DNA of 64,000 bases from a virus. Numbering within the stretch: position 1 is the stretch's first letter; each line of letters starts with the position of its first letter. Location of the stretch: IMG/VR virus record IMGVR_UViG_3300021962_006679, positions 1 to 64,000 of that record. One strand, 5' to 3'. The notes under the pieces were generated by a model that was given only the letters and a program-made list of their open reading frames with translations, did no database searches and had not been told where the DNA came from. The position numbers and the translations under genes were made by a program. This document shows positions 1-64,000 of this stretch, piece after piece.

Positions 1-2
1 CC

Positions 3-77
3 GGTGACAATCTAGGATTAAAACGCTGGGTAGAGTGCAGCAAACAATGTTTAGAGGATGCTCACAATGACGATTAG
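3..77 (+). CDS. C-terminal fragment of an unidentified upstream gene
   Basis: An open frame enters from the left edge and stops at 75-77, giving about 24 residues ending ECSKQCLEDAHNDD. Its end overlaps the ATG of the GcvH gene at 67, the usual spacing of coupled phage genes, which suggests that it is real coding sequence. Too little is visible to name the product. Confidence 0.45.
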   Translation, partial: GDNLGLKRWVECSKQCLEDAHNDD

Positions 78-432
78 ATACACAGAAGAACATGAATGGC
101 TGCGCCGCGAAGGCGATGTTCTAGTTGTAGGCATCAGCAAGTATGCTGTAGAACAACTGGGAGATGTTGTGTTTATTGATTTACCTCCAGTGGATAGTTC
201 ATTTAGTGCAAATGCAGATTGTGCTGTAGTTGAAAGTGTCAAAGCAGCAAGTGACGTTTATTGTCCTATTGCAGGAACTATTGTAGAAGTAAATCCTATT
301 CTAAATGACGATCCTGAAATGGTTAATCGTGAGCCACTATCAGATGGATGGTTTTTTAAAATGGTTCCCGACAACTGGGACGATGTTGACGCACTAATGA
401 CAGAAGAGCAATATCAAGAGTTTATTGCATAA
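67..432 (+). CDS. gcvH: Glycine cleavage system H protein (lipoyl carrier)
   Basis: This 121-residue protein matches GcvH along its whole length. It starts with the family's RYTEEHEWL opening, has the GISKYAVEQLGDVVFIDLP strand region, and carries the lipoylation motif ESVKAASDVY with the acceptor lysine at about residue 59. GcvH carries the aminomethyl group between the P, T and L proteins and is also a lipoyl donor in some bacteria. I chose the ATG at 67 over the one at 58 because AGAGG at 52-56 is well spaced only for 67. No gcvP, gcvT or lipoate ligase is in the window, so host partners would be needed. It is followed without a gap by a small unknown gene and rpiB. This is an unusual phage cargo. 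Confidence 0.93.
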   Translation: MTIRYTEEHEWLRREGDVLVVGISKYAVEQLGDVVFIDLPPVDSSFSANADCAVVESVKAASDVYCPIAGTIVEVNPILNDDPEMVNREPLSDGWFFKMVPDNWDDVDALMTEEQYQEFIA

Positions 433-665
433 TGGAAAAGCCTCCCGTTAAACATGGTTTTTTTACACGGGACGATGAGTGGTTGGATCAATTTTGTGAT
501 TTTTTACGAGCAAACTGGGATACGCCCAGTATACCTGTAGAAGAAATTTTAGAACGAACAGGGTTAGAAAGAATAGACTTGCCAGTTGGTAGAATTCCAT
601 TTTACTATGAATTTATGGCAGACCAAACATACAGACTAGTGTGGACTAGTCCCAAGGAATACTAA
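432..665 (+). CDS. Hypothetical protein, 77 aa
   Basis: The ATG overlaps the stop of gcvH (TAATG) and the stop overlaps the ATG of rpiB, so the three genes are probably translated as one coupled unit. The protein is acidic and aromatic-rich (HGFFTRDDEWLDQF, IPFYYEFMADQTYRL) with no signal peptide, membrane segment or motif that I recognise. Its position suggests a role linked to the GcvH/RpiB pair, but that is inference only. Confidence 0.75.
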   Translation: MEKPPVKHGFFTRDDEWLDQFCDFLRANWDTPSIPVEEILERTGLERIDLPVGRIPFYYEFMADQTYRLVWTSPKEY

Positions 666-1141
666 TGAAAATAGGCATAGCAAGTGATCACGGTGGGTAC
701 GAACTAAAAGAATATCTAATAAAATGGTTAACAAAACGAGATTGTGAAGTATTTGATCTAGGTTGTTATTCCAAAGACAGTGTGGACTATCCTGTTTATG
801 GTAACATAGTAGGACAAAGTATAACACAAGGTGAATTCGACTACGGAATAATTATTTGCGGCACTGGTATCGGAATCAGTATTGCCGCCAATAGGTATCC
901 TAGTGTAAGAGCGGCATTGTGCTATGATCTCACCACTGCTAGATTGTCCAGAGAACACAATGATGCAAACGTACTAGCACTTGGCGCACGTCAAACTGCT
1001 CCAGAACTTGCTAGAGAAATCGTTAGTGTGTTTTTGTCAACGGAGTTTGATGGTAATAGACATCAATCCAGAGTTAGCATGTTGTCTGTAGAATTAGACA
1101 GATTAGAGCAACACCGTGCAAATATACTAAAGACTGACTAA
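665..1141 (+). CDS. rpiB: Ribose-5-phosphate isomerase B / RpiB-LacAB family
   Basis: RpiB interconverts ribose 5-phosphate and ribulose 5-phosphate in the pentose phosphate pathway. The 158-residue protein has the family hallmarks in order: the N-terminal ASDHGGYELK phosphate-binding segment, the active-site cysteine loop CGTGIGISIAANR (Cys65), SREHNDANVLALG with His98, and a C-terminal GNRHQSRV segment. The length is close to the usual 145-160. In a phage it could raise pentose supply for nucleotide synthesis. Its last 15 bases overlap the convergent glycosyltransferase gene. LacA/LacB or a related sugar-phosphate isomerase cannot be excluded from motifs alone. Confidence 0.92.
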   Translation: MKIGIASDHGGYELKEYLIKWLTKRDCEVFDLGCYSKDSVDYPVYGNIVGQSITQGEFDYGIIICGTGIGISIAANRYPSVRAALCYDLTTARLSREHNDANVLALGARQTAPELAREIVSVFLSTEFDGNRHQSRVSMLSVELDRLEQHRANILKTD

Positions 1142-2287
1142 ATTATCTCTTAGTTCCTGCCAACACTGGTCAGCAAACCCATTATAAAACCAATTATAAT
1201 TGTGCTCTAGTATGGGCTTCATTTGTTCACGCATTTGCTCGCACTCTGCTAGAGTCATTTTGCCTATGCGATTTACAATGTCTGCTACTGCTTGTAATCG
1301 TTTATCCTCGTCCTGAATCTGGTCATATTCTTCACTCCAAAAACCATCAAAGGTTTTAAAGCCATAACCTTTAAGATAGTTTAGTGCACCTGCTCCGCAA
1401 AGTAGCACAAAGGGTTGCTTTAGCACAACGGGTTTAAAAACCTTTTCTGTTAGATGGACACGGTCAATCATTGTTTCAGAAACAATGTGTAAGAAACTAG
1501 TAGCCCATGGAGTAAAATTATAAATTTCTTTTTCTTCATTCCATGCACTAACAACTATTTCCGAACTACTGTTATTGTGATTATCGAAACTGTTGGGTTT
1601 AATTCTATTAGCAGGTAAAATTTCATTTAAACTAACGCCCGTATACGGATCCCGTTCTAGCAAACTATATAGACCAGCATTTACGTCTATTAGATTAAGA
1701 AATTTTATCCTATATTTTCTTTTTTCATCTATTAATCTATTTGCACAAATAAACTTATGTTCAATAGCTTTATAGTCCTCATAAAGTTTTATGCCAGTAT
1801 AATTTCTATACCAATGTTCTGCTGCCAAGACGCCGTTGCCAAAAAAATGAACAGGTATACAATTATATTCATTTAGAGCACTTACTTCAGAAGAAATTTC
1901 GCTATGCAAAATTATGTAATCATTTTTAAAGTAATCGTTTGGTATGTCTAAAAATTTTTCTATGTAATTTTTTAAAATATTCCAAAATTTATGGTCAATT
2001 TCATAAAGTATAGGCTCAAAACTGTGATTAGTTAATGTAATTTGGCGATTGTAATTTAATTCAAAAAATACTTGTTTAAATGTTAGATCATGCGGGATCC
2101 GTGATACTGTTTTCAAAGGAATATATTCTTTCCATCTTTTTTTGGGATCAGAAAACACTGTGTCTAATTTACTATCATACCTATAGGTATTATTAAAATT
2201 TTTAATTTCTATGCAGGTTTTGTCCTGGTGTAAACATTCAACTAAAATATCAAAAATTTTAAAATTTATGTAGTCTAAATCTTGCAT
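1127..2287 (-). CDS. Putative glycosyltransferase, GT10 (fucosyltransferase)-like C-terminus
   Basis: This 386-residue protein has an AT-rich, divergent N-terminal half. Its C-terminal third carries the nucleotide-sugar binding signature of GT10-type transferases: HLTEKVFKPVVLKQPFVLLC at about residues 281-300, then GYGFKTFDGFWSEEYD. The same pattern recurs in the gene at 59058, so the two are paralogs. The start lies 13 bp from the divergent amidinotransferase gene, and the end overlaps rpiB. A role in decorating the host or virion surface is likely by family. The acceptor and donor are unknown. Confidence 0.6.
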   Translation of the reverse strand: MQDLDYINFKIFDILVECLHQDKTCIEIKNFNNTYRYDSKLDTVFSDPKKRWKEYIPLKTVSRIPHDLTFKQVFFELNYNRQITLTNHSFEPILYEIDHKFWNILKNYIEKFLDIPNDYFKNDYIILHSEISSEVSALNEYNCIPVHFFGNGVLAAEHWYRNYTGIKLYEDYKAIEHKFICANRLIDEKRKYRIKFLNLIDVNAGLYSLLERDPYTGVSLNEILPANRIKPNSFDNHNNSSSEIVVSAWNEEKEIYNFTPWATSFLHIVSETMIDRVHLTEKVFKPVVLKQPFVLLCGAGALNYLKGYGFKTFDGFWSEEYDQIQDEDKRLQAVADIVNRIGKMTLAECEQMREQMKPILEHNYNWFYNGFADQCWQELRDNLVSL

Positions 2288-2300
2288 AATAAGTAACTAT

Positions 2301-3197
2301 GTGAAAATATCTTCCAGTAATGAATGGGACCAGTTACGGTCTATAATTGTAGGCACTGCCAATTATGCAAATTGGCCAGTACATTGTCCTGACTTCAGGA
2401 AACAAGAACAAACAACTCTATGGACTGAAACTCCATTGCCAGCTGGGCCTGTACCAGATTATATTATACAGGAAGCTAACCAGGATCTCGATTATTTAGT
2501 TAGCTTTTTAGAGGGCTGCGGAATAACGGTATACAGGCCTACTGATATCAACTTCCAGGAAACAGACGGATTTTATAACTATTGTCCTAGAGATAGACTG
2601 CTGATACTTGATAATGATATCATAGATTGTCCAATGGCCTATGGTTGCAGGGATCAGGAATATGCTGCATATGACTTTTTACCACAGGATTGGGTACCAG
2701 CATTAGGGCACTGGGATGCTGCAAATGTTTGTAGACTTAATGATGATTTACTCTATCTTAAAAGTGAAAGCGGAGACCTGGCAGGCTATAGGTGGTTGTC
2801 AGATTACTATGCAGACAAGCGAGTACATCTAGTAGAGTGTTATAGTGGTGTTCATATTGACAGCACTATTGTTCCAGTAAGAGAAGGCCTAGTAGTTTTA
2901 AATGCGGCCCGAATAACAGAAGATACTGTACCAGCACCACTAAAAAACTGGGACAAGATATGGATTCATGAATGTGCACACCAACCTTTTATTAACTATC
3001 CCTATGCTAGTAATTGGATAGGAATTAACTTCCTAGTCGTTAATCCTAATAGCGTCGTGTGCGATCCCAACCAAGAGTTTTTACGGAGAGAATTAGATAA
3101 GTATAATATAGACTCTCAGGGTATAGATTTGAGACATAGTAGGACATTGGGTGGTGGGCACCATTGTGTTACTCTCGATTTACATCGTGAAGAATAA
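2301..3197 (+). CDS. Amidinotransferase (glycine amidinotransferase-like, guanidino-modifying superfamily)
   Basis: The 298-residue protein resembles L-arginine:glycine amidinotransferase. Catalytic motifs are in order: the N-terminal NEWDQLRSIIVG, a WDAANVCR segment (Asp139), the HIDSTIVPV histidine segment (His185) and GGGHHCVTLDLHRE, whose Cys289 would be the covalent nucleophile. The family moves an amidino group from arginine to an amine, or hydrolyses guanidines. It is shorter than GATM (about 360-420). It starts with GTG at 2301, because the ATG two bases upstream runs at once into TGA, and no strong SD is seen. Substrate unknown. Glycine, the GATM acceptor, is also the substrate of the cleavage system served by the nearby GcvH, which is suggestive only. 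Confidence 0.82.
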   Translation: MKISSSNEWDQLRSIIVGTANYANWPVHCPDFRKQEQTTLWTETPLPAGPVPDYIIQEANQDLDYLVSFLEGCGITVYRPTDINFQETDGFYNYCPRDRLLILDNDIIDCPMAYGCRDQEYAAYDFLPQDWVPALGHWDAANVCRLNDDLLYLKSESGDLAGYRWLSDYYADKRVHLVECYSGVHIDSTIVPVREGLVVLNAARITEDTVPAPLKNWDKIWIHECAHQPFINYPYASNWIGINFLVVNPNSVVCDPNQEFLRRELDKYNIDSQGIDLRHSRTLGGGHHCVTLDLHREE

Positions 3198-3215
3198 TTA
3201 TTTTAGGATACTAAA

Positions 3216-3902
3216 TTGAACTCTTTGGAATATTTTTTGAAGGACATTAACATTAGCGTTTTTGCTAAAAGCAGTCAAGTCAAGGCAAAGACCTTTTTGG
3301 AAATACTGGATGTAAATCATAGCCCATCATTAGGCAATACCTATCTGGTTATAGGCAAAAACATTGTAGGTTACGGCCTACAACAACTGGGATATAATGT
3401 AACTATAGCAGATGGTTTAGATAGTGATTTAACTCTGGATGAAGTTATAGCAAGCAAGCAAACCTATGACTATATTATTGCACCAGATGAATACTTTGTT
3501 TACTTTGGTGACGAGTCCAAACAGATTGAAGAAATCAATACAATTTGTAAACTTGCAAGAATAGGTGTGTATACTACACTAAAAGATTATCGTAATATGC
3601 ATGTCAGCCAAAGATTTTTTGAAGAACCTTTCGAAATTAAACAGGACTCAGGTAACAGCATAGTAATCAAAAAGCGTGACTGGGACCGTGAAGATAAACA
3701 AAAGTGGACACAGAGAGAATACATTATCGAGAACGACAGTTTAATTGTTTGTGATGCAGCTGAGTGCAGAACAATGTATTTCAAACAATTAGCAAAATTC
3801 AGTAGTGATGCTGGAGCCAAGAAATTTCAAGTAGAAAAGAAGCAAATGTATAAAGCACTTTTTAGTAAGGCTTATGAGTATATAGTGTACATTAGCTTCT
3901 AA
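3216..3902 (+). CDS. Hypothetical phage protein, possible methyltransferase-like fold
   Basis: The 228-residue protein begins with TTG behind AGGA at about 8 bp. An N-terminal YLVIGKNIVGYGLQQLGYNV followed by acidic DGLDSD and DYIIAPDEYF resembles the alternating strands of a Rossmann-type methyltransferase, but the canonical glycine-rich SAM motif is not intact. The second half is charged and ends in a hydrophobic tail. It sits just upstream of the tail-fibre-like gene, so a virion-assembly role is possible. Function not recognised. Confidence 0.6.
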   Translation: MNSLEYFLKDINISVFAKSSQVKAKTFLEILDVNHSPSLGNTYLVIGKNIVGYGLQQLGYNVTIADGLDSDLTLDEVIASKQTYDYIIAPDEYFVYFGDESKQIEEINTICKLARIGVYTTLKDYRNMHVSQRFFEEPFEIKQDSGNSIVIKKRDWDREDKQKWTQREYIIENDSLIVCDAAECRTMYFKQLAKFSSDAGAKKFQVEKKQMYKALFSKAYEYIVYISF

Positions 3903-3916
3903 ACAAGGAGCGATCA

Positions 3917-4879
3917 ATGAGCGCACAAGCAGCGTTTCGCGAAGGTTTAGATCAACAGATTAATAGTCTGATTGATGGCTATGTTAAAGAAGTTGTTAAT
4001 CGCAATTTGCATCAGATTAACAAACAATTAACAGAACGCATAGACAATGTTTTAAGAACAAGCATAGGCGAAAAGATTAAAGACTGGGACTTCCCAGAGT
4101 CTAGTATACCCAGCACGAGTATTAACTGGAAAAATTTTAGTTTGTCTACAGATTCTGTGCAGGGTTACCGCAAACTTAGTGGCATTGAAGACCATAGTAA
4201 CCAGGTAGAGTTAACTATTCTAGATGGCGCAGTGGTTGCAGAAAATAGCGTGTATACCAAACAAGTGGTAACTGAAAATCTAGCAGTAAATGGTGATTTT
4301 CATCTTAGTGACACAGCCTACAACAATTTAAGAGATAGAATAGCAAACAGTATTGCTATACCCGAAGTTCCTAAAATTCCAGAAATTAAAGACTGGAGTT
4401 TTAAAATTGCGGAAATGGATGCTAAAATTGAGGTTAACAGTAAGCGACAAGAAAATTTAAAGCAGTTAGATGTAAGTGGTGAAGCATATTTGAGTGAGAC
4501 TCTGTATACAACGCCGGGCAACAATAGAGTAGGTATTAACACTATGGATCCTAGTGATGCACTTACTGTATGGGATCAGGAAGTAGAAGTCGTAGTAGGC
4601 AAACATGCTAGTCAACAGGGATATGTGGGCACAAGACGCAGACAGGATTTGAATATTGGCGCTAATAACAAGGTAGGTATCACAGTAACCAGTGACGGTG
4701 TTGTAAAAATAGATCGTTTACAATTAATGAACCGTATAGTTTCAGAAAGCGACTCAATACCAGGAACAGCAGCAAAAACTGGCGATATTGTTTTAAATAC
4801 TAAACCCAAACCCGGCGGTTACATAGGCTGGGTGTGTCTAGACGGAATAAAATGGTCAGGCTTTGGTAAAATTGAATAA
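3917..4879 (+). CDS. Tail-fibre-like virion protein with receptor-binding type C-terminus
   Basis: The 320-residue protein has an N-terminal helical segment (residues 1-60), then repeated short beta motifs such as VYTKQVVTENLAVNGDFHLS and NNRVGINTMDPSDALTVWD, which are typical of marine T4-like tail fibres. It ends in a TGDIVLNTKP...GGYIGWVCLDGIKWSGFGKI module seen at fibre or collar C-termini. AAGGAG precedes the ATG. Its stop overlaps the ATG of the next gene. It probably contributes to adsorption, and the following sugar genes may concern the same surface. Confidence 0.72.
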   Translation: MSAQAAFREGLDQQINSLIDGYVKEVVNRNLHQINKQLTERIDNVLRTSIGEKIKDWDFPESSIPSTSINWKNFSLSTDSVQGYRKLSGIEDHSNQVELTILDGAVVAENSVYTKQVVTENLAVNGDFHLSDTAYNNLRDRIANSIAIPEVPKIPEIKDWSFKIAEMDAKIEVNSKRQENLKQLDVSGEAYLSETLYTTPGNNRVGINTMDPSDALTVWDQEVEVVVGKHASQQGYVGTRRRQDLNIGANNKVGITVTSDGVVKIDRLQLMNRIVSESDSIPGTAAKTGDIVLNTKPKPGGYIGWVCLDGIKWSGFGKIE

Positions 4880-5535
4880 TGAGCATAGCATTCTGTATAG
4901 GCAATGGTGAATCAAGGCAAGGATATGACACTCAGAGCCTTAAACAATCTGGCAAAATTTTTGGGGCTAATGCTTATCATAGAGATCATGTTCCCGATTT
5001 TCTTGTATGCTGCGATAAGCGTATGGTGCAAGAAGCGTTAAACAATAAAAACTACACAGGGCCCATTTACACAAGACCAGAGTGGATAAGTACATTCGCT
5101 AATCCCAGAGTCTTAAAACTGCCTAACTTTAGTTGGAACGAAGACCTAAAATGGCGACAACATTTTCACTGGGGCAGTGGATTACATGCTGTCCATCTAG
5201 CCTGCAAAATGAAGAATGATATAATAATTTGTATAGGTCACGATATGTATGGTATAGACAACCGGCACAATAACATTTACAAAGGCACAAACAATTATGA
5301 AGCAGCGGATCACCATGCAGTAGATCCCAGTTTTTGGATAAAACAATTTTTACTGCTCTTTGACGCTTTTCCTAAAATACAGTTTTTTATATGTCAACCC
5401 GATTACAAAAAATGGCAAATACCTGAAACCTGGTGCAATAAAGAAACACATGTAGGAGATAATTGCATTCTAATAAGGGACAATGTTTTCATACAAGAAC
5501 TAGGGGATCTTAAAAATGAACTTGGGATCAATTAA
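4879..5535 (+). CDS. Putative MptE/DUF115-like glycan-modifying protein
   Basis: The 218-residue protein opens with AFCIGNGESRQGYDT and continues GANAYHRDHVPDFLVCCDK, the GNG-S / G-N / PD-x-V-x-x-D pattern of the DUF115/MptE-like superfamily (also seen in sialyltransferase-like and motility accessory proteins). A second block, GSGLHAVHLACKMKNDIIIC followed by GHDMYG, fits the same fold. It overlaps the downstream gene by 20 bp. A glycan-related transferase is the best guess, and the substrate cannot be read. Confidence 0.5.
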   Translation: MSIAFCIGNGESRQGYDTQSLKQSGKIFGANAYHRDHVPDFLVCCDKRMVQEALNNKNYTGPIYTRPEWISTFANPRVLKLPNFSWNEDLKWRQHFHWGSGLHAVHLACKMKNDIIICIGHDMYGIDNRHNNIYKGTNNYEAADHHAVDPSFWIKQFLLLFDAFPKIQFFICQPDYKKWQIPETWCNKETHVGDNCILIRDNVFIQELGDLKNELGIN

Positions 5536-5986
5536 AAAAGGATTAAATGGTCAAAAACTTATAAGCCATAGGGGCAATATTTGGGGTCCTTATCCAAGTA
5601 AAGAAAACCATCCAGACTATATACAAGCAGCACTGGATCGCGGTTATGAAGTAGAAATAGATGTATGGAGTACACCTGACGGTATGTATTTGGGACACGA
5701 TGAGCCGCAGTATAGAGTGGACTATAGTTTTTTAACTATACCTGGTTTATGGTGTCATGCTAAAAACTTTCAAGCATTTGGTGCACTGATAAACACTCAA
5801 AAAATAAATTGCTTTTGGCATCAGGAAGATCAGTATACACTAACAAGCCATGGTTGGATTTGGGCTTATCCTGGGCAACCAGGTAACAAGCGTAGCATTG
5901 CAGTTATGCCTGAAAAACAACAAGTAGATGTAACAATCTTTGGCGGAATATGCAGTGATGTTATAGAGGATTATTTGGCAAAATGA
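5516..5986 (+). CDS. Glycerophosphodiester phosphodiesterase-like (GDPD/PI-PLC fold) short protein
   Basis: The 156-residue protein has the GDPD entry motif ISHRGN, the ENHPDYIQAALDRGYEVEID segment with the metal-binding Glu/Asp pair, and YLGHDEPQY with the second catalytic histidine. Typical GDPDs are about 240 residues, so the C-terminal barrel strands are reduced. A hydrolase acting on a phosphodiester is plausible, but the short form could be a specialised variant. It overlaps both neighbours and belongs to the same coupled run as the HAD-nucleotidyltransferase gene. Confidence 0.65.
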   Translation: MNLGSIKKGLNGQKLISHRGNIWGPYPSKENHPDYIQAALDRGYEVEIDVWSTPDGMYLGHDEPQYRVDYSFLTIPGLWCHAKNFQAFGALINTQKINCFWHQEDQYTLTSHGWIWAYPGQPGNKRSIAVMPEKQQVDVTIFGGICSDVIEDYLAK

Positions 5987-7356
5987 CTGTTAAACTTGTA
6001 GTTTTTGATTTAGATGGCGTGCTTATTGATAGCAAACAAATACATTATGAGGCACTCAATCGTGCACTTGGGCCTGAATATGCTATAGACATAGAAGAGC
6101 ATTTAAGCACCTATGACGGGTTGCCTACAAGAACAAAACTTAACATGTTAACAAAACATAAGGGTCTTCCCACTGACAAACATGCTAGCATTGCCAGAGC
6201 AAAACAACATGCAACAGTTGAAATATTAAAGGAAACTGTACAGCCAAGATCCGAATTTATAGACATGTGCAGAGAATTAAGAGATCGTGGTTACATATTA
6301 GCCTGTGCAAGTAATGCTGTTAGAGAGACAGTAAAGATGAGTTTGTTACAGTTGGGCCTTGTAGAATATTTCGACTTTTGGTACAGTAACGAAGATGTAA
6401 GCAAGCCTAAACCACATTTTGAAATGTATTTTAAATGCATGCTCAAAGCAAATACAAAGCCTAGTGAAACACTTATAATAGAAGACAGTCACATAGGCAG
6501 ACAAGCAGTGCTAGATGCTGGCTGTCACTTGCTAGCAGTTATAGATACACATGATGTATCACTAGGCAAAGTCCTAGACAAAATAGAAGAAGTAGATCGA
6601 ACACCCAAACATAATATACCCTGGAAGAGTAAATCAATGAATGTACTAATACCCATGGCCGGTGCTGGCAGCAGGTTTGCTGAAGCAGGCTATACATTTC
6701 CTAAACCATTAATAGAAGTAGGCAACAAACCTATGATACAGGTTGTAGTAGATAACCTTAACATAGATGCACATCATATTTTCATTGTGCAACGAGAACA
6801 CTATGAGAAGTACAATTTGGAAACAGTGCTTAACCTTATTAAACCTGGCTGTACTATAGTACAGGTTGATGGTGTTACTGAAGGTGCAGCCTGTACTACA
6901 CTACTAGCAAGGGAGTATATTGATAATGAAGAACCGCTTGTCATCGCCAACAGCGATCAGTTCGTGGAATGGAACTCAAACGAAGTACTCTATGCTTTCA
7001 GTACAGAAGGAGTTGATGGAGGAATACTTACTTTTGAAAGCACACACCCGAAGTGGAGTTATGCAAAAATTAACGAAACAGGATGGGTTACAGAAGTTGC
7101 TGAAAAGCAGCCAATCAGCACTAATGCCACTGTTGGTGTCTATTATTATGCACGTGGTTGTGATTATGTTGCCAGTGCTGACGATATGATTGCCAAAAAC
7201 ATTCGTACAAACAACGAATTCTATGTTTGCCCAGTATACAATCAGTTTATAGAACAGGGTGCACGAGTTAGGATTAAGAATATAGAACGCATGTGGGGAC
7301 TGGGAACTCCTGAAGATCTCACAAACTTTATGACCAACTACACTGGAACTTATTAA
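5983..7356 (+). CDS. Fusion: HAD phosphatase plus sugar nucleotidyltransferase
   Basis: The 457-residue protein joins two enzymes. Residues 1-205 are a HAD hydrolase of the beta-phosphoglucomutase type: FDLDGVLIDS with Asp9/Asp11, CASNAVRETV as motif II, KPKPHFEMY as motif III, and IIEDSHIG as motif IV. Residues 219-457 are a GT-A nucleotidyltransferase starting MNVLIPMAGAGSRF, followed by FPKPLIEVGNKPMI and NSDQFVEW. It probably makes a nucleotide-activated sugar. An internal ATG at 6637 exactly starts the second domain and has GGAAGAG about 7 bp upstream, so a separate nucleotidyltransferase may also be made. Confidence 0.85.
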   Translation: MTVKLVVFDLDGVLIDSKQIHYEALNRALGPEYAIDIEEHLSTYDGLPTRTKLNMLTKHKGLPTDKHASIARAKQHATVEILKETVQPRSEFIDMCRELRDRGYILACASNAVRETVKMSLLQLGLVEYFDFWYSNEDVSKPKPHFEMYFKCMLKANTKPSETLIIEDSHIGRQAVLDAGCHLLAVIDTHDVSLGKVLDKIEEVDRTPKHNIPWKSKSMNVLIPMAGAGSRFAEAGYTFPKPLIEVGNKPMIQVVVDNLNIDAHHIFIVQREHYEKYNLETVLNLIKPGCTIVQVDGVTEGAACTTLLAREYIDNEEPLVIANSDQFVEWNSNEVLYAFSTEGVDGGILTFESTHPKWSYAKINETGWVTEVAEKQPISTNATVGVYYYARGCDYVASADDMIAKNIRTNNEFYVCPVYNQFIEQGARVRIKNIERMWGLGTPEDLTNFMTNYTGTY

Positions 7357-7359
7357 CGG

Positions 7360-7387
7360 TTGACGTCTGTTGTGAATAGTATATAAT
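7360..7387 (+). promoter_or_regulatory. Sigma70-like promoter for uvsE
   Basis: TTGACG at 7360-7365, a 16-bp spacer and TATAAT at 7382-7387. It lies between the stop of the fusion gene and the UvsE ATG at 7414. Confidence 0.75.
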
Positions 7388-7413
7388 AATATTATTACTA
7401 CAATAGGTGTTTT

Positions 7414-8454
7414 ATGCGTATAGGTTTTGCATGCAAATATTTCCATCCAGATCGCAGTTTGACCAAAAAACTGCTGGAAGAAATTGAGCGTCCTCTTAAC
7501 GAGCGATGTACTACAATAACCTGGCTTAATAGACAAAAGCGTGAAGTTGCAGAGCAAAGACTCTGGGACATTATGGTACACAACATACAGGGCATAGAAA
7601 ACTTAGTTAAATACGTGGGGAGTTTACCTGATGACTTACGAATGGTCCGCATTGGAAGTAATATCCTTCCTGCTTATACTGAGCCTAACTGGAGTTACTA
7701 TTGGAAAGAACCTAGCGTTCAAAGGTATTGTGAGCGAGTATTTGCAAAAGTTGGTGATGTTGCAAGGGCTCTTGATGTACGCCTGTCTATGCATCCTGGT
7801 CAGTTCACTGTTCTGGCAAGCGATAATCCTGATATTGTAGAGCGTAGTCTAGAAGAGTTTGAATACCATACTGATATGATCAGATGGATGGGATATGGCA
7901 AACAGTTTCAGGACTTTAAATGTAATGTACATATCAGTGGCAAACAGGGCCCAGCAGGCATTAAAGCAATACTACCAAAACTTAGCCCAGAAGCAAGAAA
8001 CACAATCACTATAGAAAACGATGAAATGTCCTGGGGACTGGATGCAAGTCTAGAACTGGAACAGGATGTTGCACTAGTGTGTGACATTCATCATCACTGG
8101 GTAGCAACAGGAGAATATATTAATGCTAATGATGACAGGATTAAGCGCATTCGCGACAGTTGGCGTGGTGTGCGTCCTGTTATTCATTTCAGTGTATCAC
8201 GAGAAGATGTATTGGTTGGCTTCCCTCAGAATGTGCTTCCTAGAATGCACGATCTATTAGAAATCGGTCACAAAAAAGCAAAACTTAGAGCACACTCGGA
8301 TTACTATTGGAATCACAAGGTTAACAAGTGGGCCTGGAGTTTTAAAGACGACTTTGATATTATGTGCGAAGCAAAGTGTAAGCAGGTTGCTAGTATTGAC
8401 TTTTACAATCAGATGACAGGAAGTAATGTCAGTCCTTACCTAGCAGATAAATAA
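7414..8454 (+). CDS. uvsE: UV damage endonuclease UvsE/UVDE
   Basis: The 346-residue protein matches the UVDE family, a TIM-barrel nuclease that nicks DNA 5' of UV photoproducts. Visible family segments are MRIGFACKYF at the N-terminus, RIGSNILP, RLSMHPGQFTVL, CNVHISGKQGPAG, ITIENDEMSWG, CDIHHHW and AHSDYYWN, which supply the metal-binding His/Glu/Asp set. Full family length. It has its own promoter (7360) and AGG at about 7 bp. A repair role suits a virus of the sunlit ocean. Confidence 0.93.
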   Translation: MRIGFACKYFHPDRSLTKKLLEEIERPLNERCTTITWLNRQKREVAEQRLWDIMVHNIQGIENLVKYVGSLPDDLRMVRIGSNILPAYTEPNWSYYWKEPSVQRYCERVFAKVGDVARALDVRLSMHPGQFTVLASDNPDIVERSLEEFEYHTDMIRWMGYGKQFQDFKCNVHISGKQGPAGIKAILPKLSPEARNTITIENDEMSWGLDASLELEQDVALVCDIHHHWVATGEYINANDDRIKRIRDSWRGVRPVIHFSVSREDVLVGFPQNVLPRMHDLLEIGHKKAKLRAHSDYYWNHKVNKWAWSFKDDFDIMCEAKCKQVASIDFYNQMTGSNVSPYLADK

Positions 8455-8488
8455 ATTTAGCAACGCCGGTATAATCCGACGTCAGACC

Positions 8489-8515
8489 AAATGGACGCTA
8501 TGGTAACTTCCATTT
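8489..8515 (+). terminator. Weak hairpin after uvsE
   Basis: AAATGGA (8489-8495) pairs with TCCATTT (8509-8515) around a 13-base loop, 35 bp after the uvsE stop and just before the next promoter. There is no U-tract, so it may be an RNA end or nothing. Confidence 0.25.
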
Positions 8516-8524
8516 ATCAATGAT

Positions 8525-8553
8525 TTGACATTGAAACGCCCTCTGTATATAAT
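8525..8553 (+). promoter_or_regulatory. Sigma70-like promoter of the TctA-Pxp operon
   Basis: TTGACA at 8525-8530, a 17-bp spacer and TATAAT at 8548-8553, a match to both consensus hexamers. The ATG of the permease is at 8590. The perfect boxes suggest strong transcription by host RNA polymerase. Confidence 0.85.
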
Positions 8554-8589
8554 TTATATTATTAGCACCCAACTGTTATAGGTTTAATT

Positions 8590-9921
8590 ATGTTAGAACT
8601 ATCATATGTTGTTCTTAGCGGTATTTTTGTGGGTTTGGTTGCAGGGCTATTGCCAGGTCTTGGCTCAACGGCAATATTACTATTGGCTCTGCCAGTTCTC
8701 TATACGCTTCCGCCAGAACTTTGTATAATCTACTATGCAGTAGCAATACAAAGTTCACAGTTTAGTGGAAGTGTGAGTGCAATTAATTTTGGAATGATGG
8801 GAGAACTTACTAGTTATCCTGCCCTTATGGAAAGGCAAAGCATTCTTAAAAACAATCTACAAAAAACTGCATTACGGTTTACTGCACTGGGAAGTGCTAT
8901 AGCCTGTATTATTCCTGCCTTAAGTTTGTACTGGTTACTGGAATGGTTTAAAGACCAGCATACTATTATGCGTACAGACTTTATATTCGGTATAACACTT
9001 GTTATAATATTATTTTGTTTACTTTATAAAAGCAACAAGAAAATAGTAAATGCTATATTAATTTTACTTGGTATTATTATATCTCAAGTAGGTTTAAGAA
9101 ATCAAGGAGCGGCAGAAAGAGAATTCCTAACATTTGGACAACCATGGTTATATGGTGGTATCCCAATGATAAGTGTACTTGCAGGACTAATTGCGGTGCC
9201 TTTAGTAATTAGGTATATCACCTGGAAAGAAAATAACGATGTAATTGGCATAAGCAAAGTAACAGAAACTGCTCCTAGATTTCCGTTTGCAAGTGTTTTA
9301 CGCGGAGGTATCCTAGGATTGTTTACTGGTTTACTTCCTGCTATAGGCACACAAATCGGTAGTAACCTAGCATGGTATGTAGAAAAAAAACTAAAGCCAA
9401 GCAATAGTAATCAACATGTCATGGCTAGATTAGTTGCTGCTGAAACTGCAAATAATGGTAGTCAGATCACTGTTTTGGTTCCTTTGCTTATAATAGGTAT
9501 TGCTATTGTTCCAAGTGAAATGCTCTTGTTAAGCATACTGGAAACAAAATTTTGGATGCCTGGCCAGAACACATTTGATATATTAGGGTTGAACTTTTAC
9601 CAACTAATAATACTTTCATTAATAACTGCAAGTATTGTCTCATATCTTAGTTGTTATACTTTTCTATCCTTAATCTATCGTTTCTTAAAAAATAATCTTA
9701 TATTATTAAACCGATTAACATTAATAATAATGACCGTGGCAGTCGTATATTCAGGAAGTCTTGTAGAAGCAAGAATGTTTTTTCTTGCTACATTTATGGC
9801 TTTTGCTGGATTGGCTATATGGTTAAAAAATGTAGACTTTATTCCTTTTGTTGCTGGATATTTTATTGGAGATATCTTTATTGACAGTTGGGTAATATTA
9901 AGTTACATTTATAGTAATTAA
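8590..9921 (+). CDS. TctA-family large permease subunit (tripartite tricarboxylate transporter type)
   Basis: The 443-residue membrane protein has about ten hydrophobic segments. It carries the TctA features: an N-terminal VGLVAGLLPGLGSTAILLLA, a second copy LGLFTGLLPAIGTQIGSNLA, and the AAETANNGSQITVLVPLL segment typical of the second half. TctA forms the transport channel of binding-protein-dependent secondary transporters for carboxylates. Usual length is about 500, so it is somewhat short. No TctB small subunit lies next to it. The next genes are a periplasmic binding protein, PxpB and PxpC, which suggests 5-oxoproline or a related carboxylate as cargo. Translation starts at ATG behind TAGG. 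Confidence 0.85.
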   Translation: MLELSYVVLSGIFVGLVAGLLPGLGSTAILLLALPVLYTLPPELCIIYYAVAIQSSQFSGSVSAINFGMMGELTSYPALMERQSILKNNLQKTALRFTALGSAIACIIPALSLYWLLEWFKDQHTIMRTDFIFGITLVIILFCLLYKSNKKIVNAILILLGIIISQVGLRNQGAAEREFLTFGQPWLYGGIPMISVLAGLIAVPLVIRYITWKENNDVIGISKVTETAPRFPFASVLRGGILGLFTGLLPAIGTQIGSNLAWYVEKKLKPSNSNQHVMARLVAAETANNGSQITVLVPLLIIGIAIVPSEMLLLSILETKFWMPGQNTFDILGLNFYQLIILSLITASIVSYLSCYTFLSLIYRFLKNNLILLNRLTLIIMTVAVVYSGSLVEARMFFLATFMAFAGLAIWLKNVDFIPFVAGYFIGDIFIDSWVILSYIYSN

Positions 9922-9939
9922 ACATTTAAGGAGTAACAT

Positions 9940-10800
9940 ATGTTTAATAAAATTATGACTGGAGCTCTAGTCATTTTAGGCTTATCACTTGGAAACGCAA
10001 GTGCTAGCGAAACAATCAACTTCTTTGTTGGACATGGCAATGGTGGTTTGTCTAGTGCATTTCAAACCAAAGTAGCTACAGGTTTAAAAGACAAGGGTTG
10101 GAATATTAATTTTAAAATCATTGGTAACTGCGGGAAAGTAAAAGCGGACCTTGATAGTTCAAACGAGCCAATGATTGCTGGCTGGGGTGCTGATTGGAAT
10201 GCAGACAGTAAAAATGTTTGCTATAACCCACCATCAGCTGATGCTTTTGTTGATGTGTTTGTTATTAGTCCACGCCTATTATGTGGGCCATTAGGCGACG
10301 CAAACTTCAAACTCGAAAAAGGTAAGAAGTATGTAGTAGGTGTTAATGAAGGACAGAATCACCAAGTATTACTAAACGATTTAGGTGCGAAGTTAGGTAT
10401 AACTTTTAAAGTAGTTGAATATAGGAATTCAGGATTTATTAAACGTGCGATGCAGGCAAAAGAAATTGATGCATGGTATACTACAAAAGGTCTAGTTGAA
10501 CATCAATCCGGACAACAGAAATGTTTGTATGGTACTCTAACTACACCACTAGATGGTATTACTCCATTAAATACTGTACTTAATACAGACAATGTTTACT
10601 CAAGTTTCGTAGGATATCTTATCACTAATAATAAGTTTAGTGCAGATACCCGCAAGAAACTAGTAGCAGACATTAATGACATTATCAAAAGTGCTGAGTA
10701 CAGAAGTGCACTAAAGTCCACTGGTAGTTATGTAACTGACGATAACAGTGAAGCACAGGTAGACTATGTAAAGGCTACAGCCAAGGCTTTTGCAAAGTAA
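9940..10800 (+). CDS. Periplasmic solute-binding protein, TctC-like
   Basis: The 286-residue protein has an N-terminal signal peptide (residues 1-22, ending NASA) after AAGGAG. The mature part has TINFFVGHGNGGLS, which fits the ligand-loop position of TctC-type binding proteins, and the spaced segments IAGWGADWN and YVVGVNEGQNHQVLL of a two-lobed receptor. It would capture the substrate for the TctA protein encoded 18 bp upstream. Similarity to classical TctC is weak, so the family call rests partly on context. Confidence 0.7.
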   Translation: MFNKIMTGALVILGLSLGNASASETINFFVGHGNGGLSSAFQTKVATGLKDKGWNINFKIIGNCGKVKADLDSSNEPMIAGWGADWNADSKNVCYNPPSADAFVDVFVISPRLLCGPLGDANFKLEKGKKYVVGVNEGQNHQVLLNDLGAKLGITFKVVEYRNSGFIKRAMQAKEIDAWYTTKGLVEHQSGQQKCLYGTLTTPLDGITPLNTVLNTDNVYSSFVGYLITNNKFSADTRKKLVADINDIIKSAEYRSALKSTGSYVTDDNSEAQVDYVKATAKAFAK

Positions 10801-10802
10801 GC

Positions 10803-11465
10803 ATGAAGTTTTTAGATTACGGTGATCAAGGCCTACTGGTAGACTTTGGAGACACAGTCTCCCAAGAGTTAAACCAGGAAATCCTTGATTACTGTAATTT
10901 ACTCAGGGAAAAAAACTTTCCTGAGATAGCATATGTTATACCTACTTATAACAAACTTACAGTATATTTTAAATCACCACTAAGCGATCAAAATCCTGTT
11001 AGAAACTTTTTAAGTTCTAAAAATATAAGCCTAGTTAGCGGTAAATCTAAAACAATCGAAATACCTGCATGTTTTGAACCCGAGTTTGGGTTAGATATAC
11101 AACGGATAGCAGATTACTGTAACGTTACTTCCCATAAATTGATAGACCAATTTTGCAGCAAGCCATATTATGTATATGGTTATGGGTTTTTGCCAGGCAT
11201 GCCAAAATATGGTGACACAGATTTTATAGCACCCAAAAGATTAGATAAGCCCAGGGAAAATGTGCCCAAAGGTAGTATAGGTAGTGTAGAAAAATATTGT
11301 AGTGTTTACACTGAACAGATTTCTGGGGGGTGGAATATTATTGGCAGAACACCTGTGAAATTTTTTAACAAAGATAGTGAAAGCCCTTGTTTGGTAAATC
11401 CTGGAGATTTAATACAATATTTTCCTGTAACTTCCAAAGAATATAAAAATTATGCCAACAATTAA
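10803..11465 (+). CDS. pxpB: 5-oxoprolinase subunit B (PxpB / KipI / allophanate hydrolase subunit 1 family)
   Basis: The 220-residue protein has the full PxpB pattern: GDQGLLVDFGD at the start, YVYGYGFLPGMPKYGDTD in the middle, KPRENVPKGSIGSVEKYC and ISGGWNIIGRTPVKFF near the end. PxpB, PxpC and PxpA together hydrolyse 5-oxoproline (pyroglutamate) to glutamate using ATP. The gene starts 2 bp after the binding-protein stop and overlaps pxpC by 14 bp. KipI, a paralog that inhibits KinA, is the main alternative, but pairing with a transporter favours metabolism. PxpA is not in the window. Confidence 0.88.
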   Translation: MKFLDYGDQGLLVDFGDTVSQELNQEILDYCNLLREKNFPEIAYVIPTYNKLTVYFKSPLSDQNPVRNFLSSKNISLVSGKSKTIEIPACFEPEFGLDIQRIADYCNVTSHKLIDQFCSKPYYVYGYGFLPGMPKYGDTDFIAPKRLDKPRENVPKGSIGSVEKYCSVYTEQISGGWNIIGRTPVKFFNKDSESPCLVNPGDLIQYFPVTSKEYKNYANN

Positions 11466-12357
11466 ATTTTTAAATGCAGGACTACATTGTAGTTTTCAGG
11501 ATACTGGCAGACTAGGATATCAACATCTAGGTATTAGTCCCAGCGGATGTATTGACAATAAGATTTATAATTTAGTTGATACTGCATTAGATAACGCAGG
11601 CTGTGTTTTAGAGTTCGCTGAGATAGGGCCCAGTATACAAATAATATCAGGTACTGTTGTAGTCTGTTTAATTGGAGACTTTAACTTTAATATTATTAAG
11701 CAAGGTAAAAATTATACTGGCGATATTTTTAAAATTTACCACCTATACCCAGGAGATATATTAGAAGTAGGCAAAACTAAGGATTTAGTTTATGGTTATA
11801 TAGGTTTCAAAAATAGTCCTGGTCATACTCCTAGTTTTGGCAGTTATAGTATGAATAAGTATAATAAATTGGGATATAACAATGGAAACAATTTTAGTAA
11901 AGATGACATCTTATTTTTAAAACCAGCAAAAGATTTTGAAATTCTTAATCATGAACAAGATATTAGCCTTAGTAGTACAGATATCTTTGTAACACCTGGA
12001 CCACAATTTAATAAATTTACATTAACCCAAATAGATAAATTTTTTAGCAGTCAATATACAGTAACAAACAAACGTGACAGAATGGGCATGTGGTTAGATG
12101 GACCAAAACTAAAGTATCAGATAACCCAGGATTTAATGAGTGAAGGCATTGTTAGGGGAGCAATACAAATAACCCCAAGCGGTGATTGTGTTACTCTTTT
12201 AAGTCACCATGGTGTCACTGGAGGATATCCTAAAATTGCTATTGTAAGTAACATTAGTTTTAGAAATTTAGCTCAATGTAAAGAAGGTACTGATATAAAA
12301 TTTGTATTAATTGATGAAATAGAAAGTAGACGTTTATATGAACTTACCAGTAGATGA
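11452..12357 (+). CDS. pxpC: 5-oxoprolinase subunit C (PxpC / KipA biotin-dependent carboxylase-like family)
   Basis: The 301-residue protein shows the family start LHCSFQDTGRLGYQHLGISP with SGCIDN, then VLEFAEIGPSIQI, and near the end SEGIVRGAIQITPSGDCVTL with GVTGGYPKIA. It is the partner of PxpB. One departure stands out: the usual Asp-x-Gln-Thr before TGGYP reads SHHGV here, so the acidic residue is lost, which could change activity. The stop lies inside the next gene (20-bp overlap), so the operon continues into the PP-loop gene. Confidence 0.87.
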   Translation: MPTIKFLNAGLHCSFQDTGRLGYQHLGISPSGCIDNKIYNLVDTALDNAGCVLEFAEIGPSIQIISGTVVVCLIGDFNFNIIKQGKNYTGDIFKIYHLYPGDILEVGKTKDLVYGYIGFKNSPGHTPSFGSYSMNKYNKLGYNNGNNFSKDDILFLKPAKDFEILNHEQDISLSSTDIFVTPGPQFNKFTLTQIDKFFSSQYTVTNKRDRMGMWLDGPKLKYQITQDLMSEGIVRGAIQITPSGDCVTLLSHHGVTGGYPKIAIVSNISFRNLAQCKEGTDIKFVLIDEIESRRLYELTSR

Positions 12358-13582
12358 TCTTTATAAAATACCAGCTTTTGTCAGAAAGTTTGGTGTTTAT
12401 AAACATAAAGACAAGTATTATACTAATAAGTATAGAGCATTAAAAGCTGCTGGTACTGATTATGTCCAGTGGATATTTAACGATGATGTTTACGCAAAAT
12501 ACGATTTTACAAAAGAACCAAGTGAAGACATATATAGTCTATATGCTAAAAGAGCTTGGCAAATCAGAGAAAAATTTGATAAAGTTGTTATTTATTTTAG
12601 TGGCGGTATAGATAGCACCTGTGTTCTAAGAACATTTGTAGACAATAATATTCCTATTGATGCAGTAGTAGTGTGTGGCGCATGGTCAGGCGGCAAACAC
12701 TCCGATATCAATACAGCCGAACAAACTAAAGTTGCCATACCCTATTTAAAAATGATAGAGCGGGAACGCAATATAAAACTTAATGTTCACTTTTTAGATG
12801 TAGTAAATGCTCATAGACATTATAATGAAGATTGGATTTATTCTAATAGTTATAACCTTGTACCAGCATGCATAGCTTATAACTATTATGATCAGGATCC
12901 CTTTTTACAAAATATAATGATGCAAGGCAATGCATGTACAGTACGTGGAGTAGATAAACCACGTATTATATGTGAAGATGGCAAATGGTATCTAGCGTTT
13001 TTAGATGTTACCCTTGGCGGCGTTACTTCATATAGTAACTACGAGGAAAAGCCTATACACTTAACTGATGAATTTTTTTATTGGTCACCTGATTTAGTAG
13101 AGTTAGTAATTAAACAAGCCCACGTTATAGTTGGTGAATTTGAGAGAAGATTTAGTAAAGAGGAATGTGAAACTAAGTTTACTAAATTGTCTAAATTTGA
13201 CAAAATTGGATACGGTAATTTAGTAGAACCTATTGTATATGGCAGGTATGTAAGGCAAGCAATAGGTGCAGATAGGCCCTATTTTAGTCTTACTCCGCCG
13301 TATAGTAGTGTATACAATCCAAAATCCTGGTGGTTTTTCAATGCTAAAGATGAGTTTAAAAAAGATGTGAGTTTATTTGTTGAGGGTATCAGTAATCTAA
13401 CTAATATAATTGACCCAATGCATTTTAATAAAGTTCCTAATGATAAAAAATTTAATACATGGATAAAAAATGCACCAATAGATAAATTTATTATCCCAGA
13501 AATAGGAAGCAATAGCCCTCTTTTTGGAACTGTTGGCTGTTGGAGCCCCTGGTACCATATTAAAGATTATGAATCACAATAA
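12338..13582 (+). CDS. PP-loop ATPase (asparagine synthase / N-type ATP pyrophosphatase-like)
   Basis: The 414-residue protein carries the PP-loop VVIYFSGGIDSTCVLRTFVD at about residues 85-104, the ATP-binding signature of enzymes that adenylate a carboxyl or carbonyl before amidation or thiolation. No glutaminase domain is present. The rest, including WSPDLVELVIKQAH and CWSPWYHI, is not assigned. It overlaps pxpC by 20 bp, so it belongs to the transport operon. A role in amidating the imported acid would be speculation. The 3' end overlaps a convergent gene by 9 bp. Confidence 0.7.
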   Translation: MNLPVDDLYKIPAFVRKFGVYKHKDKYYTNKYRALKAAGTDYVQWIFNDDVYAKYDFTKEPSEDIYSLYAKRAWQIREKFDKVVIYFSGGIDSTCVLRTFVDNNIPIDAVVVCGAWSGGKHSDINTAEQTKVAIPYLKMIERERNIKLNVHFLDVVNAHRHYNEDWIYSNSYNLVPACIAYNYYDQDPFLQNIMMQGNACTVRGVDKPRIICEDGKWYLAFLDVTLGGVTSYSNYEEKPIHLTDEFFYWSPDLVELVIKQAHVIVGEFERRFSKEECETKFTKLSKFDKIGYGNLVEPIVYGRYVRQAIGADRPYFSLTPPYSSVYNPKSWWFFNAKDEFKKDVSLFVEGISNLTNIIDPMHFNKVPNDKKFNTWIKNAPIDKFIIPEIGSNSPLFGTVGCWSPWYHIKDYESQ

Positions 13583-14644
13583 ACTTATTTGAATTTTGTT
13601 GAAGTCGGAGTCGCTCCAACGATAAGGATATTCGCAAGTTTGATCTGAAGTTTGTATTCTATATACATCTAGGTGACGAGTTAGTATATTCTGAACTGTC
13701 TCTGAGTCTTTTGTCTCAAAACTCTTATTAAGATCTACTTGGGCTACTAATGGGTGCCCAATAGTTAAACTTGGATCTTTTGGATCCCATCCATGTTTTT
13801 TTAACCATTCTTTAAACTGATCTATACGTTCGTGTCTAGATGGCAAATCCTTTATAGATTTACTCCAACTAATGTCAAAGTCTGCAGCGGCTTCTATTTG
13901 CGGCCTAAGTGCAGTAGTTATAAGATCATCTATGTCTGCGTCGTTTTCATCATTAAACACTTCCCAGTGTGTCTTACTAACTGACTTGTTTACCCCTATA
14001 TATACTTCACCTAAGTCCCTGTGTAAGGCATCTACACCAAATAAATCATAGTCTTTTTCTGGATCTAATTTAAATCTAGGTGTATTCAAAAAGCAAAAAA
14101 GTTGATTATACTGTGCCCATTCAGGGACAGATAACCTTTTCCTTTCTGATAATGCAAAACTTTCTAGTTCATGACACAATAAATTTAACCGTCTAATACA
14201 ATGTTTAATTGCTGGACTTGCTACATTATAGTAACTACTAATACTTCCGCTATGTCCTTGCAAGTCTTCAAAATATCTGTGCAGCCAATTAGTCTTATCG
14301 TGTATTAATCTATATCCGGGTTTTCCTGGTCCTACTTCCCCTGATGTAACTACATTATCAGTTGTAAACTCATCATTAATAACGTATGGCGTTATTCCAG
14401 GCCATTCATAGCAGTTAATTTGTGAAATACAATCATTGATTTCTTTGCAAATATATTCTAGGTTACGTTCTGTAAATCCCATCCAGTGATAGTTCTTTTC
14501 CAAGTGATAACCATTTTTTAATGTTGTATTTAAATTTGTAAGCCACTTATGACTAAGCGAGTTGTCCACCACATTAATGTATACTGGGCATAACTCTCCA
14601 GTTTTACTTCTTAGTGTAACTATAATTTGATCTAGTGTCTTCAT
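13574..14644 (-). CDS. Hypothetical protein, 356 aa
   Basis: A long soluble protein without signal peptide or membrane segment. Recognisable stretches include NYHWMGFTERNLEYICKEIN, PGKPGYRLIHDKTNWLHRYF and DLFGVDALHRDLGEVYIGVN. I do not recognise a domain. Its ATG follows directly after a minus-strand terminator-like hairpin with eight T residues, so expression probably depends on readthrough or coupling from the 39-aa frame upstream. Confidence 0.75.
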   Translation of the reverse strand: MKTLDQIIVTLRSKTGELCPVYINVVDNSLSHKWLTNLNTTLKNGYHLEKNYHWMGFTERNLEYICKEINDCISQINCYEWPGITPYVINDEFTTDNVVTSGEVGPGKPGYRLIHDKTNWLHRYFEDLQGHSGSISSYYNVASPAIKHCIRRLNLLCHELESFALSERKRLSVPEWAQYNQLFCFLNTPRFKLDPEKDYDLFGVDALHRDLGEVYIGVNKSVSKTHWEVFNDENDADIDDLITTALRPQIEAAADFDISWSKSIKDLPSRHERIDQFKEWLKKHGWDPKDPSLTIGHPLVAQVDLNKSFETKDSETVQNILTRHLDVYRIQTSDQTCEYPYRWSDSDFNKIQISLL

Positions 14645-14764
14645 TCAAAAAAAAGGGTGACATAAAGTCACCCCTCCTAATTTGTACTGCTTCCAGTTTT
14701 TATGATATGGGATAATTTCGCCATATGACAGTGGTTTATCCGGCACTGCCTCCAAACGTTTCAT
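14645..14764 (-). CDS. Possible small protein, 39 aa
   Basis: This frame reads MKRLEAVPDKPLSYGEIIPY then HKNWKQYKLGG and stops at TGA, which adjoins the ATG of the 356-aa gene (TGAATG). The composition looks protein-like, but no good SD precedes the ATG, and the last codons run through a terminator-like hairpin. It may be a leader peptide for the downstream gene or chance. Confidence 0.35.
   Translation of the reverse strand: MKRLEAVPDKPLSYGEIIPYHKNWKQYKLGGVTLCHPFF
14647..14673 (-). terminator. Rho-independent terminator or attenuator before the 356-aa gene
   Basis: On the minus strand GGGTGAC-TTTAT-GTCACCC is followed by eight T residues, a textbook intrinsic terminator. It lies 2 bp upstream of the ATG of the next minus-strand gene and just downstream of an AGGAGG sequence, so it could end the tRNA-Ala/95-aa transcript or act as an attenuator. 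Confidence 0.8.
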
Positions 14765-14804
14765 CGTTTCTTACTGTCTCTGATCCTCTAGGAAGTATAA
14801 TTAT

Positions 14805-15092
14805 TTACTTCTTGGATCCAGTCTGGTTAACAAAATCATAAAACTTTTCTGCTGCTTCAAGAATCTTCTCTGCACCTGGAACTTCAGGGGCTTCAAACTT
14901 TGTTACAACTTCGCCGTCTTGCTTCTCTACTGAAAGTGACCAAGCACCAAATCTTGAATGGTAATCATTCCAAACATGGTCCTTTGCCATTTCAAGAATC
15001 TTTGTACGAATCTCGTAACCATTCTTGTTAAAATTAACTTGGGGCATAAAGGCTTTCGCAGCCTGTGTAAACTCTTCTGGTGTTTTAAACAT
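14805..15092 (-). CDS. Conserved small phage protein, phasin-like helical, 95 aa
   Basis: The chosen start (MFKTPEEFTQAAKAFMPQ) has GGAG 8 bp upstream. A longer frame from 15137 would cover the 5' leader hairpin. The protein is amphipathic and helical, with EIRTKILEMAKDHVWNDYH and GAEKILEAAEKFYDFVNQ. It resembles small phasin-like proteins that I recall from marine T4-like phages, with no known role. It has a minus-strand late box at 15140 and lies downstream of tRNA-Ala. Confidence 0.8.
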   Translation of the reverse strand: MFKTPEEFTQAAKAFMPQVNFNKNGYEIRTKILEMAKDHVWNDYHSRFGAWSLSVEKQDGEVVTKFEAPEVPGAEKILEAAEKFYDFVNQTGSKK

Positions 15093-15120
15093 TTTTTTTC
15101 TCCGTCTGTTAGTGTGTGTT

Positions 15121-15137
15121 ATGTTGCATCGCAACAT
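15121..15137 (-). promoter_or_regulatory. Hairpin in the leader of the 95-aa gene
   Basis: ATGTTGC and GCAACAT form a perfect 7-bp stem with a 3-base loop, directly downstream of the late box at 15140-15147. The predicted late start would fall inside the stem, so only longer tRNA-linked transcripts would form it whole. Confidence 0.5.
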
Positions 15138-15139
15138 AT

Positions 15140-15147
15140 TATTTATC
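15140..15147 (-). promoter_or_regulatory. T4-type late promoter box
   Basis: GATAAATA on the minus strand, 47 bp upstream of the ATG at 15092, which is followed by a leader with a clear SD. Confidence 0.6.
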
Positions 15148-15152
15148 TACAA

Positions 15153-15228
15153 TGGTGGAGATGAGGAGGATCGAACTCCTGACCTTCGGAATGCAAATCC
15201 GACGCTCTCCCAGCTGAGCTACATCCCC
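15153..15228 (-). tRNA. tRNA-Ala (TGC)
   Basis: The minus strand folds as a 76-nt cloverleaf. The acceptor GGGGATG pairs with CATCTCC, the discriminator is A, the CCA end is encoded, and the anticodon loop TTTGCAT gives TGC. TTCGATC is the T-loop. A consensus minus-strand promoter lies just upstream. Confidence 0.97.
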
Positions 15229-15239
15229 ATTGTCCTTGT

Positions 15240-15268
15240 ATTATATGACAGAATTATTTATAATGCAA
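15240..15268 (-). promoter_or_regulatory. Sigma70-like promoter of tRNA-Ala
   Basis: On the minus strand TTGCAT (15268-15263), a 17-bp spacer and a perfect TATAAT (15245-15240) end 11 bp before the mature tRNA. Confidence 0.75.
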
Positions 15269-15292
15269 TAAATTTATTTTTCACATTTTTGG

Positions 15293-15320
15293 TTGACTAC
15301 CCGTATATCTGTGTTAATAT
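15293..15320 (+). promoter_or_regulatory. Sigma70-like promoter for the 112-aa gene
   Basis: TTGACT at 15293-15298, a 16-bp spacer and TAATAT at 15315-15320. It is divergent from the tRNA-Ala promoter. Confidence 0.7.
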
Positions 15321-15350
15321 CATCATAGTTAAACAAACAGGAGCAAGCAC

Positions 15351-15689
15351 ATGGTAGGCATTTACAAAATCCACCAAATCGTGTTAGATGATGATCTTGT
15401 AGACCTCATTAATAAGGAAGGCTGGAAGTGTCATGTTAAGGCTCTTGCTTATATAGAAGCAATGGATAAAGGCGACGCCAAACTAGGTGTAATGCACGAT
15501 TGCTACTCACATGTTGGAGATATTATTGCTGATGATTTAGAACATGTGTTTGAAGTAGGCAATATTGGTCCTGAGGATAGGATCCAACGGCATGGTCGTA
15601 TGCGTAGTGTAAGTGTTGGTGATATTGTTGAAGATCCCAATGGTGTTAAGCACGTAGTTGCCAAGTTTGGCTTTGAGGAGTTAGCATGA
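15351..15689 (+). CDS. Hypothetical protein, 112 aa
   Basis: The ATG has GGAG at about 8 bp. The first half is charged and helical (VLDDDLVDLINKEGWKCHVK) and the C-terminus has SVSVGDIVEDPNGVKHVVAK, a small beta segment seen in several phage-encoded hypotheticals. No enzyme motif. It begins the early-type plus-strand operon running to about 17.7 kb. Confidence 0.75.
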   Translation: MVGIYKIHQIVLDDDLVDLINKEGWKCHVKALAYIEAMDKGDAKLGVMHDCYSHVGDIIADDLEHVFEVGNIGPEDRIQRHGRMRSVSVGDIVEDPNGVKHVVAKFGFEELA

Positions 15690-15775
15690 ACCTACTAAAT
15701 GCTATAGTGCTCTATGGTTTAGGTTTGCAAAACATTGCTATTAATTATTCGCCAATAATTCAAACGTGGACTTAG
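15686..15775 (+). CDS. Small hydrophobic protein, 29 aa
   Basis: The ATG overlaps the preceding stop (ATGA), and GAGGAG lies 5 bp upstream inside the previous gene. The product, MNLLNAIVLYGLGLQNIAIN plus nine residues, is largely hydrophobic and could be a single membrane helix. Coupling and SD support translation. Function unknown. Confidence 0.55.
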   Translation: MNLLNAIVLYGLGLQNIAINYSPIIQTWT

Positions 15776-15787
15776 AAAGGATTCGAT

Positions 15788-16039
15788 ATGGCTAGAACAG
15801 CAGGAAAAGACAAGCGTATTATGGATCTTAAGGCAAAAGCACCTAAAGTTCCGCCTAATACATGTCCTTATATTAACTTTGTGCAAGAAATCATCGAAGA
15901 TCATTTTAAGTATGATGATAGTGTGGATGAACACCGCAAGGCTACCTTGCTTGAAACTCTAGAGTATATTAGGAAAGCAAACGAAACTCTCAGAGACTCT
16001 TCACTTTATTGGTATCAACAGTACAAAAAAGTTGCATAA
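15788..16039 (+). CDS. Hypothetical protein, 83 aa
   Basis: The start is ATG behind AAAGG. The N-terminus is basic (MARTAGKDKRIMDLKAKAPK) and the rest is helical with INFVQEIIEDHFKYDDSVDE and LLETLEYIRKANETLRD, a likely coiled coil. No recognised domain. It is part of the run of small early-type genes. Confidence 0.72.
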   Translation: MARTAGKDKRIMDLKAKAPKVPPNTCPYINFVQEIIEDHFKYDDSVDEHRKATLLETLEYIRKANETLRDSSLYWYQQYKKVA

Positions 16040-16052
16040 ATTTGAAAAATGG

Positions 16053-16080
16053 TTGACTCCAGGTGTTTTTGTGCTATTAT
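16053..16080 (+). promoter_or_regulatory. Early-type promoter with extended -10
   Basis: TTGACT at 16053-16058, a 16-bp spacer and TATTAT at 16075-16080 preceded by TGC. The transcript then carries AAGGA before the ATG at 16114. Confidence 0.8.
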
Positions 16081-16113
16081 GATAATATGAAAACAAACAC
16101 AAGGACCAAGCAA

Positions 16114-16455
16114 ATGAACAAGATTTATGCAGTTATCGAGGACTTAGACAACAAGCGCAACGAGCTAGGCTTTGAAACTCGCTGGAGCATGTTCAACGAA
16201 GAGATTGTTAACCTCACAGATAAGGTTGTTGATGAAGAGCGTGAAACATATCGCATTACATATCGTGCATATGATGTGAACATGCAAGAATGCGAGTTCA
16301 GCCACTTCACACACGAAAACACTGTAGAAGGTTTTTGGAGAGCAGCAGAGTCAGTTTTCCAATCAGCCAAACGCCACTGTGGTGACTGGCATGTGTTTGT
16401 AGAAGGCTTCGAGCTGGTAGAAGACGGCAGCTTTAGAATGATTGCTGGGTCCTAA
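16114..16455 (+). CDS. Hypothetical protein, 113 aa
   Basis: The start at 16114 is chosen because the promoter occupies the earlier in-frame Met region and AAGGA sits about 9 bp upstream. The protein begins MNKIYAVIEDLDNKRNELGF and contains ETYRITYRAYDVNMQECEF, an alternating beta pattern. No recognised function. Confidence 0.75.
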   Translation: MNKIYAVIEDLDNKRNELGFETRWSMFNEEIVNLTDKVVDEERETYRITYRAYDVNMQECEFSHFTHENTVEGFWRAAESVFQSAKRHCGDWHVFVEGFELVEDGSFRMIAGS

Positions 16456-16465
16456 GGAGGACAGT

Positions 16466-16636
16466 ATGGAAATTGAAGTAGGTAGAGTTTGGCTAGTAGT
16501 TGATCGCAAGGACGGCAGCAACTACTTTGCAGAAGACGATGGCTCTCTGTCAGGTATGCTCAGTGCTACTGCTAAGAAAGCCAAAGGTGATAAACAAACC
16601 TGGGTAGATGAAGATAACTTCTATATCATGATGTAA
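16466..16636 (+). CDS. Hypothetical protein, 56 aa
   Basis: A strong SD, AAGGAGG, 6 bp before the ATG fixes the start, 10 bp after the previous stop. The product starts MEIEVGRVWLVVDRKDGSNY and ends WVDEDNFYIMM. It is a small beta-rich acidic protein with no family that I recognise. Confidence 0.72.
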   Translation: MEIEVGRVWLVVDRKDGSNYFAEDDGSLSGMLSATAKKAKGDKQTWVDEDNFYIMM

Positions 16637-16646
16637 GGATTGCGCT

Positions 16647-16877
16647 ATGAAAGTAGGCGACAAAATAGAACTCAAAGGCCGTAGCAAACACGGTAAAAAC
16701 CGTATTCAAGCGTTTGGCTCTGAGTTTACAGTAGGTGAGATACGTTCACGTATTCACACTATTACCCATAGACATATGCCAGGTCCGTTTGCGCTGGTGT
16801 TTAACTCTAAGGCTGACAGTATGCGTTGGATCGCTGTTGAGGATGATCCTGATTTCGAGTTAGTTTCGGACAATTAA
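16647..16877 (+). CDS. Hypothetical protein, 76 aa
   Basis: MKVGDKIELKGRSKHGKNRI opens a compact basic beta domain with FGSEFTVGEIRSRIHTITHR and RWIAVEDDPDFELV, similar in feel to small OB or SH3-like folds. AAGGA precedes the ATG. Function unknown. Confidence 0.7.
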   Translation: MKVGDKIELKGRSKHGKNRIQAFGSEFTVGEIRSRIHTITHRHMPGPFALVFNSKADSMRWIAVEDDPDFELVSDN

Positions 16878-16915
16878 ACTAAATAGGGTTGTTGTTGCTA
16901 GGAGGTTGCGCCCAA

Positions 16916-17101
16916 ATGTCTGTAAATTCAGTCGACTATGTCTATCTGACAGGATCCCGAGAATTATTAAACGAAGTAAAATACAAACAAGATTTAAGTT
17001 ATCCCTGGGCCAGCCAGGATGTTGAGCATAATCGGCAAATTGTTAAAGAATATTTAGAATTTAGATACAAAACAGCGCAAGAAAAAATAGACAACGATTG
17101 A
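16916..17101 (+). CDS. Hypothetical protein, 61 aa
   Basis: The start is set by AGGAGG at 16900-16905, 10 bp before the ATG. An upstream TTG frame would look like a lipoprotein signal (LLLGGCAQ), but that stretch is the SD region. The product is SVNSVDYVYLTGSRELLNEV and a helical rest. The stop overlaps the next promoter. Confidence 0.68.
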   Translation: MSVNSVDYVYLTGSRELLNEVKYKQDLSYPWASQDVEHNRQIVKEYLEFRYKTAQEKIDND

Positions 17102-17125
17102 CTTTACTCCTTAACGTGCTATTAT
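17098..17125 (+). promoter_or_regulatory. Early-type promoter with extended -10 for the ArfA-like/SprT unit
   Basis: TTGACT at 17098-17103, a 16-bp spacer and TATTAT at 17120-17125 with TGC directly before it, the same layout as at 16053 and 39198. Confidence 0.82.
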
Positions 17126-17155
17126 AGGCATATGATGAACGTTGAGGAGCGGATT

Positions 17156-17293
17156 ATGTCTAAACTGTATCGTAAAGCACGTAACACTGTTGCTACAAAC
17201 CTTTTTATCAAAAATAGCCCGTATAAGCCACGAGTTGTTCAAAACAAAAAAGCCTATTCACGTAAAAAAAAGCACCGGGGGGAGGGCGAATAA
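17156..17293 (+). CDS. arfA: ArfA-like alternative ribosome-rescue factor, 45 aa
   Basis: This short basic protein has GAGGAG 7 bp before its ATG. Its core NSPYKPRVVQNKKAYSRKKK aligns with the conserved [20 protein letters not shown] of ArfA, and the preceding ARNTVATNLF matches the short helix before it. ArfA binds the empty mRNA channel of stalled ribosomes and recruits RF2 for release. The protein is shorter than E. coli ArfA (72 aa), near the length of its functional truncated form. The stop overlaps the sprT ATG. A generic basic phage protein is the alternative. Confidence 0.6.
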   Translation: MSKLYRKARNTVATNLFIKNSPYKPRVVQNKKAYSRKKKHRGEGE

Positions 17294-17718
17294 TGTCCAG
17301 CCTTAACAGACTACAGAAGTTTGTTCAGCGCAATGACATGTATGAGCGTAGGTTTGAGGCTAGCCAAGAACTAGCACTAGAAGCATATGACATGCTCAAT
17401 CAGTATGTGTTTGATAACGGATTAGACCCCTGTCCTATTACGGTGCGACGCACAAGAGGGTATTGGGGTCTATGCGACGGCCGCATTGTGGACGACGAAT
17501 GCCGTGTAAAGGAAATTACCCTTACCAAACGGTATCCATTTAAAGCGATGTTCATTAACACTCTAGCACATGAAATGGTGCATCAGTTTCAGTGGGAAGT
17601 ATTAAGCAACGAGCGCATGGAACAGGGCAAAGCACCTATTATGAGCCATGGCCCTAGTTTTTATTGCTGGAAACCTGCCCTAAAAGAATACAATATTATA
17701 TTGACTCGAGAGTACTAA
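17293..17718 (+). CDS. SprT-like zinc metallopeptidase domain protein
   Basis: The 141-residue protein carries HEMVHQFQWEV, the HExxH zinc motif of the SprT-like family, followed by SHGPSFYCW, whose histidine is the likely third ligand. SprT/Spartan-type domains act on DNA-bound proteins in eukaryotes, and the phage role is not known. It lacks the C-terminal zinc ribbon of longer SprT proteins. It is translated in coupling with the ArfA-like gene (TAATG) and followed by tRNA-Glu. Confidence 0.8.
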   Translation: MSSLNRLQKFVQRNDMYERRFEASQELALEAYDMLNQYVFDNGLDPCPITVRRTRGYWGLCDGRIVDDECRVKEITLTKRYPFKAMFINTLAHEMVHQFQWEVLSNERMEQGKAPIMSHGPSFYCWKPALKEYNIILTREY

Positions 17719-17739
17719 TACTAGTATTATTAACAATAC

Positions 17740-17814
17740 GGCCCCATCGTCTAGCGGTTAGGACGCTGGCCTTTCACGCCGGAAACACGGGTTCGATTCC
17801 CGTTGGGGTCACCA
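17740..17814 (+). tRNA. tRNA-Glu (TTC)
   Basis: A 75-nt cloverleaf. The acceptor GGCCCCA pairs with TGGGGTC (one G-T pair), the discriminator is A and CCA is encoded. The anticodon loop CTTTCAC gives TTC. TTCGATT forms the T-loop. Confidence 0.97.
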
Positions 17815-17828
17815 ATTCAGGTATTGTT

Positions 17829-18083
17829 ATGAGCGAATTTAAACTTGGTATATTTAGACTATTAAAACGCATCATAGGTGGCAGCAGTGTCCTCCTTGCA
17901 GTTGTTTATACCATAGGACATATTTTTATTGCCATGCTCTGCAACAATTTAATTACTGGAGCAGAGTTTACACTAGCAGCACTAGATGCGATTATAGAGC
18001 CCTGCATTAACGGTGTATGGTTTTATGTTCTCCATAAATTATGGAGATCATTTTATAAAGATGCTACTGTATTCGAAAAATAA
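17829..18083 (+). CDS. DUF2061-like membrane protein, 84 aa
   Basis: The start at 17829 follows the tRNA. Residues 18-40 (GGSSVLLAVVYTIGHIFIAM) form a membrane helix, followed by TGAEFTLAALDAIIEPCING and a YVLHKLW segment, the pattern of DUF2061 membrane proteins. No catalytic residue is evident. Its SD is weak, and it may be co-transcribed with tRNA-Glu. Confidence 0.6.
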   Translation: MSEFKLGIFRLLKRIIGGSSVLLAVVYTIGHIFIAMLCNNLITGAEFTLAALDAIIEPCINGVWFYVLHKLWRSFYKDATVFEK

Positions 18084-18086
18084 ATA
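18079..18086 (+). promoter_or_regulatory. T4-type late promoter box placed for a leaderless mRNA
   Basis: AATAAATA ends 5 bp before the ATG at 18092. In the T4 geometry (box at -13 to -6) the A of ATG would be +1. No SD is present. Confidence 0.6.
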
Positions 18087-18091
18087 TTTGC

Positions 18092-18646
18092 ATGATTGGC
18101 TTACGAACTCTAGTCCTCAGCGCAAACTATATGCCGGTGAGTATATTTCCACTGCATACTGTACCTGTAGAAGATGCTATAACAAGAATTTTTAACGGCA
18201 ACATGCATGCCGTGTTTAATTACGATCGCAAAATTGGACACCCATTGCTAGATATGTACTGGCCCAGTGTAGTTGCTCGTAACAAGAGCACCCGCATAAA
18301 AGAGAGTGTCAGGTTTGCTAGAGACACTGTGTATTACAGAGACCATGGCATTTGTCAGTACTGTGAAACTCCACTTGATATAAAGGAAACTACATATGAT
18401 CATGTTATTCCCCGCAGTCGTGGTGGCGAGCATGTCTGGGAGAATGTAGTTATGAGTTGCCGTAGTTGTAACACTGCAAAGGGAAATAAGATGCCCCGGG
18501 ATACCTTTGTTCCACGGCAAAGACCGTTTAAGCCTACCTATTGGCAGTTGTTAAACAATCGTCGTAAATTTCCTATCATGCTTGATCACCCTAGTTGGGT
18601 GAATTTCTTTGGCGATTGGGAAGCAGAGATATTAATATCAAAATGA
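18092..18646 (+). CDS. HNH endonuclease
   Basis: The 184-residue protein has a classical HNH domain in its second half: CQYCETPL zinc knuckle, DHVIPRSRGGEHVWENVV with the catalytic histidine, then CRSCNTAKGNK. The N-terminal LRTLVLSANYMPVSIFPLHT is shared by a widespread family of stand-alone HNH proteins. It probably cleaves DNA. Whether it homes is unknown. It lacks an SD but has a late box at the ATG. It overlaps the radical SAM gene by 4 bp (ATGA). Confidence 0.88.
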   Translation: MIGLRTLVLSANYMPVSIFPLHTVPVEDAITRIFNGNMHAVFNYDRKIGHPLLDMYWPSVVARNKSTRIKESVRFARDTVYYRDHGICQYCETPLDIKETTYDHVIPRSRGGEHVWENVVMSCRSCNTAKGNKMPRDTFVPRQRPFKPTYWQLLNNRRKFPIMLDHPSWVNFFGDWEAEILISK

Positions 18647-20094
18647 AATTTGAATGTTTAGAAAACATCAATGATGAAACACGCGATGTTGTTATAGTCA
18701 CAGTTCCATGGACTGACAGTAGTATTCCACTAATGGCACCAGCACAACTTAAACCTATTGTTGAAAGTGCTGGCATGAGTTGCTTGGCAACCGATATAAA
18801 TGCTGAAGTGTTTAGATGGACACAGACACACGAGAACGTTACTCCGTTATTGGATTTTTTCTTTAATGAAAAATTAAGTGATGTTGTTAAAGATGACTTG
18901 TTTAATTTATTTAAAAATATAGCAGAGCAAATACTCGCTTGGAAGCCCAAGATAGTTGGACTTAGTTTGTTCAGTTATGTTTGTCAAACAAGTGCAAAAT
19001 GGATATCATGGTTTATAAAAAAAATAGATCCCAATGTAAAAATTATTATTGGTGGCGCAGGATGTCTTCCAACTTTTACAGGCCCTAGTGAGTTTGCAAA
19101 AAACACAATCGCAGCAGGATTAGTTGACTACCATATCCGTGGTGATGGTGAGCATGCACTATATCAATTTCTAATAGATAACAAACAATACATTGGAATC
19201 AATAGCCTTGAATGGCGTGAATTGTCTATAGATGAGATGCGACAATTGCCAATGCCAGATTATGATAATTATAAATTTGATGTGTATAATAAAAAAGCGT
19301 TACCGTTAGTTGGTAGTCGTGGCTGTGTACGAAAATGTACATTCTGTGATTATATTGCTAATTGGAAAAAATTTAATTGGCGAATGGCTGATGATATTTT
19401 TGCTGAAATGCAGAGTCAATATAAAAAATATGGGATACGATATTTTAAGTTTCAAGACAGTTTAACAAACGGAAATATGAAAGAGTTTACAAAACTAACC
19501 CAATTGCTTAGTGAATACAATAGGACAAATCCTAATGAAAGTTTTAGGTGGAGTGGGTACTATATTTTTAGAGAACACAATGCAAATACTGCAAACGAAT
19601 GGAAATTGGTATATGAAAGTGGTGCTGAAAATTTAGCAGTTGGCATTGAAAATCTTAATCAACGTATACGCTTTAATATTGGTAAAAAATTTAGTAATGA
19701 AGCCATTGATGTACACTTATCCTATGCAAAGAAATATAACATTACTTTGCAGTTATTAAACATTGTTGGTTATGTAGATGAAACTCAAGACGATATAGAC
19801 TATATTAAACAATGGTTGGTTAACCATGTTGAATACAAAGACACCTTGTTTATACAATGGGGAGGCACTTTAGGCATCTTTCCTAATACCTGGTTAGAAC
19901 GCAATTTTGATAATCTAGGTATAGAAAAAATAGACGAATCGCCACAAGGATGGATAAACAAAAGTATAGACAGTACACCAGCAAAAAGAGCACAATGGGC
20001 AAAAGATCTAAATGAATTAAGCACTAGTTTAGGGTATAAAGTTGCTGATAACCTTGACAATCATTATCTTTTAGAGTTATTGATAAATGACTAA
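18643..20094 (+). CDS. B12-binding-type radical SAM enzyme
   Basis: The 483-residue protein has an N-terminal cobalamin-binding-like Rossmann region (PKIVGLSLFSYVCQTSAKW, KIIIGGAGCLP, YHIRGDGEHALYQF) and then the radical SAM cluster motif GSRGCVRKCTFCDY (CxxxCxxC) near residue 230. Such enzymes do methylations or rearrangements, often on glycans or natural products. The usual cobalamin DxHxxG motif is not evident, so B12 use is uncertain. It is coupled to a small beta protein and an SGNH protein downstream. Confidence 0.82.
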   Translation: MKFECLENINDETRDVVIVTVPWTDSSIPLMAPAQLKPIVESAGMSCLATDINAEVFRWTQTHENVTPLLDFFFNEKLSDVVKDDLFNLFKNIAEQILAWKPKIVGLSLFSYVCQTSAKWISWFIKKIDPNVKIIIGGAGCLPTFTGPSEFAKNTIAAGLVDYHIRGDGEHALYQFLIDNKQYIGINSLEWRELSIDEMRQLPMPDYDNYKFDVYNKKALPLVGSRGCVRKCTFCDYIANWKKFNWRMADDIFAEMQSQYKKYGIRYFKFQDSLTNGNMKEFTKLTQLLSEYNRTNPNESFRWSGYYIFREHNANTANEWKLVYESGAENLAVGIENLNQRIRFNIGKKFSNEAIDVHLSYAKKYNITLQLLNIVGYVDETQDDIDYIKQWLVNHVEYKDTLFIQWGGTLGIFPNTWLERNFDNLGIEKIDESPQGWINKSIDSTPAKRAQWAKDLNELSTSLGYKVADNLDNHYLLELLIND

Positions 20095-20509
20095 TTTCAA
20101 TGAATGTAAAGTTAAAATTATTTTCAAATATCACAGTTGTAATAACAAACTTATGACTGTATTAGTCGATGATATACTTCTCAAACCATCTGATGATAAT
20201 TATGCCATTTTTGAAAAAGAGATAAATTTGCCAACAGAACTAGTTATAAAAACTGCTGGCAAGAATCACAAATACGATACAAAAATTGATGCGGCAGGGA
20301 ACATATACGAGGATCTGGCTGTACAAATAGAAAGTATATCGCTGGACTCGTTTGAATTATCTGATGTGTATCTTCATCAAAAAATAAAAATTTTAACCGA
20401 ATCTGGAGATGAATATACTACAAGTTATTTTGGATTCAATGGCACTATAATGTTAAATTTTTCAGAAAGCAATGTCTTTTCACAAGTTTTAAAGGAAAAC
20501 ACACAATGA
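20087..20509 (+). CDS. Hypothetical beta-rich protein, paralog of the gene at 60924
   Basis: The 140-residue protein begins with alternating strands (KVKIIFKYHSCNNKLMTVLV) and has DAAGNIYEDLAVQIESISLD with ELSDVYLHQ. The protein at 60924 has the same arrangement (GPDGLPEKATSVTVQNLSMD with ELEHLPYMH), so the two look like diverged copies of one beta-sandwich domain. Both sit beside glycan-type enzymes, so a carbohydrate-binding role is possible but unproven. Confidence 0.65.
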   Translation: MTNFNECKVKIIFKYHSCNNKLMTVLVDDILLKPSDDNYAIFEKEINLPTELVIKTAGKNHKYDTKIDAAGNIYEDLAVQIESISLDSFELSDVYLHQKIKILTESGDEYTTSYFGFNGTIMLNFSESNVFSQVLKENTQ

Positions 20510-21297
20510 ATAAAAATATATTAATTAGTGGATGTTCGTTGGCAATGGGATATGGTCTTCCTGAAACTAGAAATAATCCAAAAAATTGGCCTAATCAAGT
20601 AGTAAATACAATTTACCCGGAAGCACACATAACCAATATTGCAGAGCCTGGGTACAACAACGACACAATATTTCTCAAAACATCAGAAGAACTTTTAAAA
20701 AACAAATATGATTGTGTTATTGTAGAATGGTCAGAAACTACACGGTTAAATTTTAACATAGGATTAGAAATATATAATACATTATCTAGGGTTGCTAATG
20801 ACCATGACTTTAATTTAGTAAATGGACAAACAATTAAAGCAGACTGGTTGTATAAAAATATTAAACAAAATATAGTTAGAATTTCTAACGATCATTGGTT
20901 CATTTTGAACATGGTAAGATATTTAAATATCTTAATCAGATTACAAAAGCCACATGGTGAAATATTTTTTGTAAACGGCGGCGGCCATTGGCCTGACAAT
21001 TATTTTAATAGACAGAAGTCCTGGTTCGATGCTGATGATGCTTATACAAAAAAAGAAATCCTACAAATGGATTTCAGAGATGATGAAGATATAGCAAAAC
21101 TTTATAACAAAATACATGATGATTATGAAAATGCTGGCGGAATCCATGAAGATCTTTGGCTTAATTTATATTGGTCATTGCATAGATCAAAAATAGATAC
21201 AATATCTGATACAGATCTGCATCCAGGATTATTATCGCAAGATAAATTTGCCAAAGAGTTTATTTTAAAAATTCAAAATATTTACCAAAATATTTGA
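20506..21297 (+). CDS. SGNH/GDSL-like hydrolase-fold protein
   Basis: The 263-residue protein starts KNILISGCSLAMGYGLPETR, where the usual GDS block is replaced by GCS with the serine kept, followed by NIAEPGYNNDTIFLKT (the Gly/Asn blocks) and a late DTDLHPGLLSQDKFA containing the Asp-x-x-His pair. The family comprises esterases and acetyl-esterases of glycans. It overlaps the previous gene by 4 bp. Three more SGNH-like genes are in the window. Confidence 0.65.
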   Translation: MNKNILISGCSLAMGYGLPETRNNPKNWPNQVVNTIYPEAHITNIAEPGYNNDTIFLKTSEELLKNKYDCVIVEWSETTRLNFNIGLEIYNTLSRVANDHDFNLVNGQTIKADWLYKNIKQNIVRISNDHWFILNMVRYLNILIRLQKPHGEIFFVNGGGHWPDNYFNRQKSWFDADDAYTKKEILQMDFRDDEDIAKLYNKIHDDYENAGGIHEDLWLNLYWSLHRSKIDTISDTDLHPGLLSQDKFAKEFILKIQNIYQNI

Positions 21298-21322
21298 CAG
21301 GTAGTAAATAATATAGTATTAT
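21294..21322 (+). promoter_or_regulatory. Sigma70-like promoter of tRNA-Thr
   Basis: TTGACA at 21294-21299, a 17-bp spacer and TATTAT at 21317-21322. The mature tRNA begins 10 bp downstream. Confidence 0.85.
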
Positions 21323-21331
21323 TATAACAAT

Positions 21332-21407
21332 GCTGGCGTAGCTCAGTTGGTAGAGCAGGGGTTTTGTAAACCTCAGGTCCGCGGTTCAAGTCCGTGTGCC
21401 AGCACCA
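21332..21407 (+). tRNA. tRNA-Thr (TGT)
   Basis: A 76-nt cloverleaf. The acceptor GCTGGCG pairs with TGCCAGC, the discriminator is A and CCA is encoded. The anticodon loop TTTGTAA gives TGT. Confidence 0.97.
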
Positions 21408-21433
21408 CTTTTTTAACTTAATAGGCTTGTACT

Positions 21434-21637
21434 ATGGAAGATGTAGTAAAAGGTGAGTTAGGCGACCTTATGGACGATAACGATTGGGCTATTATCTTTG
21501 ACAAAGAAGGTAATGTTAGAGGTCTTTTTATTCCTGACGGAATGCCTAATGGTGCAGTAGTTCCTGAAAACATTCTTAAAATTTTAGAAGAGGTTGGGAT
21601 AGGTGAAGATGACTTTGCAGACCCTGTTGTGCACTGA
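21434..21637 (+). CDS. Hypothetical acidic protein, 67 aa
   Basis: The ATG lies 26 bp after tRNA-Thr. The protein is strongly acidic (MEDVVKGELGDLMDDNDWAI, EEVGIGEDDFADPVVH) with a central FDKEGNVRGLFIPDGMP. No domain recognised. The stop overlaps the ATG of the exported protein. Confidence 0.68.
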   Translation: MEDVVKGELGDLMDDNDWAIIFDKEGNVRGLFIPDGMPNGAVVPENILKILEEVGIGEDDFADPVVH

Positions 21638-22077
21638 TGCGTAAAATTGTTCTTGCTTTTTTAGCATTATTTTTTATTAGTACTACTCCTGGATACAGTT
21701 TTGAAGTTATGGGTAGTAAGCGTGTGCCAACTGTTGTTCCAAGAGATACCTACCTTAGAGATCCACAATATGTAAGTGCTCCAGTCGTTAGTGCAGATCG
21801 TGCTTATGAAGTAACTTACTTTGATCAAATGGGGCATATTTGTGCTCATGAGCAAGTTCCTATTAACCCTGTAGACTATAGAAACTTTTGGGACCAATTG
21901 TTTAATCCCAGAGGCCCTGTATATACCGAGCCACAGTACAACTGTTATGATACAGCAGAAAGACAAGAGCAACGAGTCTTTGTAGGGTATATGGTTACAT
22001 TTGAATATCTTGGCGAATACTATACTAAACTAGTAGACTATCGCCCAGGAAAATATATTAGAGTTTTAATAAAATAG
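21637..22077 (+). CDS. Exported protein with signal peptide, 146 aa
   Basis: Residues 1-21 (MRKIVLAFLALFFISTTPGY) are a signal peptide. The mature protein has AYEVTYFDQMGHICAHEQVP and later VGYMVTFEYLGEYYTKLVDY with RPGKYIRV, a beta-rich end like that of periplasmic surface-antigen-type proteins. It is probably periplasmic or envelope-associated in the infected cell. Function unknown. Confidence 0.7.
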   Translation: MRKIVLAFLALFFISTTPGYSFEVMGSKRVPTVVPRDTYLRDPQYVSAPVVSADRAYEVTYFDQMGHICAHEQVPINPVDYRNFWDQLFNPRGPVYTEPQYNCYDTAERQEQRVFVGYMVTFEYLGEYYTKLVDYRPGKYIRVLIK

Positions 22078-22078
22078 G

Positions 22079-22106
22079 TTGACGCATTCATAAAATTTGC
22101 TATAAT
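22079..22106 (+). promoter_or_regulatory. Early-type promoter with extended -10
   Basis: TTGACG at 22079-22084, a 16-bp spacer ending TGC, and TATAAT at 22101-22106. Confidence 0.82.
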
Positions 22107-22139
22107 AGGTATATTGTTAAAAACAAACATGGAAGGACC

Positions 22140-22322
22140 ATGACGATGTTAGCGAATGATTTGGATTATGCAGCGAATGAGGCAATTCATGGCTTGCAAC
22201 TTAACTGGAATGATGCAGTAAAGTTTGTTTGCCGTAATGCAAAAGTTGACCAGCGTGAGGCATCAAAAGCCCTAGAGTCTATTTTAACTGGTTACAAGCG
22301 GAAAGAATACGCAATTGACTAG
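22140..22322 (+). CDS. Hypothetical helical protein, 60 aa
   Basis: GGAAGGA precedes ATG 22140 (a second ATG is at 22146). The product, MTMLANDLDYAANEAIHGLQ then WNDAVKFVCRNAKVDQREAS, is all-helical and may bind nucleic acid or protein. Its stop overlaps the TTG of the next frame, which suggests coupling. Confidence 0.65.
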   Translation: MTMLANDLDYAANEAIHGLQLNWNDAVKFVCRNAKVDQREASKALESILTGYKRKEYAID

Positions 22323-22548
22323 TCTTGATAATGTTATCAATGCACGGGTTGACTTTTTAGCCCGTGCAGTAATAGCAAAAATCGAAAGAATTTTAGACAA
22401 GCATGGAGATCTAGATAGATACGATGTCTATTGTGAATGGTATGAAGACGATGCTACAGAGGATGATATTGAAATATGGCTACGTGATCGCAGCGATGAT
22501 AGCCGTATCGGTCCTCTTGATCTTGCGTCCATGATGAGTAAACAATAA
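22315..22548 (+). CDS. Hypothetical acidic protein, 77 aa
   Basis: It begins with TTG at 22315, overlapping the previous stop by 8 bp. The first residues TSLDNVINARVDFLARAVIA are helical, and the rest is very acidic (YEDDATEDDIEIWLRDRSDD). No recognised domain. It precedes tRNA-Ser by 10 bp. Confidence 0.6.
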   Translation: MTSLDNVINARVDFLARAVIAKIERILDKHGDLDRYDVYCEWYEDDATEDDIEIWLRDRSDDSRIGPLDLASMMSKQ

Positions 22549-22558
22549 GAGTTAAATT

Positions 22559-22650
22559 GGATGGTTACCCAAGAGGCTGAAGGGGCGGGATTGCTAATCC
22601 TGTAGGGCGGTTTTGCTGTCGCGAGAGTTCGAATCTCTCACCATCCGCCA
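22559..22650 (+). tRNA. tRNA-Ser (GCT)
   Basis: A 92-nt tRNA with the long variable arm typical of serine. The acceptor GGATGGT pairs with ACCATCC, the discriminator is G and CCA is encoded. The anticodon loop TTGCTAA gives GCT. Confidence 0.97.
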
Positions 22651-22658
22651 TATTTTGA

Positions 22659-22733
22659 GCGGGCATCGTATAATGGCCATTACGTGGCGTTGCCAACGCT
22701 AGGATAGGAGTTCGATTCTCCTTGCCCGCTCCA
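22659..22733 (+). tRNA. tRNA-Gly (GCC)
   Basis: A 75-nt cloverleaf. The acceptor GCGGGCA pairs with TGCCCGC, the discriminator is T and CCA is encoded. The anticodon loop TTGCCAA gives GCC. Confidence 0.97.
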
Positions 22734-22778
22734 AAAAAATTGGTTAGACTGCTAAATAAAATATAGGAGGTCTAACCA

Positions 22779-23210
22779 ATGCCAAAGAGTAATTGTTTAA
22801 ATTGTAATAAGGAAATTCATTACAATCCCAGCCAAAGAAGGGGATTATATTGTTCTAATGTTTGTCAACAAGAGTATCGTATAAACGAAGCAGTTGCCAC
22901 TGGAACTTATACTAAAGCAAACGGATATAGTTGGTTCAAGAAGAATACAAAATATGAATGTAGTTGTTGCGGCATAAGTGAATGGCAAGGTAAAGAACTT
23001 CGTTTACAGATAGATCATATTGACGGCAACAATAAGAACAATGTAATAGAAAACTTTAGATACCTTTGTCCTAACTGTCATACACAGACAGAAACATGGG
23101 GTGTCAAAAGTGCTAGTGATGAAGGTAAACAAAGAATTAAAGAGGCAGCCAAACTAGGGAGAGCAATACAACTTGGTAGGGTGCCAGAAGGAACAAAATT
23201 GGGGGTGTAG
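22779..23210 (+). CDS. HNH endonuclease between tRNA genes
   Basis: The 143-residue protein has a zinc finger (CLNCNKEI, CSNVCQQEY), then CSCCGISEWQGKELRLQIDH with IDGNNKNNVIENFRYLCPNC, the full HNH fold of phage free-standing endonucleases. TAGGAGG lies 9 bp before the ATG. The last three codons and the stop lie inside tRNA-Asp, whose first base is 23201. The position between tRNA-Gly and tRNA-Asp suggests insertion into a former tRNA array. Confidence 0.9.
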   Translation: MPKSNCLNCNKEIHYNPSQRRGLYCSNVCQQEYRINEAVATGTYTKANGYSWFKKNTKYECSCCGISEWQGKELRLQIDHIDGNNKNNVIENFRYLCPNCHTQTETWGVKSASDEGKQRIKEAAKLGRAIQLGRVPEGTKLGV

Positions 23211-23277
23211 CTCAGTTGGTCAGAGCGCGAGCCTGTCACGTTCGAGGTCGCGGGTTCGAGCCCCGTCACTCCCGCCA
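23201..23277 (+). tRNA. tRNA-Asp (GTC)
   Basis: A 77-nt cloverleaf. The acceptor GGGGGTG pairs with CACTCCC (one G-T), the discriminator is G and CCA is encoded. The anticodon loop CTGTCAC gives GTC. Its first 10 bases are also the end of the HNH reading frame. Confidence 0.97.
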
Positions 23278-23291
23278 GTTAGTTAAGGGAT

Positions 23292-23330
23292 CACCGCCTA
23301 ATAGGTGCACGACAGGCAACTGTTAGCCTG
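23292..23330 (+). other. Two short hairpins after tRNA-Asp
   Basis: CACC/GGTG (23292-23307) and CAGGC/GCCTG (23313-23330) stand between two GGATCA copies. They may help process or end the tRNA transcript. No U-tract. The gap 23278-23426 holds no other feature besides a weak promoter. Confidence 0.3.
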
Positions 23331-23356
23331 AGGATCAAAAAAAGTTGAAAATAATA

Positions 23357-23383
23357 TTGACTTAACAAGTAAGTTAATATAGA
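23357..23383 (+). promoter_or_regulatory. Weak sigma70-like promoter for the winged-helix gene
   Basis: TTGACT at 23357-23362 with TATAGA at 23378-23383 (15-bp spacer). The -35 is good and the -10 is poor. The gene downstream has AAAGGAG before its ATG. Confidence 0.4.
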
Positions 23384-23426
23384 CTTTAAAATGTAGTAAC
23401 AATCGATTACAAAAAAGGAGATATCA

Positions 23427-23690
23427 ATGACGACTACAGTATCAACCAAGCAGGACCGCGTTCTTGCCGCTCTTCGTAACGGTGAAGAACTCACCGGCAA
23501 GCAAATTCGTGCTCGCTTTGGCGTTGGCAATCCACGTGCCACCGTTTCAGCACTTCGCATGAAGGGCTTTGCTATCTATGCTAACGAGCGTACCGATAGC
23601 AAGGGCCGTACCAAGAGCTTTTATCGCCTTGGCACACCAAGCCGCGCAGTAGTTGCTGCTGGTTATCGTGCACTTGCTGCTAGCAAGTGA
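23427..23690 (+). CDS. Winged-helix-like DNA-binding protein, 87 aa
   Basis: MTTTVSTKQDRVLAALRNGE is followed by ELTGKQIRARFGVGNPRATV and SALRMKGFAIYANE, a helix-turn-helix with a wing (RTDSKGRTKSFYRLG). The gene has AAGGAG, GC-rich codon choice (CGT, CGC, GGC, GCC) unlike its AT-rich neighbours, and a strong terminator. This suggests high expression or separate ancestry. It could be a regulator or an abundant DNA-binding protein of infection. Confidence 0.75.
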   Translation: MTTTVSTKQDRVLAALRNGEELTGKQIRARFGVGNPRATVSALRMKGFAIYANERTDSKGRTKSFYRLGTPSRAVVAAGYRALAASK

Positions 23691-23712
23691 TCACAAATAA
23701 CTGTAACTTGTG

Positions 23713-23748
23713 GGAGAAGGGGGCTTTATGTCCCCTTCTCCTTTTTTT
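23713..23748 (+). terminator. Rho-independent terminator
   Basis: GGAGAAGGGG (23713-23722) pairs with CCCCTTCTCC (23732-23741), followed by seven T residues. It closes the winged-helix gene. Confidence 0.95.
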
Positions 23749-23753
23749 GTATG

Positions 23754-23761
23754 TATAAATA
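23754..23761 (+). promoter_or_regulatory. T4-type late promoter box before IF-1
   Basis: A perfect TATAAATA ends 6 bp before the ATG at 23768. With T4 geometry transcription would begin one base upstream of the ATG. No SD is visible. Confidence 0.75.
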
Positions 23762-23767
23762 ACACTG

Positions 23768-23998
23768 ATGCCCAAAACAGACTTTACAGAATATGCCGGT
23801 TTAGTTACCAAGGTTGTACCCGGCGGTAAATTTTTAGTGAATTTACAGATAGATGAAAAAACCGTACACCCAATAACCGCTCATCTTAGCGGAAAAATGC
23901 GTATGCATAAGATAAACGTATTGGAGGGAGATCAGGTTACTGTGGAGGTACCTCCAAATGAGGTTACACAGGGCAGGATCACTTACAGAAAAAAATGA
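23768..23998 (+). CDS. infA: Translation initiation factor IF-1 homolog
   Basis: The 76-residue protein is an S1/OB-fold protein closely following IF-1: YAGLVTKVVPGGKFLVNL, then ITAHLSGKMRMHKINVLEGD and VEVPPNEVTQGRITYRKK. The SGKMR segment and the GRI-x-YR end are diagnostic. IF-1 occupies the ribosomal A site with IF-2 and IF-3 during initiation. The gene lacks an SD and has a late box such that the mRNA would be leaderless, so it could both use and affect non-canonical initiation. The next gene overlaps by 4 bp. Confidence 0.88.
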   Translation: MPKTDFTEYAGLVTKVVPGGKFLVNLQIDEKTVHPITAHLSGKMRMHKINVLEGDQVTVEVPPNEVTQGRITYRKK

Positions 23999-24180
23999 AT
24001 AAAGACACACAGTTTGTTTGTAAAAAAACTAATAGAATTTACGGATACGAAAATTGTACTAGCTTCGTAGATCCAGATTTTGTGCCCGGTTGCGGATGCG
24101 TAGGATACTGTATGGAAAGCAAAGAAGAACTACAAAAACGTGAGCAAAAAGTAGAACAAGCAATTAGGGCTTTAAGTTAA
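23995..24180 (+). CDS. Hypothetical cysteine-containing protein, 61 aa
   Basis: The ATG overlaps the IF-1 stop. It contains five cysteines (FVCKKTNRIYGYENCTSF, PGCGCVGYCMESKEEL), which could bind a metal or Fe-S cluster, and a charged helical tail. It directly precedes the A-type Fe-S carrier, so a shared role is possible. Not recognised. Confidence 0.65.
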   Translation: MNKDTQFVCKKTNRIYGYENCTSFVDPDFVPGCGCVGYCMESKEELQKREQKVEQAIRALS

Positions 24181-24181
24181 T

Positions 24182-24502
24182 ATGAATACTATTAAACTTA
24201 CGGATAGTGCCAAAGGATATCTAGTTCAGATAACAAAAAAAGAAAACAAACCCTATGTGTCACTAGCAATTAAGGGCGGCGGGTGCAGTGGATTTCAATA
24301 TGTTTGGGGATTGTCAGCTGATTATCCTGACGTAACATGGAGCGATCCAATTGACGACTGCCTTGTTGTAGATCCTATGGCAGAGTTAATGCTGTTTGGG
24401 TGCACTATCGATTATGTAACTGAACTTGGTGGTAGTTTTCTAAAAGTAATAAATCCAAACGCAACTGCATCCTGCGGTTGTGGGGAAAGTTTTAGCGTAT
24501 AA
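24182..24502 (+). CDS. A-type iron-sulfur carrier (IscA/ErpA/HesB family)
   Basis: The 106-residue protein has the three conserved cysteines of the family: KGGGCSGFQYVW and the C-terminal SCGCGESFSV, with YVTELGGSFLKVINPNA before it. A-type carriers pass Fe-S clusters to apoproteins. In this genome radical SAM proteins are possible clients. HesB-like genes are known from marine T4-like phages, sometimes next to tail genes as here. The family member cannot be fixed by eye. Confidence 0.9.
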   Translation: MNTIKLTDSAKGYLVQITKKENKPYVSLAIKGGGCSGFQYVWGLSADYPDVTWSDPIDDCLVVDPMAELMLFGCTIDYVTELGGSFLKVINPNATASCGCGESFSV

Positions 24503-24506
24503 TTCT

Positions 24507-24514
24507 AATAAATA
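24507..24514 (+). promoter_or_regulatory. T4-type late promoter box of the 833-aa virion gene
   Basis: AATAAATA, 15 bp before the ATG at 24530. The predicted start (about 24520) lies within the 5' arm of the hairpin at 24514-24540. Confidence 0.7.
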
Positions 24515-24540
24515 CCATAAACACAAGGAATGTTTATGGT
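24514..24540 (+). promoter_or_regulatory. Start-codon hairpin
   Basis: ACCATAAACA (24514-24523) pairs perfectly with TGTTTATGGT (24531-24540). The loop holds AAGGA, and most of the start codon lies at the base of the 3' arm. Readthrough RNA would fold it. RNA started at the late box would lack most of the 5' arm. Confidence 0.6.
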
Positions 24541-27031
24541 AGCACCAGTATGGGTAACTCCCCCAGGGACACTAGGCACTATTGTTGAAGAAGAGTTTTA
24601 TCAGATTCAACTAGATGCTACAAATGCAGCAACATACGAGCATTTGAGCGGTTTTTTACCAGACGGAATTCGCATTACAATCTATGGGCAATGCGAAGGT
24701 TTTCCAAAAAATATAGATTACATTCAGGGTGTGCCTAAATCAGTAACAACTGACACTGTAAATCAGTTCACTGTTAGAGCTACTAGTGAGGATGGTTTAG
24801 TGGCTGACCGTGTTTTTACTTTAACAGTAACTGGTCCAGACGCTCCCATTATTAATGCACTACCAGCCAGTAACCTAGGTAGTTATTTTGATGGTGACCA
24901 AATAAATGTTCAACTTACAGCAACAGACGCTGATACAGCAGACACCCAAACATGGAAACTAATATCAGGGGAATTACCTGACGGAGTTACACTTAGTACA
25001 TCAGGACTTTTAAGTGGTTGGATCACTCCTATGCCAACAGAAACTGGGGACAGTGGCTGGGACGAAAATAACTTTGACATTGGAAGTTTTGACTTTACTA
25101 CAGTAAGCACCAATGTAACATACAAGTTTAAGGTGCAGGTTAGCGATAGCGGCGGTCTAACAAGTAGTAAAGAATACACATTATTTGTTGCCAGTAGAAA
25201 CACACTAACTGCTGATAGCACGGTATTCACAGCAGACACTTATGCACCTACAGCAAGTTCAACTAGTATTGAGAGTAAGATTACTGCTGATTTAAATGAT
25301 AAAAGAACACCATATTTAAAAACACAACCAGCAGACTTTGGTGAAATTTTACATGACAATTATTACAGTTTCCAGTTTGTTGGTGTAGATTTTGATGCAG
25401 ACATTTTAGAATATAGTATAACGACTGGTGCTGGATTAGGGTACGACGCTGATGGAGTAGGATATGATGCAGCAGCATTAGATAGAGGTGATTTAGAATT
25501 GCCTCCTGGTATGACATTAGATCCTAACTCAGGCTGGCTTACAGGTTACATACCTTCGCAGGCAGCAACTAAAAAAGACTATAAATTTGGTATACAAGTC
25601 CGTAAAAAAAATTATCCAGAGTATATAAGTGACATAACATTTTTTACACTTACAATTATAGGAAATATAGCAGGAACAGTTACTTGGCCAGCAGCAGACC
25701 TAGGAACTATTGACACTGGAGCAATAAGCGAACTAGATGTTCGTGCAACTATTAGCAATAACAAGAGTGTAAAATACGTTCTTAAAACAACGTATTCCAA
25801 TAATCTCCCACAAGGATTGAGATTGGAACAAAATGGACTAATTACAGGCCGTGTAAGTTTTAACCATCTTATGTTTGATACTGGATCTACTAGTTTTGAC
25901 AAAAACAGTACACAGGTATCTGAAACAACCTTCGAAAGAAAGCATACATTTACTGTAAGAGTCTTTAGTGACGACCTAACAATAGATACTTTTCAAACAT
26001 TTAATATTGTAATTAAACCAAGCAGTTTTAAACCTTATGAGGCACTTTATGCTAAAGCACTAATAAGCAGTGGACAAAAAGACATTCATAGCATTCTTAT
26101 TAACAACAGTGATGATATCGACCCTAACAGTGTTTACAGACTTGGCGATCTAAACTTTGGCATACAGCAAAATATTAGAGCACTTGTTACAAGCGGACTT
26201 AATCCTGCTCTGTTAACTGATTATGTTGAAGCCATGGCTTATAATCATCACAATAATATTTTAAGATTTGGTGATATTAAAGTTGCTACAGCATATGAAT
26301 CCGACGGAACTACAAAAAAGTATGAAGTTGTCTATGTTACACTAGTTGACAAGAGCCTGGGTATAGATCCTACAACTAAACTCCCCAGTGCACCCAAGCA
26401 ACAAATCGATTTAGCAAAACAACAGAGTGTAACTGCTATGAGCGGATTTAATAGACGTCTTAGTGTAGACAGTTTGGGGCTAAGTGCTGACAGCGGCGGG
26501 TTTACTGGTGATGAACACAATTACAGATATGCCTATCCAAACAGTATAGAAAATATGCGATCACGCATTAAGGATGGCATAGGATATGCTGTACTAGAAA
26601 GATTAACTTTACCACAGTGGATGCAGGACAAACAAATAGACACTGGCGGCAATATATTAGGTTATACACTTGCGGTGCCATTGGTATTTTGTAAACCTGG
26701 ATCTGGCAAAAAAGTTGCATATCTTATTGGCCAACGAATTAGTAGTAGTAATATAGATCTAAAGAAAATAAGTTTTGAAGTTGATAGATTTATTCTTGAT
26801 AATAATTTAAGTCAGTACTATAATAAGACTACAGGTGCATGGTCAAGTGCAGGACAAACTACATTTGATGTTGCTACAACTGAAATGACATTAGATGGAG
26901 ATGGAACCAGGTTTTTTGCAAATGCAGACCAATATGCAGATCCAGACCAAAATGACCAATATATCAAGTTCCCCAAACGAGACATCTTCCGCTATGATCG
27001 TGCCAGTTCAGGATTTGAATACAATATTTAA
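24530..27031 (+). CDS. Large virion protein with putative Ig-like (He_PIG) repeats
   Basis: The 833-residue protein contains repeats of the GELPDGVTLSTSGLLSGWI type (near residues 145-165, 325-345 and 430-450), the He_PIG/Ig-like motif common in marine phage baseplate or fibre proteins. The C-terminal part (DPNSVYRLGDLNFGIQQNIR onward) is not repeat-like and resembles structural proteins of T4-like cyanophages. ATG 24530 and 24536 are both possible. It is probably a tail or adsorption component expressed late. Confidence 0.75.
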   Translation: MFMVAPVWVTPPGTLGTIVEEEFYQIQLDATNAATYEHLSGFLPDGIRITIYGQCEGFPKNIDYIQGVPKSVTTDTVNQFTVRATSEDGLVADRVFTLTVTGPDAPIINALPASNLGSYFDGDQINVQLTATDADTADTQTWKLISGELPDGVTLSTSGLLSGWITPMPTETGDSGWDENNFDIGSFDFTTVSTNVTYKFKVQVSDSGGLTSSKEYTLFVASRNTLTADSTVFTADTYAPTASSTSIESKITADLNDKRTPYLKTQPADFGEILHDNYYSFQFVGVDFDADILEYSITTGAGLGYDADGVGYDAAALDRGDLELPPGMTLDPNSGWLTGYIPSQAATKKDYKFGIQVRKKNYPEYISDITFFTLTIIGNIAGTVTWPAADLGTIDTGAISELDVRATISNNKSVKYVLKTTYSNNLPQGLRLEQNGLITGRVSFNHLMFDTGSTSFDKNSTQVSETTFERKHTFTVRVFSDDLTIDTFQTFNIVIKPSSFKPYEALYAKALISSGQKDIHSILINNSDDIDPNSVYRLGDLNFGIQQNIRALVTSGLNPALLTDYVEAMAYNHHNNILRFGDIKVATAYESDGTTKKYEVVYVTLVDKSLGIDPTTKLPSAPKQQIDLAKQQSVTAMSGFNRRLSVDSLGLSADSGGFTGDEHNYRYAYPNSIENMRSRIKDGIGYAVLERLTLPQWMQDKQIDTGGNILGYTLAVPLVFCKPGSGKKVAYLIGQRISSSNIDLKKISFEVDRFILDNNLSQYYNKTTGAWSSAGQTTFDVATTEMTLDGDGTRFFANADQYADPDQNDQYIKFPKRDIFRYDRASSGFEYNI

Positions 27032-27033
27032 TT

Positions 27034-27041
27034 GATAAATA
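27034..27041 (+). promoter_or_regulatory. T4-type late promoter box
   Basis: GATAAATA, 27 bp before the ATG at 27069. The leader has GGAG. Confidence 0.65.
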
Positions 27042-27068
27042 ATAATGTTCCCATGGAGTTAACATAGT

Positions 27069-27800
27069 ATGGCTAGTAATATCAATGCAAATAATATAGA
27101 CGGTACTTATCCTATCGCGGGTCAGGACAACGATAGTCAAGGCTTCAGAGATAATTTTACTAATATCAAAACAAACTTCACAAATGCAAAATCTGAAATA
27201 GAAGACCTCCAAAGCAAAGTTGTTCTTAAAAGCGCACTTATAGGCACAAGTTTAAGCAATGCCGGCGGTGGCTCTATTATGAGCGATTTCCAACTCCAGG
27301 ACATGAGCGAAACCCGTGTGGCAAAGGGAACAACTAGCGGCACAGTAACTATTGAATATACTAGTGGTGGGTATCAGACAGTAACAACTAGCGGAAATAT
27401 TAGTCTTGAGTTTACTAATTTCAGCGCAAGTGGAACACTTAGCAGAGTAAGAGTAGAAATTACAATTGCAAGTGCTAGCCACACAGTGACACTTCCAAGT
27501 GCAGTCACAATTGGCGCTAACACACTACAAGGTATTGTTCCAGCAACCAAAGTTATTACCTTTGATGCTGCTGGTACATACATTTTCGAATTTACGACAG
27601 ATGACTCGGGTACAACTATTGCAGTAAATGATCTTACCCGTAACCGCACCCAAATGGATGTACGCACACCAGCAAACACTGGACAGAGCGGCGATGTTGC
27701 AGGCATGGCAGTAGTTGATAGCAGTTACATTTATGTTTGCACAGGAACATATGATGGATCTACAGTTATCTGGAAGCGTGTAGGTATTAGTGCCTACTAA
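27069..27800 (+). CDS. Virion structural protein (T4-like marine phage type)
   Basis: The 243-residue protein starts SNINANNIDGTYPIAGQDND then SQGFRDNFTNIKTNF, a start that I recall from structural proteins of marine T4-like phages. The middle is Ser/Thr-rich beta structure (TVTIEYTSGGYQTVTTSGNI), and the end AVVDSSYIYVCTGTYDGSTV with WKRVGISAY is a typical fibre or neck tip. Late box upstream. Confidence 0.72.
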   Translation: MASNINANNIDGTYPIAGQDNDSQGFRDNFTNIKTNFTNAKSEIEDLQSKVVLKSALIGTSLSNAGGGSIMSDFQLQDMSETRVAKGTTSGTVTIEYTSGGYQTVTTSGNISLEFTNFSASGTLSRVRVEITIASASHTVTLPSAVTIGANTLQGIVPATKVITFDAAGTYIFEFTTDDSGTTIAVNDLTRNRTQMDVRTPANTGQSGDVAGMAVVDSSYIYVCTGTYDGSTVIWKRVGISAY

Positions 27801-27820
27801 GTTATACTAAGGTATAAACA

Positions 27821-28588
27821 ATGCAAGACGCAGAATTTGTTGTTAGTGCAGCTCAAGGCTGTTTTGGCAATCATTTGAGATGGCTGTTGTTACTTGACCC
27901 AAAATTTAATTTTAAATTTACTGACTTTAATTTACAACCTAGTAAATTTTATACATATCAAGATATGTATTTCCACAAGTATGGTCATCTAAACTACAAT
28001 GACTTTAAAAATTTAAATCCTGATTCGATAGACCAAAAGTTGTTAACGGATTATGTTAATGATTTTGATTTACCTACACTAGACTTTACTTCAACCGAAT
28101 CAAAAATTAAATCTATTGAAAATTATGTATATCCTAAAAGTAGAACTTGGCACAATTGGTTATACTTTGAATTTAAATTTAGGGAGATTATACAATGTAT
28201 AACTTTTGACCATTTTATTCCAGATTTTAAATCAAATATAAAATATTTAAGCCTAGTTCCAGACAATGTACATAATGCTTTTAAATGGTATGTAAAGTGG
28301 AATAGTGGCTTAAATGCTATATCTAAAGATGAACTGTTATGGGACATTAATAACTTTAAAAATAATACCGTCAAATCAATGTCTACTAACCCAAATGTAT
28401 GTATGTTAAATTCTGATATTTTGTATAATCATACATTAGATAAGGATATATACAAAAAGGCAATTAATCATTTTGGACTATCAGACTGTTATAATCAAGC
28501 AAATTATGTCCATGGTCTTTGGTATGAGTTGCATAAAAACTCAGAAAGACAAATGATAAGTGACTTAAAAGAGTTGTTTGAATTATAA
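27821..28588 (+). CDS. Hypothetical protein, 255 aa
   Basis: It starts MQDAEFVVSAAQGCFGNHLR then WLLLLDPKF, a glycine-containing loop after a strand that might be a degenerate phosphate-binding loop as in sulfotransferase-like proteins, but the evidence is thin. The rest is rich in Asn, Lys, Phe and Tyr. It follows a virion gene by 20 bp. Function not recognised. Confidence 0.65.
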   Translation: MQDAEFVVSAAQGCFGNHLRWLLLLDPKFNFKFTDFNLQPSKFYTYQDMYFHKYGHLNYNDFKNLNPDSIDQKLLTDYVNDFDLPTLDFTSTESKIKSIENYVYPKSRTWHNWLYFEFKFREIIQCITFDHFIPDFKSNIKYLSLVPDNVHNAFKWYVKWNSGLNAISKDELLWDINNFKNNTVKSMSTNPNVCMLNSDILYNHTLDKDIYKKAINHFGLSDCYNQANYVHGLWYELHKNSERQMISDLKELFEL

Positions 28589-28591
28589 ATA
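28584..28591 (+). promoter_or_regulatory. T4-type late promoter box
   Basis: A perfect TATAAATA overlapping the previous stop codon, 23 bp before the ATG at 28615. Confidence 0.7.
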
Positions 28592-28614
28592 AGTACATAA
28601 CAGGAAACAAAACA

Positions 28615-28950
28615 ATGAATAATGATGAATTTAGATCACTGCAAAATAAACTAGCAAGCATCCAAGCACTAGGCGACATGCGTTTGTCTACACAACCAAT
28701 TGTGGAAGACAAAGAAAATGCAAAAAGCGAACTATTAGCAATTCTTCATCAACTTGAAGATTTAAGCCGTGAAGCTTCTGCTATTATGCAGTCTAATTTC
28801 CCAAATTCTTATCGCCAAGCTCAAGCATATGGCTCACTACTATTTGGTAAGAGCAAGAATCCATACGATACAACATTTGAACAACTTATTCTAAACCTAG
28901 ATCAAGAAGATACAGACTTTGCTGACGACGACTACAGAGAAGAAGACTGA
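28615..28950 (+). CDS. Conserved phage hypothetical, 111 aa
   Basis: A helical, acidic protein (NNDEFRSLQNKLASIQALGD, AKSELLAILHQLEDLSREAS) with a conserved-looking PNSYRQAQAYGSLLFGKSKN centre and an acidic tail. Similar short proteins occur in marine T4-like phages, with no role known to me. AGGA precedes the ATG. Confidence 0.7.
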   Translation: MNNDEFRSLQNKLASIQALGDMRLSTQPIVEDKENAKSELLAILHQLEDLSREASAIMQSNFPNSYRQAQAYGSLLFGKSKNPYDTTFEQLILNLDQEDTDFADDDYREED

Positions 28951-28965
28951 GACCTATTATATAAA

Positions 28966-28993
28966 TTGACTTAATGAACTCCTGTAGTATAAT
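28966..28993 (+). promoter_or_regulatory. Sigma70-like promoter of the MazG unit
   Basis: TTGACT at 28966-28971, a 16-bp spacer and TATAAT at 28988-28993, lying across the loop of the hairpin at 28978-29006. Confidence 0.82.
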
Positions 28994-29011
28994 AAACTAT
29001 AGGAGTTTTTT
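28978..29011 (+). terminator. Hairpin with U-tract overlapping promoter and SD of mazG
   Basis: The arm at 28978-28988 (ACTCCTGTAGT) pairs with 28996-29006 (ACTATAGGAGT, one wobble), followed by T residues to 29011. It can end upstream transcripts and also hides AGGAG. RNA from the mazG promoter starts inside it and escapes. Confidence 0.65.
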
Positions 29012-29012
29012 A

Positions 29013-29417
29013 ATGACGCAAATCGACTTGAACAAGTATGCAGTATTTGTGACTGCTGTTACCAGCAACGAAAGTAAAAACAGTGCCGCTCTCGAGGCTA
29101 GCATCCGTGAATTGTCCAAACATGTTATTGTACCGCGGTTGCTTACAGCAAGTATTGGTCTAGCAAGTGAGACCGGTGAATTTAGCGAAATTGTGAAAAA
29201 GTGTTTATTTCAAGGCAAACCTGTAAATGAGGAAACATTATTTCACATGAAGCGTGAGTTGGGTGATATTATCTGGTATTGGATTCAGGGATGCTATGCA
29301 TTGAACCTAGATCCTAACGATGTAATTGCAGAGAATGTAAATAAACTGAAAGCCCGTTATCCAGGCGGAGAATTCGACGCTTATTACAGCGAAAACAGAA
29401 AAGATGGAGATCTATGA
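29013..29417 (+). CDS. mazG: MazG-like nucleotide pyrophosphohydrolase
   Basis: The 134-residue protein has TASIGLASETGEFSEIVKKC and later MKRELGDIIWYWIQGCYALN, the ExxE and ExxD metal-binding helices of the MazG/all-alpha NTP pyrophosphatase fold. Such enzymes hydrolyse NTPs or ppGpp-like nucleotides and are common in marine phages. The start at 29013 is fixed by AGGAG. The last 4 bp overlap the APS-kinase-like gene. Confidence 0.87.
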   Translation: MTQIDLNKYAVFVTAVTSNESKNSAALEASIRELSKHVIVPRLLTASIGLASETGEFSEIVKKCLFQGKPVNEETLFHMKRELGDIIWYWIQGCYALNLDPNDVIAENVNKLKARYPGGEFDAYYSENRKDGDL

Positions 29418-29842
29418 AAGTACTAATTTACGGATTACCCGGTGCTGGTAAAAGCACCCTTGCAGAACCTTTCGCTAAACTAATTGGTGGTGTTTGGATC
29501 AATGCAGATAAAGTTAGAGAACGATATAATGACTGGGACTTTAGCCCAGAGGGTAGAATTCGTCAAGCACAACGCATGCGTCATCTGGCAGATGGTGTAG
29601 TAATGGCTGGCAAAACTGCTGTTGCTGATTTTGTTTGCCCAACAGAACGAGCTCGTAAAGAGTTCGGTGCAGACTTTACTGTATGGATGGATACTATAGA
29701 AGCTGGCAGATTTGAAGATACTAATGCAATGTTTGAAAAGCCAGCCAAAGTAGACTACCATGTTAAGGCTTGGTTCGATGACACCCCGCAACAACTAATA
29801 GATGTTGTTAAAGTATGGATGGAGAGAAACGATGAGCTTTGA
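29414..29842 (+). CDS. P-loop kinase, adenylylsulfate kinase (CysC)-like
   Basis: The 142-residue protein has the Walker A GLPGAGKST at residues 7-15, then WINADKVRERYNDWDFSPEG with RIRQAQRM, which matches the NADxxR and NDWDFS-x-EGR segments of APS kinases. APS kinase makes PAPS, the donor for sulfotransferases. The protein is shorter than CysC (about 180-200). A related phosphoramidate or other kinase is an alternative. It overlaps the HxGH nucleotidyltransferase. Confidence 0.75.
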   Translation: MKVLIYGLPGAGKSTLAEPFAKLIGGVWINADKVRERYNDWDFSPEGRIRQAQRMRHLADGVVMAGKTAVADFVCPTERARKEFGADFTVWMDTIEAGRFEDTNAMFEKPAKVDYHVKAWFDDTPQQLIDVVKVWMERNDEL

Positions 29843-30305
29843 CTTCCAAAAACCAACCGTCCAAATGCTGGGCCGCTGGCAACCCTGGCACGATGGACAT
29901 ACGGCTCTGTTTAAGAAAGCATTAGCTATAACAGGTCAAGTATGTATCATGGTGCGAGATGTAGGTGGTATTGTTGGTTCTGATGCCGGTGCCGGGCGCA
30001 CCGCAACCGTACAAAGTGATAATCCTTTTGATTTTAAAACTGTAGTTGAGAACATTAAAATTGGTTTAGGCAAACATGGTTTTGCCTATTATGAAGAATA
30101 TACAGTTATGCTAGTGCCTAATATTGTTGATATTAGTTATGGTCGCGGAGTAGGTTATACATTTACTGAACATGATCTAGGCGCAGCCGTACACGATATT
30201 AGTGCAACAAAGATTCGTGCTCGGATGCGTGAAGAAGGTACTCTTGCTAAAGTAGAAACACTACAAGTTGATCATGTAGCTGTAGTTGGCGGTGCTAACG
30301 ATTAG
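29832..30305 (+). CDS. Cytidylyltransferase-like nucleotidyltransferase (HxGH family)
   Basis: The 157-residue protein has GRWQPWHDGHTALFKKAL near the N-terminus, the GRFxPxHxGH signature of the NMNAT/PPAT/cytidylyltransferase superfamily, and ISATKIRARMREEG near the end, the ISxTxIR nucleotide-binding motif. It overlaps the kinase upstream by 11 bp. Whether it supplies APS, a CDP-alcohol or NAD-type products cannot be told. The N-terminal domain of the protein at 61398 belongs to the same superfamily. Confidence 0.82.
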   Translation: MSFDFQKPTVQMLGRWQPWHDGHTALFKKALAITGQVCIMVRDVGGIVGSDAGAGRTATVQSDNPFDFKTVVENIKIGLGKHGFAYYEEYTVMLVPNIVDISYGRGVGYTFTEHDLGAAVHDISATKIRARMREEGTLAKVETLQVDHVAVVGGAND

Positions 30306-30313
30306 GAAATGTT

Positions 30314-30559
30314 ATGCATCCACTAGCACCAAACTTTTCAGACATGTCAGACGCTGATTTAAATGAAAATATTAAAAAACTTCAAACTAGGTTAAGTCAT
30401 GCTTATAGAACTAGTTCTAGTGTGGTGCCTCAAATTCAAATGTTATTGCAAGATTACATTGAAGAACGTGGACGCAGAGATAAAGAATCATTAGATAAAC
30501 TCATGCAAAAAAGCAAGGACTCAGGAAATGACTGGGACGACATTATTGACATTGGATAA
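30314..30559 (+). CDS. Conserved phage hypothetical, 81 aa
   Basis: MHPLAPNFSDMSDADLNENI followed by KKLQTRLSHAYRT and MLLQDYIEERGRRDKESLD, a mostly helical protein like small conserved proteins of T4-like cyanophages. No function known to me. GGAAAT lies upstream of the ATG, a weak SD. Confidence 0.7.
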   Translation: MHPLAPNFSDMSDADLNENIKKLQTRLSHAYRTSSSVVPQIQMLLQDYIEERGRRDKESLDKLMQKSKDSGNDWDDIIDIG

Positions 30560-30562
30560 GTC

Positions 30563-31189
30563 ATGATTACACTTAAACATAAATTTTTAGCTACTATAAT
30601 TATTGATGGACAAATTCTTCCCAACAGTTGGGACCTAAACATAGACATGGTTCCTAATCCTAGTGAGTCTACTCACGATATTAGTGTAGTTACTGATCGT
30701 GTAAATGTTTGGATAGAAAGTATGCTAGACAACAGTATGCTTGTTGGGCCTGGCGATATGCATTTGTTAAAAGAAATGGAATGTCCATTTAGCATAGGTG
30801 TTCATCCATTGCCTGATGAACCCTACGATAGAATGATTGCAATTTGCTTATACACCAAGTTAAGTGCTATAATGGAAAAAAAGATGTTTATTAATAGCAT
30901 CTGGTTAGAAAGTTATCAAAGTGAAGGCATCAGCCACACTTACACTAGTGAAGAAGGCGACGGCGATTTACTCAAGGCTCTAGCAGAACCTGGCAATGAA
31001 GAGTTTGCAAGTTATTGGTACAGAAAAGATCCAGTATTCTTTAGAGTAGACGCAGATGGTATGGAACTAAAAGAACAAACCTGGGGAGAACTAGGGCTGG
31101 CATTGAAGTCTGAAGAAGATGGCAAAGTTATTCCAATGCGGTTCAAGCCAAGAATAATTCCTGGTGACAAGGGAGATGATATTGCTTAG
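30563..31189 (+). CDS. Conserved phage hypothetical, 208 aa
   Basis: It begins MITLKHKFLATIIIDGQILP and has a beta-rich N-terminal half, then HTYTSEEGDGDLLKALAEPG and FASYWYRKDPVFF. It overlaps the DnaE-like gene downstream. I do not recognise a domain. The arrangement with the DnaE-like fragment may be meaningful. Confidence 0.65.
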   Translation: MITLKHKFLATIIIDGQILPNSWDLNIDMVPNPSESTHDISVVTDRVNVWIESMLDNSMLVGPGDMHLLKEMECPFSIGVHPLPDEPYDRMIAICLYTKLSAIMEKKMFINSIWLESYQSEGISHTYTSEEGDGDLLKALAEPGNEEFASYWYRKDPVFFRVDADGMELKEQTWGELGLALKSEEDGKVIPMRFKPRIIPGDKGDDIA

Positions 31190-31694
31190 TCTAGACAGTT
31201 ATGGCAGACAAGTTTATAAAGAGCAGGATGCTATAAATTTACTGTATAGAAATCCAAATGTGGACTTACAGAGTCTAAACATAAAAGATGTAGAACAATT
31301 TAATCGCGCAAGTGAAATACTGTACGCTGGTTATAGACTAGAGAAGACAGCAGATTTGGATTGTACACCTGTAGAATATCATAAACAAAACCAACAAAAC
31401 TGGCATATGCCACAAGAATATAAAGATCTAGATATAGCAAAATGGTGTTTAGATCGTTGTACACACGCAGAACAGTTGCAAAGAGTTGGAACTGAACTAT
31501 TACTGTATCAAGAACGGGACTTATTTCCCCTATTACAATTCCTACTTTATATGGTTGACACCATGCGAGCAAATAGTATAATATGGGGAGTAGGACGTGG
31601 TAGTAGTGTAGCAAGTTATGTATTGTATCTTATCGGAGTACACAAAGTAGACAGTTTGTATTACGATTTAGATATCACAGAATTTTTACGATAA
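31176..31694 (+). CDS. DNA polymerase III alpha-like fragment protein
   Basis: The 172-residue protein ends with WGVGRGSSVASYVLYLIGVH then KVDSLYYDLDITEFL, which closely follows the GRGSAAGSLVAYxLGIT...DPLxYxLxFERFL block of bacterial DnaE at the start of its palm. No PHP, fingers or catalytic aspartates are present. GTG 31164, ATG 31176 and TTG 31182 are all possible starts, and GGGAG at 31171 fits 31182 best. It may be a binding mimic rather than a polymerase. Confidence 0.7.
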   Translation: MILLSLDSYGRQVYKEQDAINLLYRNPNVDLQSLNIKDVEQFNRASEILYAGYRLEKTADLDCTPVEYHKQNQQNWHMPQEYKDLDIAKWCLDRCTHAEQLQRVGTELLLYQERDLFPLLQFLLYMVDTMRANSIIWGVGRGSSVASYVLYLIGVHKVDSLYYDLDITEFLR

Positions 31695-31697
31695 ATA
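31690..31697 (+). promoter_or_regulatory. T4-type late promoter box
   Basis: GATAAATA across the stop of the DnaE-like gene, 25 bp before the ATG at 31723. The leader has TAGGAG. Confidence 0.65.
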
Positions 31698-31722
31698 TAT
31701 GCGTATATTATAGGAGTTAATT

Positions 31723-32187
31723 ATGGCAAAAAGAACATATCGATCAGCAAACGGAAAAATAGTTGATTTTGGCGGCTTGTTAAGTCAAAACGAAACTGTT
31801 CCTGCCCTGGGCAATATGAATGTAAATGCAAGAGGAGACGAAATTACTCCAGACGGCACAATTACAAGAACTCGCGAACAAGTTATGCGTGAGTATCATC
31901 AAATGAGCAATGCTCAAGTGCCACAGGATGATCGCATACCTGAAAGTGCTGATGATACCTGGAGTGACTGGGAACCACGAGTAGAACCAGAACTAGTCAA
32001 AACTAGCGAGCCTGCTGTAGAAGATGTAGCAGATGAGCCAGTTACTGAAGCAGCACCAAAACCAGCGGCTGCTGAGCCTAGGCCAAGTGCTGGACTTGCT
32101 AGTGCAGTAGCAGCAGCGAGAACAGTTACACCAACTGTAACTACAAAACCCGACGCAAAAACAACCGCAGGAGTAACCAGATTATAA
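31723..32187 (+). CDS. Conserved phage protein with Ala/Pro-rich tail, 154 aa
   Basis: AKRTYRSANGKIVDFGGLLS then NMNVNARGDEITPDG is a start I recall from many T4-like marine phages. The second half is a disordered Ala/Pro/Glu-rich linker (EAAPKPAAAEPRPSAGLASA). It may be a structural or assembly factor. A full-length antisense frame over the Ala-rich region is a composition artefact. Confidence 0.72.
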   Translation: MAKRTYRSANGKIVDFGGLLSQNETVPALGNMNVNARGDEITPDGTITRTREQVMREYHQMSNAQVPQDDRIPESADDTWSDWEPRVEPELVKTSEPAVEDVADEPVTEAAPKPAAAEPRPSAGLASAVAAARTVTPTVTTKPDAKTTAGVTRL

Positions 32188-32188
32188 T

Positions 32189-32551
32189 ATGCCAATATCA
32201 ATTACAAATGTAACAGGAACATTTAAGCCATTACATGCTGGCGTTCTTGTAAGACAGATGAAATTCGATCAAATTACCACCAGTGGTGGAATTATTATTC
32301 CTGGCGATGATGGAGAGCTTAGAGGCATTCATCCACGCTGGGCAGAAGTTATTGCTATTGGTCCAGAGCAGACTGATGTAGTAATTGGCCAATGGGTATT
32401 AGTAGCACATGGTCGCTGGAGTAGGGGATTTACTCTCAATGGCGAAACATGTAGAACTGTAGACCCCAAGGACATATTAGGCGTAAGCGACGAAAAGCCT
32501 GTGGAAGATTTTGCACCTCCAACTATGGGACATGCGAGAGATGAGCACTGA
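32189..32551 (+). CDS. GroES-type co-chaperonin
   Basis: The 120-residue protein follows GroES: FKPLHAGVLVRQMKFDQITT, the mobile-loop GGIIIP (residues 33-38), GIHPRWAEVIAIGPEQTDVV, GQWVLVAHGRW, and the end VDPKDILGVSDE. It would cap host GroEL, the job of gp31 in T4 (needed for capsid protein folding). The C-terminal extension FAPPTMGHARDEH is not in GroES. The start is 1 bp after the previous stop. Confidence 0.82.
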   Translation: MPISITNVTGTFKPLHAGVLVRQMKFDQITTSGGIIIPGDDGELRGIHPRWAEVIAIGPEQTDVVIGQWVLVAHGRWSRGFTLNGETCRTVDPKDILGVSDEKPVEDFAPPTMGHARDEH

Positions 32552-32663
32552 AGAAATTCTTAAACACAATGTAAGAGAATTACAAGAGCAACTCCAAAAA
32601 GCATATATTAGAATTAAAGAACTAAACGAAGAATTAGAACTTGAGAGAAACAAAACTCGTTAA
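32541..32663 (+). CDS. Small coiled-coil protein, 40 aa
   Basis: MSTEEILKHNVRELQEQLQK then AYIRIKELNEELELERNKTR shows a clear heptad pattern. It overlaps the GroES-like end and the FkbM start. Short proteins of this type are common in T4-like marine phages. The SD is GCGAGAG, which is weak. Confidence 0.6.
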   Translation: MSTEEILKHNVRELQEQLQKAYIRIKELNEELELERNKTR

Positions 32664-33408
32664 TACCAGACATGGTAACATGTTTATTTACAGTAATGAT
32701 CCAACTATCGGCAAGAGTTTGGAGCATTATGGCGAGTATTGCTATCCTGAAATAGAATTGTTATTGCCATTTTTAAACTCTGAAAGTTTTGTAATAGACA
32801 TTGGGGCTAATATCGGCACTCATACAGTTGCACTTGCACCACATGTAAGCAGACTAGTAGCCTTTGAGCCTGATCCTGAAAATCTAGATTTATTACAAAA
32901 AAATTGTGCTATGCAAGATAGCAAGGTAGCCAAGCGAATTAGTGTTAATCCTTTTGCTCTTAGCAATGAACAATTAATGGTTTCTACACAATTTGATTAT
33001 GGAAAGACTAAAATAGTTCCTGGTGGCGATATTGTTACGGTGCCATTGGACGATATCAAAGGCTTCCCTCGTATTGATTTGATTAAGATAGATGTTGAGG
33101 GTATGGAATACAATGTACTGCTTGGTGCTAAAAATACACTAATGTATTTTAGGCCAATACTGTTTATTGAAATGCAAGATGCCAGTATGAACAGCCTTGT
33201 GTTTGACTTTTTGGACAGTTTAGGCTATAATATGTTTTGGGCTCCATGTGCTACATATAATCCAAATAATCACAAAGGTAACACTGAAGATATATTTGGC
33301 AAGCAGCATGGCGTCCTCAACTGGCTTTGTACACCATATCAGGTTAGTACCGGGCTAGTGCCAGTAACAGACAGAACAGACACTATAGAGAAAGCAGTGC
33401 TTAGATGA
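32641..33408 (+). CDS. FkbM-family methyltransferase
   Basis: The protein has VIDIGANIGTHTVALAPHVS (the SAM-binding motif I), VAFEPDPENLDLLQKNC, IDLIKIDVEGMEYNVLLGAK and RPILFIEMQD, all FkbM signatures. FkbM enzymes O-methylate sugars or small molecules, which fits glycan modification here. The start is probably TTG 32641, because the TRHGNMFIYSNDPTIG segment is part of the family. ATG 32680 would remove part of it. Confidence 0.82.
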   Translation: MRETKLVNTRHGNMFIYSNDPTIGKSLEHYGEYCYPEIELLLPFLNSESFVIDIGANIGTHTVALAPHVSRLVAFEPDPENLDLLQKNCAMQDSKVAKRISVNPFALSNEQLMVSTQFDYGKTKIVPGGDIVTVPLDDIKGFPRIDLIKIDVEGMEYNVLLGAKNTLMYFRPILFIEMQDASMNSLVFDFLDSLGYNMFWAPCATYNPNNHKGNTEDIFGKQHGVLNWLCTPYQVSTGLVPVTDRTDTIEKAVLR

Positions 33409-34322
33409 AAGAACTTTGGACAGAGAAGTACAGGCCAGACAATCTAGAAGGGTATGTGTTTAGAGATGATGCTCAAAAGCACCAGGTAGAAGGCTGGATC
33501 AAAGCAGGTGCTATTCCACACTTGCTGTTTAGCGGTGCACCTGGCGTGGGCAAGACTACGCTAGCAAAGATTCTTATCAAACAACTACAAGTAAACGATC
33601 TGGATGTGTTAGAGATTAATGCAAGCCGTGAGAATAGTGTTGACGCTGTTAGGGAAAAGATTACCAACTTCGTAGCAACTATGCCCTTTGGTGACTTTAA
33701 AGTTGTGCTACTTGATGAAGCAGACTATATCAGTCCAAACGGACAGGCAGCATTGCGTGGTGTTATGGAAACCTATTCAAGCACTGCAAGGTTTATCCTA
33801 ACTTGTAACTATCCAAACAAAGTTATTCCTGCACTGCATAGCAGATGCCAGGGCTTTCACATTGAGAAGATTGATACAACAGAGTTTACTGCTCGCATTG
33901 CAACAGTGCTCGTAACAGAAGGCGTGGAAATTGATATTGATACACTGGACAGTTATGTAAAGGCTACCTATCCAGACTTGCGTAAGTGTATCAATCTTGT
34001 ACAGATGAACACTGTAGACGGCAAACTAGTACGCCCGCAGGAATCAGACAGTGCAATGGCTGACTATAGGCTGGCAGTTGTAGACCTGTTTAAGGAAGGT
34101 AAACTACTTGAGGCTCGCAAACTCCTATGTAGCCAGGTTCGTGCAGATGAAATGGATGAACTGTTCCGCTGGATGTATGACAATCTGGAACTGTGGAGTA
34201 GCACACAAGAAGGACAGGATCAGGCAGTGTTGATTATTGCAAAAGGGTTGCGTAACATTCCGCTTGTAGCAGATCAAGAGATTAACTTGGCTGCTACTCT
34301 TGTTGAACTATGTCAGATATAA
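33405..34322 (+). CDS. gp44: Sliding-clamp loader large subunit (T4 gp44-like AAA+ ATPase)
   Basis: The 305-residue protein is a replication factor C-type ATPase: LWTEKYRPDNLEGYVF at the N-terminus, Walker A FSGAPGVGKTT (residues 42-52), Walker B VVLLDEADYIS, sensor 1 RFILTCNYPNK, and the SRC motif ALHSRCQGFH. It loads the gp45 clamp onto DNA. The small subunit gp62 and the clamp gp45 are not in the window. The ATG overlaps the FkbM stop. Confidence 0.93.
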   Translation: MKELWTEKYRPDNLEGYVFRDDAQKHQVEGWIKAGAIPHLLFSGAPGVGKTTLAKILIKQLQVNDLDVLEINASRENSVDAVREKITNFVATMPFGDFKVVLLDEADYISPNGQAALRGVMETYSSTARFILTCNYPNKVIPALHSRCQGFHIEKIDTTEFTARIATVLVTEGVEIDIDTLDSYVKATYPDLRKCINLVQMNTVDGKLVRPQESDSAMADYRLAVVDLFKEGKLLEARKLLCSQVRADEMDELFRWMYDNLELWSSTQEGQDQAVLIIAKGLRNIPLVADQEINLAATLVELCQI

Positions 34323-35278
34323 ATCTTTTTAATAGACTTAAATTTGGTGATAGTTTTTGTGTATTGCCTTTCATTCATAAGCATGTGGATACAGGAGGTG
34401 AACGACGTTTATGTTGTAATTCTGAACAATCTGTAACACAAGATAGAATAAACAAAGTACGTCAGTTGATGTTAGCAGGTAATCCAGTAAGTGAATGTGA
34501 AAATTGCGTAGATTGTGAATCCACAAATAAAATAAGTGAAAGACAAAATCAGTCTAAAGATTGGTTAAAAAATACAGATATTAAAAACTGGATCCAAAAT
34601 TGCACTGAGGTAAGTTACGATTTCAGATATAGTAATCTTTGCAACCTAAGATGTCAAACATGCGGCCCCCGTGCTAGCAGTGCTTGGGCGGAATTTTTGC
34701 AAAAAAATGATGTGTATAAAAATTGGGAACCGGATAGTATTGATATAAATCCAGATGCTAAACGCATCTATCTCGCCGGAGGTGAACCCTTTCTTATTAA
34801 GTCTTTTAGTAGAGCTCTAGATAGTGTTACTAATACCAATTGTGAAATAGTAGTAAACACAAATGCTACTATTTTAACAAATCATATGATTGAAGCATTA
34901 TCTAGATTTACAAATGTTTGCTTTGTGTTAAGCATAGATGGCATAGGGCCTGTAATAGAACAAATACGCACCGGCTGTAATTGGAAAACAATACAGGATA
35001 ATATAGTTAAACTCAGGAATAGACTTAATCCTAGTTTTATGGTCAACACGGTTTTACAAAAAGATAACATAGACGATATACCTAATATTGCAAATTGGAT
35101 TGACAGTCAAAATTTATCTAATTGGCACGTAACTGTTTTAACTAATCCTAAGCAGTATCATTATAGTCTTTATAAAGGTATACCAAATTGGGATGAATTA
35201 TGGTCAAAACACTGTGTACAAGCTAATCAGCAAGCACAGTCTGCTCTTAAAACAGTCTATAAAAATTTGTACATATAG
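34310..35278 (+). CDS. Twitch-type radical SAM protein
   Basis: The 322-residue protein has the cluster motif SNLCNLRCQTCGPRASSAW (CxxxCxxC form) near residue 115, AGGEPFL as the GGEP-type SAM motif, and an N-terminal Cys-rich stretch (RRLCCNSEQ, CENCVDCES) that may hold auxiliary clusters. Proteins of this type occur in marine T4-like phages with no known substrate. It overlaps the clamp-loader gene by 13 bp. Confidence 0.82.
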   Translation: MSDINLFNRLKFGDSFCVLPFIHKHVDTGGERRLCCNSEQSVTQDRINKVRQLMLAGNPVSECENCVDCESTNKISERQNQSKDWLKNTDIKNWIQNCTEVSYDFRYSNLCNLRCQTCGPRASSAWAEFLQKNDVYKNWEPDSIDINPDAKRIYLAGGEPFLIKSFSRALDSVTNTNCEIVVNTNATILTNHMIEALSRFTNVCFVLSIDGIGPVIEQIRTGCNWKTIQDNIVKLRNRLNPSFMVNTVLQKDNIDDIPNIANWIDSQNLSNWHVTVLTNPKQYHYSLYKGIPNWDELWSKHCVQANQQAQSALKTVYKNLYI

Positions 35279-35871
35279 CGGCCCATTATACTCTGGCGTA
35301 GGTTACAAGGTATAGGATCACATCTATGCCAAGCAAATGCATCCACACGCATTATCCAACTGAAGTTTGGACGAAACGGAAACCGTTTTATTTCGTTATT
35401 TTGTTCGTCTGTTATACTTGTTCCCCATTGTTCACCACCGTCACAGAACATATATATCTGCCAGGCAGTATCTATCGTATGAGCATCATAGTGATTGTTA
35501 ACACCATAACCTTTATAGTCTTCCCATAAACTAGCAGTGGTCCAGCGATCTCCCTTGTACTCAAGTCCTTCTAAACCATATACTGCCTGTTGTATGTCTG
35601 TATGCTCCATAAAGTTATGAAAGTAATCCATCCAAAACTCTATGTCTCCGCTCTCAGGTATGTATATTGCTCTATTTTGATTAAAGCCTTCTGGGTTTTT
35701 GCGTGTCATTTGTGTAGCCATATCTGGCCAGTTTTGCATACAAAGCTCGTACAGTTCAGGATGCAGTGTGTCCTCAATAACTACATGCCAATAGGGTTCC
35801 CATTCCACAGTGGCTTGTTGTAGTTTTGCAACAGTATATTTTCTATATTTTTCCCAAGAAATGGTAGACAA
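35257..35871 (-). CDS. 2OG-Fe(II) oxygenase-like protein
   Basis: The start is TTG at 35871, with AGGA about 9 bp upstream. An earlier Met at 35994 would overlap the divergent gene and lacks an SD. The core NNHYDAHTIDTAWQIYMFCD has an H-x-D pair and the later AWHRCDPIPCNLRQSIMGRY supplies the distal His and Arg, the pattern of Fe(II)/2-oxoglutarate dioxygenases common in marine phages. The substrate is unknown. It converges with the radical SAM gene, overlapping by 22 bp. Confidence 0.68.
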   Translation of the reverse strand: MSTISWEKYRKYTVAKLQQATVEWEPYWHVVIEDTLHPELYELCMQNWPDMATQMTRKNPEGFNQNRAIYIPESGDIEFWMDYFHNFMEHTDIQQAVYGLEGLEYKGDRWTTASLWEDYKGYGVNNHYDAHTIDTAWQIYMFCDGGEQWGTSITDEQNNEIKRFPFRPNFSWIMRVDAFAWHRCDPIPCNLRQSIMGRYMYKFL

Positions 35872-35892
35872 ATTTATATCCTGTGTTATTAT
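35865..35892 (+). promoter_or_regulatory. Sigma70-like promoter, overlapping a divergent one
   Basis: TAGACA (35865-35870), a 16-bp spacer and TATTAT (35887-35892) serve the gene at 35928. On the other strand TATAAT with a 17-bp spacer to a weak TTGGTC would serve the oxygenase gene. Confidence 0.55.
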
Positions 35893-35927
35893 AAGTGAAT
35901 TGTTAACAAGGACCAAAAGGATCGAAC

Positions 35928-36668
35928 ATGGCCCGTAATGATTACAATAGTACTTATGATGTCCGCGACGTAATGGCAGCGAGTGTGATGGCATATCGCA
36001 TCAATGGTGATGAATACTGTGCTTTTACAGTAGGTGATGACGTTTGGACTGGCAGGGAATCGACTGAATACCGTATTGTTAAACAGGCAAACAAGCATCT
36101 GATGCAGTATAGTATGACAGATATGCAAGTGCCGGTAACTATTAGTTATCCAGTGGGCAACTATTATTTTGATATTGAAGCTGATGAGGAAGACTATGCT
36201 GTAGCAGACGAAATGATCAGCTACTACAGTGGGCTTATGCTCAAGGCAATTAGCGGTAAAATTAACGAGTTTGAAGAGCGTGTACTGGGACTTATAAAGA
36301 CCGGCACAGTTTCTGTTAAAGACTTTGGTATTATTGCAAGTCTTCCCAAGAGTTATTTCCGTAGTTTGGAACGGGATGAGGTAGAAGAAAAGCAACGCCA
36401 GTTAAGTGACACTAGCGAGTTTATAGGACAAATTGGTCACACTGTTGATTTGATTATTAGAGTATTGCGGTGTAATTATATACAGAAACTGAGCTGCTAT
36501 GTTGTTAATGCAGTCCATAACGGCAACCTAGTTGTATTTTTTACCAGTACTGGAGAGTTTGAAAACATAGATAGTGTTAGGGTTAGGGCTCGTATAAAGC
36601 GGCACCAAACCAGTTCATATCATGGTGGTAAAGAAACTGTTTTAAATTATGTCAAAAAGATGGCATAA
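35928..36668 (+). CDS. Hypothetical protein, 246 aa
   Basis: The start is ATG with AAGGATCGAAC upstream. The N-terminus STYDVRDVMAASVMAYRING and the centre EADEEDYAVADEMISYYSGL suggest a mixed fold. The C-terminal third has VVNAVHNGNLVVFFTSTGEF and basic RVRARIKRHQTSSYHGG, possibly nucleic-acid binding. Not recognised. It is followed by a structured RNA. Confidence 0.75.
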   Translation: MARNDYNSTYDVRDVMAASVMAYRINGDEYCAFTVGDDVWTGRESTEYRIVKQANKHLMQYSMTDMQVPVTISYPVGNYYFDIEADEEDYAVADEMISYYSGLMLKAISGKINEFEERVLGLIKTGTVSVKDFGIIASLPKSYFRSLERDEVEEKQRQLSDTSEFIGQIGHTVDLIIRVLRCNYIQKLSCYVVNAVHNGNLVVFFTSTGEFENIDSVRVRARIKRHQTSSYHGGKETVLNYVKKMA

Positions 36669-36674
36669 AAGTTA

Positions 36675-36770
36675 TTAATACCAATCTCGGTATTAACACA
36701 AGGGTAGCTATGCCCGCTGACGGCCAGCCCAGAGGGTCAAACACTAAGAGGGTGTGAGGGCGAAAATAGC
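36675..36770 (+). ncRNA. Unidentified structured RNA element
   Basis: Several stems fit together. TTAATACC/GGTATTAA (36675-36696) is a separate hairpin. GCTAT/ATAGC (36707-36711 with 36766-36770) continues as GCCC/GGGC (36712-36715 with 36758-36761) to form a closing helix. Inside are GCTG/CAGC (36716-36728) and ACACT/GGTGT (36741-36755). A terminator follows at 36790. It could be a small RNA or a 3' UTR switch. It fits no riboswitch or ribozyme consensus that I know. Confidence 0.5.
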
Positions 36771-36789
36771 AATTACGATAAACGGAAAA

Positions 36790-36813
36790 AAGCTCGTTTA
36801 GGCGGGCTTTTTT
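36790..36813 (+). terminator. Rho-independent terminator
   Basis: AAGCTCG pairs with CGGGCTT around TTTAGG, followed by TTTTTT. It closes the structured RNA just before the next promoter. Confidence 0.9.
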
Positions 36814-36825
36814 CATCTTAAATGG

Positions 36826-36853
36826 TTGACGTTATCGTATTCTATGCTAATAT
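36826..36853 (+). promoter_or_regulatory. Early-type promoter with extended -10
   Basis: TTGACG at 36826-36831, a 16-bp spacer ending TGC, and TAATAT at 36848-36853. Confidence 0.8.
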
Positions 36854-36885
36854 GATAATATAGAAACTAAACAAGGACCAGACAA

Positions 36886-37143
36886 ATGCTCGGAATGAAA
36901 TTTACAAATTCTAAAGACCTAGACTTTGATGTCCTAATGCCAGGGATTGTTGATGCTTGGTTTTCCTCTAACACTCCAGATGACATTGTTAGGATTTTTG
37001 AAACTGCAAGTGGCGATTTCGACTTATGGATAGGCCGCCAACAGTTTGCCGCTTTCGAAACATTTGAAGACGCCAAGCGTCATGCAGAGTGTTTCGTTAC
37101 CGTAGAAATTACAGCAGAAGATTTAGGAGTTAAATTGATATGA
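36886..37143 (+). CDS. Hypothetical protein, 85 aa, with a replaced 3' end
   Basis: AAGGACCAGACAA precedes the ATG. The protein reads MLGMKFTNSKDLDFDVLMPG with FDLWIGRQQFAAFETFEDAK and ends VTVEITAEDLGVKLI. The last 35 bases before the final codons (37096-37130) recur exactly at 38619, where the same frame ends DLGVSPI. This suggests that the original end was displaced by the restriction-modification cassette. Function unknown. Confidence 0.72.
   Translation: MLGMKFTNSKDLDFDVLMPGIVDAWFSSNTPDDIVRIFETASGDFDLWIGRQQFAAFETFEDAKRHAECFVTVEITAEDLGVKLI
37096..37130 (+). repeat. Left copy of a 35-bp perfect direct repeat
   Basis: Identical to 38619-38653. It encodes VTVEITAEDLG, and its TTAGGAG also acts as SD for the restriction-enzyme-like gene. 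Confidence 0.95.
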
Positions 37144-37718
37144 ACGAAATTCAAAAAGTAGCAGATTACATTAATACTCATATGGACTTTCCTAGATTTG
37201 CAAGATTATGTGTTGCTTTAGGAAGTCAAGTAAATGATGCCCAATTACGTTTTATAAAAGCATTGGTTTTTGAACGTAGTATGGAACAATATTCTAAAGG
37301 TAAAATTAAGTTTGTAGGTGAAGAAGGGTGTGACCTTATTATACCAGAGTTAAATGTAAGAGTAGAACAAAAGTATACTGAAGACGCTTTGTTTACGCCT
37401 AAAAAAAAGACTCTCAGAGAAAACACTAAGAGTATTAAACTTATGAACAGTATGGGGACCAATACCCATAATAAGTTGCCGGAAACCTATGCTGATTATT
37501 TAATTTTTATTGGGAACCAGGCAGCAATGTTATTCTCTAAACAAGATTTAGAGCAACATTTACAGGTTGGAGGAGATGGCATAAGTGCTAATATCCCGAC
37601 ACGCAAAGGAATCCTACTTGCATCGCCTATAGACATGGATGCTAACAATCAGACTCAAATAGATTTTATTTCAGGATTTATGAAGTATATTGACAGTTAC
37701 ATACAATCTGTTAAATAA
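37140..37718 (+). CDS. Putative PD-(D/E)xK restriction endonuclease
   Basis: The 192-residue protein has GCDLIIPELNVRVEQKYTED, which fits the D...ExK metal-binding core (Asp, then Glu-Gln-Lys) of PD-(D/E)xK nucleases, and TYADYLIFIGNQAAML as the following strand. It overlaps the upstream stop (ATGA) and precedes a DNA methyltransferase by 7 bp, the normal layout of a type II restriction-modification pair. The family assignment is by motif and context only. Confidence 0.6.
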   Translation: MNEIQKVADYINTHMDFPRFARLCVALGSQVNDAQLRFIKALVFERSMEQYSKGKIKFVGEEGCDLIIPELNVRVEQKYTEDALFTPKKKTLRENTKSIKLMNSMGTNTHNKLPETYADYLIFIGNQAAMLFSKQDLEQHLQVGGDGISANIPTRKGILLASPIDMDANNQTQIDFISGFMKYIDSYIQSVK

Positions 37719-37725
37719 TATAGAT

Positions 37726-38592
37726 ATGTATAAAGTAGAAAACAAAGATTGCATTCAAGGCCTTAAAGATCTTGGAGATGGATCAATTGATTTAATATTC
37801 ACTGATCCTCCATATGGAATTGACGGTGATAAATTAGATGCACACTACAACCGAGACGAAAGCAATGTAGTTCCTGGTTATGTTGAAGTGGCTCTCGAAA
37901 CTTATGGAGAATTTAGTAAAAACTGGATTACAGAATGTGCTCGTGTTTTAAGGCCAGGCGGCAGTATGTACATAGTCAGTGGATATACTAATTTACATCA
38001 TGTGCTAAATGCACTACATAGTACAGATTTACAAGAAGTTAATCATATAATTGCAAAATATACATTTGCTGTTAGTACTACAAAAAAATGGGTTAGTAGT
38101 CATTATCATGTATTATTTTGGGCAAAGCCTGATAAGGGAAAACAAAAGAGAACATTTAACACGAACGTTTTCTATACAGACCAAAAAGACAGTTATCATG
38201 ATAGACTTACAGTCCAGGACTTGCCACGAGATTATAAACCTGGCCAGATAAAAAACAAAAACCAATTAAGTGAAGAGTTTATCAAGAAATTTATTTTATA
38301 CAGTTCTAACAGAGGCGACACTGTACTAGATCCTTTTTGTGGAGGATTTACTACAGCACGTACAGCATTAAGGTATGGACGCAAATTTGTAGGTTTTGAA
38401 TTAAATAGCAATGCGTATAATGCATTTTTACCTACCCTAGATAATGTAATATCTATGGAAGATCCTATACCTGAACAACCAAATCCAGAAGAACTAGCAA
38501 GAAGAGAAAAGATGCGAGAAGGTTGGCGGGCTGATAGACGTAAGCGTAAGGAAAACCCTGTATATGATCCTGGAGGCGTTTTTAAAACTTAA
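37726..38592 (+). CDS. DNA adenine-N6 / cytosine-N4 methyltransferase
   Basis: The start is ATG 37726 (MYKVENKDCIQGLKDLGDGS). The 288-residue protein has the catalytic motif IV FTDPPYG near residue 29 first and the SAM motif VLDPFCGGFTTARTALRYGR near residue 208 later, the beta-class order (type II M.MunI-like). DPPY indicates amino-methylation of adenine or cytosine. It would protect DNA against the adjoining nuclease, or mark phage DNA on its own. Confidence 0.9.
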   Translation: MYKVENKDCIQGLKDLGDGSIDLIFTDPPYGIDGDKLDAHYNRDESNVVPGYVEVALETYGEFSKNWITECARVLRPGGSMYIVSGYTNLHHVLNALHSTDLQEVNHIIAKYTFAVSTTKKWVSSHYHVLFWAKPDKGKQKRTFNTNVFYTDQKDSYHDRLTVQDLPRDYKPGQIKNKNQLSEEFIKKFILYSSNRGDTVLDPFCGGFTTARTALRYGRKFVGFELNSNAYNAFLPTLDNVISMEDPIPEQPNPEELARREKMREGWRADRRKRKENPVYDPGGVFKT

Positions 38593-38618
38593 AATTGGTT
38601 GACAATACACATAAACAT

Positions 38619-38653
38619 GTTACCGTAGAAATTACAGCAGAAGATTTAGGAGT
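38619..38653 (+). repeat. Right copy of the 35-bp direct repeat
   Basis: Identical to 37096-37130. The frame continues GVSPI then stop, so this copy looks like the original 3' end of the 85-aa gene. The bases just before it hold TTGACA but no good -10. Confidence 0.95.
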
Positions 38654-38676
38654 AAGCCCAATTTAGTAGCACCTTA

Positions 38677-38684
38677 GATAAATA
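38677..38684 (+). promoter_or_regulatory. T4-type late promoter box placed for a leaderless mRNA
   Basis: GATAAATA ends 5 bp before the ATG at 38690. No SD. Confidence 0.6.
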
Positions 38685-38689
38685 GATGC

Positions 38690-39211
38690 ATGAAACACAT
38701 GCATCATATTATCCCAAAACACGCAGGTGGCACTGACGATTCTAGTAATTTAATAGAACTTACTATAGAAGAACATTCAGAAGCACATCGTAACTTGTAT
38801 GAACAGTATGGCAGACAAGAAGATTATCTTGCCTGGAAAGGACTTGCTGGATTAATAGGCAAGGAAGAAATGTTAAAAGCAAAACTTTCGTTAAACTCGT
38901 CTCGTCCTGGAAAATTAAATACCTTTTATGGCATGAAACACACAGAAGAAACCAAACGCAAAATATCAGAGAAGAAAAAAGGCGTTAGTATTAAAATGCC
39001 TCCAAAGTCTAAAGCACACAAGAAGAAACTTTCTGAGGCCAGACGTGCAATGGCTAAACGCTATGTTTTTGAGCATAAGGATGGCAGCACATTTACGGGC
39101 ACGACTCGTGAACTTTCTGAGATCACCGGCTCAAATCCAGCAGAACCATGGAAGTTAGTTGTTGGGCAATATAAGACACACAAGGGCTGGAAACTGATTG
39201 ACTCATTGTAG
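38690..39211 (+). CDS. NUMOD3/HNH homing-type endonuclease
   Basis: The 173-residue protein begins with an HNH nuclease half (HHIIPKHAGGTDDSSNLIEL, EEHSEAHRNLYEQYG) and then NUMOD3 DNA-binding repeats (NTFYGMKHTEETKRKISEKK, KSKAHKKKLSEARR), ending with a small NUMOD-like region (HKDGSTFTGTTRELSEITGS). Free-standing enzymes of this build promote their own spread in T4-like phages. It stands 37 bp after the right repeat of the restriction-modification cassette. Confidence 0.9.
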   Translation: MKHMHHIIPKHAGGTDDSSNLIELTIEEHSEAHRNLYEQYGRQEDYLAWKGLAGLIGKEEMLKAKLSLNSSRPGKLNTFYGMKHTEETKRKISEKKKGVSIKMPPKSKAHKKKLSEARRAMAKRYVFEHKDGSTFTGTTRELSEITGSNPAEPWKLVVGQYKTHKGWKLIDSL

Positions 39212-39225
39212 ATTCATGCTATTAT
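39198..39225 (+). promoter_or_regulatory. Early-type promoter with extended -10
   Basis: TTGACT at 39198-39203, a 16-bp spacer ending TGC, and TATTAT at 39220-39225, directly ahead of the ATG at 39231. That leaves room for only a very short leader. Confidence 0.75.
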
Positions 39226-39230
39226 AAAGT

Positions 39231-39815
39231 ATGATAGAAAATAAGACAAAAATAATACTAACCGATTGTGATGGCGTACTTTTGAACTGGGAGTACGCCT
39301 TTAATATTTGGATGGAAGGTCATGGATATTCCATGGTCGAGAACGGAAAGTTCATTTATAACATAGCAAAACGCTATGGCATAGAGCCTGAAGAAGGTGT
39401 TAAATGCATCCGCTTTTTTAATGAAAGTGCTACTATAGGCTTTCTACCAGCATTACGAGACGCAGAACATTATGTGCGTTTACTAGGTAACCTGGGATAT
39501 AGATTCCATGTTATTACAAGTTTGAGCAAAGATCCCAACGCACAGAGATTGCGTACACGCAACCTAGAAAAACTGTTTGGTAATGTGTTTGATAAGTTCA
39601 TATACCTTGATACTGGTGAAGACAAAGATACTGTCCTAGCAGAGTATAAGGATAGTGGATTGTTATGGGTAGAAGACAAACCTGCAAATGCTGAAGTTGG
39701 TCTCGAAATGGGATTGCGGAGTGTGGTCATGGAACACGCCTTCAATTTACATTATGAAGGCGTGGCTCCGTTTGTTAAGAATTGGGCTGATGTATATAAA
39801 CTAATTACTAATTAG
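39231..39815 (+). CDS. HAD-superfamily phosphatase / 5'-nucleotidase-like
   Basis: The 194-residue protein has KIILTDCDGVLLNWEYAFNI, the DxD motif I of HAD phosphatases, VITSLSKDPNAQRLRTRNL as motif II region, and LLWVEDKPANAEVG as motif IV. Similar phage proteins act as nucleotidases. With the promoter -10 box ending 5 bp before the ATG, the mRNA would be nearly leaderless. It converges with the next gene by 4 bp. Confidence 0.78.
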   Translation: MIENKTKIILTDCDGVLLNWEYAFNIWMEGHGYSMVENGKFIYNIAKRYGIEPEEGVKCIRFFNESATIGFLPALRDAEHYVRLLGNLGYRFHVITSLSKDPNAQRLRTRNLEKLFGNVFDKFIYLDTGEDKDTVLAEYKDSGLLWVEDKPANAEVGLEMGLRSVVMEHAFNLHYEGVAPFVKNWADVYKLITN

Positions 39816-40426
39816 GGATTATCACCAAATGTACTGTAACTAATCTGTTCGTTAGGTACATGACTACGGAATTTTTCGGCTTCTGTAAATGCTATTTCAT
39901 ATTCAGCAAAACTACAAGTGATCTGCTGAGAAACTACTCCGCCTTCAATTGTGACACCAACATTATTACCATTAGTTTCATTTTCAGCAGTACTTGTATA
40001 CTTGAAATTAAAAACAGTATTAAAATTTGTAATATCAGTAAAATCTGTTATAGTTCCAGCTGGAGTTAAGTTTGGGCCATCAGTTGAACCCTCAGGTATG
40101 GGAGTGTTATATGCTGCACTAATAAAAGTATTGCTACTTGGATTCTTATAAAGATATCCAATACGATGCAAACATAGGTTACGATCATCATCAGCATCTA
40201 CATAGTTGTCGTTTAACAATTCTACTTTGATTGTATGCCAAGCATCTGCTGCTGGAGTAACACTACTTGTTACATCATATACAAATAAATGTGGGGTAGT
40301 GTGATCATTGCTAGTAATTTCTACATTATCAGCAATTACAGCACCGTTAAATGAAAATCTTGCAAGTGCATTTTCAGAACCATTTGAATCCTGGTGTAAT
40401 TGGAAAGCAATTTTATAGTCTGCCAT
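39812..40426 (-). CDS. Carbohydrate-binding-like (CBM36/60-type) protein
   Basis: The 204-residue protein has ENALARFSFNGAVIADNVEI, then WHTIKVELLNDNYVDADDDR followed by NLCLHRIGYLYK. Asn-Asp and Asp-Arg-Asn-Leu are the calcium and ligand positions of the xylan-binding CBM family. It may be a virion adsorption protein. The late box at 40460 supports late expression, and GGAG lies before the ATG. Confidence 0.65.
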   Translation of the reverse strand: MADYKIAFQLHQDSNGSENALARFSFNGAVIADNVEITSNDHTTPHLFVYDVTSSVTPAADAWHTIKVELLNDNYVDADDDRNLCLHRIGYLYKNPSSNTFISAAYNTPIPEGSTDGPNLTPAGTITDFTDITNFNTVFNFKYTSTAENETNGNNVGVTIEGGVVSQQITCSFAEYEIAFTEAEKFRSHVPNEQISYSTFGDNP

Positions 40427-40458
40427 GTTATGACTCCATTTTTAAACTAGTTTATATG

Positions 40459-41175
40459 TTATTTATCGCCATATATAGACAATACTTCACTTACAACTGG
40501 GTGTCTTTCTATATCAGTGTAGTTAAATTTAACAAACTGAATATATTGACTATTGGAATAGTTGTTAAACAAATTGCCAAAGTCTATAAGTCCATTCTGT
40601 GCTTCTCGGCGATCAGTTTGCTGAATATCACCAGTAACAGCCATACGACTGCCTTCACCAATACGAGTTAACAGCATTTTCATCTGATTGGGCGTAGCAT
40701 TCTGCATTTCATCAGCAATAATAAAAGCATTCTTAAATGTGCGACCACGCATAAAGGCTAAGGGTGAAATTTCGATAACCATTTCTTCAATCATATGTTT
40801 GATTTCTTTAGGAGAAAAATACTCCTGTATAACGTCAAATATAGGACGAGTCCAGGGTTCCATTTTACTGTTTAAGTCTCCAGGTAGAAAGCCATGTTTT
40901 TCATCATCAACACCCACTGCTGGGCGTGTGATAACAATTTTGTCTATTGTGCGTTCTTTCAATTCTTTTATAGCAGTCAGTACTGCAAGCATTGTTTTAC
41001 CAGTACCGGCAGGGCCCACTCCGAAGACTATTACATTATTTGGATCTAATAGTTTGGATATGTAGGTTTCCTGATTAAGGCTTCTAGGTACCAGCAGCAC
41101 TTTACCCTTGCGCTGGATATATTCGTCGATATTAATAATGTTAGTGTTTGGCTTTTGTCTGGTCTTGCGACTCAT
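40459..41175 (-). CDS. phoH: PhoH-like P-loop ATPase
   Basis: The 238-residue protein has the Walker A VFGVGPAGTGKTMLA, ITRPAVGVDDEKHGFLPGDL, AFIIADEMQNATPNQMKMLL (Walker B) and MAVTGDIQQTD, the full PhoH core. PhoH is one of the commonest marine phage genes, with an unsettled role (RNA or phosphate-stress linked). Its SD sits in an 8-bp hairpin covered by a 35-aa leader frame. Confidence 0.95.
   Translation of the reverse strand: MSRKTRQKPNTNIINIDEYIQRKGKVLLVPRSLNQETYISKLLDPNNVIVFGVGPAGTGKTMLAVLTAIKELKERTIDKIVITRPAVGVDDEKHGFLPGDLNSKMEPWTRPIFDVIQEYFSPKEIKHMIEEMVIEISPLAFMRGRTFKNAFIIADEMQNATPNQMKMLLTRIGEGSRMAVTGDIQQTDRREAQNGLIDFGNLFNNYSNSQYIQFVKFNYTDIERHPVVSEVLSIYGDK
40460..40467 (-). promoter_or_regulatory. 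T4-type late promoter box
   Basis: GATAAATA on the minus strand across the phoH stop, upstream of the carbohydrate-binding-like gene (ATG 40426). Confidence 0.6.
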
Positions 41176-41248
41176 TAAGTTGTCCTCCGTTTGGAAATTG
41201 AGGACAAATGATCTCTGTAATGTAACAATAATAACGATCTGAGAGCAT
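41141..41248 (-). CDS. Putative leader peptide of phoH, 35 aa
   Basis: It starts ATG behind a perfect AAGGAGG (4-bp spacing). The product begins MLSDRYYCYITEIICPQFPN and overlaps the phoH start by 35 bp in another frame. Ribosomes reading it would melt the hairpin at 41180-41207 that hides the phoH SD, so it may control phoH by coupling. Confidence 0.5.
   Translation of the reverse strand: MLSDRYYCYITEIICPQFPNGGQLNESQDQTKAKH
41180..41207 (-). promoter_or_regulatory. SD-sequestering hairpin of phoH
   Basis: On the minus strand TTGTCCTC pairs perfectly with GAGGACAA. The second arm includes the GGAGGA ahead of the phoH ATG. Confidence 0.6.
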
Positions 41249-41300
41249 ATGCCCTCCTTTCGCCAAATATTTAACGCTGTAGATTAGGAATTATATGGTG

Positions 41301-42077
41301 TTATTTGAGTTTCTTGTTGGCAAATGTATACAAATAACTGTCCACAAAATCCTGATGGGCTATTTCCTTAGGGTGTGTAGTGTAAAATGGATAGCCAGTG
41401 TCATGTGCCCATTTAAAAAATCCTGGAAAATGATAAAAGTTATCATGATCTAGACTATCATATAAGTTTTGAATACTGGCGTCCCAGGCAACATTTTTGT
41501 TGAAGATACATTCATCTACATAGGTAAAAATATACTTCTTATTTTTTTGTTTTAGCCAGTTCTGTAGGTAAATCATTTCTTTGAGTGTAGAATAGACTTC
41601 CCAGTATTCGTTATCTCCAACATGTTTAAAATACATTTCACTAAAGTCTGCAAGTCCAGTACTCTGTGCTATTAACTGGCTCTTTTTATAATGATTAAAA
41701 ATATTTTCCTTAAAGTTTTGAAATGCTTCTAGGATTACATTCTGGTCTCGCTCATGCGTCCATGGACTAATACTGTACCAGGGACTGTCTTTTTCTAGCG
41801 TATCATAGTTAAATCGAAACTCAAATCTAGTAGGAAAACTCCACATAACTGCTACTACACTGTCAATGTTGCGTTTGTCCAGCTCACTGACTGTGTTAAT
41901 AATATTTCTAGCAATAGCCGGATTACTCCATCCGCCTTGCGCTACACAAATAAATTTCATTTTTAATTTGGCAGCTAAATACCCAGCCCAGGTTAACTCA
42001 CTAGGAGACTGCGGCGTGCAATCCATAAGTTCATTGCCGTAGGTAAAACTATCCCCACCTGCTACAAAAATTGTCAT
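41301..42077 (-). CDS. SGNH/GDSL-like hydrolase-fold protein
   Basis: The 258-residue protein starts TIFVAGGDSFTYGNELMDCT, a GDS block I with the nucleophile serine, has VAQGGWSNPAIARN (block II/III Gly and Asn), and ends THPKEIAHQDFVDSYL, which may hold the catalytic His. A glycan esterase role is likely by family. It is transcribed divergently from the methyltransferase gene at 42129. Confidence 0.72.
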   Translation of the reverse strand: MTIFVAGGDSFTYGNELMDCTPQSPSELTWAGYLAAKLKMKFICVAQGGWSNPAIARNIINTVSELDKRNIDSVVAVMWSFPTRFEFRFNYDTLEKDSPWYSISPWTHERDQNVILEAFQNFKENIFNHYKKSQLIAQSTGLADFSEMYFKHVGDNEYWEVYSTLKEMIYLQNWLKQKNKKYIFTYVDECIFNKNVAWDASIQNLYDSLDHDNFYHFPGFFKWAHDTGYPFYTTHPKEIAHQDFVDSYLYTFANKKLK

Positions 42078-42105
42078 TGATTCTTCAGTTATTATATGCT
42101 ATTAT
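42077..42105 (+). promoter_or_regulatory. Early-type promoter with extended -10
   Basis: TTGATT at 42077-42082, a 17-bp spacer ending TGC, and TATTAT at 42100-42105. It adjoins a late box. Confidence 0.65.
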
Positions 42106-42113
42106 TATAAATA
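42106..42113 (+). promoter_or_regulatory. T4-type late promoter box in tandem with an early-type promoter
   Basis: A perfect TATAAATA begins one base after the -10 of the sigma70-like promoter, 15 bp before the ATG at 42129. The gene could be served in both phases. Confidence 0.7.
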
Positions 42114-42128
42114 TTTAGTGGAGTTGCC

Positions 42129-42806
42129 ATGAACCTAAAAATTCTTAATGAAGTAGAACATATGTTACAGACTAGCCCACAGGCTGTTCGTAATCATCAA
42201 AAACTTAAACAATTAGTGCGTGGTATATTTGATGTAGAGTTAGAAAGCTCTATGTTTACCACTGTATATGATCTAACAGAAGAAATTGATAGACTTGTAT
42301 TACACAAGTACTTTGGTGAAGTATGGCAGCCTGAAACTAAAAAGTTTAAGTATAGTGGCTTAAAAGTTGTAGAGGAAGTAAACAGTTTAAATCCTCGTGC
42401 GGTACTGGATATTGGTTGTGGTTATAACGAGTTTAAAACACAGATTCCTAATTTGATAGGTATTGATCCCTATAATACAGCAGCAGATCTACAAGTTGAT
42501 CTATTAAGTTTTAAAACCGATACGAAGTTCGATGTAGTAATAGCACTAGGTAGTATTAACTTTGGCAGCACAGACAAAGTGTTTGCTGAGTTAGAAAAAG
42601 CAGTAAGTCTATGTGCGCCAGGCGCTGTAATGTTCTTTAGAGTGAATCCAGGCCATCAGCACGACAAGCCTGAAGCCAAGTGGATTACATTTTATCCCTG
42701 GAACTCTAACTTTATTGTTAACTGTGCAGATCATTTCAATGTAGATGTGCTAGACCTTCGTAACGATTCAAATAATAGAATGTATTTTGTTTGGCGTACA
42801 AGGTAA
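42129..42806 (+). CDS. Class I SAM-dependent methyltransferase
   Basis: The 225-residue protein carries VLDIGCGYNEFKTQIPNLIG (SAM motif I), GIDPYN (acidic loop), and FDVVIALGSINFGST (motif IV region). An N-terminal helical segment of about 90 residues precedes the domain. Homologs of this type occur in T4-like cyanophages. The substrate is unknown. GGAG lies 6 bp before the ATG. Confidence 0.78.
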   Translation: MNLKILNEVEHMLQTSPQAVRNHQKLKQLVRGIFDVELESSMFTTVYDLTEEIDRLVLHKYFGEVWQPETKKFKYSGLKVVEEVNSLNPRAVLDIGCGYNEFKTQIPNLIGIDPYNTAADLQVDLLSFKTDTKFDVVIALGSINFGSTDKVFAELEKAVSLCAPGAVMFFRVNPGHQHDKPEAKWITFYPWNSNFIVNCADHFNVDVLDLRNDSNNRMYFVWRTR

Positions 42807-42812
42807 TATTGA

Positions 42813-43667
42813 ATGGTATTTAAAAGAAAGTCACAAAATTTAAAATTATTAGTTGATCCTGTGCCGTTGCTAGAATTTAAAAAAAATCTAGTTACTAACT
42901 ATTGCGGCTCTGACACATCTACTACATGTTTGGAACCGGATTGGTGGAAAACATGTCCTGTACAAGATTTTAATTATCAATTTAATAGTTGGGGATTTAG
43001 AGGACCTGAATATGACCAATATTTAGGAAAGCCAGTGAACATATGCTTGGGGGATAGTGCTACCGTAAACATTGGTGGCCCAGTAGAACATAGCTGGCCT
43101 AGTCTACTACAGAAGCATTACGATATTCCATGTTTGAATTTTGGGATGGAGGCAGCAGGTAATGATGCAATAAAACTGGTTTATGATAGAGCTTGCCAGA
43201 TATTTGATGTTAAAAAAACTTTTGTTGTTTATTCCTTCTTTCATAGAAGACTAGAAAATAATATTTTTATTAGTGAACCACATAACCATGTAGATAACAT
43301 AGCCCATTTTAAAAAACATTTTATTAAGGACGCCTATTATAATTTTTTACCTTATTGGTTTTATAATGAAGAAGAATTAAATTATATTGGTAACTTATCA
43401 CAGTCTTATTTAAGTATAGAAGAACAATATTGGGAGGACAGTATTCCTAGAAGTTTTTGTCTAAAGAAACAGTATAATATTTTAAAAGGAAATGACTGGC
43501 CTTCTTATGAAGATTTTATTTTAGGAGCCACCCCACATCCTGATATTTACACTACAGAATGTAGGTTGTTAACTTATTATTTAAGGAACAGGGACGGCGT
43601 CCATCTTAGTCTGTATGCAAACCATAAATTGGCAGACAACTTATACGAGCAAAGTAAATTATGCTAA
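42813..43667 (+). CDS. SGNH-like protein, first of a tandem pair
   Basis: The 284-residue protein has NSWGFRGPEYDQYLGKPVNI with CLGDSATVNIGGPVEHSWPS (block I), NFGMEAAGNDAIKLVYDRAC (blocks II-III) and RDGVHLSLYANHKLADNL with the Asp-x-x-His-like pair near the end. It is about half identical to the next gene and overlaps it by 7 bp, so it is a recent duplication. Probably a glycan esterase-type protein. Confidence 0.72.
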   Translation: MVFKRKSQNLKLLVDPVPLLEFKKNLVTNYCGSDTSTTCLEPDWWKTCPVQDFNYQFNSWGFRGPEYDQYLGKPVNICLGDSATVNIGGPVEHSWPSLLQKHYDIPCLNFGMEAAGNDAIKLVYDRACQIFDVKKTFVVYSFFHRRLENNIFISEPHNHVDNIAHFKKHFIKDAYYNFLPYWFYNEEELNYIGNLSQSYLSIEEQYWEDSIPRSFCLKKQYNILKGNDWPSYEDFILGATPHPDIYTTECRLLTYYLRNRDGVHLSLYANHKLADNLYEQSKLC

Positions 43668-44503
43668 TCAATGATTTAGAATGTTTTGAAAGAGCATCAC
43701 ACTATATAAAAAAATATAGTCTATCAGACACCATCGATGGATGTATGGATAAGTATTGGTTTAAGAACTATCCTGTCCAAAACTATGATTACTATTATAA
43801 CAGTTGGGGTTTTAGGGGACCAGAATATATTCAACATATAGGAAAACCAGTCAACTTATGTTTAGGAGACAGTTTTACAGTTAATATAGGCGGCCCTATA
43901 GAGCATAGTTGGCCCAGTTTGTTACAAGAAAAATATGACATACCTTGTTTAAACTTAGGCATGGATGGCGCTGGAAATGACGCTATAAGATTAGTTTATA
44001 ATAGAGCATGTAAGATATTCGATGTAAAGGAAACATTTGTAGTTTATAGTTTTTTTCACAGACGTTTAAAAAAATGTTTTTGGCAGCCATATGAATATAA
44101 GTTTTCAAGCCAACCTCATGATCATGAAGAAAATATTAAACACTTTGAAACAAATTTTATTGATGAAGCACATTTTAATTTTGTACCTCCTTGGGGTTGG
44201 ACAGAGGAAGAGTTACAGTATATTGAAAAACTATCTGAATGGTACATTGAAGACCTTGTTAAAGACACTTACTGGAACAATGATCTGCCTAGAAAATATT
44301 GTTCAAAAGAGCATTATGATAATCTAAAAGGTGAAAATTGGCCGTCATATGAGAAATTTATTTTAGGTGCAGACCCACATCCAGATATATATGTTGAACC
44401 CTATAGAGTAAGATATCTAGAGCATTGTAATAGAGATGGATATCATTTAAGTTTAGCGGCGAATCAAAAATTAGCCGACAACTTATACAACCAAACTAAA
44501 TAA
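43661..44503 (+). CDS. SGNH-like protein, second of a tandem pair
   Basis: The 280-residue protein repeats the first copy: NSWGFRGPEYIQHIGKPVNL, CLGDSFTVNIGGPIEHSWPS, DGAGNDAIRLVYNRACKIFD and RDGYHLSLAANQKLADNL. Block I reads GDSFT here, the canonical form, where the first copy has GDSAT. The middle region (residues 135-200) diverges most, as expected if substrate range changed after duplication. Confidence 0.72.
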   Translation: MLINDLECFERASHYIKKYSLSDTIDGCMDKYWFKNYPVQNYDYYYNSWGFRGPEYIQHIGKPVNLCLGDSFTVNIGGPIEHSWPSLLQEKYDIPCLNLGMDGAGNDAIRLVYNRACKIFDVKETFVVYSFFHRRLKKCFWQPYEYKFSSQPHDHEENIKHFETNFIDEAHFNFVPPWGWTEEELQYIEKLSEWYIEDLVKDTYWNNDLPRKYCSKEHYDNLKGENWPSYEKFILGADPHPDIYVEPYRVRYLEHCNRDGYHLSLAANQKLADNLYNQTK

Positions 44504-44559
44504 AGACGGTAACGCTGACTGTGGTCAAGTTCACCGACTATCTCAAAAAGGAAAAAATC

Positions 44560-45087
44560 ATGTTACCCCGAAGACATTTCTTCACGGGGGTGCCTGGTAG
44601 TCGCTGGAGTGGCGTTAGCCAAGAAATAGAGTCCAACGACCTCTACGACACATCAGACCGCACACCCGAACGCACTTATTCACATAGCGAATATTCAGGA
44701 CATGTTGGAGCATACTTTGGCACTGGCATGGAATTTCCTGCAGACCTCTCTCCGGAAAACTTGGACGCACCCTACACTGGCACTGGCTGTAGGTTGCATA
44801 AAAGTCATGAGTGGGCGTATAAACTCAACAAGATAGTAAAAATGTATCCTGACTCCTGGATTACACTTGTATACAGACCAAACGAAGCAAGTTTTGATTG
44901 GTGGAAACAAGCAGGAGGATGGAATATTACATACCCCAATTATGATTTTTATGTGGATGATGCAGGCATGCGTAGACACATAGCAATTATGAATGATTGT
45001 ATTGCAAAGTTTGCGGGCAAGCACCATTTAAAATGGAAGCAAATATTAAAACACAAGGATGTTTATGTAGCAACATGGAAACCCTAG
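44560..45087 (+). CDS. Sulfotransferase-like P-loop protein
   Basis: The start is ATG 44560 behind AAGGA. The 175-residue protein begins RRHFFTGVPGSRWSGVSQEI, which resembles the 5'-phosphosulfate-binding loop (PxGSxW) of sulfotransferases. Later GCRLHKSHEWAYKLNKIVKM and SWITLVYRPNEASFDWW fit the 3'-phosphate region (RP). The APS-kinase-like gene at 29414 could supply its donor PAPS. It overlaps the TctA gene by 13 bp. Confidence 0.55.
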   Translation: MLPRRHFFTGVPGSRWSGVSQEIESNDLYDTSDRTPERTYSHSEYSGHVGAYFGTGMEFPADLSPENLDAPYTGTGCRLHKSHEWAYKLNKIVKMYPDSWITLVYRPNEASFDWWKQAGGWNITYPNYDFYVDDAGMRRHIAIMNDCIAKFAGKHHLKWKQILKHKDVYVATWKP

Positions 45088-46499
45088 TAGCACTCATAGC
45101 CGGAACCCTATACGGACTTGTAATTGGTATTATACCCAGTGCAGGTGCCACTACGGGTTTGGTTGCACTATTTGGGGTAATACATTACTTTGTTAGTGAG
45201 CCCTATTTGGGTGTAGTGTTTCTAATGGCAGTTGTTGCTGCAAGTACAACAGGTGATAGTTTTACAGGTATACTGCTGGGCATACCAGGTGCTAATAGTG
45301 CTGCTGCAACAATGGTAGATGGGTTTCCACTAGCACAACAGGGCAGAGCAAGTTATGCTATTAGTGCCGCAGTCACTACAAGCACTGTAAATGGTTTACT
45401 CTGGGGATGTTTGGTGTTCCTATTACTCCCCTGGTATAGCAACTTACTAATGATATTAGGCATACCTGAATTGTGGGCATTTGTAGTTCTTGCACTTGCC
45501 ACAGTAGGGTTTGTTAGTAATAGTTTTTGGATAAGAAGTTTAGTAGCAATAGGTGCTGGTATATTTTTAGGGCTAGTAGGTGTAGATCCAGAAACAAACG
45601 CTCCTCGTTTTACTCTGGGTTGGTTTTATCTACAGGATGGACTACAGTTAATGCCGGTAGTTGCTGGACTTTTTGCTATACCAGAATTAGTAGCAGGACT
45701 ACAGCGTACAAGTACGGCTAGAATTGTTCACAGTGAAATTTGGTTAGGAATGCGAGTAACCTGGGAAAACCGTTGGTTAGCCTTGCGTGGCGGCTTTATT
45801 GGTGCCTTTATTGGACTACTACCAGGACTAGGCGGCGCAATGGCGGACTGGATGGCATATGGTAGCGCAGTTGCAGCAAACCCTAAAGAACATTTTGGCC
45901 ATGGAAATATCAAAGGTGTTATAGGACCAGAAGGTGCTAACAATGCACAAAAAGCCACAAGTATGATACCTACAGTGTTATTTGGTATTCCTGGCGCACC
46001 ATTTGCTGCGGTACTGATGTCATTGTTTATGTACTTAAACTTTGAACTAGGCACACCCGACATTGCTCAGGATATAGAATTTTTTACTAGTATGAGTTTT
46101 GGTTTCCTAGCAGCAACAGTACTAGTAGCAGTACTGTGTATAATACTAATGAAACCAATTACAAGAATCTGCACAGTGCCCTACAAGTATTATTTTCCAG
46201 TGCTGCTACTGGTAATAGTTTGGGCAAGTATGCAGTATACAGGCGGATGGGAAGATTTTGCAATATTAGCAGCATTTAGTGTATTAGGTATATTATGTAA
46301 ACATTATAAGTTTAGTAGGCCTGCACTTTTACTGGCTTTTATACTTGCAGACAAGATTGAGAGTTTTACCCTACAACTCACAAGTCTTTACACGGTAGGG
46401 GATTTAATTACAAGGCCCGTGTTCCTAGTTATTATGCTGGCAACCCTGGGCATCTTTGCATACAGTTTGAAGAGAAAAGGATCAATCAATTATGCGTAA
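45075..46499 (+). CDS. tctA: TctA, large permease of a tripartite tricarboxylate transporter
   Basis: The 474-residue protein has about 11-12 membrane segments and canonical TctA motifs: LVIGIIPSAGATTGLVALFG, GDSFTGILLGIPGANSAAAT with MVDGFPLAQQG, and the mirrored FIGLLPGLGGAMADWMAY with IGPEGANNAQKATSMIPTVL. It is a more typical TctA than the protein at 8590. The ATG at 45075 lies within the end of the preceding gene. TctC follows with an 8-bp overlap. Confidence 0.93.
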   Translation: METLVALIAGTLYGLVIGIIPSAGATTGLVALFGVIHYFVSEPYLGVVFLMAVVAASTTGDSFTGILLGIPGANSAAATMVDGFPLAQQGRASYAISAAVTTSTVNGLLWGCLVFLLLPWYSNLLMILGIPELWAFVVLALATVGFVSNSFWIRSLVAIGAGIFLGLVGVDPETNAPRFTLGWFYLQDGLQLMPVVAGLFAIPELVAGLQRTSTARIVHSEIWLGMRVTWENRWLALRGGFIGAFIGLLPGLGGAMADWMAYGSAVAANPKEHFGHGNIKGVIGPEGANNAQKATSMIPTVLFGIPGAPFAAVLMSLFMYLNFELGTPDIAQDIEFFTSMSFGFLAATVLVAVLCIILMKPITRICTVPYKYYFPVLLLVIVWASMQYTGGWEDFAILAAFSVLGILCKHYKFSRPALLLAFILADKIESFTLQLTSLYTVGDLITRPVFLVIMLATLGIFAYSLKRKGSINYA

Positions 46500-47535
46500 A
46501 TTATTATTAACACTAGCACTAGTGTTTGGTGTCTCACCAGCACTAGCAGATTATACACTCGTTGTACCACAAAAGCCAGGTGGCGGTACAAGTGTCTGGG
46601 CACAAATTGTTGCCACAGAATGGGAAAAGCATCTAGGCGAAAAGATTGTTATTAAGCACATTCCAGGTGCTAGAGACATTCCAGGCTTTAATGAGTTCCA
46701 TAACGAACTACAAAAAGACCCAAAGACTATTATGGTATCACATGGGGGTAATGGCGTAAGTTTTCTACAGGAAAAAGTAGACTACAATTATGCTGAGTAT
46801 GACAGCGTAGGTTTAATGAACTTGGATATTATTTCCGGTATTCGTAAAGACTACAAGGCTGGCGAAAAGATTAAGTTTGCGGCTGGATCAGGTATGGTAC
46901 CAGAAGGACTTGCTATTGCACAGTTACTTTGTGGCAACTTGGATAGTTTAGACGCATACACAGCCTGCTTTAACGAAAAAGTTACCTGGGTTCCAGGTAT
47001 GAGTGGCGGAGAGCGTAGACTAGCATTCAAGCGTGGAGAACTAAACGGCACAAGAGAAAATCCAGCAGCATACAAGAAGCATGTAGAGTCCAACGCAGAT
47101 GCACAACTTTGGTTTACACATGGCATTCTACAAAAAGATGGGTCACATGCTGATGACCCTAACTATCCAGGATACCAGTTTGAGATCTTATTTGAAAAGC
47201 AATGGGGAGAAAAGCCCAACAATGTGCTTTATCCTGCTTACAAACTAGTTAAAAGTTTCCGTGATGGTTTACAAAAAGCATTTTGGGTTAGTAAAGACAA
47301 TCCCAATTTGGACCATTTGCGTAAGACACTTACAGCAATGACTCGTGATCCTGCAAGTGCTGCCGCTATCCAAAAGAATGTTGGCAATTATGAATGGCTA
47401 GTTGGTGATGCTGGTAACAAACAGCGTGACACTCTAATGACATTTATTACAGCAGATGCACTAAAAACACTAGTAGATTTTAACACCAGTGCTTTTGGTT
47501 TAGAAAGTGTTTACAAGCCAGAACTAGTTCAGTAA
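46492..47535 (+). CDS. tctC: TctC-type periplasmic substrate-binding protein
   Basis: The 347-residue protein has a signal peptide (MRKLLLTLALVFGVSPALAD, cleavage after ALA), then YTLVVPQKPGGGTSVWAQIV, the start of the TctC lobe with the ligand-binding loop, and GARDIPGFNEFHNELQKDPK. It would deliver a carboxylate to TctA. The ligand cannot be told from the sequence. It differs clearly from the binding protein at 9940. Confidence 0.88.
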   Translation: MRKLLLTLALVFGVSPALADYTLVVPQKPGGGTSVWAQIVATEWEKHLGEKIVIKHIPGARDIPGFNEFHNELQKDPKTIMVSHGGNGVSFLQEKVDYNYAEYDSVGLMNLDIISGIRKDYKAGEKIKFAAGSGMVPEGLAIAQLLCGNLDSLDAYTACFNEKVTWVPGMSGGERRLAFKRGELNGTRENPAAYKKHVESNADAQLWFTHGILQKDGSHADDPNYPGYQFEILFEKQWGEKPNNVLYPAYKLVKSFRDGLQKAFWVSKDNPNLDHLRKTLTAMTRDPASAAAIQKNVGNYEWLVGDAGNKQRDTLMTFITADALKTLVDFNTSAFGLESVYKPELVQ

Positions 47536-47753
47536 TGGTAGTATATATCAAGTATGCCAGTGCAGTGACCATCCTTTGTGCGATGGTCCTGCATGTTTCT
47601 GGTATTACACCCTGGAACAGCGTCCTACAAATGATAGGCGCAAGTGGTTGGATATATGTAGGCTGGCGCTGGAACGAAAAAGCAATTATTCTTAACTTCC
47701 TGCCACAGTTCTTCATTATAATTCCTATGCTGGTATACCTTTACTGGGCATAA
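47535..47753 (+). CDS. Small membrane protein, 72 aa, after TctC
   Basis: Two to three hydrophobic helices (YASAVTILCAMVLHVSGITP, VLQMIGASGWIYVGWRW, FLPQFFIIIPMLVYLYW) and the ATG overlapping the TctC stop. TctB has about four helices and 140-180 residues, so this is not a standard TctB, though its place suggests a small-subunit role. Similar small membrane proteins occur elsewhere in marine phages without transporters. Confidence 0.6.
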   Translation: MVVYIKYASAVTILCAMVLHVSGITPWNSVLQMIGASGWIYVGWRWNEKAIILNFLPQFFIIIPMLVYLYWA

Positions 47754-47756
47754 ATA
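47749..47756 (+). promoter_or_regulatory. T4-type late promoter box
   Basis: CATAAATA across the stop of the small membrane protein, 24 bp before the ATG at 47781. Confidence 0.65.
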
Positions 47757-47780
47757 CACTTATAAGGCAGGTACATTACT

Positions 47781-48308
47781 ATGGACATTAAACAAGTTGT
47801 AGAAAACACCAAGAAAATATATATGAGTGAAAGTAGTCTTGAATTGCTCATGGACTTTGAGCGTGTTCTTGACGAAGTAGACCTGTATGCGTTTAAAAAC
47901 TGGAAGCGTGGAGAACTTGTTGAAGGGCCAATCAAAACTAAACACTGGGTAGAATGTACCTTTATGTACCCACAAAAGTTTATGCCTGATCCAGATGGTG
48001 GCAAGCGTTTATTGGGCTATCATGCTATTGTAGAGTACAGGAAAGATAAACTTACAACACCAGTAAAAGTTGAAGATTATAGTGATTTTAGACCTGGAAC
48101 TAAAAAACCAAAACTAAAGGAAGATCCTGTTTGGTTAGTTAAGATCCGTATGCCAGCAGAACTAGTAAAAGACGCACAAGAGGGCTTTGTAGAACTAGAG
48201 GGCAAAGAAATAGACTTGAGCGAACTAGACCAAGCATATGATGAGGGTGTTCAGGACAGTGGTGATATTATGAATCAACAACAAGTTACACCTGGAGTAC
48301 CACAATGA
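47781..48308 (+). CDS. Conserved T4-like phage protein, 175 aa
   Basis: DIKQVVENTKKIYMSESSLE then LLMDFERVLDEVDLYAFKNW and GELVEGPIKTKHWVECTFMY is a pattern I recall from conserved marine T4-like phage proteins. The end is Gln-rich and acidic (QDSGDIMNQQQVTPGVPQ). It is paired with the next gene by a 4-bp overlap. A virion or assembly role is likely but not shown. Confidence 0.75.
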   Translation: MDIKQVVENTKKIYMSESSLELLMDFERVLDEVDLYAFKNWKRGELVEGPIKTKHWVECTFMYPQKFMPDPDGGKRLLGYHAIVEYRKDKLTTPVKVEDYSDFRPGTKKPKLKEDPVWLVKIRMPAELVKDAQEGFVELEGKEIDLSELDQAYDEGVQDSGDIMNQQQVTPGVPQ

Positions 48309-48853
48309 CCCAGATCACTGAAGGTTTAGAGCGTGATGATCTAGTAGACAGAGTGCAACCTAAAGTGCACTTTGACGAATTTGCTCCTAAAATGGGCAGT
48401 GATGATCAGGTTATTGTAAGCAGTTTTATGGTATTGGGCCAGGATGCTGCATATGATTTAGAAAACTTTTTAGAAAAAGGTTATCCATGGATATTGGACG
48501 CCGAGACCAGTGCTGGCGAAAAAGAACCAGGTTACTATATTGTGTTTGTAGAAGCAGAGCGTAGAACCGGGTTTCCAGAAAAGTTCATGAGTTTAATAGG
48601 CGATTTACAAAACATTACTGGCATTAAACCTAGTGATTGGATTATGAAATACTATCAGGGCACAAGACGTGATCCCAAGTATAAACTTACAAGCCAGAAT
48701 ATTATTACACACGTACCGCTAAGTCCGAGAAAATATAGACAAAACAAAGAATCAGAAAACATGCTAGAGAGCATGCTAAACATAGCAAGAGTTCCACGAA
48801 AACAAGGTGATACACATGAATTTAGACAATCTCAGAAAACAGCTAGAAATTGA
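48305..48853 (+). CDS. Conserved T4-like phage protein, 182 aa
   Basis: DDQVIVSSFMVLGQDAAYDL and GYYIVFVEAERRTGFPEKFM suggest an alpha/beta fold, followed by WIMKYYQGTRRDPKYKLTSQ. The C-terminus is basic. It is coupled to the previous gene and overlaps the lysozyme gene by 38 bp. Function unknown. Confidence 0.72.
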   Translation: MTQITEGLERDDLVDRVQPKVHFDEFAPKMGSDDQVIVSSFMVLGQDAAYDLENFLEKGYPWILDAETSAGEKEPGYYIVFVEAERRTGFPEKFMSLIGDLQNITGIKPSDWIMKYYQGTRRDPKYKLTSQNIITHVPLSPRKYRQNKESENMLESMLNIARVPRKQGDTHEFRQSQKTARN

Positions 48854-49256
48854 TGAAGGAGTAGTATACAAAGTATATTTAGACCACCTAGGGTATCCAA
48901 CATTTGGCATAGGACATTTGATTAGGGAATCAGATCCAGAACATGGCGAACCAGTAGATACTCCAGTAAGTGAAGACAGAGTTGTAGAGGCATTTGAACA
49001 GGATGTGCAATCAGTATTATCAGACTGTAATAAACTTTACGGAGACTTTGAAGACTTACCAGAGGAAGCCCAGGAAATAATTGCTAATATGATGTTTAAC
49101 CTTGGATATCCAAGATTGTCCAAGTTTAAAGGAATGAAACAAGGAGTTGATACTAGAGACTGGAATAAGGCAGCAGATGAAATGATAGACAGTAACTGGT
49201 ATCGTCAAGTGGGCGCAAGGGCCCAAAGACTCGTAGATAGAATGAGAGCCATTTAA
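48816..49256 (+). CDS. T4-type lysozyme (GH24 endolysin)
   Basis: The start MNLDNLRKQLEIDEGVVYKV at 48816 aligns with T4 lysozyme. Glu13 (IDEG), Asp in VYLDHLGYPTFGIGHL and the following Thr form the GH24 catalytic E-D-T set. RLVDRMR at the end matches the family C-terminus. It cleaves peptidoglycan. Spanin genes follow within 1.5 kb, so this is the lysis module. A baseplate-lysozyme role is less likely, since the domain stands alone. Confidence 0.92.
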   Translation: MNLDNLRKQLEIDEGVVYKVYLDHLGYPTFGIGHLIRESDPEHGEPVDTPVSEDRVVEAFEQDVQSVLSDCNKLYGDFEDLPEEAQEIIANMMFNLGYPRLSKFKGMKQGVDTRDWNKAADEMIDSNWYRQVGARAQRLVDRMRAI

Positions 49257-49267
49257 GGAGCATAAAC

Positions 49268-49510
49268 ATGGCCACATGGAGAAAAGGACACGGCGTTGAC
49301 CCTGTCGGAAACATTACTGAAGCAGACATTGATACATGGTATGCTAGTAAAGATCGCACTATAGTAGCAGGGCATGACGATGCTGACAGTTATGTTAGAA
49401 AAGTAATTGTTGCTGGCATTGGTGTAGGCCACACAGTAAAAAACAAAGTTAAAGCAGGTAAGTTTTGGCTACAAATTTCAGGACCAACTATTAACAAAAT
49501 TTGGCAGTGA
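49268..49510 (+). CDS. Hypothetical protein, 80 aa
   Basis: AAGGAG precedes the ATG. ATWRKGHGVDPVGNITEADI then DTWYASKDRTIVAGHDDADS and a glycine-rich IVAGIGVGHTVKNKVKAGKF. No family recognised. It sits between lysozyme and the spanins. Confidence 0.68.
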   Translation: MATWRKGHGVDPVGNITEADIDTWYASKDRTIVAGHDDADSYVRKVIVAGIGVGHTVKNKVKAGKFWLQISGPTINKIWQ

Positions 49511-49514
49511 GACA

Positions 49515-50126
49515 ATGCGAATTAAAGAAATTTTAGAAGCAGTAGCCCAGGGCACAATTCCCCCTCAAGCTCAAAGAAAAGTACCACAAGGCACTGGCGC
49601 AATGCCAGACGAGTTTGGCGCAAGAACTATGGGTCAGGGCACAGAAGTTAGTGCTAGTGGTAGACAAACTACCTATAACAAGGATGGTTCCAGTGTTAAC
49701 ACTAGTGCACAAGGTCAGTTTACTAGAGATAAACTTGGTCGTGTTACTCAGGTTCAAACTCCTCGTATAGCTGGTCTTCAACAAACAAACAAGTACGATC
49801 CGGGATCAATTGGCAATAAGCCTACTAGTCAGTCAACTAATTTTAATTATAAGTTGGGTAAAGCTGAAATAGACGCTACTATGCCTGGACCTGCTAGCCA
49901 GGCTGATATCAATAAAGCTACTGATATAAAAGTTAAGTATGGTAATGCTGGAATGCAAGCAACTAGAGGGCCTGATGGTAAACTTACTACTAGTACAAGT
50001 TATGATTTTGGGCCCAATAAAGTCTCTGCAAAAGACGATGGCAGTATTGACGTTCTTAATAAAAAAACAGGCCAAACTTATAAGACATCAACTGCCGCAA
50101 TGGCGGCCGGTAAAGACGGAATTTAG
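49515..50126 (+). CDS. Low-complexity Thr/Ser/Gly-rich protein, 203 aa
   Basis: The N-terminal MRIKEILEAVAQG tag resembles the start of other virion-associated polyproteins in such phages (compare MKINEAVQQV at 61398). The rest is repeat-like and disordered (SASGRQTTYNKDGSSVNTSA, RDKLGRVTQVQTP, ADINKATDIKVKYGNAGMQA). No enzyme motif. It may be processed or form fibrous structure. Confidence 0.65.
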   Translation: MRIKEILEAVAQGTIPPQAQRKVPQGTGAMPDEFGARTMGQGTEVSASGRQTTYNKDGSSVNTSAQGQFTRDKLGRVTQVQTPRIAGLQQTNKYDPGSIGNKPTSQSTNFNYKLGKAEIDATMPGPASQADINKATDIKVKYGNAGMQATRGPDGKLTTSTSYDFGPNKVSAKDDGSIDVLNKKTGQTYKTSTAAMAAGKDGI

Positions 50127-50128
50127 GC

Positions 50129-50590
50129 ATGGGATTTAAATTAGCAGCAATTATGTTCGTTCTTATGCTCGCAATGGGTGGCGGTGCGTATTGGTATTAT
50201 AATGATACACAAGAGCGCATGGCTATCCTTGCTGCTAACGAAGCAAAGGCTACTATGGCTGCCCAAACAGCAGAAGCAGCCACAAAAGCCTTGCAGGAAA
50301 GTTATCAGCGTATGAGTCAAGAACTTGACCGTATAAACACACAGTTTGCAGCAGCAAGAGCAAACAATCAAGTACTCTCAGATAAACTTGCTAGACATGA
50401 TCTAGCAGTGCTTGGGGAGAAAAAACCCGATACAGTTCAACGCATGATTAACAATGCAAGTGCAAAAGTATTAAGATGCTTTGAAATAGAAAGTGGTTCA
50501 AAATTAACGGAGGCAGAAACAAATGCTACGTCAGGTAAAGCGTTCAATAGTGAGTGTCCTTGGCTGTGGCCTGGTACTCCTAGCCCTTAG
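50129..50590 (+). CDS. Putative i-spanin (Rz-like inner-membrane spanin)
   Basis: The 153-residue protein has one N-terminal membrane helix (residues 4-24, LAAIMFVLMLAMGGGAYWYY) followed by a long coiled coil (ATKALQESYQRMSQELDRIN) and then DKLARHDLAVLGEKKPDTVQ with INNASAKVLRCFEI, a C-terminal arrangement common in Rz-type spanins. The next gene starts within it. i-spanins pair with an outer-membrane lipoprotein to fuse membranes at lysis. Confidence 0.8.
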   Translation: MGFKLAAIMFVLMLAMGGGAYWYYNDTQERMAILAANEAKATMAAQTAEAATKALQESYQRMSQELDRINTQFAAARANNQVLSDKLARHDLAVLGEKKPDTVQRMINNASAKVLRCFEIESGSKLTEAETNATSGKAFNSECPWLWPGTPSP

Positions 50591-51002
50591 TGGATGTGGA
50601 AGTAAGCCCAAGGTCCTAGAGGTTAGTGCCAAGCCAGTCGAAATTCCAAAATTAGTTCTGCCCAAAGCAGATGTTCTAAATTTACAAAGCAAACAAGTAA
50701 CATGGCATGTAGTTACACTTGAAAACTATCAACAAGTATTTGATATGATCCAAAAGTCTGGCAGACCCATGACGCTGTTTGCAATTACAGATAAAGGTTA
50801 TAGCAACCTTGGCGAAAATTTAAGTGCTATTAGAGCATTTATCGAGCAGCAAAAGGCAATTATTGTTGCTTATGAAAATTATTACCAACAGAGTGATAAA
50901 GCTATCAAAGACGCCAATAAAGAAATAGAACAAACTAACGAAAACATTAAGAAAAACAGAGAAGCATCCGAAGGCTTCGACTGGAAAGGATTATTGAAAT
51001 GA
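50523..51002 (+). CDS. Putative o-spanin lipoprotein (Rz1-like)
   Basis: The N-terminus RSIVSVLGCGLVLLALSGCG is a lipoprotein signal with lipobox LSGC. The mature part has KPVEIPKLVLPKADVLNLQS, a proline-containing stretch as in Rz1, and a long helical C-terminus. It overlaps the i-spanin gene by 68 bp, the classical overlapped spanin layout. At 159 residues it is longer than typical Rz1. Confidence 0.78.
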   Translation: MLRQVKRSIVSVLGCGLVLLALSGCGSKPKVLEVSAKPVEIPKLVLPKADVLNLQSKQVTWHVVTLENYQQVFDMIQKSGRPMTLFAITDKGYSNLGENLSAIRAFIEQQKAIIVAYENYYQQSDKAIKDANKEIEQTNENIKKNREASEGFDWKGLLK

Positions 51003-51463
51003 AGAAATACCTAGTAGCCGGAATTGCAGTAGTAGCACTTTTAGCAGCAGGTGGCGTTGGTTACGCAACAGTTAGCAACGATTGTGGTTATGACGAAAAA
51101 GGTCAATTCCACAAGGGAGGCAAAGTGTATGCATACGGTACAATGGCTGATGCAAAGAAGTGTGCTGAAAAAGGTATACTTCCTGAAGTAATAGCCAAGC
51201 GTTTAGGCGCATGGGGCAATGCAAAAACAAAAGCAGAAGCTCAAGCAATTAAAGATTTAAATGCAAAAGTAATTGCAGATAAGAAAGCAGCAGAAGAAGC
51301 AGCAAGAGCCAAAGCAGAAGCTGAAGCAGCAGCAAAAAAGGCAGCTGAAGAAGAAGCAGCCCGTCAAGCGGCTGAGGCAGAAGCAGCTAAAAAAGCAGCA
51401 GCATTACTACTACTTCAAGAAGCAGCCAAAGCAAAGGCAGCAGCACCAGCAGAGGTAAAATAG
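50999..51463 (+). CDS. TolA-like Ala/Lys/Glu helical envelope protein
   Basis: The 154-residue protein has an N-terminal membrane anchor or signal (KKYLVAGIAVVALLAAGGVG), a short Cys-containing globular part (VSNDCGYDEKGQFHKGGKVY, DAKKCAEKG) and a 70-residue AEAAAKKAAEEEAARQ-type helix like TolA domain II. It overlaps the o-spanin stop by 4 bp. It could brace or disturb the Tol-Pal envelope link at lysis. That is inference from composition. Confidence 0.65.
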   Translation: MKKYLVAGIAVVALLAAGGVGYATVSNDCGYDEKGQFHKGGKVYAYGTMADAKKCAEKGILPEVIAKRLGAWGNAKTKAEAQAIKDLNAKVIADKKAAEEAARAKAEAEAAAKKAAEEEAARQAAEAEAAKKAAALLLLQEAAKAKAAAPAEVK

Positions 51464-51467
51464 ACTA

Positions 51468-51656
51468 ATGACAGGATATTTTTGTAATAATTGTGGACGC
51501 CCAAGTCATTGTAGTGCCCCTTTATATGAAGATTATCGTAATTGGAAAATGGAGTACATGGGACAACTAAGAGTATGTGATAATTGTAGTTGTCCAGCAT
51601 GTACACAAAAACTGGATGATCTAGAACTTCCTCATCCAGGAGATATAGGTTGTTAA
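51468..51656 (+). CDS. Zinc-ribbon-like protein, 62 aa
   Basis: Eight or more cysteines in pairs: YFCNNCGRPSHCSAPLY and VCDNCSCPACTQKL. The CxxCGxPxHC knuckle recurs in the overlapping next gene. It is probably a zinc-binding protein. Role unknown. Confidence 0.68.
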   Translation: MTGYFCNNCGRPSHCSAPLYEDYRNWKMEYMGQLRVCDNCSCPACTQKLDDLELPHPGDIGC

Positions 51657-51787
51657 CACAGGAAACAAAACCTGTGTGTCAGAATTGCGGTCACCCCTGT
51701 CATTGTGATACACTAGTTTGTGTTGAGTGTCATTGTATAGCATGTTTGCACAATGACGAGGAGACAAATCATGTTAGACATGATTGA
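51650..51787 (+). CDS. Zinc-ribbon-like protein, 45 aa, tandem partner
   Basis: It starts with TTG behind AGGAG (8 bp). The product, PVCQNCGHPCHCDTLVCVEC then HCIACLHNDEE, repeats the cysteine pattern of the preceding protein (CxxCGxPxHC...CxxCxCxxC). It overlaps neighbours at both ends (7 and 17 bp). The pair looks like a tandem duplication. Confidence 0.62.
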   Translation: MLTQETKPVCQNCGHPCHCDTLVCVECHCIACLHNDEETNHVRHD

Positions 51788-52070
51788 GCGTATGGCGAGC
51801 GATCGCCTCTGGATTTATACAAGTATTGCGGGTAGTATTGCAGGTGCTGCCTGTTTAGCCTATTTAAGCACTACACGCATAGGCTTGTGGGGATATGCAC
51901 AGTTTGATAAACTTGTGGATTATCTTGTTGCTCGTTGGGGACTTACATGGCTAGAACAGCCCGACGATGCTTGGCGTAAACGCTATCCAAAAATTACTGC
52001 TAAGATTGATGAACTTGAAGCTCGTCTTGCTAGCCTCGAAAGACCCCCAAAAACAACTAAGAAAAAATAA
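51771..52070 (+). CDS. Small membrane-anchored protein, 99 aa
   Basis: The start is ATG 51771, with GAGGAG 8 bp upstream. Residues 12-33 (LWIYTSIAGSIAGAACLAYL) form a membrane helix. The remainder is a cytoplasmic or periplasmic domain ending in a coiled coil (TAKIDELEARLASLERPPKT) with a lysine tail. Function unknown. Holin-like or spanin-accessory roles are possible from the position. Confidence 0.65.
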   Translation: MLDMIERMASDRLWIYTSIAGSIAGAACLAYLSTTRIGLWGYAQFDKLVDYLVARWGLTWLEQPDDAWRKRYPKITAKIDELEARLASLERPPKTTKKK

Positions 52071-52076
52071 CATAAC

Positions 52077-52105
52077 TTTAACAAAAGTGTAACAGGAATG
52101 TAACA
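52077..52105 (+). promoter_or_regulatory. Triple Pho-box-like direct repeat upstream of pstS
   Basis: TTTAACA (52077), TGTAACA (52088) and TGTAACA (52099) are 7-bp repeats separated by 4 bp, an exact 11-bp period as in PhoB-binding boxes. A possible -10 (TTAAAT at 52115-52120) follows 9 bp later. This suggests control by host PhoB under phosphate limitation. Confidence 0.7.
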
Positions 52106-52150
52106 TACTCGTGTTTAAATAGTGGTATCATACACACAGGGAGACACAGT

Positions 52151-53161
52151 ATGAAAAACATTTTAATAACCTTAGCAGCCCTTGTATTGGCTGCAACAAC
52201 AACACAAGCAGTTGCAAGAGATCAAATCAAGACCGTAGGCTCATCTACGGTTTTTCCTTTTGCAACTGTAGCTGCTGAAACATTTGCCAAAAACGGCAAC
52301 AAAGCACCTATTATTGAATCAACTGGCACAGGTGGTGGCATGAAGCTATTTTGTGCTGGCATAGGCGTACAGCACCCAGACTTGACAAACGCAAGTCGTG
52401 CAATTAAAAAGAACGAAGTTGAAACTTGTAAAAAAAATGGCGTTACTCCATTAGAAGTTAAGATAGGTTTTGATGGCATTGCAATTGCAAACTCTAAAGA
52501 AGGTGCAAAAGTTTCATTGACCCTTAAAGATGTATTCCTAGCACTAGCAAAGAATGTGCCAGATGGTAAGGGCGGAATGATACCAAATCCATACAAAACA
52601 TGGAAAGACGTGCGTAGCGATCTCCCCAACCAGCAGATCGAAGTTTTAGGGCCACCACCAACATCAGGTACAAGAGATGCATTTGTAGAAATTGCAATGG
52701 AAGGTGGAGCAAAGCAAATTCCAGAATTAGCAGAACTTCGCAAGTCCAAGAAAAAAGTATTTCAAGCAATAGCACACACACTTCGTGAAGATGGTGCTTT
52801 TATTGAAGCAGGCGAAAACGATAACCTGATTGTCCAAAAACTAGTGGCTAACCCAAAAGCATTTGGTGTTTTTGGTTTTAGTTTCTTAGACGCTAACGGT
52901 GACAAGATTCAAGGTGCAACTGTAGAAGGTGCACAACCAACATTTGAAAACATTGCAAGTGGCAAATACAAAGTAAGCCGTTCACTTTACTTTTATGTAA
53001 AGAAAGAACACTTAGCCAGCATTCCAAACCTAAAAGAATATGTACAATGGTTTGTAAGCGAAAGAACTATTGGTGAAGAAGGTACAGCGGTCGATAAGGG
53101 ACTTATTCCTTTACCAGCAGCAGATCTTAAAAAACTTCAACAAACAGTTGACGCAATGTAA
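52151..53161 (+). CDS. pstS: Phosphate-binding protein PstS
   Basis: The 336-residue protein has a signal peptide (KNILITLAALVLAATTTQAV), then IKTVGSSTVFPFATVAAETF, ESTGTGGGMKLFCAGIGVQH (phosphate loop), ASRAIKKNE, and PPTSGTRDAFVEIAM, all PstS signatures. It binds phosphate for the host PstCAB transporter, which is not encoded here. The Pho-box-like repeats 45 bp upstream support a phosphate-stress role, as known for cyanophage pstS. Confidence 0.95.
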   Translation: MKNILITLAALVLAATTTQAVARDQIKTVGSSTVFPFATVAAETFAKNGNKAPIIESTGTGGGMKLFCAGIGVQHPDLTNASRAIKKNEVETCKKNGVTPLEVKIGFDGIAIANSKEGAKVSLTLKDVFLALAKNVPDGKGGMIPNPYKTWKDVRSDLPNQQIEVLGPPPTSGTRDAFVEIAMEGGAKQIPELAELRKSKKKVFQAIAHTLREDGAFIEAGENDNLIVQKLVANPKAFGVFGFSFLDANGDKIQGATVEGAQPTFENIASGKYKVSRSLYFYVKKEHLASIPNLKEYVQWFVSERTIGEEGTAVDKGLIPLPAADLKKLQQTVDAM

Positions 53162-53187
53162 AACTTGTGTTACATTGATACATAAGG

Positions 53188-53212
53188 ATAGGGAGGAACC
53201 ATTCCTCCCTAT
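53188..53212 (+). terminator. Hairpin after pstS
   Basis: ATAGGGAGGA pairs perfectly with TCCTCCCTAT (10 bp, 5-base loop), followed by only TTTCC-like bases. It probably ends or stabilises the pstS mRNA. A separate AAGGA further on serves the next gene. Confidence 0.6.
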
Positions 53213-53230
53213 TTCCTTAAGGAATATTCG

Positions 53231-53533
53231 ATGAGCACAGACAAAGTCAAAACCAGATACATCACCGCATTTTACACAGTATTTTTAGCAAAACTAAAGC
53301 GCATTGAAGAACGCATAGAAGCAGGCACTGCAGACGACGAAGACCTTAAAGATCATCAAAGTCTAACCAAGACACTAGCAAAAATTGAAGCACAGGAAAA
53401 CGGCGTAGAGGCAGGTGACAAAGATGATAAAACACTTGCTCGTGAACTACTAAAACAGGCAGAAAAACTCACTGCACAAGCATATAGATTAGATCCGTCC
53501 TTAGACCCGGCAAATAAACTTAAGGTAGCTTAG
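53231..53533 (+). CDS. Hypothetical helical protein, 100 aa
   Basis: TTAAGGA precedes the ATG. The protein is charged and helical (KVKTRYITAFYTVFLAKLKR, LTKTLAKIEAQENGVEAGDK, ARELLKQAEKLTAQAYRL). No domain recognised. It converges with the hydrolase gene by 14 bp. Confidence 0.7.
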   Translation: MSTDKVKTRYITAFYTVFLAKLKRIEERIEAGTADDEDLKDHQSLTKTLAKIEAQENGVEAGDKDDKTLARELLKQAEKLTAQAYRLDPSLDPANKLKVA

Positions 53534-54095
53534 ATTTAATTAAGTCAACAACTCTTTGGCTTTGAACAATCTCATAGTGGTTACGATCTATTTCAACATG
53601 ATCCATATCACTACGAGATTTCATACTTGCATGTGTGCAAATACCATCGTTTCTACCCGTTAACCAACTAACATCTCCAGCAGTTGATACTACCTGTGTC
53701 CAGGGAACATCAATTTTAATAGTCCTGCTGTCTCTTATAAAACTACTCTGAGGTGTAATGTCTCTAAAAAGTTGAACGCCGGGATTCATAAATCTACCCC
53801 AGGTTGCTATTTCACTACCATTATATGGTGTACTTAAAGTTATGCCTCCTATAACTTTATGTCTGTATTCTCTTAAAAGGTATAGGCTATAAATACCGCC
53901 CAAACTATGTCCCACAAAGAAGAAGTCTTCTTCGTATTCTCGCAACTCATCTATAAATCTCTCTATATTTCGGTGTGCACTGCATTCATTACTGTCGTAT
54001 ATGCAGTAATGTATTTTATCAAACTGTAAGCTCTGCTGTATAAATGCAAAACTACGCTCGCTTGCATTTGCTCCGTGTGTGTATATGATTCTCAT
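53520..54095 (-). CDS. Alpha/beta hydrolase (lipase-like)
   Basis: The protein has FFFVGHSLGGIYSLYLLREY, the GxSxG nucleophile elbow, GGITLSTPYNGSEIATWG after it, and a C-terminal NHYEIVQSQ that may hold the catalytic His. The start is taken as ATG 54095 (MRIIYTHGANASERSF), because a minus-strand TATAAATA ends 4 bp upstream. The earlier ATG at 54116 lies beyond it. The mRNA would be leaderless or nearly so. The substrate is perhaps a lipid. Confidence 0.75.
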   Translation of the reverse strand: MRIIYTHGANASERSFAFIQQSLQFDKIHYCIYDSNECSAHRNIERFIDELREYEEDFFFVGHSLGGIYSLYLLREYRHKVIGGITLSTPYNGSEIATWGRFMNPGVQLFRDITPQSSFIRDSRTIKIDVPWTQVVSTAGDVSWLTGRNDGICTHASMKSRSDMDHVEIDRNHYEIVQSQRVVDLIKSKLP

Positions 54096-54099
54096 CAAA

Positions 54100-54111
54100 T
54101 ATTTATAAATA
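54100..54111. promoter_or_regulatory. Overlapping divergent T4-type late promoter boxes
   Basis: TATAAATA occurs on the plus strand (54104-54111) and on the minus strand (54107-54100), sharing a palindrome. The plus box serves the holin-like gene (ATG 54139) and the minus box the hydrolase. Confidence 0.7.
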
Positions 54112-54138
54112 TGCAAAGTAAAGTTGAGGAGTGCTGAT

Positions 54139-54474
54139 ATGTCAGACGAAGAAAGAGCCCCAATACGTCAAAAGATAGAACTAGAAGTTGAACTAGACAC
54201 TAGTGAAAAGGTTGTCCTACCAAACAAATATCAGAATGTTATTGATCTTGCTAAAGCAGTTGATGCATGGAGAATTTTCCCAAGATTGTTCCTAACAGTT
54301 TATATTATTCTACTGTACAAGACCGTTATTTGGTTCATGGCATTGCAAGATCCAAATGTAAACCAAGCAGGGTTAATCTCTGTTGTAGTTGGAGCAGGCG
54401 CAGCATGGTTTGGTTTGTATACTGGCAGCAGCAAAAAGTTTGACGGTGCACCACCAGCAGCACCCAAAAAATAA
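54139..54474 (+). CDS. Holin-like membrane protein, 111 aa
   Basis: The start is ATG 54139, with GAGGAG about 8 bp upstream. An acidic N-terminus (DEERAPIRQKIELEVELDTS) is followed by WRIFPRLFLTVYIILLYKTV and SVVVGAGAAWFGLYTGSSKK, two membrane helices in the arrangement of proteins annotated as holins in marine T4-like phages. The C-terminus is Pro/Ala/Lys-rich. It may set lysis time, although it is 5 kb from the lysozyme gene. Confidence 0.6.
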   Translation: MSDEERAPIRQKIELEVELDTSEKVVLPNKYQNVIDLAKAVDAWRIFPRLFLTVYIILLYKTVIWFMALQDPNVNQAGLISVVVGAGAAWFGLYTGSSKKFDGAPPAAPKK

Positions 54475-54480
54475 TAACTA

Positions 54481-54508
54481 TTGACAACTAGATTTCTGCA
54501 TGTATAAT
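54481..54508 (+). promoter_or_regulatory. Sigma70-like promoter of the DnaJ-ClpA unit
   Basis: TTGACA at 54481-54486, a 16-bp spacer and TATAAT at 54503-54508. The ATG is at 54516, so the leader would be at most a few bases. Confidence 0.82.
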
Positions 54509-54515
54509 TATATGT

Positions 54516-55373
54516 ATGAACTACTATGATCTCCTTGGTGTAGAGAAATCTGCATCCGCTGACCAGATTAAAAGTGCTTTTAGGACCAAAGCCAGAAGCA
54601 CTCATCCTGATGCGGGCGGAGATCCTGAGGATTTTAAGCGTCTAAATGAAGCATACGAAACACTTAAAGATCCAGGCAAACGTGCTGAATATGACCACGC
54701 TAGTAGTGGTGCTGGGCGTATACATGTAAACATTAACGGCAGTCATCATGACATTTTTAGTAATATTTTTAGAGACATGCACAATGTTTTTGGACAGGAA
54801 CAGGGACCTTTTGCTGGAACAAGAACATACAGGCGCCAACAACGCAATAAAGATTTAAGTATAGAGTACACTTGCAAATTAGAAGACACACTTGCAGAGC
54901 AGGTAAAGCAAGTTAGTGTAAAACAAATAAGCGGCGATCGTAGATTAGTAGAAATAAAAATACCAATTGGTGTAAAAAATGGTCAGACAATAAGGTATCA
55001 TAAACTTGGTGACAATACATTTAAGGAGTTGACGCCAGGCGATTTACATGTTAAAATTAATATTATTCCAACAAGATTTGAAATTGAAGGGAATAATTTA
55101 CACTTAAATCATACTATAGACTGTTTTGAAGCAATACTGGGCACAACTATACAGGTTAGGACACTGGAAGGCAAAACTCTAAATACAAACATTCCGCCTG
55201 GCATACAGCATGGTATGAGCATGGGATTAAAAGGTCATGGGTTGTATGAGTTTAACAACCCTGGTAACAGAGGCGCATTGCTGGTAAAAGTAAACATCAA
55301 AATACCTGAGAACCTAACTCAAGAACAATTAAATATGATTAGAGCCATTAAGGAAGTTACAGTTGAAACATAG
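54516..55373 (+). CDS. J-domain co-chaperone, CbpA-like (type II DnaJ)
   Basis: The 285-residue protein starts with a J domain (NYYDLLGVEKSASADQIKSA) whose HPD tripeptide is at about residues 34-36 (STHPDAGGDPEDF). No zinc-finger cysteines follow. Two beta-sandwich client domains do (LSIEYTCKLEDTLAEQVKQV, VEIKIPIGVKNGQTIRYH, GDLHVKINIIPTRFEIEG). It would stimulate host DnaK. It overlaps the ClpA gene, so both are made together. The promoter leaves almost no leader. Confidence 0.88.
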   Translation: MNYYDLLGVEKSASADQIKSAFRTKARSTHPDAGGDPEDFKRLNEAYETLKDPGKRAEYDHASSGAGRIHVNINGSHHDIFSNIFRDMHNVFGQEQGPFAGTRTYRRQQRNKDLSIEYTCKLEDTLAEQVKQVSVKQISGDRRLVEIKIPIGVKNGQTIRYHKLGDNTFKELTPGDLHVKINIIPTRFEIEGNNLHLNHTIDCFEAILGTTIQVRTLEGKTLNTNIPPGIQHGMSMGLKGHGLYEFNNPGNRGALLVKVNIKIPENLTQEQLNMIRAIKEVTVET

Positions 55374-57630
55374 TCCTCAAATTGACAAAATTGTAGAAAT
55401 TACAATGAAGGAAGCAAAAAAACGCAATCACAAATATGTGACTAGCGAACACTTGCTTTATGTACTACTGGGCAACGAACATATATCCGGAATTCTTATA
55501 AAATTTGGTGTCCAATTGGACTTGTTTATTGCAGAAGTTCAGGAATATCTGGACAATAAACTAAAGCCAGAAGAGCAACCTGTAAACGAACCTAAAAAAA
55601 CACATACTATTGACAGAGTATTCAACCGTGCGTATTCACAAGTATTGTTTAGTGGACGCAATGAACTATTAGTAATGGATGTATTAATTAGTTTACTTGC
55701 TGAAGCAAACACTATGAGCAGTTATTTTCTACTCAAATACAATGTTAACAAAGAAGAACTAATAGAATTTATTACTGTAAATTTTGCCAAAGACTTGTAT
55801 AATGATCAGGCAAGCAAGTATTATGAAAAGTTATTAGAAGAATATACAACTGACTTTACTAAACTAGCAAAAGATGGTAGTATAGATCCTGCTATTGGTA
55901 GAGATTCAATAATAGATGACATTTGCCAGACTATGGCTAGACGCAACAAAAGTAATGTATTAATGGTTGGAGATCCTGGTGTAGGTAAAACTGCTATAGC
56001 AGAAGGTTTGGCAATTAAAATAGTAGAAGATGATGTTCCTGTATACCTCAAGGATCATAAAGTTTACAACTTGGATATTGGCGTGTTACTTGCTGGTACT
56101 CAGTATAGGGGTCAGTTCGAAGAGCGTGTAAAAGAAGTAATGGAAGCGTTAATGAACGAGGGTAAATGTATCTTGTTTATTGACGAAGCACATACAATGA
56201 AGGGTGCTGGTGCTGGATCCAGCGGCGGTACTGACTTTGCAAACATGCTCAAACCATATTTGGGCCGTGGTAAACTTAAAGTTATTGCAAGCACTACCTG
56301 GGAAGAATACACAGAGTCATTTGAAAAAGACCGTGCTCTAATGCGACGCTTCTATCGTGTTACTGTAGATGAGCCAACACCTGCACTAGCAAAGCAAATA
56401 CTTAATGGTACAGTAAAGTACTATGAAGATTTCCATAATATGGATATTTCACCTGACAGTATTGACAGTGCTGTAGATTTAAGTGTCAGATTTATGACTG
56501 ACAAGCGTTTACCTGACAAGGCATTTGATCTAATTGACAGTGCCTGTGCAAGACAGAGACTACTGGGTGTAGAACAACCTACAATTACCAAGGAACTTAT
56601 TGAACTAGAGTGCAGTAAAATTACTGGTATCCCATTGGATCAATTAAGCGATACAGTGACTAAAAGCGTAAACCTCATAAAGGTTGAGGAAAAGATCAAG
56701 AGCAAAGTTTATGGTCAGGACGAAACTGTAGAAAAGGTAATGGAAAAAGTTTATGTTAGTAAAGCAGGGCTTGCTCCTAATGATAAACCAATTGGCGTAT
56801 TCCTTTTCCTAGGCCCAACTGGCACTGGTAAAACAGAACTTGCTAAACAACTTAGCCAAAGACTTACAATGCAACTGTTACGCTATGACATGAGTGAATA
56901 TCAGGAACGTCACAGCGTTGCCAGATTTATAGGCGCACCTCCTGGCTATGTTGGATATGATGATAGCAGTTTAGGCGGCGGGTTATTAATTAGAGATATA
57001 GAGCGCAATCCTAACAGCGTTGTCCTGTTTGACGAAATAGAAAAAGCACACCCTGATGTAACAAATGTTCTCTTACAACTTATGGATGAAGGGTTTATTA
57101 CTGCTACAAACGGCAAGCGTGTAGACTGTCGTAACACAATTGTTATTATGACTAGTAACCTGGGTGCACAGGAAATGGAACGCGAGCCCATTGGTTTTGG
57201 TAGAACTTCTCGTTCAGGCGAAGATGACAAAGCAATGCAAGAGTTTTTTAGACCAGAGTTTAGAAACCGCATTGATGCTGTTTGCAAGTTTAACAAACTT
57301 GATGCACTTACAAAACGCAAGATTGTTATAAAGTTCGTACAGGACTTTACCGACCAATTACAGGAAAAAGGCATCAGTTTACATATAGACGAACCAAGTG
57401 TAGATTATATCCTAGATAGAGGATTCGATGAAAAGATGGGTGCAAGACCTGTTGCTAGAACTGTAGACAAATTACTAAGAGTTCCAGTTAGTAAGGAGTT
57501 AGTGGTTGACAACTCGCTAAAAGGCTGTAAAATAAAGGTTAGAGTTAATAAACATGGTTTACTCCTTAAATTTGTAAGGCAAAATGATGACGAATCTAAG
57601 TCAGTTAGAGAAATTAACGTCAAAGTATAA
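55363..57630 (+). CDS. clpA: ClpA-like AAA+ unfoldase
   Basis: The 755-residue protein has an N-domain (residues 1-145), D1 with Walker A GDPGVGKT (203-210) and Walker B LFIDEAH (271-277), and D2 with GPTGTGKT (484-491) and FDEIE (556-560). There is no ClpB-type middle coil. The loop EMEREPIGFGRTS carries IGF at 610-612, the tripeptide that docks on ClpP. So it could redirect host ClpP to chosen proteins. No clpP or clpS is seen. It starts with TTG 55363, preceded by AAGGAAG. Confidence 0.92.
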   Translation: MKHSPQIDKIVEITMKEAKKRNHKYVTSEHLLYVLLGNEHISGILIKFGVQLDLFIAEVQEYLDNKLKPEEQPVNEPKKTHTIDRVFNRAYSQVLFSGRNELLVMDVLISLLAEANTMSSYFLLKYNVNKEELIEFITVNFAKDLYNDQASKYYEKLLEEYTTDFTKLAKDGSIDPAIGRDSIIDDICQTMARRNKSNVLMVGDPGVGKTAIAEGLAIKIVEDDVPVYLKDHKVYNLDIGVLLAGTQYRGQFEERVKEVMEALMNEGKCILFIDEAHTMKGAGAGSSGGTDFANMLKPYLGRGKLKVIASTTWEEYTESFEKDRALMRRFYRVTVDEPTPALAKQILNGTVKYYEDFHNMDISPDSIDSAVDLSVRFMTDKRLPDKAFDLIDSACARQRLLGVEQPTITKELIELECSKITGIPLDQLSDTVTKSVNLIKVEEKIKSKVYGQDETVEKVMEKVYVSKAGLAPNDKPIGVFLFLGPTGTGKTELAKQLSQRLTMQLLRYDMSEYQERHSVARFIGAPPGYVGYDDSSLGGGLLIRDIERNPNSVVLFDEIEKAHPDVTNVLLQLMDEGFITATNGKRVDCRNTIVIMTSNLGAQEMEREPIGFGRTSRSGEDDKAMQEFFRPEFRNRIDAVCKFNKLDALTKRKIVIKFVQDFTDQLQEKGISLHIDEPSVDYILDRGFDEKMGARPVARTVDKLLRVPVSKELVVDNSLKGCKIKVRVNKHGLLLKFVRQNDDESKSVREINVKV

Positions 57631-58225
57631 TCTACGCCTAATTAAAAGCGATAGAAAATTCTATAAAAAATATTGTTACAAATTAGCCTATTATGTGTAT
57701 AGTGCAAAGTATCCAAACATGGATTACTTTGACAAAATACTGGACAAACGAGTATATGCATTCCGTAACAACATGCACATTAGACGAGAGCAGGGCAAGA
57801 TCAATGTGTATGCTACTAACATTGAAGATTTACAACAGTACATTAACGAATTTTCCGAAATGGATTATGTAGAATTAGCATACTTCCCTGAAGATGTTCC
57901 AGTAAATGTTAAACTACGAAAAACCCAACCAGAGTATCCGTATGAAGTAAAGTTACGCCGGCATGTTAAAAAAGAAACATTACAAACATTCTGGCAAACA
58001 CATTGTGATAAAATGTGGATCAATAAAGACAGTAAGTATGAATTGGATTTAGCGCCAGAACTTAAACAGTTTATCCTATGGATACCAAAAGTAACCCGTA
58101 CTAAAACTTGGCTAAGTACAACCTGGCGATTTAATGATGAGGATGTAAAAAACTTATTTGTGTTCACATTTGGCGAGCATGTACAGCAAGAAACCCTATA
58201 CAAAAAGGAAAGCACAGATGAATAA
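57584..58225 (+). CDS. Hypothetical protein, 213 aa
   Basis: It starts inside the clpA end (ATG 57584 or 57587). It is basic and Tyr-rich at the N-terminus (YKKYCYKLAYYVYSAKYPNM), with later VKLRRHVKKETLQTFWQTHC and TWLSTTWRFNDEDVKNLFVF. No recognised domain. The coupling with clpA suggests an adaptor or substrate, but that is a guess. Confidence 0.7.
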   Translation: MMTNLSQLEKLTSKYNLRLIKSDRKFYKKYCYKLAYYVYSAKYPNMDYFDKILDKRVYAFRNNMHIRREQGKINVYATNIEDLQQYINEFSEMDYVELAYFPEDVPVNVKLRKTQPEYPYEVKLRRHVKKETLQTFWQTHCDKMWINKDSKYELDLAPELKQFILWIPKVTRTKTWLSTTWRFNDEDVKNLFVFTFGEHVQQETLYKKESTDE

Positions 58226-58487
58226 AAATCTATTGAATACCCTTGTAGAGCGTAAACTTGTTACTACAGAGACTGTAGTTAAGGCACGAGTACCAACTCG
58301 TGGTTTCCATACTGGTGTGTTTATGAGTGTAAAAAACATTCACTGGGATCCACGAATGAGTGCAGATAACATAATTGATATTGAAGGTATGGAACCAGAA
58401 CGGTTTGCTAAAAGTTATGACATTAAGCCTGATGGTACTGCAAAAGTATACAAAAAACGCGGCAGAAAGCCTAAACTTAACGCATAA
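58218..58487 (+). CDS. Hypothetical basic protein, 89 aa
   Basis: The start is ATG 58218 with AAAGGAAAG upstream. NKNLLNTLVERKLVTTETVV, then VKNIHWDPRMSADNIIDIEG and a C-terminal YKKRGRKPKLNA, an AT-hook-like RGRKPK tail that suggests DNA binding. It overlaps the previous gene by 8 bp. Confidence 0.68.
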   Translation: MNKNLLNTLVERKLVTTETVVKARVPTRGFHTGVFMSVKNIHWDPRMSADNIIDIEGMEPERFAKSYDIKPDGTAKVYKKRGRKPKLNA

Positions 58488-58490
58488 ATA
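58483..58490 (+). promoter_or_regulatory. T4-type late promoter box
   Basis: CATAAATA across the stop codon, 20 bp before the ATG at 58511. Its predicted start lies inside the hairpin that follows. Confidence 0.68.
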
Positions 58491-58506
58491 CTCCTATAAG
58501 GAGTAT
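58488..58506 (+). promoter_or_regulatory. SD-sequestering palindrome
   Basis: ATACTCCT and AGGAGTAT form an 8-bp perfect stem with a 3-base loop, and the second arm contains the SD of the 54-aa gene. RNA begun at the late box would start within the 5' arm and leave the SD free. Confidence 0.65.
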
Positions 58507-58510
58507 ACCT

Positions 58511-58675
58511 ATGGCCAAACTCAATGAAGAAATGGTTGTTATCAAGATTAGTAAACTCTGTAGAGACAATGAAGAAATTGTAACTATGCTTGATGATGAT
58601 ATGACAGCCAGTTTAGAAGCAGTAATTCAAGAACTAGCAGGTCCTGATAAACTTGTAGAAGTGATTAAAGAATAA
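58511..58675 (+). CDS. Hypothetical acidic helical protein, 54 aa
   Basis: MAKLNEEMVVIKISKLCRDN then EEIVTMLDDDMTASLEAVIQ and ELAGPDKLVEVIKE, all-helical and acidic. AAGGAG sits 7-8 bp upstream. The stop overlaps the ATG of the next gene (TAATG). Short proteins of this type precede structural genes in T4-like marine phages. Confidence 0.7.
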   Translation: MAKLNEEMVVIKISKLCRDNEEIVTMLDDDMTASLEAVIQELAGPDKLVEVIKE

Positions 58676-59049
58676 TGACAGCAACAACCACAGTAACACT
58701 ATTACCAACAACAACATTTGGCACTGCTACAGGAAATTATGATGGTAGCAGCAGTTCCTTTAACAGCGACAAAGTTAAGGGAGATGGTTACTATGGTTTC
58801 GCAGACGGTGTTCATACTATCCAGACACGAGTAACAGGATTGATTGGAACAGTAAAAATTCAGGCAACACTCGCAACAGACCCCGCTAGCACAGACTGGG
58901 TAGACATTAGTAGTGTAGTTACAAGTGATGGAAGTACAACAGTAACCAACAGTTACTTTACTAACTTTACTGGCAACTATACCTGGATCAGAATTGCTGT
59001 AAGTTCATTTACAGCAGGAACTATAAACAACATTTACCTAGCACACTAG
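58675..59049 (+). CDS. Putative structural protein, 124 aa
   Basis: A Ser/Thr/Gly-rich beta protein (TATTTVTLLPTTTFGTATGN, VHTIQTRVTGLIGTVKIQAT, TGNYTWIRIAVSSFTAGTIN), a composition and strand pattern typical of phage head-decoration or fibre-tip proteins. It is coupled to the preceding late gene. Confidence 0.65.
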   Translation: MTATTTVTLLPTTTFGTATGNYDGSSSSFNSDKVKGDGYYGFADGVHTIQTRVTGLIGTVKIQATLATDPASTDWVDISSVVTSDGSTTVTNSYFTNFTGNYTWIRIAVSSFTAGTINNIYLAH

Positions 59050-59057
59050 GGCATAAC

Positions 59058-60272
59058 ATGATAACATGGTTATTTGATAACCGTAATCAGTATGGCTATT
59101 TGCCAAATCTTGTAAAAGATAATACACTTCAGCCAGGTACTGATGCCTGGTATGATCTGTGTATTAAAGAGCCCTACAGTTACGAGTTTAGATTTTTAAA
59201 ATACTGCATACTAGATAGAGTACCATTTAAATGTGCTCTTGTTAACAGTGAAATCTGGGAAGGGCCTGCTTACTATCCCGTAAATCTAAACTTTTTTGAT
59301 CCTGAAATAGATTACTTTAGCCTAATGGATCCACAAAGCCTTGCAAAATTACAGCAGGGCAGATTTAAGTTTTTGTTTTATTACAGTGAAGGTGATGACA
59401 TTCACGCTAGTGGTATAGAGTATGCCATAAAAACAATGATGACCCGGCATTCAGTAAGTTTAGAAAATGTTGTTTTTATTACTGCAAATGCTAGGATAGG
59501 TGGGAAATATCCTTATTTTTATTTCCCGGACGACGAACTTTATTATAGATACCTGCACATTAGAAATAAGGATTGGGTACAACAAGTACAACTAGAAACT
59601 AAACCCTACAAATTTACATACCTAAACCGTGCAGATAAAGTATGGCGCAGAGTATTAGCAAGTAGGTTGCAAGCATTGGGTTGCTTAAAGGATGCACAAT
59701 TTAGTTATACTGGATATCAGTATGAAACAAGTAGCGTAGAAGAAGACTCGCCAGAAAATTGGAGTCGTAATTTAAACAGTGAAATATTTAATAGTGTGTA
59801 TTCTGCATTTGGATTAAGAATACCCTATACATGTGATGACTTGAGTTTAACAGAACACAATGATCACAAAATTATACATAAACCTCATTTTACTGACAGT
59901 TACTGGCAGCTAGTGGCAGAAACACACTTTCATCAAGATACAGTGTTCTTGACAGAAAAGACATTTAAGTGTATATTAAACTTACAACCTTTCGTAATAG
60001 CTGGCAATCCACGGAGTATGCTGCTATTAAGAAAACTTGGTTATCAGACATTTGACAGTATAGTGAATGAAAGTTACGATAAAATGGAGGATCCCTTTAG
60101 GCGTATGGATGAAATTATAAACATCGTTTACAGTTTAAATGATAGATCTCACGAAGACCATGTAAAAATTTTAACGGTTGCTAGACCAATTATTGAGCAT
60201 AACCAAAGACATTTTCTTGCCCCCAAAGTAGGCAGAATTCAAGGCTTACTTAAAAGATTGGATTATACATGA
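59058..60272 (+). CDS. Putative glycosyltransferase, GT10-like C-terminus
   Basis: The 404-residue protein has the FLTEKTFKCILNLQPFVIAG signature and LGYQTFDSIVNESYDKMEDP near residues 295-345, the same pattern as the gene at 1127 (minus). The N-terminal domain differs. It is followed at once by a GT-A protein and the beta-sandwich paralog, so the three form a glycan unit. The donor and acceptor are unknown. Confidence 0.65.
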   Translation: MITWLFDNRNQYGYLPNLVKDNTLQPGTDAWYDLCIKEPYSYEFRFLKYCILDRVPFKCALVNSEIWEGPAYYPVNLNFFDPEIDYFSLMDPQSLAKLQQGRFKFLFYYSEGDDIHASGIEYAIKTMMTRHSVSLENVVFITANARIGGKYPYFYFPDDELYYRYLHIRNKDWVQQVQLETKPYKFTYLNRADKVWRRVLASRLQALGCLKDAQFSYTGYQYETSSVEEDSPENWSRNLNSEIFNSVYSAFGLRIPYTCDDLSLTEHNDHKIIHKPHFTDSYWQLVAETHFHQDTVFLTEKTFKCILNLQPFVIAGNPRSMLLLRKLGYQTFDSIVNESYDKMEDPFRRMDEIINIVYSLNDRSHEDHVKILTVARPIIEHNQRHFLAPKVGRIQGLLKRLDYT

Positions 60273-60937
60273 TACATTTTTTTACGCCTTGCTATGGGGG
60301 ACAAATTAGCGAAGTCACATTCCAAGGATATATCCAATGGACCGTGATGGCTGTACAACACGACATACCATCTAAAATAGATACACTTAGTAACGAAAGT
60401 AATGTAAATCGTGCCCGCAATAGTTGTGTCGCTAAATTTTTAGCAGGCAGTGGTAGTCATCTTATGTTCGTTGATGCTGACATAAAATGGCGACCTGAAC
60501 AAGTTGTTAAACTTGCAAGTGCAGACAAAGACATAATTGGGGGTCTATATCCTCAAAAAATAATTCCTCCTCGTTTAGTGGTTAATACAATACCCGATGC
60601 AGAGCGTGAAGGTGACCTACTAGAAGTAGGCACTATTGGCACAGGTTTTATGCTTATTAAGCGCACAGTATTTGAGCAAATGATAGAAAATGGTGCACCA
60701 AAATATACAGATAACATAGGGCTTGGCAGTGAGTTTAGCGATTATCAGTATGATTTCTTTAACTGCACTATAGATCCTAAAGGTAGATACTTAACAGAAG
60801 ACTGGAGTTTTTGTTATAATTGGCGCAGCATGGGCGGCAAGATCTGGGCAGATACTAGTATAGAACTAGGACATGTAGGGTACCATAGGTTTATGCCAGA
60901 TATGGAAGCATTTAGGAAAGAATATGGAATCAGTTGA
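60269..60937 (+). CDS. GT-A fold glycosyltransferase-like protein
   Basis: The 222-residue protein has VNRARNSCVAKFLAGSGSHL then MFVDADIKWRPEQVV, the DxD metal-binding motif of GT-A enzymes, LYPQKIIPPRL and GTGFMLIKRTVFEQM as following blocks, and TEDWSFCYNWRSMGGKIW near the end (the ED acid-base region). Similar proteins are frequent in marine phages. It overlaps both neighbours by a few bases. Confidence 0.75.
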   Translation: MIHFFTPCYGGQISEVTFQGYIQWTVMAVQHDIPSKIDTLSNESNVNRARNSCVAKFLAGSGSHLMFVDADIKWRPEQVVKLASADKDIIGGLYPQKIIPPRLVVNTIPDAEREGDLLEVGTIGTGFMLIKRTVFEQMIENGAPKYTDNIGLGSEFSDYQYDFFNCTIDPKGRYLTEDWSFCYNWRSMGGKIWADTSIELGHVGYHRFMPDMEAFRKEYGIS

Positions 60938-61382
60938 AGTTAAACTTGAATTAACTGGTGTAGGTTTTGATAATCGCTGGCCCAGATGCAGAGTTCTAGT
61001 AAATGAAACATTATACTTTGATGATGTTGTGCAAGGTACAAAAGAAATAGTATTCAATGCCGATCTTGAAGATGACACTCAGAATAAACTAATAGTAGAT
61101 TATTATAATAGAGATTTCAGAAAAGATGTTATTTTAGGTCCAGATGGCCTGCCTGAAAAGGCTACTTCTGTTACAGTACAAAATTTATCCATGGATGGTA
61201 TTGAACTTGAACACCTCCCATATATGCACTCATATCAAGAAATATACGAGCCCTGGTATTTAGATCAGGATAGAGAAGAGTTTCCTAATCCTCGTAGAGA
61301 AGATATGCAACTTAGTTGGAATGGACGTTGGACACTTGATTTTACAACACCATTTTACATCTGGTTATTAGAAAATTTGTAA
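60924..61382 (+). CDS. Hypothetical beta-rich protein, paralog of the gene at 20087
   Basis: The 152-residue protein (VEVKLELTGVGFDNRWPRCR, VVQGTKEIVFNADLEDDTQN, ATSVTVQNLSMDGIELEHLP) has the same strand order and a similar central motif as the gene at 20087, with an extra C-terminal segment (SWNGRWTLDFTTPFYIWLLE). Its site after two glycosyltransferases suggests glycan binding or processing. Not recognised as a named family. Confidence 0.65.
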   Translation: MESVEVKLELTGVGFDNRWPRCRVLVNETLYFDDVVQGTKEIVFNADLEDDTQNKLIVDYYNRDFRKDVILGPDGLPEKATSVTVQNLSMDGIELEHLPYMHSYQEIYEPWYLDQDREEFPNPRREDMQLSWNGRWTLDFTTPFYIWLLENL

Positions 61383-61384
61383 CA

Positions 61385-61392
61385 AATAAATA
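61385..61392 (+). promoter_or_regulatory. T4-type late promoter box placed for a leaderless mRNA
   Basis: AATAAATA ends 5 bp before the ATG at 61398. No SD is present. Confidence 0.6.
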
Positions 61393-61397
61393 CATGT

Positions 61398-64000
61398 ATG
61401 AAAATAAATGAAGCAGTTCAGCAGGTTGTAGCCATATATCCTGGCAGATTTCACCCTTTCCATAAGGGTCACGCCAGCGTCTACAACTATCTTCGCAACA
61501 AGTTCGACACTGTTTTCATTGCTACAAGTGATAAAGTAGACCCGCCACGCAGTCCTTTTAGTTTTGCTGAAAAGCGAGAAATGATGATTGCTGCTGGTAT
61601 TCCGCCCAGTGCTATTGTCCAAACTAAAAATCCTTATCAAGCACAAGAAATACTACAAGCATACGACCCAGCAACAACCGCAGTTGTGTTTGCTGTTAGC
61701 GAAAAGGATATGGCTGAAGATCCTAGATTTAGTTTTGCTAATAAGAAAGACGGGTCCCCAAGTTATTTCCAGCCTATGGCGCCAAACGCAAAACAAATGC
61801 AGTCCTTTGACAAGCATGGTTATATTACTACAGTGCCTACACTAGATTTTACTGTAGCAGGCGAACCCATGCGTAGTGCTACAGAGCTACGCCGCAACTT
61901 TGCAAATGCTGATCCCGAAACTCAAAAGACAATGGTCAATGATTTGTATGGTGCGTATAATGATAGAGTTTACCAAATACTAAGCAGCAAACTTGCAGAA
62001 AGTTTAATGTTAGAAGACTATGCTAAACTAACCAATATTATAAATCGTATCTGGCAACTAGACCTAGAACGTCCACTAAACGAAGAAGTTAAACGCAAAG
62101 TTCTAGCAAACATAAAGTTGGCTACAGAAGCCTGGAGCGAAAAGTACAAGCGTAGCATAAACTGCAACAATCCAAAAGGATTTAGCCAACGAGCTCATTG
62201 TCAGGGTCGCAAAAAGAACGAAGACATAAATGAAGCATTTGATAGTCCTTATCCACTGGAATGGCAAGTCGAAGCACCCAATGAGTATAGTGCTTGGGCA
62301 AAAATTCCTTTTCAAGGTGGCGATTTTAGCTGGTTAAATGTGGACTTTGATCAACCAACACAGGGCAATTTTGCTATTGAATTTACACTAGGCGGCAGAA
62401 CCAAAGCATCAGGGAAAGGAGATGAGTTTAGGATTTTCGCTACTGTTATAGAAGCAATTAAGCAGTGGTGGAAAAAAATAGATCAACGATTTGTTGATAG
62501 CATATACTTTAGTGCATCAAAAGATCCTAACGACAGCGAACGCAGACATGTATTATATTCAAGATTTGCTAAACAACTTGCTAGCCAGATTGGTTATACA
62601 CTTGACGTAACAGATAAAGGCAGATCAGTATCATTTCTTTTAACCGCACCAAAGAGAACGTATCAAGTTAAAGAAGAGAGCGGACCTGAGGTCACAATGT
62701 GGACTAACCCAGACTGGTTTGGTGCAGATGTAGACACTGACTATTGGAATAAACAGCCTGTTAAAGTAATAGACATAGACAAGCTCGTCCCTTATGAACC
62801 AGAAGATAAGATGCAGGATCCCAAGTCTGCTGCTAATATGCAGGCTATTGCTAAAAGGATTCAAGCAGGCGAAAAGATAGATCCTATTGTTATCAGCAAA
62901 CATGAAGGCAAATGGTTGATACTAGATGGGCATCATAGATACTTTGCTAGTAAATTAGCTGGTGCTAAAAAAGTAAGAGTGGTAGTAGTAGATCCTAAAT
63001 ATATCACATGGCGTGATGATGTGCCAGATGAGGATTATTATAACGAAGTATTAGAGAACCAATACAGCGACCTGGAACTAGCAATCATGGAAGGCGGCCA
63101 CAGTCTAGAAGAAGGTGTTGGGCGTGATGTTGCTAACTGGGCAAAGAGACAGTATAGAAAAGTAGTACCCTTTACACAAGCAGATACAAAAGACATGATT
63201 GACAACATTGCTAAAGAAAAGGGTATAGATCCTCGTGTTATGCAAGCAATGGCAGACAAAGAATCTTCTTATAATACTGGCGCAATTGGCGACAAGGGCA
63301 AGTCACATGGGTTATTCCAGTTACAAAATATTGCAGTAAAAGACATCAATGACTGGTATAAAACAGATTATACTGACAGTGATAGAATGGATCCTGAGAC
63401 CAATGCTCGTATGGCTGCTATGTATTTACAATTAGCAAAAGACAAATACGGTGCTAAAAATGATGCGGAAGCTATCGCTATGTTTAATGGCGGACCCAAG
63501 GCCTTAACTAACCGAAATGCAATAAATTATGCCAGAGATGTTGTAAGCAGAATGAAACGCAACCAACAACGAGTGGTTAGAGAAGCAGGCGTAGGCAAGA
63601 TTACCAAACAAAATGCAACCAAAGACGCTCCTATTGGCAGCGAGTTTGCTAATGTTAAAAAGTTAGGTTTGGGTAGCGGCAAGCCACCTGAACTACACAA
63701 AAAGGCTCGTAAGAACAGCGACCCAAATACATTATTCAATATTGGATTGGCGGAAGGCAAAGAAGGCAGTTACCTACTACAACTAGAGCGTGACGATGAT
63801 CTGCTAGTATTACACATTACACATAGCAGAACAGGCAAGCGCACCGAAGTGCGTGGCAAACCAGATTACGAGGGTGATGGATACGATCCCAATGATCAAC
63901 TGCACCAATTGCTTGACAAGATTGGTAAGGCAGCAAGCATTAGCGACTTAATGAATGGCGAACTAGTAAGCATCAACCCTGTTCATCCACAGGGCCCAAG
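61398..64000 (+). CDS. Giant multidomain virion-type protein: nucleotidyltransferase, ParB-like and lytic transglycosylase domains (partial)
   Basis: At least 867 residues are open to the window edge. Residues 10-170: HxGH nucleotidyltransferase (VAIYPGRFHPFHKGHASVYN; MRSATELRRNF). Residues 225-272: a linker with CNNPKGFSQRAHCQGRKK, a motif I recall from marine T4-like phage proteins. Residues 290-420: unassigned. Residues 455-531: ParB/sulfiredoxin-like domain (VIDIDKLVPYEPED, LILDGHHRYFAS). Residues 598-705: SLT-type transglycosylase (MADKESSYNTGAIGDKGKSH, GLFQLQN, MFNGGP) with Glu622 as catalytic acid. It may be a cargo protein delivered at infection. The late box gives a leaderless mRNA. 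Confidence 0.8.
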   Translation, partial: MKINEAVQQVVAIYPGRFHPFHKGHASVYNYLRNKFDTVFIATSDKVDPPRSPFSFAEKREMMIAAGIPPSAIVQTKNPYQAQEILQAYDPATTAVVFAVSEKDMAEDPRFSFANKKDGSPSYFQPMAPNAKQMQSFDKHGYITTVPTLDFTVAGEPMRSATELRRNFANADPETQKTMVNDLYGAYNDRVYQILSSKLAESLMLEDYAKLTNIINRIWQLDLERPLNEEVKRKVLANIKLATEAWSEKYKRSINCNNPKGFSQRAHCQGRKKNEDINEAFDSPYPLEWQVEAPNEYSAWAKIPFQGGDFSWLNVDFDQPTQGNFAIEFTLGGRTKASGKGDEFRIFATVIEAIKQWWKKIDQRFVDSIYFSASKDPNDSERRHVLYSRFAKQLASQIGYTLDVTDKGRSVSFLLTAPKRTYQVKEESGPEVTMWTNPDWFGADVDTDYWNKQPVKVIDIDKLVPYEPEDKMQDPKSAANMQAIAKRIQAGEKIDPIVISKHEGKWLILDGHHRYFASKLAGAKKVRVVVVDPKYITWRDDVPDEDYYNEVLENQYSDLELAIMEGGHSLEEGVGRDVANWAKRQYRKVVPFTQADTKDMIDNIAKEKGIDPRVMQAMADKESSYNTGAIGDKGKSHGLFQLQNIAVKDINDWYKTDYTDSDRMDPETNARMAAMYLQLAKDKYGAKNDAEAIAMFNGGPKALTNRNAINYARDVVSRMKRNQQRVVREAGVGKITKQNATKDAPIGSEFANVKKLGLGSGKPPELHKKARKNSDPNTLFNIGLAEGKEGSYLLQLERDDDLLVLHITHSRTGKRTEVRGKPDYEGDGYDPNDQLHQLLDKIGKAASISDLMNGELVSINPVHPQGP

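What the first reader, a model, noticed from the sequence alone, without database searches (positions are those of the whole stretch)
36886..39211. Restriction-modification cassette inserted into a gene end, bounded by a 35-bp perfect repeat, beside a homing-type endonuclease
The 35 bases at 37096-37130 recur exactly at 38619-38653, in the same reading frame (VTVEITAEDLG). Between them lie a PD-(D/E)xK-like nuclease gene and a beta-class DNA methyltransferase. Excising 37131-38653 restores a gene ending DLGVSPI, so the unit appears to have entered the 3' end of a small gene and rebuilt it, while the repeat supplies the SD of the nuclease gene. A NUMOD3/HNH endonuclease stands 37 bp after the right repeat. 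This looks like a selfish restriction-modification element moved by homing-type recombination, with no transposase.
Basis: partly seen in the sequence, partly recalled or inferred. Interest (0 to 1): 0.88.

Follow-up and report, generated by a model that had tools for sequence, protein, structure and literature searches.

The report
Duplicated scar beside phage restriction genes
In an uncultivated T4-like virus of bacteria, a small restriction-modification gene cluster is joined to a separate selfish homing-endonuclease gene, and the striking 35-base repeat is most likely a scar of that join rather than the footprint of the cluster jumping into a gene.

Summary
The repeat is real: 37096-37130 equals 38619-38653, the only direct repeat of 20 bp or more in the window. 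Between the copies lie a PD-(D/E)XK nuclease (model nearest restriction enzymes) and a beta-class methyltransferase. About ten other phage lineages carry the same adjacent pair, none with a flanking repeat.
The inferred mechanism changes in three ways. (1) The supposed restored gene end "SPI-stop" comes from the left end of the endonuclease element: homologs share CCCARTTTAG...ATAAATA there, behind unrelated genes. (2) That endonuclease is a MobE-like free-standing homing gene tied to the downstream 5'-nucleotidase-like gene in all four closest homologs. No relative links it to the restriction pair. (3) The right copy starts inside the -10 box of a phage promoter behind the methyltransferase, with GTTA shared at the joint. 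This fits an illegitimate recombination joint better than target-site duplication. A weak p85 relative lies upstream of a truncated nuclease and the methyltransferase in L199, so p85 is probably the unit's own first gene.
Extra finding: in two syntenic phage pairs the nuclease gene alone has been replaced while the methyltransferase stayed.

The parts
36826..36853 (+). early-type promoter TTGACG-N16-TAATAT with extended -10, in front of p85
   Evidence: TTGAC-N14-TGYTANNNT: 7 in the window, all on +, against 0.11 expected
36886..37143 (+). p85: 85-aa gene of unknown function, probable first gene of the restriction-modification operon
   Evidence: no family match; weak relative upstream of nuclease remnant and MTase in L199
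37096..37130 (+). left copy of the 35-bp repeat, 3' end of p85, carries the Shine-Dalgarno of the nuclease
37140..37718 (+). PD-(D/E)XK nuclease, putative restriction endonuclease, 192 aa
   Evidence: homologs 26-61% next to the same MTase, invariant D65 and ExK motif; AF2 pLDDT 85.5; nearest PDB folds DpnI, ThaI, NhoI
37726..38592 (+). beta-class N6-adenine/N4-cytosine DNA methyltransferase, 288 aa
   Evidence: PF01555 E 2.7e-31; TDPPYG before DPFCGG; CcrM, MboIIA and RsrI among PDB relatives
38599..38626 (+). promoter remnant or hybrid, TTGACA-N16-TACCGT; its -10 straddles the start of the right repeat copy
   Evidence: promoters also follow the MTase in L004, L009, L010, L011
38619..38653 (+). 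right copy of the 35-bp repeat, a detached p85 tail
38657..38684 (+). conserved left end of the HNH element, CCCAATTTAG...GATAAATA (late-promoter-like octamer at 38677-38684)
   Evidence: shared with L096, L097, L099 behind unrelated genes
38685..38705 (+). hairpin GATGCATG-AAACA-CATGCATC around the HNH start codon
   Evidence: folding z -6.55; a different but perfect stem at the same place in L096-L099
38690..39211 (+). HNH/NUMOD3 free-standing homing endonuclease (MobE-like)
39198..39225 (+). promoter of nt5c, its -35 embedded in the 3' end of the HNH gene
   Evidence: and comparison with L016, L023, L025
39231..39815 (+). 5'-nucleotidase-like gene (NT5C), the constant right neighbour of the HNH element
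   Evidence: PF06941; adjacent to HNH in L096-L099

Best explanation
The locus joins two independent mobile modules at a variable site between a conserved gene (35928-36668) and nt5c. Module 1 is a phage restriction-modification operon, probably p85-nuclease-methyltransferase, read from its own early promoter. The methyltransferase would mark the phage genome and the nuclease would cut unmarked DNA of the host or a rival phage (inferred). Module 2 is a MobE-like free-standing HNH homing endonuclease with its own conserved left end, a late-promoter-like octamer and a hairpin over its start codon, linked to nt5c. The 35-bp repeat is a scar. An illegitimate joint fused the promoter behind the methyltransferase, at GTTA in its -10 box, to the tail of a p85 copy that leads into the HNH element. 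This happened either by recombination between two phages that both carried p85, anchored by homology on one side, or by a templated copy of 35 bp during break repair. The joint keeps a TTGACA-16-TAnnnT promoter that may serve HNH and nt5c. Shown: the sequence anatomy, the homologs and the HNH boundaries. Inferred: the joining event, its order and the enzyme activities.
For: The nuclease-MTase pair recurs in about ten other phage lineages without flanking repeats (longest 9-14 bp). HNH homologs 73-75% identical carry the same left block behind unrelated genes and sit directly before nt5c homologs. L033 shows L096's upstream gene running into nt5c without HNH. Syntenic relatives L016, L018, L023-L025 lack both modules at this site, and L026 has other genes there. 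The right copy starts in a -10 box: 7 such promoters against 0.11 expected, and relatives also have a promoter right after the MTase. A p85-like gene precedes a truncated nuclease and this MTase in L199: best non-self hit of 36,507 ORFs, E 0.07; 0 of 5000 shuffles as good. Microhomology-driven duplication linked to a free-standing homing endonuclease is documented in phage T6 (PMC13096335).
Against: No phage with p85 directly before HNH, and none with p85 intact before nuclease-MTase, was found, so neither partner is seen. The p85/L199 similarity is weak. The nuclease and MTase have lower third-position GC (0.26 and 0.22) than p85, HNH and nt5c (0.34-0.35), which would suit a nuclease-MTase unit separate from p85. 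GTTA is only four bases.
Confidence: 0.6

Rival explanations
1. Insertion with long target duplication: the nuclease-MTase unit (37131-38618) entered the 3' end of a resident p85 gene that already preceded HNH and duplicated 35 bp of it, as proposed for some bacterial restriction-modification systems (Nobusato 2000 and Furuta 2010, cited in PMC3031569 and PMC3874152).
For: Exact direct repeats precisely flank the unit. Nuclease and MTase have lower GC3 than p85 and HNH. Precedent of long and variable target duplications for such systems.
Against: No empty p85 site. No repeats around the same unit elsewhere. The start of the repeat also completes a promoter -10 box, unexplained by a blunt duplication. 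A p85-like gene is linked to the unit in L199.
Confidence: 0.2
2. Homing-type mobility of the restriction unit by the adjacent HNH enzyme: HNH cuts the uninterrupted p85 end and the pair is copied in with it.
For: HNH adjoins the right repeat; co-conversion of flanking genes is well known for T4 homing endonucleases (PMC2988022), so occasional hitch-hiking is likely.
Against: HNH and the pair do not travel together in any relative found. HNH is linked to nt5c instead.
Confidence: 0.08
3. The 35-bp repeats work as a recombination pair: the unit they flank can be lost or tandemly amplified by phage recombination, a dosage or on/off switch for the restriction genes.
For: Perfect, same-orientation repeats with an in-frame outcome after loss; direct-repeat amplification of restriction units and segmental amplification in T6 are known.
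Against: No such repeat around homologous units; no site-specific recombinase signature; one contig gives no copy-number evidence.
Confidence: 0.07
4. Assembly chimera of two related phages across a short repeat.
For: Inference only, no tool result: a metagenome contig, and a repeat shorter than a read is a usual place for errors.
Against: Both copies are present, and the joint from promoter to GTTACC is not itself inside a repeat.
Confidence: 0.05

Closest known systems
Type II restriction-modification systems with a beta-class MTase and a PD-(D/E)XK endonuclease
   Same: adjacent nuclease and MTase; MTase motif order and family; nuclease model nearest DpnI, ThaI and NhoI
   Different: phage-borne; an extra small gene in front; the nuclease is also found without an adjacent MTase of this family and is exchanged for other nucleases beside one MTase; specificity unknown
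Free-standing Mob/HNH homing endonucleases of T4-like phages (Aeh1 mobE, T4 mobA-E; PMC2988022)
   Same: HNH plus NUMOD3, intergenic, late promoter plus hairpin over the translation start, downstream promoter embedded in the gene's 3' end
   Different: linked to an nt5c-like gene; the predicted late start falls on the A of the ATG (leaderless, inferred); cleavage untested
Restriction-modification units inserted with long target duplication (Nobusato 2000; Furuta 2010)
   Same: restriction genes between exact direct repeats
   Different: no empty site; repeat edge lies in a promoter; unit lacks repeats in all relatives; 35 bp where about 100 bp is usual
Homing-endonuclease-driven segmental duplication in T6 (SegB; PMC13096335)
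   Same: short-homology duplication next to a free-standing homing endonuclease in a T4-like phage
   Different: there whole segments amplify in tandem under selection; here a single 35-bp partial copy

Membership tests
Type II restriction-modification system | DNA methyltransferase with catalytic and SAM motifs | tested here: met
   PF01555 E 2.7e-31; TDPPYG invariant and the DPFCGG region conserved in 8 homologs
Type II restriction-modification system | restriction endonuclease of a known fold | tested here: met
   conserved D...ExK (the ExK of L009 is shifted in the alignment); Foldseek best DpnI E 1.5e-3 prob 0.99, then ThaI and NhoI; TM-scores only about 0.4, no sequence-family match
Type II restriction-modification system | nuclease and MTase genetically linked | tested here: inconclusive
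   adjacent in about ten other lineages, but some nuclease homologs have no adjacent MTase of this family (L268-L275, L286 and others)
Type II restriction-modification system | same DNA site cut and methylated | not testable with these tools
   needs enzymes or long-read methylation data
Free-standing HNH homing endonuclease | HNH catalytic motif with NUMOD DNA-binding repeat | tested here: met
   PF01844 and PF07460 above cut-off; PHROG 655 homing endonuclease E 3.6e-19
Free-standing HNH homing endonuclease | presence/absence polymorphism at one site in related phages | tested here: met
   L096 with HNH against L033 without, between the same genes; window against L016, L023-L025
Free-standing HNH homing endonuclease | cuts the endonuclease-less allele and spreads in crosses | not testable with these tools
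   needs cleavage and co-infection assays
Restriction-modification insertion with long target duplication | direct repeats at both ends | tested here: met
Restriction-modification insertion with long target duplication | empty site with one repeat copy in a relative | tested here: not met
   no uninterrupted p85 in IMG/VR or the phage records; absence is not proof
Transposon | terminal inverted repeats or transposase | tested here: not met
   no inverted-repeat pair at the unit's ends and no transposase gene

The most novel reading that the evidence does not exclude
A family of T4-like phages from metagenomes carries a restriction-modification operon with a constant methyltransferase and an exchangeable nuclease gene, plus an accessory protein of the p85 type. 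Phages would swap nuclease alleles by recombination through conserved neighbouring genes, and the 35-bp-flanked unit in this phage could be gained, lost or amplified.
Probability: 0.25. Interest if true: 0.65.

Novelty: new member of a known kind. Interest (0 to 1): 0.42.

Why it matters
It shows how a 'target duplication' can be misread: the second gene end was supplied by a neighbouring homing element, and the repeat edge lies in a promoter. It adds a phage nuclease family with restriction-enzyme-like fold, found beside one MTase family in many phages. It also shows two natural cases of nuclease replacement next to a conserved methyltransferase, which bears on how phages acquire and change restriction genes.

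Tried and rejected
Looked for p85 relatives by peptide patterns in IMG/VR, tblastn on phages, and Pfam, PHROGs, NCBIfam and PADLOC: none; only L199 emerged from ORF comparison. p85 model poor (pLDDT 59) and its structure matches meaningless. Inverted repeats and transposase: none relevant. Rfam on the locus and on neighbours: nothing. Genome collection: MTase relatives mostly 22-31%, best 50% in an archaeal MAG with no nuclease of this family beside it, so no clear bacterial source. Nuclease by sequence against PDB: nothing meaningful. A first promoter pattern with the wrong spacing gave no match and was corrected.

Full report
Observation. The two 35-base copies are exact and in the stated places. 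They are the only direct repeat of 20 bp or more in the window, where shuffles reach 15-18. The window is part of an 81,328-base IMG/VR virus record and the repeat occurs nowhere else in it. Gene content (sliding-clamp loader, PhoH; named from my reading of the translations) and homologs point to a T4-like phage; the host is unknown.

The genes between the repeats. The methyltransferase matches PF01555, has TDPPYG ahead of DPFCGG (beta-class order) and is 68-79% identical to proteins in many IMG/VR phages. The upstream nuclease has no family match, but its homologs (26-61%) conserve a D...ExK signature. The model (pLDDT 85.5) matches DpnI, ThaI and NhoI restriction enzymes best in the PDB (best E 1.5e-3, TM about 0.4) and a cyanophage S-SM1 protein of unknown function best among viral models. 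The pair is adjacent in about ten other lineages (L001, L004, L008, L009, L010, L011, L266, L276, L278, L280, L287). Some nuclease homologs stand without an adjacent methyltransferase of this family (L268-L275, L277, L285, L286, L288, L289, L296), so the reading as a restriction-modification system is likely but not proven.

No repeats in relatives. The longest exact direct repeat between the flanks of the pair is 9-14 bp, or shorter, in eleven compared loci, against 35 in the window (in L004 only 257 bases of the right flank were available).

The HNH element. Homologs L096-L099 (73-75%) share the block CCCARTTTAG-AG-ACCTT-ATAAATA with window 38657-38684, behind genes unrelated to p85. Hence 'AGC CCA ATT TAG' (SPI-stop) is the left end of the HNH element, not a restored p85 end. 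In L096 the same block likewise supplies the last codons of an unrelated upstream gene. In all four homologs the gene after HNH is an nt5c homolog. L033 has the L096 upstream gene running directly into nt5c, an HNH-less allele. The -35 box of nt5c's promoter lies in the last codons of the window HNH gene; promoters embedded in free-standing endonucleases are known from T4 (PMC2988022). A late-promoter-like octamer GATAAATA (TATAAATA in L096-L099) ends five bases before the ATG. The ATG lies in a strong hairpin (z -6.55). L096 and L097/L099 differ there by a compensated pair (C-G against T-A), and the window has a wholly different but perfect stem. This resembles the hairpin and late-promoter control of Aeh1 mobE and I-TevI. 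That the transcript is leaderless is my inference from the spacing.

The joint. The pattern TTGAC-N14-TGYTANNNT occurs seven times in the window, all on the + strand, against 0.11 expected. One match, 38599-38626, starts seven bases after the methyltransferase stop, and its -10 box contains the first bases of the right repeat copy. In relatives a promoter also follows the methyltransferase (L004, L009, L010, L011, read by eye). The first four bases of the repeat, GTTA, both complete the usual TGYTA of this promoter type and belong to p85. A blunt target duplication would give that agreement in roughly one case in 128 (my estimate). A microhomology joint explains it.

What p85 is. No relative was found in large searches. 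Among 36,507 ORFs from the fetched loci the best non-self match (E 0.07) is a 98-aa gene in L199. It is followed by a truncated remnant of the nuclease C-terminus and then this methyltransferase. Shuffled p85 never reached the score in 5000 trials, and the remnant exceeded 1000 shuffles against the window nuclease. I therefore think p85 belongs to the operon. The lower GC3 of nuclease and methyltransferase than of p85 speaks mildly against this.

The site. Relatives L016, L017, L018, L023, L024, L025, L026 and L060 keep the gene at 35928-36668 and nt5c but differ in between (57-2217 bp). L026 has a DndB-like gene plus another HNH gene there (named by my reading; no library match for the first). 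The site is a hot spot for exchangeable genes.

Nuclease exchange. L009 and L010 align at 84-90% over about 9.5 kb except for the nuclease gene, which is replaced exactly between the upstream gene and the methyltransferase. L008 and L005 align at 76-87% around a nuclease that in L005 is an unrelated ORF with DYHHIEQKSG. Mobility of single components of restriction systems has been noted before in bacteria (PMC3874152).

Verdict. The claimed mechanism (insertion into a gene end that is rebuilt, moved by the HNH enzyme) is not supported. The simplest account is an illegitimate joint between two ordinary phage modules, which left a 35-bp partial copy of p85.

Noticed in passing
L009:4349-4993 against L010:4463-5017; L008:4406-4984 against L005:4373-5005: Nuclease gene replaced between otherwise 76-90% identical phages while the methyltransferase next to it is kept; in L005 the replacement is unrelated.
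   Followed up: partly
L026:3841-5645 and L264:1259-2958: A DndB-like gene followed by an HNH-type gene sits at the window's hot spot in L026, and a similar pair lies between the methyltransferase and the nuclease in L264; possibly another mobile defence-like module.
   Followed up: no
L016, L017, L018, L023-L026, between the gene homologous to window 35928-36668 and nt5c: G+C-rich, structured-looking intergenic stretches with shared motifs and no Rfam match; possibly an undescribed phage RNA.
   Followed up: partly
L199:2609-2995: Truncated nuclease remnant before an intact methyltransferase, apparent decay of the nuclease with the methyltransferase kept.
   Followed up: partly
window 38685-38705 and L096, L097, L099 upstream of HNH: Start codon of the HNH gene in a hairpin with compensated changes, five bases after a late-promoter octamer; possible leaderless late translation.
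   Followed up: partly
L101 and L103 near 2870-3000: A more distant HNH homolog stands divergently next to an nt5c homolog and shares part of the CCCAATCTAG...GATAAATA block.
   Followed up: no

Follow-up and report, generated by a model that had tools for sequence, protein, structure and literature searches.

Polyvalent proteins, which include DarB/DdrB of P1 and the N4 virion RNAP-like proteins, have been described by Iyer et al. (2017; PMC5512222); a zincin-like MPTase was found in about 36% of them and is not obligatory. In T4, gp21 cleaves after L/I-X-E, and internal proteins are targeted by leaders of 10 residues (PMC9026906). Mass spectrometry of cyanophage virions has identified the putative cytidylyltransferase T4-GC190 in S-SM1 (PMC3037559), an NMNAT in S-SCSM1 (PMC9602691) and, in S-CREM2, a cytidylyltransferase together with the two hypothetical proteins whose genes lie between those of the terminase (PMC10665884). 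The specificity of gp21 and the detection of relatives in virions are taken from these papers; the reading frame, the domains, their shuffled orders, the coincidence of module edges with a motif, and the presence of protease and capsid genes in related records come from the present analysis. With a probability of roughly 0.7, the locus is best explained as encoding a late, head-packaged polyvalent polyprotein of a T4-related phage, whose cleavage by a gp21-like protease would precede injection.

Reading frame and modules of the polyprotein

The window analysed here comprises the initial 64,000 bases of a source record of 81,328 bases (G000). A plus-strand frame of 867 stop-free codons (61398..63998) was found to be open to the window end, as an earlier note reporting more than 867 residues in one frame had stated, and the full ORF extends stop-free from 61398 to 64352 of the record (984 aa, P0001). 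The GC content over the modules was even (0.38-0.46), the sequence contained no N, and fusions containing NTase, ParB and GNAT recur in other contigs; a frameshift or an assembly join, named in the note as what would refute its reading, was therefore ruled out, and neither was seen. The exact ParB-SLT adjacency was found in this polyprotein only, among the contigs compared. The features are as follows.

61398..64000 (+), on to 64352 of the record: polyprotein ORF, 984 aa in total
61398..62000 (+), aa 1-201: module 1, HxGH nucleotidyltransferase (NTase; NMNAT/cytidylyltransferase-like), from Pfam, PHROG and PDB profile matches
62127..62222 (+): module 2, CNNPKG segment (WSEKYKRSINCNNPKGFSQRAHCQGRKK), basic, with two Cys
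62235..62660 (+), aa 280-421: module 3, phrog_6387 domain (phrog_6387 match at aa 274-421, E 2.5e-11)
62760..62993 (+), aa 455-532: module 4, ParB/sulfiredoxin-superfamily domain with DGHHR, from profiles
63195..63536 (+), aa 600-713: module 5, SLT lytic transglycosylase with catalytic-type DKES
63585..63755 (+), aa 730-786: module 6, ITKQN segment, terminating in LFNIGLAE↓G (the arrow marks a predicted cut throughout)
63765..64000 (+; to 64031 in the record), aa 790-878: module 7, LERDD, from a 12-sequence alignment
64038-64349 of the record (+), aa 881-984: module 8, GNAT, beyond the window

The chain thus contains at least two domains of disparate activity (NTase, ParB-like, SLT, GNAT and others), and neither a tail-protein domain nor an HExxH motif was found in its 984 aa. 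The HxGH nucleotidyltransferase named in the earlier note is supported by Pfam CTP_transf_like (aa 13-100, E 4.3e-8, above cut-off), phrog_395 (E 6e-8) and PDB NMNAT/PPAT chains (E 5e-4), and the motif PFHKGH can be read directly in the sequence; the module is 71% identical to aa 1-201 of the related protein L004. It is similar to adenylyltransferases acting on NMN and pantetheine phosphate, and a role in adjusting host NAD is possible. The SLT transglycosylase, previously recognized by its DKESS, was confirmed by Pfam (aa 600-713, E 1.3e-13, above cut-off) and by the directly readable motifs DKES...GLFQL...FNGG; this region also matches the tail-type phrog_21143 and phrog_9570. The ParB-like domain with DGHHR stood at superfamily level, because it matched PHROG ParB families (to E 5.6e-8) and TIGR00180 ParB of NCBIfam (E 3.5e-7); the Pfam ParB_N match was weak (aa 465-531, E 0.0015, below cut-off). 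Its fold also matches the ADP-dependent serine kinase family (SerK), and the module could be an NTP-dependent nuclease or, given the SerK match, a small-molecule kinase. With an NMNAT-like NTase and this SerK match, modification of host nucleotides or DNA, as the note had suggested, is one possible role. PADLOC gave one weak match at the ParB part, which was rejected as a defence system.

These three domains had been listed correctly, but the C-terminal GNAT, the phrog_6387 module and three short modules had been missed. Modelled alone, the phrog_6387 module (AF2 pLDDT 80) showed fold similarity to the RNase E DNase-I-like subdomain (Z 9.7) and to GNATs (Z 7-8), its best Foldseek match being the PatZ GNAT (E 1.8e-4). 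The LERDD module, also modelled alone (AF2 pLDDT 86.5), gave nothing significant in the fold search. The GNAT matched Acetyltransf_7 at 881-983 (E 7e-4, below cut-off), was 50-52% identical to DarB-like proteins of phages Skulduggery and Parlo, and may act in protein modification. A 36-position CNNPKG profile had matches in S-SM2 and hundreds of viral contigs, and the ITKQN segment was common to L004, L022, L030, L042, L045 and others, in differing orders. No named family was found for some of the modules.

Among other genes, a second, stand-alone HxGH nucleotidyltransferase-like ORF (MLGRWQPWHDGHTALF) is located at 29802-30305. TctA/TctC-like tricarboxylate-transport and KipI/KipA-like genes, which are host-type and unusual for a phage, were recognized by eye at 8590-12357 and 44997-47535, as was a PstS-like gene at 52151-53161. 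Downstream of the polyprotein gene, at 65363-65851 of the record (L002:5363-5851), a small HELVH zincin-like protein is encoded, the C-terminal RASIGVPLSSGL segment of which is also present at polyprotein ends.

Shuffled relatives and virion proteins of cyanophages

L004, a protein of 1142 aa encoded on a contig of 202,913 bases, was the sole full-length relative found in IMG/VR. BLAST comparison with the 984-aa protein gave six segments of 46-80% identity in a different order.

aa 1-201, L004 1-201: NTase segment
aa 228-280, L004 340-392: CNNPKG segment
aa 271-415, L004 662-806: phrog_6387 segment
aa 716-786, L004 467-537: ITKQN segment
aa 782-884, L004 862-963: LERDD segment
aa 878-983, L004 559-664: GNAT segment

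Scans with single modules gave 165 further matches, including repeat views of the same contig, in many orders and with many partners, and additional module orders were seen in dozens of viral contigs. Partners of this kind were an entire Cu/Zn superoxide dismutase module (Sod_Cu E 2.3e-45) in a family polyprotein of 1140 aa (L027:5201-8623), a zeta-toxin-type kinase in L041, L045 and L048, and another ParB-like domain in L138. The L045 polyprotein is also fused to a HELVH peptidase (Peptidase_M78 E 5e-4), and in L022 a GC190-like NTase occupies the slot of the module 1 NTase. The polyproteins L045:7974-11642 and L048:2568-6188 end in the zeta-toxin-type kinase and carry another DGHHRW ParB-like domain. 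One protein of a 484-kb uncultured phage (L019:4608-7355) was seen to combine a ParB-like domain (DGHHRW), an HxGH NTase and a ligase-like domain.

Module proteins adjoin the terminase genes in S-SM2, S-SRM01 and S-SCSM1. T4-GC190 of S-SM2 belongs to phrog_395 (E 3.5e-104), the profile it has in common with the module 1 NTase, and starts MKSFFQFLSE↓AQ; the two are linked via this profile alone, as BLAST between them gave no similarity, and direct BLAST homology of module 1 to T4-GC190 was dropped. The virion cytidylyltransferase of S-CREM2 starts MKNFSSFLTE↓AD. S-SCSM1_29, an annotated virion protein, has a KDACYH module in common with ORF 69470-69661 of the window's record (67% identity), which lies 5 kb downstream of the polyprotein gene, and with G001 (82%). 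The published virion detection concerns relatives and their presence only. A virion cargo acting on entry, as the earlier note had proposed, is well supported by homology, that is by relatives in cyanophage virions and by junctions resembling prohead-protease sites.

Predicted cut-site motifs and head protease genes

The predicted sites in the polyprotein are listed below.

61404..61412 (+), aa 3-5: INE↓A, where a very short N-terminal leader ends, from the sequence
61992..62000 (+), aa 199-201: LAE↓S, end of the NTase module, where L004 homology stops exactly
62076..62084 (+), aa 227-229: LNE↓E, from the L004 comparison
62226..62234 (+), aa 277-279: INE↓A, from the L004 comparison
63084..63113 (+), aa 563-572: IME↓G and LEE↓G, from the L004 comparison
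63576..63584 (+), aa 727-729: VRE↓A (relaxed P3), from the alignment of relatives

The motif [IL]xE was found at seven sites in the 984-aa protein (E at 5, 201, 229, 279, 565, 572 and 786), and 7/7 were located outside the domain cores, which make up 71% of the protein (binomial P 1.7e-4). The control motifs E.[IL], [IL].D, [IL].K and [IL].Q were spread as expected, with no segregation from cores. Edges of the BLAST segments shared with L004 carried LAE↓, INE↓A, [VI].E↓A, GL.E↓, IKE↓A and INE↓S. Most close homologues showed K[IL]xE at the end of the NTase module, and INE↓A likewise precedes the phrog_6387 module of L004, there after the GNAT. Protease processing near CNNPKGFSQRAHC, suggested in the earlier note, fits the predicted INE↓A that follows this segment. 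IMEGG was also present in an L004 linker, and the VRE↓A position reads IDE↓A, INE↓A or VGE↓A in L004, L030 and L022. The phrog_6387-ParB junction contained VKE only, without [IL]xE. At the N terminus, the aa 3-5 site is kept as I-x-E↓A in L004, L027, L029 and L030. The leader MKINE↓A has five residues, compared to 10 in T4, and is missing in most of the NTase homologues L031-L049, which mostly start MNHLVIYPGRF or MDTVVIYPGRF; the chain may be recruited via another module.

At unique junctions in viral contigs, [ILVMFY].E was counted in 74 of the 91 windows to the left, where shuffling gave a mean of 34.7, and in 108 of the 147 to the right (mean 52.0); [hydrophobic].[DQ] was at chance level. 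The reversed E.[hydrophobic] was enriched as well, to a lesser degree (left 48/91 versus 34.8; right 84/147 versus 52.3), and part of the junction signal is therefore Glu-rich linker composition; the polyprotein linkers hold 26 of its 60 Glu in 29% of the length. Several module queries had been cut at sites, which biases such counts towards the sites. A register test, in which the core was set by a regular expression without the site, sidesteps this for the core, the sequences compared being related: in 45 of 58 distinct contexts upstream of CNNPKG a hydrophobic-x-E was found with Glu exactly 11 residues before Cys, other registers and motifs reaching at most 7 of 58, and 7/10 LERDD contexts had hydrophobic-x-E one residue ahead of the core. 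An edge test independent of module definitions gave ratios of 1.98 for [IL].E, 1.61 for E.[IL] and 0.92 for [IL].D, and was supportive, if less specific than the register test.

Stand-alone modules were found to have leaders that end in the same sites as internal junctions. The CNNPKG core is also N-terminal after a T4-like leader (MRAFEFITE↓KWSEKYKRS), and the internal junction thus looks like a reused leader end. Genome-wide, N-terminal leaders were weakly enriched (10/108 versus about 5%; 19/259 versus 3%) and are for this reason not the main support. A second run of small ORFs in the window (47781-50126) has leader-like N-termini ending in hydrophobic-x-E, for example MRIKEILE↓A at 49515 and MTQITE↓G at 48305; a lysozyme-like ORF (48807-49256) adjoins the leader-bearing small ORFs.

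Genes for gp20/portal, gp21 and gp23 were not found in the window's record, an 81 kb fragment, nor in G001, and the PF03420 and PF07068 profiles had no match in G000/G001; because other head genes are missing too, the absence of gp21 and gp23 is read as incompleteness of the fragments. The gp17 of G001 is 32% identical to that of S-SM2. Of 18 phage records with modules, 10 encode Peptidase_S77, the gp21 family, among them S-SM2 and S-SRM01; the family was also present in six further contigs with terminases 63-70% identical to that of G001, and all six have gp23 as well. In the gp23 of these six, L-x-E↓[ASNT] is conserved at residues 40-42, the place expected for a propeptide cut. One of 12 tested contigs of the terminase set (G033) carried the CNNPKG module. 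In S-SM2, the CNNPKG protein gp108 (L016:2818-3246) has the leader MKTLKQFLKE↓ followed by a near copy of the mature gp23 N-arm (TPTNSVGNGGYTSAGGQTVAGYD in gp108, QPTNAVGNGGYTSSGGQTVAGFD in gp23 after IAE↓).

Proposed processing, alternatives and known systems

Packaging, cleavage, injection and function of the 984-aa protein are what we infer, in the following way. A late precursor would be recruited into the prohead core, and a prohead protease of the gp21 type would cleave it after (I/L/V)-x-E, yielding the NMNAT-like NTase, the CNNPKG peptide, the phrog_6387 domain and the ParB-like domain as small proteins, and also the SLT transglycosylase, the ITKQN and LERDD modules and the GNAT. The released modules would enter the host with the phage DNA; the SLT module may aid passage at the cell wall, and the NTase, ParB-like and GNAT modules may target host NAD/nucleotides, nucleic acid/NTPs and proteins, respectively. 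The protein has the appearance of a precursor whose modules can be separated, instead of one combining several chemistries as formerly assumed. Because a site bounds each module, modules would be exchangeable between polyproteins and stand-alone leader-bearing genes.

The Glu-rich linkers and the enrichment of E.[hydrophobic] could also be accounted for by a polyvalent protein that is packaged and injected uncut, as polyvalent proteins can transfer intact (N4 vRNAP, plasmid ArdC; PMC5512222), with I/L-x-E as linker composition. This is considered unlikely, since hydrophobic-x-E stands in fixed register before module cores although the upstream contexts differ, [IL]xE segregates fully from the cores whereas E.[IL] does not, and stand-alone modules end their leaders with the same sequence. 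A cut chain would not need gp21 if it were processed by a zincin-like metallopeptidase, which is the published model for polyvalent proteins (PMC5512222); the HELVH protein is encoded within 1.1 kb downstream of the polyprotein gene, and L045 includes a fused peptidase of similar type. The lack of HExxH in the chain itself, the gp21-type motif at the junctions and the gp21 homologues in module-bearing phages make this quite improbable.

We regard as equally improbable that the protein is no virion cargo at all and is a late multi-enzyme fusion that works inside the host during infection, or else a lysin of the tail carrying accessory domains. SLT domains are frequent in tail proteins, as reflected by the phrog_21143 and phrog_9570 matches, but the chain lacks any detected tail-protein domain, and purified virions of several cyanophages contain NTase-family and module-bearing relatives. 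The head-packaged, gp21-cut polyprotein is therefore preferred. That it represents a general cargo-cassette system of T4-like phages of aquatic bacteria stands at about even odds: domains bracketed by gp21-type sites, including zeta-toxin-type kinases, Cu/Zn superoxide dismutase and NMNAT, would be chained or stand alone with a leader, the internal site being a reused leader end, and the head protease would both release the cargo and define the recombination units. If true, the injected proteins of T4-like phages could be listed by splitting late proteins at hydrophobic-x-E, the repeated finding of NMNAT-like enzymes in cyanophage virions would be explained, polyvalent proteins without a built-in peptidase would have a processing route, and the modules would suggest natural cassettes with which enzymes could be loaded into phage heads.

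Compared to SPN3US/phiKZ head-ejection proteins (PMC5694885, PMC10052503), the polyprotein would likewise be head-packaged, injected and cut by a gp21-related protease at a short motif ending in Glu, whereas phage lineage and motif are different and, in the literature consulted, shuffled multi-enzyme chains are not reported. With polyvalent proteins it shares the joining of numerous unrelated enzyme domains, ParB-like, lysozyme-type and GNAT among them, in a single phage protein, predicted injection, and a GNAT about 50% identical to the DarB-like GNAT of Skulduggery/Parlo; it differs in the lack of a zincin in the chain, in modules bounded by I/L-x-E, in the T4-related lineage, and in an NMNAT-like NTase and modules for which named families were not found. 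T4 IPI-III and Alt (PMC9026906) are similar in a leader ending in I/L-x-E, here a short and putative one, in the S77 head protease, here present in related records, and in injection, which for the polyprotein is predicted. T4 cargo proteins are single and cut at one or both ends, whereas the polyprotein chains many modules with internal sites, and no homology to T4 IPs or Alt was seen. The virion NMNAT/cytidylyltransferase of cyanophages (T4-GC190; S-SM1, S-CREM2, S-SCSM1) is an HxGH NTase of phrog_395 as well, detected in virions and preceded by a leader such as MKSFFQFLSE↓A, and stands alone there, whereas it is chained in the polyprotein. No description combining polyvalent proteins with T4-type head cargo was found in the open-access literature, to which the search was confined, and the novelty is therefore provisional. 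Polyvalent proteins and T4 internal head proteins are each known, and it is their combination, with cut sites serving as shuffling boundaries, that appears to be new.
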